Part shown: positions 1-25,922 of the stretch, piece by piece
Layout: the number at the start of each line of letters is the position of its first letter
Numbering within the stretch: position 1 is the stretch's first letter
Source: Promethearchaeota archaeon
GTDB taxonomy: Archaea; Asgardarchaeota; Lokiarchaeia; Sigynarchaeales; SOKP01
Direction: 5' to 3'
Length of the DNA: 25,922 nt
Assembly: GCA_019057975.1 (NCBI GenBank)
Contig: JAHLWJ010000025.1
Location: 1 to 25,922, forward strand
The notes under the pieces: model-generated
What the model saw: the letters and a program-made list of their open reading frames with translations, nothing else
The model's database searches: none
Told to the model about the DNA's origin: nothing
Translations under genes and position numbers: made by a program

Positions 1-93
1 GCTTTCAATTTTGTTAATTGGTTCCATATATATTCAATAGTTAAATTAAGTAATTAATTAATTTAATTATCTTAACTTTAAGTAATTACAATT

Positions 94-486
94 ATGAAAG
101 AGATTGAAAAGGAAGATACAGAGGATATCACTGAATTAATTCAAATTTTAGATGAATTAAAGAATAAAGGCAATTTTACTGGGATTTTATTTGCTAAGCG
201 AAATGGAGAACTTATTAATGAGAATATTGAAAAATCTATTAATAGCAAAGAATTTGTTTCAATGTGTGCCTCTGTTTTAGAAGGAGCTATAGGACTTAGT
301 AAAACAATGGGAAATCAGAAAGTAAATAAAATAATAGCAGAATTAAAAGAAGACACGATTGTTATTGTTGAAATTGATAAAAATTCATTTTTAACATGTA
401 TATTAAATGCTCAATCAAATACTAATATTGTTTTGGACAATTTAGATAAATATATTCAAAAAATTGTTACGTTGTCTTATGAATAG
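94..486 (+). CDS. Roadblock/LC7 domain protein (MglB-like)
   Basis: A 130-residue protein that is essentially one Roadblock/LC7 domain (about residues 15-125). The pattern is an amphipathic helix, a strand reading GILFAKRNGELI, a long helix rich in small residues (CASVLEGAIGLSKTMG), then strands ending KEDTIVIVEIDKNSFL and a last helix. Proteins of this family dimerise and act as scaffolds or GTPase-activating partners of small Ras-like GTPases (MglB with MglA; LAMTOR/Ragulator with Rag). Asgard archaea carry many of them. A GTPase of Rag/Arf type is encoded about 12 kb away (12015-13271), but nothing shows the two are partners. The gene ends 8 bp before the stop of the convergent HEAT-repeat gene. 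No signal peptide or membrane segment is visible, so a cytosolic role is expected. Confidence 0.82.
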   Translation: MKEIEKEDTEDITELIQILDELKNKGNFTGILFAKRNGELINENIEKSINSKEFVSMCASVLEGAIGLSKTMGNQKVNKIIAELKEDTIVIVEIDKNSFLTCILNAQSNTNIVLDNLDKYIQKIVTLSYE

Positions 487-494
487 ACTTTGGG

Positions 495-2165
495 TTATAA
501 ATCGTTCATCCAATCTGGATTGATTTTGTTTAAAGCAATCTCTACTTCTTTTCTAAAATCCCAATTATCATCCCCTAGTATTTCAATAAGAGGTTTTATT
601 GCATCTTTGCTTCCTATTTCACCTAATGCTTTAACTGCCGACAATCGAGTTTTATCATCAGACTCTTTTAATAGGGAAATAAAGGGTTCAATTGAATCAA
701 TATTTTTAAGTTTTCCAAGAGCCATAGCAGCCCAACTTTTAATATATATATCATCATCATTTAGGCATGATATTAGTGAATTTATCGATTCATCACCTCC
801 GATCCTTATAAGTAATTTTACTCCTGCTCTTCTAATTTTCCAATTTGAACTGTTAATTGCTTCCTTTGCTAAACCAATAACTCTATCAGATTTGAAATAA
901 ATCAAGCTATCAATTGCAGCTTTTCTAACACTTCCATTTTCATCCTCTATTAAATTAAAAATAGGCTTAATTGTTGTAGGGTCTGCCATTTCTCCTAAAA
1001 TTTTAGTACAAAACATTCGAATTTGCCATGATTTATCTGTTAACCCATTTATTATCAAATCATCAACATTCTTGTCCAGAATTCTTAAGACTGCCTTGTA
1101 AGCATATCTTCTTAGGCTTGCAACTTTACTGTTGAATGTTTTTATTAATAGATCAATTGAATTATTATCCTTTAGCATCCCTACTAATTTAATTGCCTCT
1201 TTTCTAGCATCAAGATTTCTCCCCTTAATAACCTCATAAAGAACTTCATAGTTTTTTGATTTAGAAAGAATTTTATATAGAGCATTTCGAGCAAGATTTC
1301 TAACTTTGATATCTTTCTCTTTTAGAATTTCTAGTAATGGTTTTACAGCTCTTTTACTTCCTACAATTCCCAAAACGCGTATGGTTTCTTTTCTTACTTC
1401 TATATCTGTATCACTAAGAAGATCCAAAATATTTTTTATATTTTTTAATTCTATTATTTTTTCCAGTGCTTTTACTGAATTCTTCCTTACAAAAGGAATT
1501 TCATCTTCCAATAGCGAAATTAAAAGACTCTCACTCTCCTTATTTCCAATTCTCCCTAAAATGACGGGTATTTCTCTTTTGATATTTGGATCTTCTGTAT
1601 TAAAATACTCATTAATAGTTTGTATGTGTCCTTTTTTTCCTAGTCTTACGATAGAATCTATCAAAATATTATATATTTCTGTGTTTCTAAAATGTAATAA
1701 CTCTATTAAGGGGACTAAAGCTTCTTTTTTCCCTGCTTTGCCTAAATAATTAACCGCTAACTTTTTAGATTCAACATTAGCATCACCTAAAGCTTCAATG
1801 AAAAAGGGAGTCGAACCATTTAAATCGAATCTTCCAACTATTTCAATTAGATTTTTCCTAACAGTTCCATCACTACAGTTTCTATACTGGTCTTTTAAAA
1901 AATCAATTCCATCATCTTTGTAATGTATAGCGAATAATTCAATCAATGCATTCCGTAATTGAGGGTGCTTATCTTCTAAAAAAACCTTTTTAATTTCTTG
2001 AAGAGGGATTTCCTGATCATCCTGGAATTGTAGTAATAAATCAACCACTCTCACTTTATGTTCCCAGGTTTCTGAAGATTTTAAAATTGAGAGGAGCGAT
2101 TCAATTGCTTCTTCTGGGTTCATAGAATCTATTTTTTCGAGTACTTGTTTAGTATTAGGTTTCAA
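495..2165 (-). CDS. HEAT-repeat (PBS-lyase type) solenoid protein
   Basis: The protein is built almost wholly of about 30-residue two-helix HEAT/PBS-lyase repeats. Typical cores are AIKPLIEILGDDNWDFRKE, AVKPLLEILKEKDIKVRN and SIEPFISLLKESDDKTR, and repeats run from about residue 15 to the C-terminus. Such proteins bend into a superhelix that binds other proteins. A catalytic role (phycocyanobilin lyase) is very unlikely, since no phycobiliprotein context exists here. The 556-residue reading starts at a TTG (2163-2165), preceded by an AAGG-like motif. An ATG at 2121-2123 (residue 15) is the alternative start and would lose little of the fold. It faces the Roadblock gene tail to tail with an 8-bp gap. 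The fold is clear; the ligand cannot be told from sequence. Confidence 0.85.
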   Translation of the reverse strand: MKPNTKQVLEKIDSMNPEEAIESLLSILKSSETWEHKVRVVDLLLQFQDDQEIPLQEIKKVFLEDKHPQLRNALIELFAIHYKDDGIDFLKDQYRNCSDGTVRKNLIEIVGRFDLNGSTPFFIEALGDANVESKKLAVNYLGKAGKKEALVPLIELLHFRNTEIYNILIDSIVRLGKKGHIQTINEYFNTEDPNIKREIPVILGRIGNKESESLLISLLEDEIPFVRKNSVKALEKIIELKNIKNILDLLSDTDIEVRKETIRVLGIVGSKRAVKPLLEILKEKDIKVRNLARNALYKILSKSKNYEVLYEVIKGRNLDARKEAIKLVGMLKDNNSIDLLIKTFNSKVASLRRYAYKAVLRILDKNVDDLIINGLTDKSWQIRMFCTKILGEMADPTTIKPIFNLIEDENGSVRKAAIDSLIYFKSDRVIGLAKEAINSSNWKIRRAGVKLLIRIGGDESINSLISCLNDDDIYIKSWAAMALGKLKNIDSIEPFISLLKESDDKTRLSAVKALGEIGSKDAIKPLIEILGDDNWDFRKEVEIALNKINPDWMNDL

Positions 2166-2281
2166 TTCTATAACCTTAACCTTTACAAATTAAATTCAAA
2201 TAATTGAAAATAGATAACCTTTGAATTTATATAAAAAAATAGATTTATTTATTTTTATTGATCTAAAAAATCGTAAAAACT

Positions 2282-2293
2282 AATTTATATTAT
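2282..2293 (+). promoter_or_regulatory. Candidate TATA box for the 2329 gene
   Basis: An AATTTATATTATA-like stretch lies about 37-45 bp before the ATG at 2329. With the usual archaeal spacing of about 25 bp from TATA box to start site, transcription would begin near 2314 and leave a leader of about 15 nt. The whole intergenic region is AT-rich, so such matches arise easily by chance. Confidence 0.3.
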
Positions 2294-2328
2294 AGATATT
2301 GGTAAATTAACTACATTAAAATACATCT

Positions 2329-2781
2329 ATGTCTTCGAAAACTCAATTTCTCAAACATATAGAATATTTAATAACGAAGTATGAGAATGAGGAAAAATCT
2401 GGAATATTTTTTAAACTTGAGAAGGGCAAAGATCCTTCGGAAATCCTTGGGGTTCTAGATTTTTTAAAATATAAACTTGAAAAATGGGGGAATACTAATA
2501 TTTTTAGCTATTTAGGCAGCTTATTTGGTAAAAATACTATTCTGGTAATAGGATCAAGTAATTCTGAAGAAGCTATAAGTATTATAAAATATGTTTATTT
2601 ATCTCAGGTAATCAAAAATTCAGAACAAATCAAGAATTTAATAGGCAAATTAGATAATATTTTTGATCTTGAGCAATATTTAAGTAAGGAAATATCTAAT
2701 AAGATAAAAGTAGGATATCCAATTGAGCCAAAATTGGAAATTCAGTTAAAAAATCATATAAAAAAACTTTTAGCATCTTAG
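2329..2781 (+). CDS. Unrecognised 150-residue protein
   Basis: I do not recognise this protein. It is a lysine-rich, mostly helical cytosolic protein. The N-terminal third is charged, the middle has a hydrophobic strand-like stretch (NTILVIGSSNSEEAISIIKY, about residues 66-85), and the C-terminal third is helical and ends in a basic tail (KNHIKKLLAS). No cysteine pair, nucleotide-binding motif or membrane span is visible. It is transcribed away from the HEAT-repeat gene, with which it shares a 163-bp intergenic region, and converges on the acs remnant about 50 bp downstream. The codon use and AT content look like those of its neighbours. The reading frame is credible because it is uninterrupted for 150 codons beside a plausible TATA element. 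Confidence 0.6.
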   Translation: MSSKTQFLKHIEYLITKYENEEKSGIFFKLEKGKDPSEILGVLDFLKYKLEKWGNTNIFSYLGSLFGKNTILVIGSSNSEEAISIIKYVYLSQVIKNSEQIKNLIGKLDNIFDLEQYLSKEISNKIKVGYPIEPKLEIQLKNHIKKLLAS

Positions 2782-2830
2782 CTAATGACTCTTACCAAAA
2801 TCACTTTTATTAAAAAATAAAAATAAAAAA

Positions 2831-3089
2831 TTTAACCTATTTCAACATCCATTTTCTTGCGTTCTTCTAATAGGGAATCTACAACAGATGGATCAGCCAA
2901 GGTAGTGACGTTTCCTACGTCCGACAAGGAGGCAATTGCTTTAAGAATTCTTCTCATTATCTTTCCACTTCTCGTTTTTGGTAACGCATCAGCAAATTGA
3001 ATGACATCTGGCTGAAAAACAGGTCCAATTTCTTGTCTAACATGCATTCTAATTTCTTTGGATAATTTAGCTGATTTTTCGACGCCCGG
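2831..3089 (-). pseudogene. 3' remnant of a second acetyl-CoA synthetase gene
   Basis: The minus strand encodes the last roughly 85 residues of an AMP-forming acetyl-CoA synthetase ([16 protein letters not shown] onward, through [11 protein letters not shown], to KKMDVEIG and the stop). The last 71 residues differ from the end of the intact acs at 5739-7718 at only six positions. Homology stops abruptly near 3086-3089: upstream the frame reads only FYP before an in-frame stop. The adenylation core is absent, so this cannot be a working synthetase. An internal ATG at 3045-3047 could open a 71-residue peptide, but nothing suggests it is used. Most differences from acs are synonymous, so the source was probably a functional paralogue before truncation. 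It also keeps the A-rich tract after the stop that matches the one after acs. Confidence 0.88.
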
Positions 3090-3243
3090 GTAAAATTATT
3101 TTTAAGATTCTACTTATAAAAATGTAAAATATTATTAATTGAGCCAACTGTTTATTAATCGTTAATAGGATTTATTATAAAAGATTTAAAGTTGAAATTC
3201 AAAAGAAAATATTGATATTTAACAATATTTGAGGAAATTGAAG

Positions 3244-5706
3244 ATGAATAAACAATCTCAAAAATTAGAGAATATTGATAGACAGATTTTAACTGTTTTT
3301 ACGTTAATAAGAGCAAGGGAGTTTAACAAAGCATTATCAATAGTTAACGATATCTTAAATGAAAAAGCAACCCAAATGAACTTAACCCAAAAATTTGGAG
3401 CAAGAGTAGCAAGATTATTAGCACTAATGGGCTTAAAAAAGTATGATCAAGTTATTGGAGAAATTAAGCTTTCTGAACAAATTATAAACCAAATGGATAA
3501 TAGTAATAAAGAAAATCCCCTTGTAAAAGATGGAATCGGCAGACTATTTTCTATAAAAGGCGCCTATCAATCTGCTCAAGGGGATCTTGAAAATGCAATA
3601 GTTAATTATAATCGTAGCATAGCGATTTATGAAACTTTGAACAATAAAAAATCCATGTATTACCAGTTTGATGCAATTGGTTGGATCAAACGAGCTCAAG
3701 GCAAATTGGGTGAGACACTGAATTATTTCCATAAAATGTTAAAGCTTGCTGAAGAAATGCATGATGAAAGGTATATCGCACGGGCAAAATATTCAATAGC
3801 ATTTGCCAATTTCTATAAAGGAGACTTAGATCAAGCAACAGAATATGCTCAAGAGTGTTTAGCACTTTATGAAAGGCTGAAAAATTTTAGAGGGCTTTCA
3901 GCTGTGTATTCTATTTTCGGATCAATTTATCGTGGAAAAGGTGAATTCGATAAAAGTTTAGAATATTATCATAAAGTATTGACTATAATCAATGAAAATT
4001 TAGATATTCAAAAGGGGGTGATACATGCTTATTGCTATGCTCTTAGAAATATTGGTTGGATATACTATTACAAAAATAAAATAAAAAAATCAATTGAATA
4101 CCTTAGAGAAGCAGTAAAAGTACATGAATCTTTATGTAAATATAATAATACTATATTTGATTACGATCTTATTATGTTTCATTTATTACTGATTCTTTCA
4201 GCCATAGAAATTGATGATAATCAACAAATTGAGAATTCTATGGAGGAGCTTTCTAGAATTGCACGGAAATGGTCTTGGACTGATTATTTCAGGAAATTTG
4301 GTAAGGCTTTAATATTGAAAAATAAACAACGAGCGAAATATCGATTTCAAGCTCAACAAATTTTTGAAGAAATACTTGAAAAAAAATTCGATTATCAAAT
4401 CGAATTCATGATCCAGACAAATCTGTGTGATCTATTATTAGAAGAGTTAAAATATTCTGGAGAAGAAGAAACACTTTTAGAAATTCAAGGTTTACTTAAT
4501 AGAATATCTGATCTCGCTAATAATCAACGTTCTATTACCACTTTAATAACATTATATTCTCTCCAAGCAAAATTAGCTTTAATTGAGGGAAATGCTGAAC
4601 TTTCAAATGAATTATTGACTAAAGCTCTCACTATTGCTGAAAATAAAGGATTGGAATTGATTTCAAAAAAATTAACGGTTCAACAAAATCAACTTTTCAA
4701 TCAATTAGAGGAATGGAAAGCATTTTTTATTCAGAATTCAAAATTACAAGAGAAAATGGAGATTTTAAATCTAAAAGAGTATGTAACAGAAGCCATAAGT
4801 GAGGTTTTGGAGAAAAAATTCAAAACTGAAAAGAAATATAATATAATCTATAAAGATTTACTCAAAGAATACCCTAAAATCCAAAGAGAGGAATGTAGAG
4901 TTGGAATTGCTCAAATAGGACTCTCCGAAACTGGAGATATTTTAAATGAATTCTTTGAATTAAAGGGTTCAGGACTATTAGGGATTAAAGAAAATAAAAT
5001 TGAGATAGTTAGATCCATTGTAAAAAATTTGATAGAAAGAGCTAATTCTAATGGAATAAATATTCTCATCTTTCCAGAAATGACAATTGACTTAAATTAT
5101 GATATCTTTTTAGAGGAGATATCAACTCTAGCTAAAAATTATGGAATGTACATTATTCCAGGCTCTTATCATGATCAAACTACAAAACGAAATTTAAGCG
5201 TGGTAATAGGTCCAGAGGGAGTTCTTTGGGAACAAGAAAAACATATACCTGCCGTTATACATTTTGGGGGAAAAAGATTTGAAGAAATGATTGATACAAG
5301 CTCCCTTCCTCGCAAAACAATCGTCTGTAATACTGAATTTGGAAGAGTAGCCATTGTAATATGTCGAGATTTCTTAGACATGGATCTTAGAGTAGAATTA
5401 AAAAATTTTGAACCCCCTGTAGACATCATTATTAATCCCGCCTTTACACCAGTTACGGCTGATTTTAAAGCTGCACATTTTGACGCTCGAAGATCTATAT
5501 ATAGCTATTGTTTCTTTGCGAATATTGCTGAATATGGTGAATCTCATATATATACACCAGAAAAAGATCGTACTGAAAGATTGATACCTACAAAAGAAGA
5601 AGGTTTGATATATAAAGATATAGATCTCTTCAAATTACGCTCAGAGCGTAAAAAATGGGAAAAGGAACAAAAGAAAGAGAGACTATTTATACAAAGTACA
5701 AGATAG
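3244..5706 (+). CDS. TPR-repeat protein with C-terminal nitrilase-family amidohydrolase domain
   Basis: About 820 residues. Residues roughly 10-480 are helical TPR repeats (for example GDLENAIVNYNRSIAIYE, GDLDQATEYAQECLALYE, GEFDKSLEYYHKVLTI). The C-terminal part, from about residue 550, is a carbon-nitrogen hydrolase (nitrilase superfamily) domain. Its full catalytic triad is visible: Glu in IFPEMTID (codon at 5077), Lys in EQEKHIPAV (5239) and Cys in VICRDFLD (5362). Such enzymes hydrolyse amides or nitriles, or transfer acyl groups through a cysteine thioester. The substrate is unknown, and the TPR part may recruit a protein partner. I chose the ATG at 3244 because GAGG lies 9 nt upstream; a TTG at 3229 would add five residues. 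The gene sits alone between the two acs 3' ends. Confidence 0.85.
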   Translation: MNKQSQKLENIDRQILTVFTLIRAREFNKALSIVNDILNEKATQMNLTQKFGARVARLLALMGLKKYDQVIGEIKLSEQIINQMDNSNKENPLVKDGIGRLFSIKGAYQSAQGDLENAIVNYNRSIAIYETLNNKKSMYYQFDAIGWIKRAQGKLGETLNYFHKMLKLAEEMHDERYIARAKYSIAFANFYKGDLDQATEYAQECLALYERLKNFRGLSAVYSIFGSIYRGKGEFDKSLEYYHKVLTIINENLDIQKGVIHAYCYALRNIGWIYYYKNKIKKSIEYLREAVKVHESLCKYNNTIFDYDLIMFHLLLILSAIEIDDNQQIENSMEELSRIARKWSWTDYFRKFGKALILKNKQRAKYRFQAQQIFEEILEKKFDYQIEFMIQTNLCDLLLEELKYSGEEETLLEIQGLLNRISDLANNQRSITTLITLYSLQAKLALIEGNAELSNELLTKALTIAENKGLELISKKLTVQQNQLFNQLEEWKAFFIQNSKLQEKMEILNLKEYVTEAISEVLEKKFKTEKKYNIIYKDLLKEYPKIQREECRVGIAQIGLSETGDILNEFFELKGSGLLGIKENKIEIVRSIVKNLIERANSNGINILIFPEMTIDLNYDIFLEEISTLAKNYGMYIIPGSYHDQTTKRNLSVVIGPEGVLWEQEKHIPAVIHFGGKRFEEMIDTSSLPRKTIVCNTEFGRVAIVICRDFLDMDLRVELKNFEPPVDIIINPAFTPVTADFKAAHFDARRSIYSYCFFANIAEYGESHIYTPEKDRTERLIPTKEEGLIYKDIDLFKLRSERKKWEKEQKKERLFIQSTR

Positions 5707-5729
5707 ATTTAAATTATAAGAATTAAAAT

Positions 5730-5737
5730 AAAAAAAA
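5730..5737 (-). terminator. T-tract terminator of acs
   Basis: Eight A residues on the plus strand give a run of eight U in the acs transcript immediately after its stop codon. This is a typical archaeal U-tract end. The same A-rich motif follows the acs remnant at 2825-2830. Confidence 0.5.
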
Positions 5738-5738
5738 T

Positions 5739-7718
5739 TTAACCTATTTCAACATCCATTTTCTTGCGTTCAGCAAGTAGATCGTCCACAACAGATGGAT
5801 CTGCTAGTGTGGTTACATTTCCAATATCAGTGCCAGCGGCAATAGCTTTTAATATTCTTCGCATTATCTTACCACTTCTCGTCTTAGGCAAGGCATCAGC
5901 AAATTGAATAACGTCTGGTTGAAATACTGGCCCAATTTCTTGTCTAACATGCATTCTAATTTCTTTGGATAATTTAGCTGATTTTTCAACTCCTTGCATT
6001 AACGTAACAAATGCCCATATTGCCTGACCTTTAATTTTATGTGGAAAAGGAGCAACAGCAGCTTCCGCAACACTTGGATGGGTTACAAGAGCAGATTCTA
6101 TTTCCATTGTTCCTATACGGTGTCCTGACACTTTTATAACATCATCTAATCGTCCAAGAATCCAATAATAACCATCTTCATCTCGTCGTGCTCCATCATC
6201 AGTGTAATAATTTCCTGGATACTTTTCAAGATAAGTAGATTTAAATCTCTCTGTATCTCCCCAAACATCTCTTAACATTCCCGGCCAAGGTGTTTGAATT
6301 GCAAAATATCCTCCTTCATCTGGTTCGGTGACTTCATCTCCTTCAAGGTCAAAAATAACTGGTTTAATTCCTAAGAATGGCATACAGCAAGAGCCCGGCT
6401 TGGTTGGAGTTGCCGTTGCTATAGGTGTCATGATAATTCCCCCAGTTTCAGTTTGCCAGTATGTATCAACTATAGGACATCTATTTTTTCCAACTACTCG
6501 GTGATACCATGTCCATGCTTCGGGATTTATAGGTTCTCCAACGGTCCCTAAGACCTTCAATGAACTAATATCGTGCTTCTTCACTGGTTCTTCCCCATAT
6601 CTCATTAACGCTCTAATTGCTGTAGGAGCTGTATAAAAATGAGTAACTTTATGGTATTCTACTATATCCCAAAAGCGATCAACATCAGGGTAAGTTGGTA
6701 CTCCCTCGAACATTAGACTTGTCGCACCATTTGCGAGAGGACCATAAACTATATAGGAATGCCCTGTAATCCATCCAATATCCGCAGTACAATACCATAT
6801 ATCGCCTTCATGGTAATTAAAAACTGTTCTGTGAGTAAATGAGGTGTATAAAATATATCCTGCAGTAGTGTGTTTTACTCCTTTTGGTTTCCCAGTTGTT
6901 CCGCTTGTGTATAAAAGGAATAAAGTATCTTCAGAGTCCATTTCTTCAGGCTCGTTTTCTTCACTCATACCTTCAATAAAGTCATGATACCAGATATCTT
7001 TATCTGTATGAGGCACTTCTCTACCAGATCGCTTAACGACAATAACATGTTCTATAGTTGGGACTTTATCTATAATTTTAATTACATCAGCTAATTTAGG
7101 ATAAAACTTACCAGCTCTTACTGTTTCGTCGCTTGTAAATAAAAGACGAGAATTTGAATCTTCAATTCTATCTTTTACAGCTTCTTTTGAAAAACCACCA
7201 AACACAATTGAATGTATAACACCGATTCTAGCGCAAGCTAACATGATTACTGCGAGCTCAGGGATCATGGGTAACCAAATAGTAACTCTGTCTCCTTTTT
7301 GTAACCCCAGCTTTTTCATTCCATTTGCAACTTTGGAGACTTCCTTTAGCAATTCATCATATGTGTATTCTCTAACTTGACCAGGTTCATCCGCCTCCCA
7401 AATAAGAGCAATTTGATTACCCTTCCCGGCTTTCACATGTCTATCTAAGCAGTTATAGGCAACATTGAGTTTTCCACCAACGAACCATTTTCCTGGAAAC
7501 AAATCAGATTTTTCCCAAACTTTATCATAGGGTTTAAACCAATCAAGAGATTTTGCTTGTTCACCCCAGAATGCTTCCATATTTTCAATAGAATATTTGT
7601 ATAGTTTTTGATATTCTTCCATTGACATTCCAGTTTTTGCATAATCGGGATTAAGATCGATAGGATTAAATATACGATTTTCAGTGAGAATACTTTCCAT
7701 TCTTTCTTCTTTAGACAT
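5739..7718 (-). CDS. acs: Acetyl-CoA synthetase, AMP-forming
   Basis: A full-length 659-residue enzyme (family usual about 650) that converts acetate, ATP and CoA to acetyl-CoA, AMP and pyrophosphate in the cytosol. Visible motifs are the adenylate-forming signature TSGTTGKPKG (271-280), DTYWQTETGG (around 418-427) with the Trp that restricts the acyl pocket to acetate in bacterial Acs, YYTDDGARRDEDGYYWILGR before the hinge, then DDVIKVSGHRIG, and the C-terminal [11 protein letters not shown]. In the last, Lys617 corresponds to the lysine whose acetylation switches off Acs in bacteria. The start is the ATG at 7716-7718; an AT-rich TATA-like stretch lies about 40-50 bp upstream. The gene is divergent from the zinc-ribbon and CoA-transferase genes. 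A truncated second copy of its 3' end lies at 2831-3089. Confidence 0.96.
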   Translation of the reverse strand: MSKEERMESILTENRIFNPIDLNPDYAKTGMSMEEYQKLYKYSIENMEAFWGEQAKSLDWFKPYDKVWEKSDLFPGKWFVGGKLNVAYNCLDRHVKAGKGNQIALIWEADEPGQVREYTYDELLKEVSKVANGMKKLGLQKGDRVTIWLPMIPELAVIMLACARIGVIHSIVFGGFSKEAVKDRIEDSNSRLLFTSDETVRAGKFYPKLADVIKIIDKVPTIEHVIVVKRSGREVPHTDKDIWYHDFIEGMSEENEPEEMDSEDTLFLLYTSGTTGKPKGVKHTTAGYILYTSFTHRTVFNYHEGDIWYCTADIGWITGHSYIVYGPLANGATSLMFEGVPTYPDVDRFWDIVEYHKVTHFYTAPTAIRALMRYGEEPVKKHDISSLKVLGTVGEPINPEAWTWYHRVVGKNRCPIVDTYWQTETGGIIMTPIATATPTKPGSCCMPFLGIKPVIFDLEGDEVTEPDEGGYFAIQTPWPGMLRDVWGDTERFKSTYLEKYPGNYYTDDGARRDEDGYYWILGRLDDVIKVSGHRIGTMEIESALVTHPSVAEAAVAPFPHKIKGQAIWAFVTLMQGVEKSAKLSKEIRMHVRQEIGPVFQPDVIQFADALPKTRSGKIMRRILKAIAAGTDIGNVTTLADPSVVDDLLAERKKMDVEIG

Positions 7719-8060
7719 TATATTTTACACTTTTGAATTTCAAGTTTTAATTTTTTATATATTTTATATCATATTAGGATAGTTCTAATTCAAAAAAGAA
7801 TTGAATGGAATTTAAACATTTTATCTATAAATCATATAAATTAATTTTCTTTAGAAACAATTTAATAATTTTAATGGTTAAAACTCATATTAAAAATAAA
7901 TTTAAACAGACTATTAATTAGATTCAATTACCTAAGTCTTGTAGTATAAACAATAATAAATTAAGAAAAATCCAATTCAATCGAAAAAAAAATTTAAGTA
8001 ATTAAATAATATTATAAATTAATCCCATTTTTGTTATATCCATTATATTGAGTAAAAAAT
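7719..8060. other. 342-bp AT-rich divergent intergenic region
   Basis: No gene, tRNA or stable hairpin was seen. It separates the divergent acs and 8061 genes and should hold both promoters. A TATATATTTTATAT-like stretch at 7756-7769 suits acs. A TTAAGTAATTAA motif at 7994-8005 lies 55 bp before the 8061 start; similar motifs precede the genes at 94 and 21640. Confidence 0.5.
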
Positions 8061-8423
8061 ATGCCTAAATGCAAATTTTGTGGTCAAGAAGTTGCTAAAA
8101 AGGATTTCGAGGATGATTTTGAAATCTGTATTGATTGTATCATGACGGATAGCATGAGTTATGGAGTGAAACACACTTTTTTCATGTGCTTATTCGTTTT
8201 AGGAGGGAGCATTTTTATTATGTCGTTATTTTCCGTGATGGCTAACATCCCTTTATTATTTTCAGATTTTGAGCATAATTTTGTCTATATCATACCTCCT
8301 TTAATAGTGAGTATCATTAGTGGTAGTTTTGTTATATTGTCATTTATTTTTTCAAAATTCAAATTTACCAAAGAGAGACAAACGCCTGAATACACTTTAA
8401 CATCATTTGATGAATCTATATAA
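8061..8423 (+). CDS. Small membrane protein with N-terminal zinc ribbon
   Basis: A 120-residue protein. Residues 4-26 form a short zinc knuckle with CKFC and CIDC pairs (Cys4, Cys7, Cys23, Cys26). Two hydrophobic membrane segments follow (about 42-62 and 72-96: FFMCLFVLGGSIFIMSLF and YIIPPLIVSIISGSFVIL), then a charged tail of about 22 residues. The family is not one I can name. Short zinc-ribbon membrane proteins are common in Asgard genomes and three more occur in this window (21086, 21640, 24205). It may share a transcript with the CoA-transferase/GNAT gene 103 bp downstream, but the gap could also hold a promoter. Confidence 0.7.
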   Translation: MPKCKFCGQEVAKKDFEDDFEICIDCIMTDSMSYGVKHTFFMCLFVLGGSIFIMSLFSVMANIPLLFSDFEHNFVYIIPPLIVSIISGSFVILSFIFSKFKFTKERQTPEYTLTSFDESI

Positions 8424-8526
8424 AGGTTAAAATAGTAAAAAATTAAGAATTAAAGTCATTATGGAAATCAATGTCAAATTTTAATTTTAAAAAATTGGTT
8501 AATAAGTTATAATAGAAGGAATTAGT

Positions 8527-10419
8527 ATGTTAGATGCAGAATGGCGAGAAAAGTGGAAAGATAAAGAAATCACAGCTAAAGACGCTATTAAAAAAATTAT
8601 ACCAGGCAATAGAGTTTTTATAGACTCTGGGTGTTCAGAGCCACAATTATTAACATCTGAATTAATTAAGAACTCAGAAACATTAATAGATACCGAAATT
8701 CTCCATTTTTTAACCATTGGGCCTGAGAAATATTTTAAGGATAAAGCTGAAGATCTTTTTCGACATAATGCATTTTTCATTGGAAAAACTCTTCGTGAGG
8801 AAATTAATAAAGGTCAAGCAGATTATACTCCAATTTATACTAGTGAGATTCCTTCTTTATTTATCACAGGCCGAAAACACATTGACGTCGCACTCATACA
8901 AGTTTCACCCCCTGATCCTTATGGTTTTTGTTCGTTAGGGATAAATGTAGATATTGCGAAGCCAATAGCTCAATCATCATTCATTACAATTGTTGAAATT
9001 AATCCCCAAATGCCTCGAACTTCAGGGAACAGTTTTATTCATATGAAAGAAATCGACTTTTTTGTATATAATAATACACCTTTATTAGAGTTTCATTTTG
9101 ATGAACCAGACGATATTGCTGAAAGAATAGGACAGAATTTAGCTAATTTAGTTGATAATAAATCTACAATCCATATAGGATTTGGAGATTTGCCAAATGC
9201 TACTTTAAAATATTTATTTGATAAAAAAGACTTAGGAATGCATTCACACTATATTACAGACAATATAATTCCACTTATAGAAGATGGTATCCTTACTTGT
9301 AGAAAGAAAAATTTCCATCCTGAAAAAATCATTACAAGTTTTGCTTTAGGGACCAAAAAGCTTTATAAATTTCTCCATAATAATCCTTACATTGAATTTT
9401 TTCCCTCTGATTATGTTTGCAATCCAAGATATATTGGAATGAACAAGAAAATGGTATCAATAAATTCTGCTAGACAAATTGACCTCACAGGACAAGTAAA
9501 TGCAGCAACAGAAGGCTATCAATTTTACTCAGGATTGGGAGAAACTATAGATTTTATGAGGGGTGCCGCATTTTCAAAAGGAGGGAAACCAATTATAATT
9601 ATCCCATCGACATCTCGAGATGGTAAAAGATCTAGAATAGTTCCTCATTTAGATGAGGGTGCGGGCATAATGTTGTCTCGTGGAGATGTATATTACGTCG
9701 TAACTGAATGGGGTGTAACTTATCTTCATGGTAAAACAATACGAGAAAGAGTGCTTGAATTGATTTGTATTGCCCATCCAGACTTTCGACAATCATTATT
9801 GGAAGAAGCAAAAAAACTAAATTACGTATATTCAGATCAGTTACTTCCTTGTGATGATCGTGGACGCATTTGTGTATATCCTTCGGGATATGAAACAATT
9901 TATACGGCTCTAAAAGGTGAAAGGATTAATATACGACCAGTAAAAACCACAGATGAGGCATTACTTAAAGAGTTATATTATTCTTTAAATGAAAGAGATA
10001 GGTATTTAAGGTTTTTTGGAATGAAAAAAGAGTTTACTCATTCTAAAACTCAAAGTGAAGTAAATATTGATTATGATAAAATTTTCTCAATAGGTGCTTT
10101 TATAGGTGAAATTGGTAATCAAGAAATGATTGGAAATGCTACATACTATCTGAACCCGAGTAATAACACAGCTGAATATAGTTTTCTTGTGAGAGAAGAT
10201 TTTCGAGGAAAAGGTGTAGGATCTTTTCTATATCAACATTTGATCATAATTGCAAAGGAGAAGGGAATAAAGGGATTTTTCGGTACAATTCATATTCAAA
10301 ATAAGAGTACAGTACGTATTATTCGACAGGGCGGTTATACTAAAATAACCCCACCGGAATCAGGTGAAAAGGAGTTGTTTTATGAAGTATTTTTTGATAA
10401 AGAAGATGCAATTGAATAG
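8527..10419 (+). CDS. CoA-transferase/hydrolase (4-hydroxybutyrate CoA-transferase-like) fused to GNAT acetyltransferase
   Basis: A 630-residue fusion. Residues 1-440 match the acetyl-CoA hydrolase/transferase family (AbfT/Cat1 type): the start AKDAIKKIIPGNRVFIDSGC, VSPPDPYGFCSLG (126-138), HIGFGDLPNATL, IDLTGQVNAATEG (around 318) and YVVTEWGVTYLHGK. Residues about 465-628 are a GNAT domain with the acetyl-CoA-binding motif RGKGVG at 560-565. Fusions of these two domains are known in bacteria and are annotated as bifunctional. Family CoA-transferases move CoA between acids through a glutamyl-CoA intermediate. Here the residue aligned by eye with that glutamate (AbfT Glu238, in HSE) is His241 (MHSHYITDN), so transferase activity is uncertain. 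An AAGGA ribosome site lies 6-7 nt before the ATG. The GNAT part might act on proteins, with the nearby Acs as a candidate. Confidence 0.88.
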   Translation: MLDAEWREKWKDKEITAKDAIKKIIPGNRVFIDSGCSEPQLLTSELIKNSETLIDTEILHFLTIGPEKYFKDKAEDLFRHNAFFIGKTLREEINKGQADYTPIYTSEIPSLFITGRKHIDVALIQVSPPDPYGFCSLGINVDIAKPIAQSSFITIVEINPQMPRTSGNSFIHMKEIDFFVYNNTPLLEFHFDEPDDIAERIGQNLANLVDNKSTIHIGFGDLPNATLKYLFDKKDLGMHSHYITDNIIPLIEDGILTCRKKNFHPEKIITSFALGTKKLYKFLHNNPYIEFFPSDYVCNPRYIGMNKKMVSINSARQIDLTGQVNAATEGYQFYSGLGETIDFMRGAAFSKGGKPIIIIPSTSRDGKRSRIVPHLDEGAGIMLSRGDVYYVVTEWGVTYLHGKTIRERVLELICIAHPDFRQSLLEEAKKLNYVYSDQLLPCDDRGRICVYPSGYETIYTALKGERINIRPVKTTDEALLKELYYSLNERDRYLRFFGMKKEFTHSKTQSEVNIDYDKIFSIGAFIGEIGNQEMIGNATYYLNPSNNTAEYSFLVREDFRGKGVGSFLYQHLIIIAKEKGIKGFFGTIHIQNKSTVRIIRQGGYTKITPPESGEKELFYEVFFDKEDAIE

Positions 10420-10468
10420 TTAATCAGCATTTTTATTATTCTTCCTTAATTATACACCTTGTTAAATC

Positions 10469-11263
10469 ATGAAGTTTAAATTTACTGATTATCATGTCCA
10501 TACTGCTAAATGGAGCGCTGATATTAAAGAAGATGGACCTAAATTCGAGGATTATATAAAAATAGCGGAAAAAAATGAAATAAATGTCTGTTTTCTTGAA
10601 CACTATGAGCTATATCAAATTGAAAAAGATAAAACAAATCCTTTCTATAATGGGAATATTGAGAATTACTTAGAGGAACTTGACGAGATAAAAGAAACAT
10701 ATGATTTCATATATTGTGGACTTGAGGTTGAATATTATAAGGATAGAGAACTAGAACTTTTAGAATTTATGGATGACTATGAAAAAGAATTAGATTTCAT
10801 CGGAGGTACTCTCCATGAATGGATTTTTGGGTATCCTGTAACATCTAAAGAAAAACTAATCCAATTTCTTGAGAAGAAAAAAATGAAAGATATTATTGAT
10901 GAATATTTTGAAACCTCTGAAATGATGATAAATTCTCAAATTTTCAAAAATATTTGTCATATTGATACTATATTCCGATATATTAATGAAAATGATATAA
11001 AACCTGAGGAAGATTGTGATGTCTCAGAAGAGAGAGTATTAGAATTAGGTCGTCTTTGCATAAAAAATAATATGCGTATTGAATACAATTTATCTGGAAA
11101 AAGATTTCCAATTGGACGACCTTTCCCTTCAAAAGCGATAATATCTCAATTATTGAAGGAAGGAGGAAAAATTTTTGTTGGTTCTGATTCACATTCATTA
11201 GATTATTTTGAAAGTCAGATTACTAATGTAAAACAAGCATATAAATGTCTAAATTCAATTTAA
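10469..11263 (+). CDS. PHP-domain phosphoesterase, histidinol-phosphatase (HisK) family
   Basis: A 264-residue PHP-family metal-dependent phosphoesterase. All the usual metal-binding motifs are visible in order: DYHVHT at residues 7-12, the His of FLEHYE, the Glu of GLEVEYY, the His of GGTLHEW, HIDTIFRY, and the C-terminal GSDSH. This arrangement and length fit the polymerase/histidinol phosphatase subfamily that hydrolyses histidinol phosphate. No other his genes are in the window, so a different small phosphate ester is equally possible. It lies 49 bp after the CoA-transferase/GNAT gene and 23 bp before the PAP2 phosphatase gene, so these may be co-transcribed. No signal peptide is seen, so it should be cytosolic. 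Confidence 0.85.
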   Translation: MKFKFTDYHVHTAKWSADIKEDGPKFEDYIKIAEKNEINVCFLEHYELYQIEKDKTNPFYNGNIENYLEELDEIKETYDFIYCGLEVEYYKDRELELLEFMDDYEKELDFIGGTLHEWIFGYPVTSKEKLIQFLEKKKMKDIIDEYFETSEMMINSQIFKNICHIDTIFRYINENDIKPEEDCDVSEERVLELGRLCIKNNMRIEYNLSGKRFPIGRPFPSKAIISQLLKEGGKIFVGSDSHSLDYFESQITNVKQAYKCLNSI

Positions 11264-11286
11264 ATTTATTGTTAGTATAGGCTATT

Positions 11287-12018
11287 ATGGAGTTTAAAGC
11301 TTTTTCCAACAGGATCGATGAATGGGACCAAAAGATAATAGTAAAATACAATGGTATTGGTGGGAAGCCAGTCATTTATATTCTGAAGTTTTTATCTTTC
11401 TTTGGAAGAGAAACATTATGGATTTTTTTAATCGCTTTTTATTTATTTATTTGGTATGATCCTTTTTTACTTGCCAACTTGACTGCCACTTTTTTAACCG
11501 GGTTATTATTAATTGTAGCAATTAAAAAAACTGTTAATAGAGCAAGACCATTTGATAAGTTAGGAAAAGGCAAACTCAAAGTTCTCGAAAAAAAACCGAG
11601 TTCAAAAAGTTTTCCTTCTTGGCACTCGTATAATATTGTCGCATATGGATTATTGATTGGGTTCTTCTTTTTAAAATCACCCACTATGACAATTATAATG
11701 CAAATACTAGCAGTAATAGTATCATTTTCAAGGATTCAGTTAGGAGTCCATTATCCTTCTGATGTAATATTCGGTTATTTTATTGGTATAATTGGGTTCT
11801 TACTTTCAGTTCTTATTGTTGCTCCTATATTTCAAATAATTTTTGAAAATTTTGAACAATTTGCTCTACATACCATTGAATATCGACAATTTAATTCAAT
11901 GATTTTTGAAAACGTTTGGTATCTTGTTTTATGGATCGTAATTTGTACAGCAATCCTTATATCTGCAACCTATAAAGATATTAAAGATAAATTTATAAAA
12001 AAAGAAATGAGAATTTAA
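11287..12018 (+). CDS. PAP2-family membrane phosphatase
   Basis: A 243-residue membrane protein with about six hydrophobic helices and the three PAP2 signature motifs. These are K-x6-RP (Lys80 to Pro88, KKTVNRARP), PSxH (PSWH, 110-113) and SR-x5-H-x3-D (SRIQLGVHYPSD, 148-159). It is expected to dephosphorylate a lipid phosphate or an isoprenoid pyrophosphate at the membrane; in archaea phosphatidate-like or polyprenol pyrophosphate substrates are plausible. The usual Gly of PSGH is Trp here, while the catalytic His is kept. It follows the PHP gene by 23 bp. Its stop codon overlaps the stop of the convergent GTPase gene by 4 bp. Confidence 0.88.
   Translation: MEFKAFSNRIDEWDQKIIVKYNGIGGKPVIYILKFLSFFGRETLWIFLIAFYLFIWYDPFLLANLTATFLTGLLLIVAIKKTVNRARPFDKLGKGKLKVLEKKPSSKSFPSWHSYNIVAYGLLIGFFFLKSPTMTIIMQILAVIVSFSRIQLGVHYPSDVIFGYFIGIIGFLLSVLIVAPIFQIIFENFEQFALHTIEYRQFNSMIFENVWYLVLWIVICTAILISATYKDIKDKFIKKEMRI
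11997..12003 (-). terminator. T-tract after the GTPase gene, inside PAP2
   Basis: Seven A residues on the plus strand give U7 in the GTPase transcript, about 12 nt past its stop codon. The tract lies within the last codons of the convergent PAP2 gene. Confidence 0.35.
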
Positions 12019-13271
12019 AGATCTAAGCTCTTTTTTTTACTAAATAAATCTTTTAACTCATTAAGAACTGTCAATCTTGAGTTCTCTCCAGCTCTACGGG
12101 AACTTAAAGAGGGATTCGATATTTCAAGTGGTTGTCCACTTTGTGCTGCTTGAAATGCACTCGATTCTATCGCACGGAGACGAATATCGAGATCATTAAG
12201 TTGTGTAGAGATGCTCTCAGATAGACGAATGACCGCATTAAGAGTTTCTTCCAATGTTTTTCCTAGACCCTCTACCTTCTTTACAGTTGGATCTGAAAGA
12301 GAATAACCTGCATTCATTAAATTTTTTATATATTTCGCAAATTGAGGTTCGCGAGAAATTAAAGAATATATGGAAGTTAAATAAATTTCAATTTCAAAAT
12401 CATAACCCTTGCTTTTAAGAAGCTCATCTATATTGTCTTTCAAGAGTTCAATATTAAGGAGTATTTTAGGCTCTCCTTTTAAATCAGGATCATATTTATG
12501 AAGGAATAATAGCACATAAGGGGCTTCTTCTAACAATACCAGAGAGTCAAGTATTTTATCAAGATAATCTATAGATTCATCAAATCTCTCGGGATTTTGC
12601 ACATCTATAACATATATTAGTAAGTCTAATTGAATAAAGTATTGTTCGGGATTGTTTAAATACCTCTCACGATATTCTTCTTGACCTCCAAGGTCCCAGA
12701 TGAAGAGATTCAAGTTGGAGGTCCCAAATTTCATCCTAACTACTCCCTTTGTTGGATGAGTGGCAATCATATCACTTATCCCTAAGCGCCCTCCAAATTT
12801 CGATAATAAGGACGTTTTACCTGCTGCATCTAGACCAGCAACTAAAACTTTCTGTGCTTCTGGTTCAATAGCTTCTGTTTCCTCAGTAAGGCTATTTATG
12901 AGTGTACTAATCGTAACTGCTTTTCTTAATTTTTTTTCTAAGGTGGGATATTTATTTTTTAGTTCCCCAATTTTTTCCTTTAAATTTTCTGTTAATTCAA
13001 GAGATTCTTCAGATTCTTCAGATTCTTCTAATATGGATAAACTTTCAAATGGATCGTCTTTGTTGAGTTTTAGTGTTTCTTTAATTTTGGATATTTCAAA
13101 TAGATTTTTTATTATAGTTGATTCTTCTTTATCTATAAATTTGTAGGATTGAATTGATAATTTTAAAATGTCATCGATCTTTTCTAATTTCTCAATTTTT
13201 ACAGATTTGGGGTCTAAAAATTTGGAAATGACTTTTATTATATCTGAACTTTCAGAGGGCATAGTAAACAT
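12015..13271 (-). CDS. Long Arf/Rag-like small GTPase with N-terminal helical extension
   Basis: A 418-residue protein. Residues about 140-325 are a Ras-superfamily G domain: P-loop GLDAAGKT (146-153), switch-I HPTKG (Thr174), WDLGGQ (192-197, the Arf form of DxxG) and HKYD (258-261) for guanine recognition. HKxD in place of NKxD is typical of Rag/Gtr GTPases. Before the G domain lie about 135 residues, helical and acidic, with a SEESEESLE repeat near 84-92. After it comes a roughly 80-residue tail predicted to be coiled coil (LNDLDIRLRAIE) then basic. It should bind and probably hydrolyse GTP in the cytosol. Start: ATG at 13269-13271, with a second in-frame ATG three codons later; neither has a clear ribosome site. 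Classical members are about 180 residues, so both extensions are unusual. Confidence 0.88.
   Translation of the reverse strand: MFTMPSESSDIIKVISKFLDPKSVKIEKLEKIDDILKLSIQSYKFIDKEESTIIKNLFEISKIKETLKLNKDDPFESLSILEESEESEESLELTENLKEKIGELKNKYPTLEKKLRKAVTISTLINSLTEETEAIEPEAQKVLVAGLDAAGKTSLLSKFGGRLGISDMIATHPTKGVVRMKFGTSNLNLFIWDLGGQEEYRERYLNNPEQYFIQLDLLIYVIDVQNPERFDESIDYLDKILDSLVLLEEAPYVLLFLHKYDPDLKGEPKILLNIELLKDNIDELLKSKGYDFEIEIYLTSIYSLISREPQFAKYIKNLMNAGYSLSDPTVKKVEGLGKTLEETLNAVIRLSESISTQLNDLDIRLRAIESSAFQAAQSGQPLEISNPSLSSRRAGENSRLTVLNELKDLFSKKKSLDL
12031..12038 (+). terminator. T-tract after PAP2, inside the GTPase gene
   Basis: Eight T residues lie 12 bp downstream of the PAP2 stop codon. This is a likely archaeal transcription end and it sits within the last codons (the KKK of SKKKSLDL) of the convergent GTPase gene. 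Confidence 0.45.
13003..13029. repeat. Three tandem 9-bp repeats in the GTPase gene
   Basis: GATTCTTCA is repeated three times, the last copy ending in T. It encodes the acidic SEE-rich segment before the G domain. It is a short slip-prone repeat that keeps the reading frame. Confidence 0.75.
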
Positions 13272-13467
13272 TGATTCTTTTAATATTAATAGGTTAATTT
13301 CGTTTTTATTGTTATTTATTAAACTTTTAAGATACTAATTAAAAAGGCTTAGATTTAAATTTTCACAACTTAGTTTTAAATAGATTAAACTTAAATATTT
13401 AATAGAGTTTGTATTTTATACTAAAAATGAAAAATTCCAAATTCATTTTTTATTATCATAAGTGATT

Positions 13468-14391
13468 ATGCCGTCTCATTTTGAAGATAATGATTTCTTT
13501 GAAGATAGTGGGGAGGAAGGTCCATCTTGTTGCGATAATCCTAAAATTAGTGAAGAAGATGGATTTTATGTCTGTTTAAATTGTGGTTTTGTATATTCTA
13601 GAATTCTTGACGATAGTCCTCGTAGAGCTTTTACTCAAGAAGAAATTCAGAAGAGGAAAAGTAGTGAAAGAGTTTACAGCCCAATAGGACCCAGAACAAT
13701 TATCAGAGGATCAAGAGACGCTAGAGGCACTTTACTAAGCCCAAAATACAAGTCTAAGTTTAACAGATTAGCTAAAATTCATAGGTCTTTAACCACTAGT
13801 TATGAAAGAAATCTATGGATTGCTTTACCTAATTTACAACGCTTACAAAAAAGATTAGGAATTCCAGATGCCGTAGCAGAGGATGCACTTAGAATATATA
13901 CCCAAACCGTAAAAAAGAAATTGACTATGGGAAGAAGTATAGATACGTTATTATCAGCATCTATTTTTGCTGCTTTAAGAGTTCATGGAATACCTAGAAC
14001 TTCTGAAGAAATAGCGAAAATCGCACAAATTCCTAAAAAAAAAGTAATTAAAAGTTATCGTTTAATTCTCATGGAAGTTTTGCCAAAACTCGGAATGAAA
14101 GTACAACATTTTTCAGCTGATAGATATGTTGATAAATTTAATGAAGAACTAAAGCTTTCAATGCAGTGTAGAAATATAGCTGTAAAATTAATTGAAAAGG
14201 CAAGAGATAGTGGATTCAATTCAGCAGGTAAAGACCCGAAAGGAATTGCTGCTGCTTCTATCTATATAGCATCAAAAATATGTAGTGAAAATAGAACGCA
14301 GAAAGAAATATCGCAGCTCGCGAAAGTTACAGAAGTGACACTTCGTATGAGAGTAAAGGATTTACAAAAATACGCAAATATAGTTGACTGA
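13468..14391 (+). CDS. tfb: Transcription initiation factor TFB (TFIIB homologue)
   Basis: A general transcription factor that bridges TBP-bound promoters and RNA polymerase. From the ATG at 13468 it has 307 residues. Parts in order: a zinc-ribbon region with SCCDNP (Cys21, Cys22) and CLNCG (Cys36, Cys39); a B-reader-like segment (RAFTQEEIQKRKSSERVYSP); and two cyclin folds, the first ending FAALRVHGIPRTSEEIAKIA, the second holding AAASIYIASKI and ending TQKEISQLAKVTEVTLR. A GTG at 13462 would add two residues. The first CxxC of the ribbon is changed to adjacent cysteines (CCDN), so one zinc ligand is displaced or missing. Asgard genomes often have several TFBs; this may be a specialised paralogue. 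It lies between two divergent-facing neighbours and appears monocistronic. Confidence 0.93.
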   Translation: MPSHFEDNDFFEDSGEEGPSCCDNPKISEEDGFYVCLNCGFVYSRILDDSPRRAFTQEEIQKRKSSERVYSPIGPRTIIRGSRDARGTLLSPKYKSKFNRLAKIHRSLTTSYERNLWIALPNLQRLQKRLGIPDAVAEDALRIYTQTVKKKLTMGRSIDTLLSASIFAALRVHGIPRTSEEIAKIAQIPKKKVIKSYRLILMEVLPKLGMKVQHFSADRYVDKFNEELKLSMQCRNIAVKLIEKARDSGFNSAGKDPKGIAAASIYIASKICSENRTQKEISQLAKVTEVTLRMRVKDLQKYANIVD

Positions 14392-14418
14392 TTCTGTTAA
14401 AGCTATCATATTTCAATT

Positions 14419-17400
14419 TTAAATATCTGTTAACTGTATTTCTTCTTCAAATAAAGGTAAGATTTCTAACATTCCTTTAATTTTTGGTAAATAAGTTTCC
14501 AAGTTATATTCTTTAACATCAATGATAAAAAGGATTAACATAATATCATATGTATCTTCTACCAATTTTTTATTGACACCCAGTGTATTTAGAAACTGAT
14601 TAATACTTTTTTTGATGATAGAATAAGGTTCTTTGATTTTTAATAAACATAATCCTTGTAAAAGGATAATGAGAGAACTAGTTCTAAGATCTCTTCTTTT
14701 AGAAGCCATTGTTTCAGCTAATTTATAATATTTAGTAGCTGCATCTTTAAAAGTCTGTGCTTCCAATAATGTAAAAATAGCTTTGTAAAAAATTCTTTTT
14801 GTTGCTTTTCGTTTATTAAGGAAATCTTCTTTCTCTCGTCGAGTGTCTCCTATTTTTGACTCTATTTTTCCATATCTTTGATCTATTTCTATTGCTTGCC
14901 TTCTTGTTAATTCTTTTTTGGGCTCTTCAACTTTTGTAATTTGTTCATCAACTTCTTCAAGTTCTCCCTCTTCTCTATAACCTTCACCGAAATATTCATC
15001 GAGAAATTTCTTTTCTTCATCAAATAAAGGAAGATAATTCATAAAAGACAACGCTTCATTAAATTTTAGTTCATCTTGAAACTTATTCGCTTGAACCATG
15101 TATTCAACTAAGGTGACTGGAAAAGTTTCAATACCCAAGCCTGACAAACTCTGTTTTGTCTTCTCTAATAATTCTCTTACATCCTTTACCCTATTTTCTT
15201 TAAATAATAATAAACTCACTATTGCTAATGATACACCCGCTAAGCTATATTTTGTAATTTTGTTTAATTCAACTATAGTTTCCTTATACGAGTTAATTGC
15301 TTCATCATACTCTTCTTCAGCAATATAAGCTAAAGCTTTTCTAAAATATCTTGTTCTTCTTGCAGTTCTTTCTCTAAGTTCCTTCTTTCGATCTAAACGA
15401 CGATATTCTCTAGCTTTACTTTCAATAATTGAGAGATTTTCCTCCAATTCTGCTCCTTCTCGGGATTCTCTTGCAATCTCCGAACGAATTGCACTCTTTT
15501 CTGCTTCAAGTTTATCAATTATTTTATGAATCTCTTTTTTATATACTTTATTCTCAATTCTGTCATTATATACATGAGCATTAGCTAAATCATCTTCTTC
15601 AATATATATTTCAGCAAATTTCTTGAAGATTTTATCATAGTTTATTTTTAAGATTTCTTCTTTTTCTAAATAGGCGTCTGAGACACTAATTGCTTTTTTT
15701 ACTAACTCATTTGCTTTTCTAATTCCTGAAAGATTCTCTTCAGCTCGAAGTAGATTCAATCCCTCATGTTTAATAATTTTAATATAAACTAAACTAATCT
15801 GGTTGGATTCGTCATAAAACAAGTGATTACGATATATTCTGTTAGAATCTTCCAAAATTCTTGCGATTCTTTCAAAATTCTTCAATTTTTCAATTTCTTT
15901 CAATCTGTCAAGGAAAACTGGAAATACTCTAATTAAGTACTTCTTTTTCATTTCTATTGATAATTCACTAAAGGTGATGAAAAATTCTTCAAAAATATCA
16001 CCTTCTAAGAGAATATCTAAAGATTTTGTAAGAATTTGATCTCTTATATCTTCCATTCCTATCTTTTTTAGATAATCCGCCTGATCTATTAAGTACTTTG
16101 CTCCTTTAAGGTATTTGCCTTGTTTAATGAACTCATTGGCAGCCTCAATTTTCTTTTTATTCATATCAGCAATAATATCCAACTCAGCGTCGACAAATAC
16201 AGTTAAAAAATCTACTCCTTTCTTAATAATTTCCTCCAGTTCCTTTTTCAATGAGGTGTTATATATATCCTCAATTTCACCACTTAATTTGGTCAATTCT
16301 TGTTTTATCATCAAAGAGTCTAGCTTATTAATAAGTGTGGTTGCTATTCTAAAGTTATTTTTTTCTAAGAAAAGGTTAATTAAGATTTTTAAAGTTGCAT
16401 CTAAATTGGTTTTTTTTACATGATACGATTCCCACATGTTTTCAATTTCATCATACCTATATCTTGCAGCGTGAATTTCTTTAACATTAACTTGATGTTT
16501 GAAGATATAAATTAAAATTTTCGTTAATTTAATGGTTAATTCTTCTAATTCATCTGAAAGTGCTTCTCTTTGATACTTATATATCGCATTATACAGTTGT
16601 TCTCTTGCTAATTCAAATCTATTAGTTTCTACTAGGAATTCTGCGGCATTGCCAATTTTACCTGTAACTTCCTTTAATATTGTCTGAGCTTCTTGATGTG
16701 ACAAGCTTTCAAGAATTCTAAATGCATTCTCAACCTTACAAGCCGATATCCAAGAAGTTATTGCTAATCTAAAGGCTTCATCAATTATTTTTTTATCTAA
16801 CAACTCAATACTAGACCATTGTCCTGCTCTTTCGTATTGTTTTGCAGCAGTTTCGTATTCATGTTTATTAAAATAGAAAGTACCTTCTCTTATCATTGCA
16901 TCAGCATACAGCTTCTTAAAATTAACAGACTTTATTGGGTCTATATTTTCTATAATTTGACTTGCTTCTAAGTATAGATTAATTTTTGAATATAGATATG
17001 CCGCTTGATCAGTTATAATAAAGTACTCCTCTTTATTGTAAATTTCTGCAATCAAAGCTGCTTTTCTTACTGCTTGAGCGGCATAATAATAATTTTTATC
17101 CTTAAAATAAACATTAGCCATTTGAATGAATATTGGAAATCTCATCCAAGCGTTCTCAATATTTAACGGAGTCTCCCCATTAATCATTGCTAAACAGAGT
17201 GATTGAAGTACTTGATGAAAATCTTTAGGATTTAGATTAGCAAAGGCTTCGAGACTAGGATAATTAACCCATACATTTGTTAAGAGCTCATTCACAGATA
17301 TTGGGAGAATACCATTTTGATCATAAAAAATTACTATTGTAGGAATATCACGTTTGACTGAAAAAATATCTGGTAAGACCATTTCTAGTAATTCATATTC

Positions 17401-17643
17401 TTCTTTAATTAGAGGATTTAAAAAGTAAATAATCCCATCCACAATCGGAATAATGTCATCTAAATCTGCTGATATACTTGTAATCGCATCAATTTCTAAA
17501 TCGCAGGTATCTTCTAAGATTTTCACTTCTTTATACCATTCAAAATATGTCTCTTTATCTTCTCCGGGTTCACCAAACGCTCTTGAAGCGTAAAAATGAA
17601 TTGTTTCTGGATCTCCTAGAATTAATACCTTAAAAAAAAACAT
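14419..17643 (-). CDS. Giant GTPase-like domain plus TPR/alpha-solenoid protein
   Basis: A 1074-residue protein. Residues 1-155 resemble a Ras-superfamily fold: first strand KVLILGDPE, later strands GIIYFLNP (70-77) and PTIVIFYDQNG (101-111), and a final segment ANLNPKDFHQVLQSL (144-158) like the G5 region and last helix. However, GDPETIHF replaces the GxxxxGK[S/T] P-loop and no DxxG or NKxD remains, so nucleotide binding is doubtful. From about 165 to the end it is helical with TPR/SNAP-like pairs (YYYAAQAVRKAALIAE, YETAAKQYERAG, YDEAINSYKETIVEL), and a charged coiled-coil segment near 700-760. A GGAGG-type ribosome site (17655-17660) lies 11 nt before the ATG. The layout recalls coat or tethering components. 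The solenoid is well supported; the GTPase kinship is inferred by eye. Confidence 0.72.
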   Translation of the reverse strand: MFFFKVLILGDPETIHFYASRAFGEPGEDKETYFEWYKEVKILEDTCDLEIDAITSISADLDDIIPIVDGIIYFLNPLIKEEYELLEMVLPDIFSVKRDIPTIVIFYDQNGILPISVNELLTNVWVNYPSLEAFANLNPKDFHQVLQSLCLAMINGETPLNIENAWMRFPIFIQMANVYFKDKNYYYAAQAVRKAALIAEIYNKEEYFIITDQAAYLYSKINLYLEASQIIENIDPIKSVNFKKLYADAMIREGTFYFNKHEYETAAKQYERAGQWSSIELLDKKIIDEAFRLAITSWISACKVENAFRILESLSHQEAQTILKEVTGKIGNAAEFLVETNRFELAREQLYNAIYKYQREALSDELEELTIKLTKILIYIFKHQVNVKEIHAARYRYDEIENMWESYHVKKTNLDATLKILINLFLEKNNFRIATTLINKLDSLMIKQELTKLSGEIEDIYNTSLKKELEEIIKKGVDFLTVFVDAELDIIADMNKKKIEAANEFIKQGKYLKGAKYLIDQADYLKKIGMEDIRDQILTKSLDILLEGDIFEEFFITFSELSIEMKKKYLIRVFPVFLDRLKEIEKLKNFERIARILEDSNRIYRNHLFYDESNQISLVYIKIIKHEGLNLLRAEENLSGIRKANELVKKAISVSDAYLEKEEILKINYDKIFKKFAEIYIEEDDLANAHVYNDRIENKVYKKEIHKIIDKLEAEKSAIRSEIARESREGAELEENLSIIESKAREYRRLDRKKELRERTARRTRYFRKALAYIAEEEYDEAINSYKETIVELNKITKYSLAGVSLAIVSLLLFKENRVKDVRELLEKTKQSLSGLGIETFPVTLVEYMVQANKFQDELKFNEALSFMNYLPLFDEEKKFLDEYFGEGYREEGELEEVDEQITKVEEPKKELTRRQAIEIDQRYGKIESKIGDTRREKEDFLNKRKATKRIFYKAIFTLLEAQTFKDAATKYYKLAETMASKRRDLRTSSLIILLQGLCLLKIKEPYSIIKKSINQFLNTLGVNKKLVEDTYDIMLILFIIDVKEYNLETYLPKIKGMLEILPLFEEEIQLTDI

Positions 17644-17948
17644 TAAGTTGTATTCCTCCGCCTTCTTAAATCTCGGTCAATTTACTGAGACTTTTTTAAT
17701 TCTCTAAATTTGTTTTCAATAATTAATATAACTAAATATTCAAATATTTTTTTATCAATTTCTATTTTTTTATTAATTTTTTCTCTTTTTTATTTTATGA
17801 TTTATCCCAAAATCCATTAAGAGTTAATCATATAAAATTAATAGTATAAAACTTATGAAATTATTTTAAAAGAATAGAATTCTTTAAATAATAATTAACT
17901 GAGTTTGAGAATTTATATTTTTGTTTTGAACTAAGTGGAGATTAAACA
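17644..17948. other. 305-bp divergent intergenic region with T-rich tract
   Basis: No gene or RNA structure was seen. It separates the minus-strand solenoid gene from the tandem paralogues. Positions about 17745-17795 are almost only T and C on the plus strand. A CTTTAAATAATAATT stretch at 17882-17895 is a possible TATA element for the 17949 gene, leaving a leader that would include its GGAG site. Confidence 0.4.
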
Positions 17949-18611
17949 TTGAATTACTTCGAAAGAAATTATGATATTGTTAAACAACGAATGATTCAGC
18001 AGATGGAAAATTCAATTGTTTTAGGAAGAAATCTTATTGATACTGAATTGGATACAGGAATTTTGAACTTTATAATTAAGCCCATTATTAAAACCTTCTA
18101 TGATTATTGGTCAAAGAAGGATGTAAAAGAAGGGACGCTAAAACAAATTCAAGTTAGTTTAGAATCCGGCAAAGAATTATTAATGAATGGTAATGATGAT
18201 CATAATTTTAACAGGATTGTTGAGGAAAATTTTCCAAAGTATCTTGATGCCGATCAAGCATCACGCAACTGTTCACACTCGCATAAGAATTATGAAAGGT
18301 TAATACAAGTAGCGAGAGAAACGTTTATAAATTATCTGAAAGAAGTAGTGAAATTTTTAGACGTAAAAGAGGATGTAGAAGATTACGGTGATTTATGTCG
18401 TATTGCATTTAGCACAAAAGAGATCGCTGAACAAAATTTAATGAAACAATTGGAATTTACAGAAAGAGGTATAACAATAATAGAGGAGGACCCCTCCATC
18501 CTTAAAGTACCTGTAGGACGAAAGATAATTGTGAAAACATTAAGGAGAGGCTTTGAGTCTACCAAAATAGAGTTTATAAAATCGTTAAATGAAACATATA
18601 ATCAAAAATAA
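17949..18611 (+). CDS. Unrecognised helical protein, first of a tandem paralogue pair
   Basis: A 220-residue protein of no family I recognise, clearly homologous over its full length to the next gene, with about half of the residues identical by eye. Shared features are ERNY near the N-terminus, LIDxELDTGxLN followed by KPI, YWSxKD, a C-x3-H-x-NY motif near residue 115 (CSHSHKNY), and a conserved C-terminal SILKVPVG segment. It is mostly helical, charged and cytosolic, with no membrane span. The start is a TTG at 17949-17951. Two facts support it: GGAG lies exactly 8 nt upstream, as in the paralogue, and the N-termini then align residue for residue. The two genes are 57 bp apart in the same direction. 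Confidence 0.75.
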   Translation: MNYFERNYDIVKQRMIQQMENSIVLGRNLIDTELDTGILNFIIKPIIKTFYDYWSKKDVKEGTLKQIQVSLESGKELLMNGNDDHNFNRIVEENFPKYLDADQASRNCSHSHKNYERLIQVARETFINYLKEVVKFLDVKEDVEDYGDLCRIAFSTKEIAEQNLMKQLEFTERGITIIEEDPSILKVPVGRKIIVKTLRRGFESTKIEFIKSLNETYNQK

Positions 18612-18656
18612 TTTAACCGATAAAAGACTCTAAAATTTATTCGTACATATATTATT

Positions 18657-18660
18657 GGAG
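18657..18660 (+). promoter_or_regulatory. GGAG ribosome site of the second paralogue
   Basis: GGAG is separated from the ATG at 18669 by 8 nt. The same motif at 17937-17940 has the same 8-nt spacing to the TTG at 17949, which settles that unusual start. Confidence 0.65.
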
Positions 18661-18668
18661 ATAATAAC

Positions 18669-19328
18669 ATGGATGTTATCGAGAGAAACTATAGAATCTT
18701 AGAAAAAAGAATGATTGAACAAATGGATATTTCTCTTAATTTTGGGAAGGCCCTAATTGATTCAGAGTTGGATACAGGGGTCTTGAATATTTTGGTGAAG
18801 CCTATCGTTAAATCTTTTTACAAATATTGGAGCGACAAAGATGCTAAAGTAGGGACATTAGAACAAATAAGAGTTACACTTGGTAGTGCTAAAGATTTAA
18901 TTACAAATGGAGATGGCTCAAAAGAACATTTTGATAGGATTATTAATAGAAAATTTCCAATATATTTAGAGAATGATCAAACAGATAGACAATGTAAGAA
19001 GGATCACCGCAACTATAAAAAATTAAAGGAAGTAACAAAAAATTGCTTTATAACTCAGATTGAAGAGAGTGTTTTATTTTTGAAGGTTGATGAGAATATT
19101 AAAGATTATAGTGAATTATCAAGAGCAACTTTTAAAACAAAAGAAAGAGCGTATCAAGCTCTAATACGTCAATTGGATTATAATGAACAAGGAATATCAA
19201 TTGTGGAGAGTGATTCATCTATATTGAAAGTGCCGGTAGGGAAGGAAATCATTTTAACTGTCCTCAGAAAGGGTTTTGAGTTAACCAAAACACAACTAAT
19301 TGAAGAACTTGATGAGATTTTTAATTAA
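18669..19328 (+). CDS. Unrecognised helical protein, second of a tandem paralogue pair
   Basis: A 219-residue paralogue of the preceding gene. It keeps ERNY, LIDSELDTGVLN, KPIVKSFYKYWS, the C-x3-H-x-NY motif (CKKDHRNY), LSRATFKTKERA and SILKVPVGKEI. The constancy of the Cys and His through otherwise variable sequence suggests a metal site or structural role, but this is inference. The start is the ATG at 18669 with a well-placed GGAG. Many changes between the copies and full-length conservation argue for an old duplication with both copies kept under selection. No neighbour gives a strong hint to function: the following gene is a membrane protein and begins 49 bp later. Confidence 0.78.
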   Translation: MDVIERNYRILEKRMIEQMDISLNFGKALIDSELDTGVLNILVKPIVKSFYKYWSDKDAKVGTLEQIRVTLGSAKDLITNGDGSKEHFDRIINRKFPIYLENDQTDRQCKKDHRNYKKLKEVTKNCFITQIEESVLFLKVDENIKDYSELSRATFKTKERAYQALIRQLDYNEQGISIVESDSSILKVPVGKEIILTVLRKGFELTKTQLIEELDEIFN

Positions 19329-19377
19329 AACTATATTAAGTTAATGGTTTAAAATAAAAAGAGAGTTATTAATTATA

Positions 19378-20439
19378 TTGAATGAAATTCCTCAAGAAGA
19401 AGAGGGAAAGAGTTATTTAAGTTTAATTTTCTTGAATATATTAATCAGTACATTTATTCTCATTTCATATATCTATATAGCAGAAGCGTTTGGCTCGATA
19501 TCAACAAATTTTATAGAAAGTCAAGAATTTACTATACGATTTGGTATTACATTATTAATATTTACTTTTCTTTCTGTTTTGGCAGGATCTATACATGGTC
19601 TAGTAGTTGGATTCCTAGCTGAACTACTTTATCAGATTGCGTATTATCATGAGATTTATTTTGAGTGGTGCCTGATTGTAGCCATTTTAGGATTCTTGGT
19701 TGGTCTCTATAAATATAAACCATTGAAATATCATGAAGGAATAAAAGTTTATAATACATTTCTAGTTTTAGTAATAAATTCTTTTATCATAACAGGAATC
19801 ATAATTATATTTCAGACATTTTTTTATCCTGGACAATTTACTCTTGAAACAATAATAACCAATTATGGTTTTAAATTCTTTTTCCAAGCCCTAATATCAA
19901 TAGTCTTCATAATTCCAATATTATTAGTTTTATATGATAAAATTTTTGCTACTGATGAAAATCACTTATATTATATGATATTAACTCATCATCCTGTCTC
20001 AGCTAGTGACCATACATTTTATCTTAAATTTGGGAGGACGAAAATATATTTTTGTTCGAGGTGTTCCGGTGTAATATTTGGAGGTTTATGCGCGTTTTTT
20101 TTAACTCATATGCTTGAAAAAATTTTTCAAGCTGAATTAAGTGGTGAAATTGCTTTAATTTTGATTATTATTTTACCTATACCGGGTATAGCTGACTGGG
20201 GCACTCAACGACTTCTATTAAGGAAAAGCACTACAGGATCAAGATTATTCACAGGTTTTATTATTGGAAATGCGCTTCATTTTATGTCTTTCACGTATAA
20301 ATATTACTTCTATACAATGTTAATCCTTGTGATATATTTTAGCATTTTTGGTCTGCTTGTATATTTTGGTCACAAAAAGGAAATGAAACTGTTTAGAATG
20401 AAAGAATACCCTTATCTAGATGAAGAAGATGTTGATTAA
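19378..20439 (+). CDS. Membrane protein with C-terminal DUF2085 domain
   Basis: A 353-residue integral membrane protein with about eight hydrophobic segments. The N-terminal part (about 12-190) has a GSIHGLVVGFLAELLYQ segment that resembles the substrate-binding (S) components of ECF-type transporters; this is a weak, by-eye likeness. The C-terminal part (about 200-335) matches DUF2085: HHPVSASDHTF, FCSRCSGVIFGG with the Cys pair at 226 and 229, PIPGIADWGTQR and STTGSRLFTGFIIG. The domain has no settled function. The start is a TTG at 19378, since no ATG is available upstream in frame and the next in-frame Met is far inside the protein. The stop is 3 bp before the ATG of the hydrolase gene, so the two are co-transcribed. 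Confidence 0.78.
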   Translation: MNEIPQEEEGKSYLSLIFLNILISTFILISYIYIAEAFGSISTNFIESQEFTIRFGITLLIFTFLSVLAGSIHGLVVGFLAELLYQIAYYHEIYFEWCLIVAILGFLVGLYKYKPLKYHEGIKVYNTFLVLVINSFIITGIIIIFQTFFYPGQFTLETIITNYGFKFFFQALISIVFIIPILLVLYDKIFATDENHLYYMILTHHPVSASDHTFYLKFGRTKIYFCSRCSGVIFGGLCAFFLTHMLEKIFQAELSGEIALILIIILPIPGIADWGTQRLLLRKSTTGSRLFTGFIIGNALHFMSFTYKYYFYTMLILVIYFSIFGLLVYFGHKKEMKLFRMKEYPYLDEEDVD

Positions 20440-20442
20440 GAA

Positions 20443-20949
20443 ATGCAAAATATTATTTTCGTTCATGGGCTTGAGAGTTCAGGTAAAGGATTTAAAGGTA
20501 GATTATTAAAAAAAATATTTCCTAATATCCATACTCCTGATTTTAAGGAATTCAATCCGGATATATCAATGTATGATCTGTTAAAAGCGAGAATGATTGA
20601 ACTGAATTCTATTTTGAATACTAAAAAAAATTGGATCATAATTGGGTCTAGCTTTGGAGGTCTTATGAGCGTTTTGTATGCATTGCAAAATCCTACCAAT
20701 GTTAAGCAATTAATATTATTAGCTCCATTTTTAGTATCTCGTAAACTTAAGTTAAATATGTATAAACCTGTTGATATTCCAGTAACCGTTTATCATGGAG
20801 TCAATGATAAAGTTGTCCCTTATAAACCAGCACGAGAAAGAGCACGATATTTTTTTACTAATTTAGAATATAATATTGTAGATGACGATCATATGCTTCA
20901 TAAAACTGTTAAAGCAATAGATTGGCATAATCTTATTTTGAATTCTTAG
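20443..20949 (+). CDS. Small alpha/beta hydrolase (YqiA-like esterase)
   Basis: A 168-residue minimal alpha/beta-hydrolase. The oxyanion region is FVHGLESSGKG (residues 6-16). The nucleophile elbow is GSSFGG with Ser70, the acid is Asp122 in HGVNDKVVP, and the His is His150 in DDDHMLHK. Size and the HGLESSG start resemble YqiA/UPF0227 esterases, which cleave short acyl esters or thioesters; the substrate here is unknown. It follows the DUF2085 membrane gene by 3 bp, suggesting a joint role such as processing a compound handled at the membrane. A run of nine T residues 44 bp after the stop probably ends the operon. Confidence 0.88.
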   Translation: MQNIIFVHGLESSGKGFKGRLLKKIFPNIHTPDFKEFNPDISMYDLLKARMIELNSILNTKKNWIIIGSSFGGLMSVLYALQNPTNVKQLILLAPFLVSRKLKLNMYKPVDIPVTVYHGVNDKVVPYKPARERARYFFTNLEYNIVDDDHMLHKTVKAIDWHNLILNS

Positions 20950-20993
20950 AATTTAAGAAAACTTCGACGATTAAATTCAGAAAAAAGTATAAC

Positions 20994-21002
20994 TTTTTTT
21001 TT
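20994..21002 (+). terminator. T9 tract ending the membrane protein/hydrolase operon
   Basis: Nine consecutive T residues lie 44 bp after the hydrolase stop codon. No hairpin is evident, as is usual for archaeal intrinsic ends. Confidence 0.5.
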
Positions 21003-21085
21003 AAACATTGGACTCCTATTTTTTTAAAATCAATGATAAATGTCTAAAATTTAAGAGTAAAATAAAATTTAAAGTGTATAAAAAA

Positions 21086-21562
21086 ATGGATTGGAGAAAT
21101 ATAGTAGAAAACATTTATAATGAGTTTATTGAATGGTATTTAGTTCAACCGATTTATGGGCAAATACTAGCAATTATAGGGATTATCGCTCTGTTGGCTT
21201 TAGCAGTCACACTTATATATTATGTAATAAAAGGAATTGCTTATTTAATATTCTACACCCTTAAGGGGATTTATTATCTCCTTAAGGGTATCGGTCTGGG
21301 GATATTTAAATTATGTGAAGGTTTTTATTTTTTAGTCTCAGGAGAATCCAAACCTAAGAAGCAAACAGAAAATAACAATGCTCATATTGATATTCAATTC
21401 AACGGAATTAATACTAATATACTATTCTGTAATGAATGTGGAAAAAGATTTTCAGAAAAAATGATGGAGAAAATACTTTCAAATGGAAGTGTTTTTTGTG
21501 TTATTTGTGGAAAAGAATTTAATCTAATTGAATTTCAAAAACTTTCAACTCTAACTCAATAA
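21086..21562 (+). CDS. Membrane protein with C-terminal zinc ribbon
   Basis: A 158-residue protein. One or two hydrophobic segments (about residues 22-90) include YGQILAIIGIIALLALAV followed by a tyrosine- and glycine-rich helix (LKGIYYLLKGIGLGIFKL). A polar linker precedes a C-terminal zinc ribbon with CNEC and CVIC pairs, each followed by GK-x-F. The ribbon resembles that at the N-terminus of the next gene (CREC-G-YAF, CEKC-G-SPF), suggesting related partners. I chose the ATG at 21086 rather than a TTG at 21008 that would add 26 lysine-rich residues overlapping a T-tract. No family name can be given. It is 77 bp from the next gene, which has its own likely promoter element. Confidence 0.68.
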   Translation: MDWRNIVENIYNEFIEWYLVQPIYGQILAIIGIIALLALAVTLIYYVIKGIAYLIFYTLKGIYYLLKGIGLGIFKLCEGFYFLVSGESKPKKQTENNNAHIDIQFNGINTNILFCNECGKRFSEKMMEKILSNGSVFCVICGKEFNLIEFQKLSTLTQ

Positions 21563-21591
21563 TATTTTATCATTTTTCTATGCAAAAAAAA

Positions 21592-21604
21592 TTAAAGTAA
21601 TTAA
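21592..21604 (+). promoter_or_regulatory. Candidate TATA element upstream of 21640
   Basis: TTAAAGTAATTAA lies 35 bp before the ATG at 21640. Near-identical motifs lie 36 bp before the gene at 94 (45-57) and 55 bp before the gene at 8061 (7994-8005). The first spacing fits a TATA box with a short leader. Confidence 0.35.
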
Positions 21605-21639
21605 ACAAAAACATAATTATTAAGGTGTAGTTAAAAAGT

Positions 21640-23223
21640 ATGTCTAAAAAAATTTTCCTTTGCCGAGAGTGCGGATATGCGTTTCCAAGTGAACTCTCTA
21701 ATTTAATTAACCAAAATATTCAAGTTTATTGCGAAAAATGTGGTTCTCCTTTTGTCTTGGAAGGTGTAAAATTTAAACCGGCTCAAGCACCGGTTACTAG
21801 AAAATTTATTCCCTCCGTTGTTTTATCTGAGAAAAAATCTTCAAATTTAGATAAATTTATTCAATTTTTAAACAAAATATCATTCCTTCCCATATTCATT
21901 TTCACATTTATCTCTTTTGGTATGATTGCCGAAATTGCAGTTAATTTAGATAATTGGAATTCTATTCTTTTTAATAGGTTTTTTCTAGGGCTTATTGGTT
22001 TATTTCTATTATTATATGATAGAGTGTATATTGCACCAAAAGTAAGGGAAAAAAAATATAATGAAATTTTTCTTGATTCCATTTGTTGGGGAATTTTAGG
22101 TTGCATTCTTTATGGAACAGGAGCAATTATCCTCATTAGAGGTGTTTTTATCCTTATTTATGTTGTCACTGATAGAAAGAATAAAGATCTTAAAGTTTAT
22201 GATTATGGTCTATTAGCAAAAAATTCGCTTAATTATCTTTCTACTAAAGCAGGGTTTTTTATCATCCTTTTGGGAATTTATAGAGCATACTCAGATAAGA
22301 TTTATCTCCCAACAACTGATTCTGAAATAATTACATTTCCTTATTCCATTGAAATTCCCATAATCATGGTAGTCTACTTTGGTTTACTACTCCTCGCATT
22401 TGCGGCGTTAATCCTAGATAGAAGCTTAAAATCAGATATTAAAATAAAGGAAAAGTTCGAACTAGGAGATTCAATTAAATTTATTATAATAGGAGTAATG
22501 GGGACTGTTTTTTTTGCTTCAGGAATCTTTATTCTGTTAAAAGGCGCTCTGATATTTTTCCTTTTTGTTGGTACACCTTCAGATAAACTTCAAATTCCGC
22601 CCACAGAAGCAAAACCAATTTACTCTCCTGAAGCTTATAGGATGGCTAAGCCCCAAATAAAACCTGATATTGAAGTTAGAAAAGAAGAACAAAAAGAACC
22701 TACCATTGAACCAACTCCATTAACAACCATTCCAAAAGAAAAAGATACAATAACTGACCGAAGAGTAAAAATAGAAGAAGAGTTAGGTAAAGTTGGAGAA
22801 TTAGAAGAGATACTATTTAAGGAGGAAAAGGAAAGAAAAGAAGAGGAAATTGAATTAAGACTTCATGAATCTCTTCTGCCTGTAAAAGATGAAAAGGATA
22901 AAAAACTAGTGAAAGAATATTTTTCAAAAATATTTGCTGTGTTATCTAAAGATTTAAGACAACAGATTTCTAATTTAAAAATCTCCAAAAAAGAAAAGAG
23001 GGAGTTATTGGAGGAGCTTGCATTCTTAACTAAAGAAGAACAAGTTAAATATATCGAAGCTTTAGTTGATTTATATAAAGAGATTCCTAAAAAATTAATT
23101 GAAAGAATTCGAAAACTCCCCAATGTTAAACCACAGTATATTAATAACCTTATTGATCAATTAAAATACATGGATGCTCAAGAACAAATTAAATTTGTCC
23201 AATTCTTAGAGGAAAACGCCTAA
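21640..23223 (+). CDS. Polytopic membrane protein with N-terminal zinc ribbon and cytosolic charged tail
   Basis: A 527-residue protein of unrecognised family. Residues 7-36 are a zinc ribbon (CREC, CEKC). About six hydrophobic segments follow between 82 and 310, in three pairs, the last being SIKFIIIGVMGTVFFASGIF. From about 315 to the end comes a long, highly charged helical tail: a Pro/Glu/Lys linker, then EEKERKEEEIELRL and helical pairs such as EKRELLEELAFLTKEEQVKYIEAL. A GGTG ribosome site (21624-21627) precedes the ATG. The stop is 2 bp before the next ATG, so it is translated from the same message as the winged-helix protein. A membrane sensor with a cytosolic arm that contacts the regulator is a plausible inference. 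Confidence 0.72.
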   Translation: MSKKIFLCRECGYAFPSELSNLINQNIQVYCEKCGSPFVLEGVKFKPAQAPVTRKFIPSVVLSEKKSSNLDKFIQFLNKISFLPIFIFTFISFGMIAEIAVNLDNWNSILFNRFFLGLIGLFLLLYDRVYIAPKVREKKYNEIFLDSICWGILGCILYGTGAIILIRGVFILIYVVTDRKNKDLKVYDYGLLAKNSLNYLSTKAGFFIILLGIYRAYSDKIYLPTTDSEIITFPYSIEIPIIMVVYFGLLLLAFAALILDRSLKSDIKIKEKFELGDSIKFIIIGVMGTVFFASGIFILLKGALIFFLFVGTPSDKLQIPPTEAKPIYSPEAYRMAKPQIKPDIEVRKEEQKEPTIEPTPLTTIPKEKDTITDRRVKIEEELGKVGELEEILFKEEKERKEEEIELRLHESLLPVKDEKDKKLVKEYFSKIFAVLSKDLRQQISNLKISKKEKRELLEELAFLTKEEQVKYIEALVDLYKEIPKKLIERIRKLPNVKPQYINNLIDQLKYMDAQEQIKFVQFLEENA

Positions 23224-23225
23224 AA

Positions 23226-24113
23226 ATGTCACTGGAAAGAAGAAGAGAAGTTAAAAAACCAAAGGAAAAAGAATCCTTAGAGGATAGTTCATTTAGGCGT
23301 TTAGATTTTAAACCTTTACATGAAGGAGAGGACAAAGAAAAACTCAAGGAAGAGGCTATAATTGAAGAGTTAACAGAAATAGAAAAAGATGTTTTAGATA
23401 TCGCAAAAAATATCCTAAAATTAAAGCGGTATGATGCTGAATTTGAGATTGAATCTGAGAGTCAGATACAAAAATATCCGATTATTGAGAAACTATATGC
23501 AAAATGTATAGCAAAATTATCTTATAGAAAAGGTTATAGTAAGGAGGAAATTTTTCTTACTATAAGGACCTTAGAAGAAAAGACTTGGATTGTGACTAAC
23601 GAGAGACGTACAAAACTAGAGATACTTACTAATGAAAAACTCGAAAAAATATTAAACTTCATTAAAAATAATCCGGGAATCCACGCTAGAAATGATAAAA
23701 TTGAGAAAGAATTAAACATCACCAGAACCCCTTTTCTTAAACACGTAATGACTCTCGAAAGATTCAACCTTATAAGGTCTAAGAAAATTGGAAAATCTCT
23801 TCATTATTTTTTATCTGATGTACCAGAAGATTACGACAAGTTTAAAATAATCTTTTTAAATCCCTTGATCCCTAAACTATTAGAAGAAATTTTCAAGGAT
23901 GAATCAGTAACAGTTTCAAAAATAGGAGAAAATCTCGATATGTATTCAGGGACAATCTTATATCATATAAACAAACTAAAAGATCTAAATCTAGTAAAAT
24001 CTGCTAAAAATCAATCTGGCAAAAAGATTTTTCTCGTAAATATAGAATTATTAAAGAAATATAATGATTTTTTTAAAGAACCAGATTTTAGTAGACTTCT
24101 ACAAGGACTTTAG
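23226..24113 (+). CDS. DNA-binding regulator with tandem winged-helix domains
   Basis: A 295-residue protein. After a charged N-terminus (1-50) there is a helical, possibly winged-helix region (about 85-132: YSKEEIFLTIRTLEEKTWIV). Two clear winged helices follow: 135-197 (IKNNPGIHARNDKIEKEL, then TPFLKHVMTLERFNLIRSKK) and 213-272 (VSKIGENLDMYSGTILYHIN, KLKDLNLVKS, wing QSGKKIFLV). These are MarR/ArsR-like HTH units of the kind common in archaeal transcription regulators. The gene starts 2 bp after the membrane zinc-ribbon gene, which strongly implies co-transcription and a shared pathway. A T6 tract at 24136-24141 may end the operon. The ligand and target genes are unknown; regulation of its own operon is possible. 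Confidence 0.83.
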   Translation: MSLERRREVKKPKEKESLEDSSFRRLDFKPLHEGEDKEKLKEEAIIEELTEIEKDVLDIAKNILKLKRYDAEFEIESESQIQKYPIIEKLYAKCIAKLSYRKGYSKEEIFLTIRTLEEKTWIVTNERRTKLEILTNEKLEKILNFIKNNPGIHARNDKIEKELNITRTPFLKHVMTLERFNLIRSKKIGKSLHYFLSDVPEDYDKFKIIFLNPLIPKLLEEIFKDESVTVSKIGENLDMYSGTILYHINKLKDLNLVKSAKNQSGKKIFLVNIELLKKYNDFFKEPDFSRLLQGL

Positions 24114-24135
24114 TCATTGATGTAGGCATACTTAC

Positions 24136-24141
24136 TTTTTT
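24136..24141 (+). terminator. T6 tract after the winged-helix gene
   Basis: Six T residues lie 22 bp after the stop of the regulator gene. An opposing A7 tract at 24159-24165 would serve the convergent gene at 24205 in the same way. Confidence 0.3.
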
Positions 24142-24204
24142 GTAAATAAATTTATCCTAAAAAAATTAAAGAAAGAATTAAGGTAATATATTCATAGAGT
24201 CATT

Positions 24205-24924
24205 TTATCTCAGTTTTGTTCCGCAATAGGTACAAAATCCTCCAGATACTTCTTTACCACATTTAGGACAGTGTTCCACTTTCGGAGCTGCACTTTCTGG
24301 GAGCTTGTATTCTTGAATTTTTCTCAATTCAGTTCCACAAGAGGTACAAAATTCTCCAGATACTTCTTTACCACAATTATGACAATAAGTCACCTTTTGA
24401 ACTGTTCTTACTGGAGTTATACGTCTAGAAACTTTAGACTCTTGAAAACTTACCTGTTTAGATCCTTGAATGCTTCCCTGTCTCGTAAACGAAAAGGCCA
24501 CACTAAAGAAGATCATAGTAAGTAAACTCCCTATAATCGCACCATAAAAACCTGCATCAGGATTCCAGGAAGTATATATATCTAAATCACCAGCAGCAAT
24601 TATAATACCCATTACTGTCATGAGAAATACAATAATAGAAAAAAGGTCGCCAAGGAGAATAGTTGATTTGTTAAGGAATCTGGGATTGTAAATTCCAACA
24701 ATACTAATGAAGGTACAAATAAGTAAAAAGAGTGCTGCCATAGTTATTATTGGACCATAAACATCTGAATCAATATTTATCCAACCATAAACACCAGGGT
24801 AATTATACCATACTAGAAAATCAGTCACAAATAAAAGTATCGACCCTGCTAAGCTAAAAACAAAAGCTAAAAGATAAACGATCCTAAGTCGATTTTCTTT
24901 TAATTTATCTCCTATATCCTCCAT
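24205..24924 (-). CDS. Four-helix membrane protein with two C-terminal zinc ribbons
   Basis: A 239-residue protein. Four hydrophobic segments lie at about 14-38, 56-80, 88-112 and 126-148. A linker of about 30 polar residues leads to two zinc ribbons: YCHNCGKEVSGEFCTSCGTEL and then HCPKCGKEVSGGFCTYCGTKL (the first given to its Leu, positions about 180-200; the second at the end). The ribbons are near copies of each other at protein and DNA level. Double ribbons of this type are widespread in archaeal membrane proteins and probably mediate protein contacts in the cytosol. The start is the ATG at 24922-24924 with GGGGA 7 nt upstream. It converges on the winged-helix operon. Function unknown. 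Confidence 0.77.
   Translation of the reverse strand: MEDIGDKLKENRLRIVYLLAFVFSLAGSILLFVTDFLVWYNYPGVYGWINIDSDVYGPIITMAALFLLICTFISIVGIYNPRFLNKSTILLGDLFSIIVFLMTVMGIIIAAGDLDIYTSWNPDAGFYGAIIGSLLTMIFFSVAFSFTRQGSIQGSKQVSFQESKVSRRITPVRTVQKVTYCHNCGKEVSGEFCTSCGTELRKIQEYKLPESAAPKVEHCPKCGKEVSGGFCTYCGTKLR
24208..24394. repeat. Internal duplication of a zinc-ribbon coding segment
   Basis: Bases 24208-24278 and 24321-24394 are clearly similar, sharing the stretch CTCCAGATACTTCTTTACCA exactly. They encode the two zinc ribbons of the membrane protein. This points to a fairly recent in-gene duplication. Confidence 0.7.
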
Positions 24925-24957
24925 ACTTGTTTCCCCAAAATTGTATCATACTATTGT

Positions 24958-24978
24958 TATATAATTATAATATAATTA
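24958..24978 (-). promoter_or_regulatory. Candidate TATA region of the 24205-24924 gene
   Basis: An uninterrupted TATA-like A/T stretch lies 34-54 bp upstream of the ATG on the minus strand. The placement suits an archaeal promoter; the AT-rich background limits certainty. Confidence 0.3.
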
Positions 24979-25150
24979 CAAGAGTGAATATAAAGTTTAA
25001 CTTTAGATAACAGAATTTTTTTATTAATTTAACATCTGTTTTTTAACAATGAAATAATAACCTTTACAGCTTCTAAATTTAGTTTAACTGAATATAAATT
25101 ATTAATAAAAACTAGTGTTAAAAATCATAATTGTCTAAAATCGATTAATA

Positions 25151-25922
25151 TTATAATATATCCGATTTGATTTTTGGTAGTGAATTGAAAAGAAGTTTAA
25201 GTGAATTATTAATTCCATTCTCCATATCTGGATGGATTTCTTTGGAATGAAGTAAATCATATTTTAAATGCCCAGGCAAATCTGTTACAGAAAGGATCGA
25301 AGCAGTTTTCAAATTATATAGTTTACCTAATAAGAATAAAATTGAAGATTCCATATCAATACCCTGAATGTTAATTGATTGCAATGCCCTAACAAAATCC
25401 AAGCTTTCACAGAAAAGAGCATCAGTGGTCCATAAATCCCCTGATATTATCTTATGTGGGAAAAGAGTATCTCCTGAATTTAAAAATACTTCATTTAAAT
25501 TTATATTTGGACGTGAAATGAAAATTGTTTGATTCCCAGTTAGAAGATTTTGAAATTTCGTAAATGGATTTGGTACCGCATCTAAATCATTAGCTAATGA
25601 CGGGTTTTCTCTTATGTATTGGGGGCTTGTACCCTCATCGCAAAATGCTAACTTTGGTATTAAGATATTACCAATACCTACTTTCATATTGGGCGTTTCA
25701 ACACCCCCACATGTATCTACCCTTATTATTAGTTTTGTCTTACATCTCCTCAAACATTCAACTGTTATCGCACAGTTAGGAGCCCCTATTAAAGAGCGGA
25801 TAACACTAACCCTAACATTATTTATTTCTCCGTTATATACTCTTCCATAGTTACGCTTATTTTGTAATTTTTGTAAGATTTTTTTCATCACAATTTTGAT
25901 AGCAGGGAGAATTACAATCTCA
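25151..25922 (-). CDS. Nucleoside phosphorylase (uridine/purine phosphorylase family), partial
   Basis: Carries the PNP/UDP family fold: GAPNCAITVECLRR (phosphate/ribose-binding GxGxxS-like region), IIRVDTCGG (the family's R-x-G-T-x-G-G), and IQGIDMESSILF (the ribose-binding MEx[ST] motif), then SVTD. Such enzymes cleave nucleosides with phosphate to base and ribose 1-phosphate, in nucleoside salvage; which base is used cannot be told. A GTG at 25889-25891 and an ATG after it would give 246 or 245 residues. The frame stays open to the window edge, reading EIVILPAIKIV upstream, which looks like the usual N-terminal strand of the family. The true start is therefore probably outside the window. 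The Gly of RVGTCGG is Asp here, and the aromatic base-binding positions cannot be judged by eye. Confidence 0.82.
   Translation of the reverse strand, partial: EIVILPAIKIVMKKILQKLQNKRNYGRVYNGEINNVRVSVIRSLIGAPNCAITVECLRRCKTKLIIRVDTCGGVETPNMKVGIGNILIPKLAFCDEGTSPQYIRENPSLANDLDAVPNPFTKFQNLLTGNQTIFISRPNINLNEVFLNSGDTLFPHKIISGDLWTTDALFCESLDFVRALQSINIQGIDMESSILFLLGKLYNLKTASILSVTDLPGHLKYDLLHSKEIHPDMENGINNSLKLLFNSLPKIKSDIL

What the first reader, a model, noticed from the sequence alone, without database searches (positions are those of the whole stretch)
14419..17643. GTPase-like domain without a P-loop fused to a 900-residue helical solenoid
The first 155 residues follow the strand order of a small GTPase but lack the P-loop, DxxG and NKxD, and the rest is a TPR/SNAP-like solenoid with a coiled coil. 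A pseudo-GTPase joined to a coat-like solenoid is unusual in prokaryotes. In an Asgard setting it could be a scaffold for membrane traffic or a partner of an active GTPase such as 12015-13271.
Basis: inference. Interest (0 to 1): 0.72.

Follow-up and report, generated by a model that had tools for sequence, protein, structure and literature searches.

The report
Lokiarchaeal inactive GTPase fused to solenoid
A conserved protein of Lokiarchaeia joins a Ras/Rab-shaped domain that has lost its GTP-binding parts to a long helical repeat scaffold; inactive GTPase domains used as scaffolds are known mainly from eukaryotes, so this is worth testing in the archaea closest to us.

The parts
14419..17643 (-). 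Coding sequence of the pseudo-GTPase-solenoid protein, 1074 aa
   Evidence: ORF and translation; start agrees with homologues within about ten residues in the rows shown (24 of 48 rows shown)
17173..17643 (-). Residues 1-157, Ras/Rab-fold domain without G motifs
17596..17616 (-). Residues 10-16 (GDPETIH), shortened remnant where the P-loop would be; less conserved than the rest of the head
   Evidence: alignments; per-residue majority shares, mean 0.65 against 0.78 for the head (loop mean worked out by hand)
17104..17172 (-). Residues 158-180, junction PLNIENAWMRFPIFIQMAN, the most conserved segment compared (11 of 23 positions invariant in 48 f1 sequences)
15550..17103 (-). Residues 181-698, all-helical TPR-like solenoid with a 64-residue helix (444-507)
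14986..15549 (-). Residues 699-886, C-terminal module 1 (long helix plus TPR-like helices, LPLFDEE near its end)
   Evidence: HHalign to module 2: probability 99.1
14422..14904 (-). Residues 914-1074, C-terminal module 2 (LPLFEEE near its end); 17 of 48 aligned sequences carry a third module between the two
12015..13271 (-). Neighbouring Rag/Arf-like GTPase with intact P-loop (GLDAAGKTS), candidate but unproven partner
   Evidence: PF04670 1.1e-19, PF00025 1.5e-19; relative present in 39 of 48 named loci
13462..14391 (+). Probable transcription factor B gene (named by eye; no family scan run on it), convergent with the gene
   Evidence: translation; relative present in 43 of 48 named loci
17949..18611 (+). 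Protein of a family without Pfam match, divergent neighbour, paralogue of 18669-19328
18669..19328 (+). Paralogue of the above; this family stays near the gene in f1, in three f2 loci and in the one f3 locus

Best explanation
The protein is a scaffold. Its head descends from a Ras/Rab-like small GTPase, has lost the P-loop and the other G motifs, does not bind or hydrolyse GTP, and is held in one conformation. The rim of the old nucleotide pocket and the switch I region, strongly conserved within family f1 without following GTPase consensus, serve as a constant protein-binding surface. The head is packed on the first helices of a TPR-like solenoid through the junction PLNIENAWMRFP; the solenoid and the tandem C-terminal modules hold further subunits. 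It works like CENP-M with CENP-I, but in one chain. Shown by computation: fold (predicted), ancestry, motif loss, conservation and selection. Inferred: no nucleotide binding, fixed conformation, binding surface, docking, scaffolding.
Against: No biochemistry; structures are predictions. The conservation of the pocket rim holds within f1: over all four families only D69 and P77 are invariant in 20 heads, so a single shared surface for the whole order is not shown. Conserved loops could also hold an unusual ligand. HHalign is weak for f1 heads alone (13%) and f4 alone (16%); the head profile hit only 2 of 29 Arf-family domains used as controls; single-sequence Pfam scans give Gtr1_RagA in 2 of 20 heads at E 0.024, below cut-off. 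No partner identified. The full model has pTM 0.36, so the place of the head on the solenoid is not determined. The gene is not intact everywhere: G010, a single contig, shows only a 137-residue piece.
Confidence: 0.62

Rival explanations
1. The head pairs with an active GTPase, in the manner of the Rag/Gtr heterodimers, and regulates it; the natural candidate is the Rag/Arf-like GTPase encoded at 12015-13271.
For: A relative of that GTPase is near the gene in 39 of 48 named loci; the second largest class of MK-D1 GTPases is Rag-like (section read); an Arf-like GTPase lies a few kb away in the f2 locus L067 (14008-14700, PF00025 E 1e-5).
Against: Synteny covers a long block, metabolic genes included; in f2 loci L066-L068 and f4 loci L059-L062 the neighbour was not found. 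L142 has the flank and no hit. Seven genomes searched hold 16-99 Arf-type matches each, so a nearby one is not surprising.
Confidence: 0.2
2. The protein is a coat or tether of membrane traffic.
For: A solenoid with a Ras-fold head recalls coats and tethers; Foldseek lists chains of IFT-A among the whole-chain matches.
Against: The same list is led by chains of PAF and SKI complexes (CTR9 and SKI3 by recall), with rmsd above 40 A over about 1000 columns, so it shows only TPR-like repeats. No membrane-traffic neighbour was recognised among the genes looked at.
Confidence: 0.12
3. The head still binds a nucleotide or another small ligand by a non-canonical pocket, and the protein is a sensor.
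For: The loops at the G4 and G5 positions are conserved within f1 (invariant Y107, D108, G111, P114; E132, N136 in 48 sequences).
Against: The P-loop position is shortened and less conserved; no known phosphate-binding motif seen; most of these positions vary in f2-f4.
Confidence: 0.12
4. The head is a degenerate response-regulator receiver, not a GTPase relative.
For: Receiver domains also have an alternating b/a fold.
Against: Six strands with a tight b2-b3 hairpin (antiparallel by inference from the two-residue turn and the fold matches); HHalign probability at most 4.4%; 0 of 21 Asgard receivers hit by the head's profile.
Confidence: 0.01

Closest known systems
CENP-M with CENP-I (human kinetochore HIKM complex)
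   Same: Small-GTPase fold incapable of GTP binding; speculated by its authors to sit near the concave face of a helical solenoid (start of abstract and passages of PMC4080450)
   Different: Two separate polypeptides, eukaryotic, kinetochore; distant CENP-M relatives keep a P-loop (same passages), whereas none of the members scanned here does
p190RhoGAP pG1/pG2 pseudoGTPase domains
   Same: Ras-like domains with degraded G motifs inside a large multidomain protein; class (i), no nucleotide binding (passages of PMC5593906)
   Different: Eukaryotic RhoGAPs; no TPR-like solenoid (recalled)
Dynein light intermediate chain (fungal)
   Same: Listed with the class (i) pseudoGTPases (table in PMC5593906); a Ras-like domain said to bridge motor and cargo-binding region (title seen in that reference list only)
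   Different: No fused solenoid (recalled); eukaryotic motor
Asgard Rab-like and Rag-like GTPases
   Same: Fold and detectable sequence homology
   Different: They keep G motifs; published fusions are to roadblock or longin domains (section of PMC10933270)
Superhelical TPR proteins (CTR9, SKI3, IFT-A subunits; chain names by recall)
   Same: TPR-like repeats over long stretches (Foldseek E 1e-7 to 1e-5)
   Different: No sequence match; superhelices do not superpose; no GTPase-like head (recalled)

Membership tests
pseudoGTPase, class (i) | Small-GTPase fold | tested here: met
   By prediction only:
pseudoGTPase, class (i) | One or more G motifs missing | tested here: met
   no P-loop and no [NT]KxD in the members scanned
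pseudoGTPase, class (i) | No nucleotide binding | not testable with these tools
   Needs a binding assay
Ras-superfamily small GTPase (active) | G1 P-loop GxxxxGK[ST] | tested here: not met
   0 of 144, first 60 residues, some proteins partial
Ras-superfamily small GTPase (active) | G4 [NT]KxD | tested here: not met
   0 of 144
Ras-superfamily small GTPase (ancestry) | Significant profile match to members with intact motifs | tested here: met
   E 1.8e-9 per genome, about 4e-7 after 227 genomes; the hit holds P-loop, D..G and NKxD
Response-regulator receiver | Parallel five-stranded sheet and profile match | tested here: not met
TPR protein (Pfam) | Score above a TPR family's cut-off | tested here: not met
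   This protein: best 21.6 bits against 27; several relatives do carry precomputed PF07719 or PF00515
TPR-like solenoid (fold) | Repeated antiparallel helix pairs like solved TPR superhelices | tested here: inconclusive
   Foldseek matches but rmsd above 30 A for the long ones; helix pairs predicted
COPI, SNAP, TRAPP or IFT subunit | Fold match well above generic repeats | tested here: inconclusive
   IFT-A rows only among other TPR-type rows; the solenoid was not folded and searched alone
CENP-M | Orthology | not tested
   Resemblance of design only

The most novel reading that the evidence does not exclude
A whole order of Lokiarchaeia relies on a scaffold built on a dead Rab-like GTPase, normally one full-length copy per genome. 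Pseudo-GTPase scaffolding on helical solenoids, known from eukaryotic kinetochores, would then have arisen also in Asgard archaea from their large GTPase repertoire, and this protein would be the hub of an undescribed complex with the 18669-19328 family and possibly a Rag-like GTPase.
Probability: 0.3. Interest if true: 0.82.

Novelty: new variant of a known kind. Interest (0 to 1): 0.63.

Why it matters
Surveys of Asgard GTPases start from sequences related to active small GTPases (for example 74 in MK-D1), so a family without G motifs is easily overlooked. A pseudo-GTPase kept in 69 of 79 genomes of an order, with its GTPase-like head more constrained than the rest, suggests that these archaea use GTPase folds as structural parts, as eukaryotes do. 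A member exists in Candidatus Lokiarchaeum ossiferum (NEF87_003838), cultured as I recall, so nucleotide binding, partners and location can be tested.

Tried and rejected
Receiver-domain reading: rejected. Artefact or broken gene: rejected; open frame, full-length relatives in dozens of genomes, purifying selection. Lost P-loop through a wrong start: rejected; relatives start within about ten residues of the same place and lack it. SNAP, COPI, TRAPP membership: no such chain among the rows listed and no sequence match; not excluded, and the solenoid was not folded alone. Exclusive co-distribution with the 18669-19328 family: that family matches 76 of 227 genomes, 4 of them outside the order, the gene 69 of 227; both are near-universal in the order, so this does not prove coupling. 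A gelsolin-like reading of the gene next to it in f2 (L066 3700-6027, L067 5029-6915) was my guess by eye; Pfam gave no gelsolin match (nothing for L066; for L067 a histidine-rich-protein match PF05403, probably composition, and SRP_SPB at 0.0038). Standalone relatives of the head: one search returned 23 proteins at E <= 1, most strongly related or marked partial, and no active GTPase. A profile of the whole family found no solved structure at E <= 0.01. NCBIfam: no match for this protein.

Labels that disagree: some database names of close relatives say Thorarchaeota, Hodarchaeota, Hermodarchaeota or Odinarchaeota (for example P0004, P0006, P0077, P0080). The 48 named loci are all titled Lokiarchaeota or Lokiarchaeia, and 0 of 148 genomes outside the order match, so I take these labels as wrong or loose; not checked further.

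Paper searches for a prior description: pseudoGTPase + archaea: 2 papers, both on pseudoenzymes or kinases by title; pseudo-GTPase + Asgard: 0; Lokiarchae + tetratricopeptide + GTPase-like: 0. Only the held open-access library was searched.

Full report
What is there. The window holds an intact gene at 14419-17643 on the minus strand, coding for 1074 residues. The surroundings (roadblock protein at 94-486, Rag/Arf-like GTPase at 12015-13271) fit an Asgard archaeon. All 48 named relatives found in genome contigs are titled Candidatus Lokiarchaeota or Lokiarchaeia; a few protein records bear other Asgard names, which I take as mislabels (not checked).

Sequence supports the ancestry independently of the model. 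A profile of 20 diverse heads, run over 227 Asgard genomes, finds the family itself (E at most 3e-18) and then about 70 listed places starting at E 1.8e-9 per genome (one of them, a 40-residue piece in G158, belongs to the family). I examined 12 of these: they read as small GTPases (my reading; the best is also a PF00025 hit), 10 of 12 with a GxxxxGK[ST] string in the frame; the six from outside the order (L188, L191, L192, L193, L195, L196) all have it. The best is aligned from end to end and holds P-loop, D..G and NKxD. The same profile hits 0 of 21 Asgard receiver domains, but also only 2 of 29 Arf-family domains used as controls, so the nearest kin look Rab-like rather than Arf-like. Against 177,635 PDB sequences, 7 of the 8 with E <= 10 are septins, HRas or KRas, none strong alone (best E 0.01). 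HHalign against Asgard Arf-family GTPases gives 68% for all heads and 90% for f2, but only 13% and 16% for f1 and f4 alone; against receivers at most 4.4%. Single-sequence Pfam scans are nearly silent: Gtr1_RagA in 2 of 20 heads, E 0.024.

The GTP machinery is gone. Of 144 family proteins, none has a P-loop or GK[ST] in the first 60 residues and none [NT]KxD at the G4 place; 3 have a D..G at the start of the following helix (some of the 144 lack the N-terminus). The P-loop stretch is shortened (ILGDPETIHF here) and less conserved than the head as a whole. Within f1 the switch I region (23-39), the G4 position (Y107, D108, G111, P114) and the G5 position (E132, N136) are strongly conserved but not to GTPase consensus. 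Over all four families only D69 and P77 are invariant, with F4, D60, G70, I71, P101, W125, E132, L149 and I154 nearly so. Within f1 this suggests that the rim of the old pocket became a binding surface (inference); whether it is the same surface in f2-f4 is open.

The head is under stronger selection than the solenoid. Between the window and three named relatives (L128, L129, L130), dN/dS by a Nei-Gojobori script is 0.00, 0.013 and 0.075 for residues 1-157 and 0.295, 0.21 and 0.177 for the rest. The three pairs share the window sequence and so are not independent, and 157 codons are few. Of the segments compared, the junction 158-180 is the most conserved, 11 of 23 positions invariant in 48 sequences, which suggests tight packing of head on solenoid.

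The solenoid. From residue 162 on the chain is predicted all-helical. Pfam TPR scores of this protein stay below cut-off, several relatives carry TPR matches, and Foldseek lists chains of PAF, SKI and IFT-A complexes and other TPR proteins; the large rmsd means shared repeats, not a shared superhelix. The C-terminus is modular: residues 699-886 and 914-1074 are homologous (HHalign 99.1%), and 17 of 48 aligned sequences, the forms of about 1240 residues, carry a third copy (98.1% and 96.7%).

Distribution. With the whole-protein profile 69 of 227 Asgard genomes match at E <= 1e-5: 58 of 65 in family f1, 8 of 8 in f2, 1 of 1 in f3, 2 of 5 in f4, and 0 of 148 outside this order (counted by me, whose list is ordered by kinship and leaves out 138 matchless genomes at its end). 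The head profile finds 4 of 5 in f4, and misses one f2 genome (G045) that had only a C-terminal piece. Of the seven f1 misses six are genomes under 85% complete and one is 92% complete. G010, one contig, has only a 137-residue piece. No genome shows two full-length copies; broken remnants lie in G001 and G008. A relative is on a 6.0-Mb contig of Candidatus Lokiarchaeum ossiferum (NEF87_003838) and one in Candidatus Harpocratesius.

Neighbours. In f1 the gene sits in a long conserved block: of 48 named loci, TFB in 43, the 18669-19328 family in 43, a membrane protein in 41, the GTPase in 39, and the genes that I labelled by eye PAP2 in 31, PHP in 30, CoA-transferase in 28 (many loci are cut by contig ends, L142 has the flank but no GTPase hit). 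In the three f2 loci with flank (L066-L068) the 18669-19328 family and the membrane protein stay within a few kb; in the f3 locus L063 only the former; in the four f4 loci neither was found. The neighbour family itself matches 76 of 227 genomes, slightly wider than the gene. Gene order makes the 18669-19328 family a somewhat better candidate partner than the GTPase, but proves neither.

What it most likely is. [quoted passage not shown] whether it is class (i), no nucleotide binding, needs an assay. CENP-M (start of abstract and passages of PMC4080450) is the nearest in design that I know: a small-GTPase fold incapable of GTP binding that its authors speculate lies against the CENP-I solenoid. 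Here head and solenoid are one chain. I give 0.62 to a constitutive scaffold with the head as docking surface, 0.2 to regulation of an active GTPase by pairing, 0.12 each to a membrane coat or tether and to an unusual ligand sensor; the last three overlap with the first.

Novelty. PseudoGTPases are known in eukaryotes. The one Asgard GTPase paper looked at (outline with abstract, one section and passages of PMC10933270) describes fusions to roadblock and longin domains, and 'pseudo' has no occurrence in its main text. Seven searches of the held papers found no Asgard pseudo-GTPase, judged from titles, abstract starts and term counts; subscription papers and preprints were not searched. Hence new variant of a known kind.

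Noticed in passing
L189 about 342-692 (G014), L198 about 331-840 (G141): Standalone small-GTPase-like frames with damaged G motifs (GDREVGRRT and no D..G in L189; GDAGVGKMT, no D..G and no [NT]KxD in L198) in genomes of family f1: degenerate GTPases may be commoner in Lokiarchaeia.
   Followed up: partly
17949-18611 and 18669-19328: Paralogous pair without Pfam match above cut-off (18669 also without NCBIfam match); the family is in 76 of 227 Asgard genomes and often duplicated in tandem beside the gene.
   Followed up: partly
L066 3700-6027, L067 5029-6915: In two f2 loci the gene is followed on the same strand, after about 90 and 20 bases, by a 775- or 628-aa protein of unclear family; by eye its N-terminus recalls gelsolin domains, which Pfam does not support.
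   Followed up: partly
3229-5706: TPR solenoid (TPR_MalT 2.3e-18) fused to a carbon-nitrogen hydrolase domain (1.9e-7).
   Followed up: no
L059 4607-5473, L060 3320-4186, L061 1920-2792, L062 2035-2907: In four f4 loci the gene is followed by a frame that looks like a xylose-isomerase-like TIM barrel (PF01261 1.2e-33 for L059; the others by eye).
   Followed up: no
L061 1276-1782: Protein with an OST3/OST6 match (PF04756 2.4e-8) near the f4 gene; similar frames by eye in L059, L060, L062.
   Followed up: no
L148 12965-17077: Three tandem relatives of the 12015-13271 GTPase beside TFB and the pseudo-GTPase gene.
   Followed up: no
G001:C4:215863-216213, G008:C26:15246-15722, G010:C1:1562115-1562525: Remnants of the gene: pieces with stops in G001 and G008 beside a full copy elsewhere, and only a piece in G010.
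   Followed up: no
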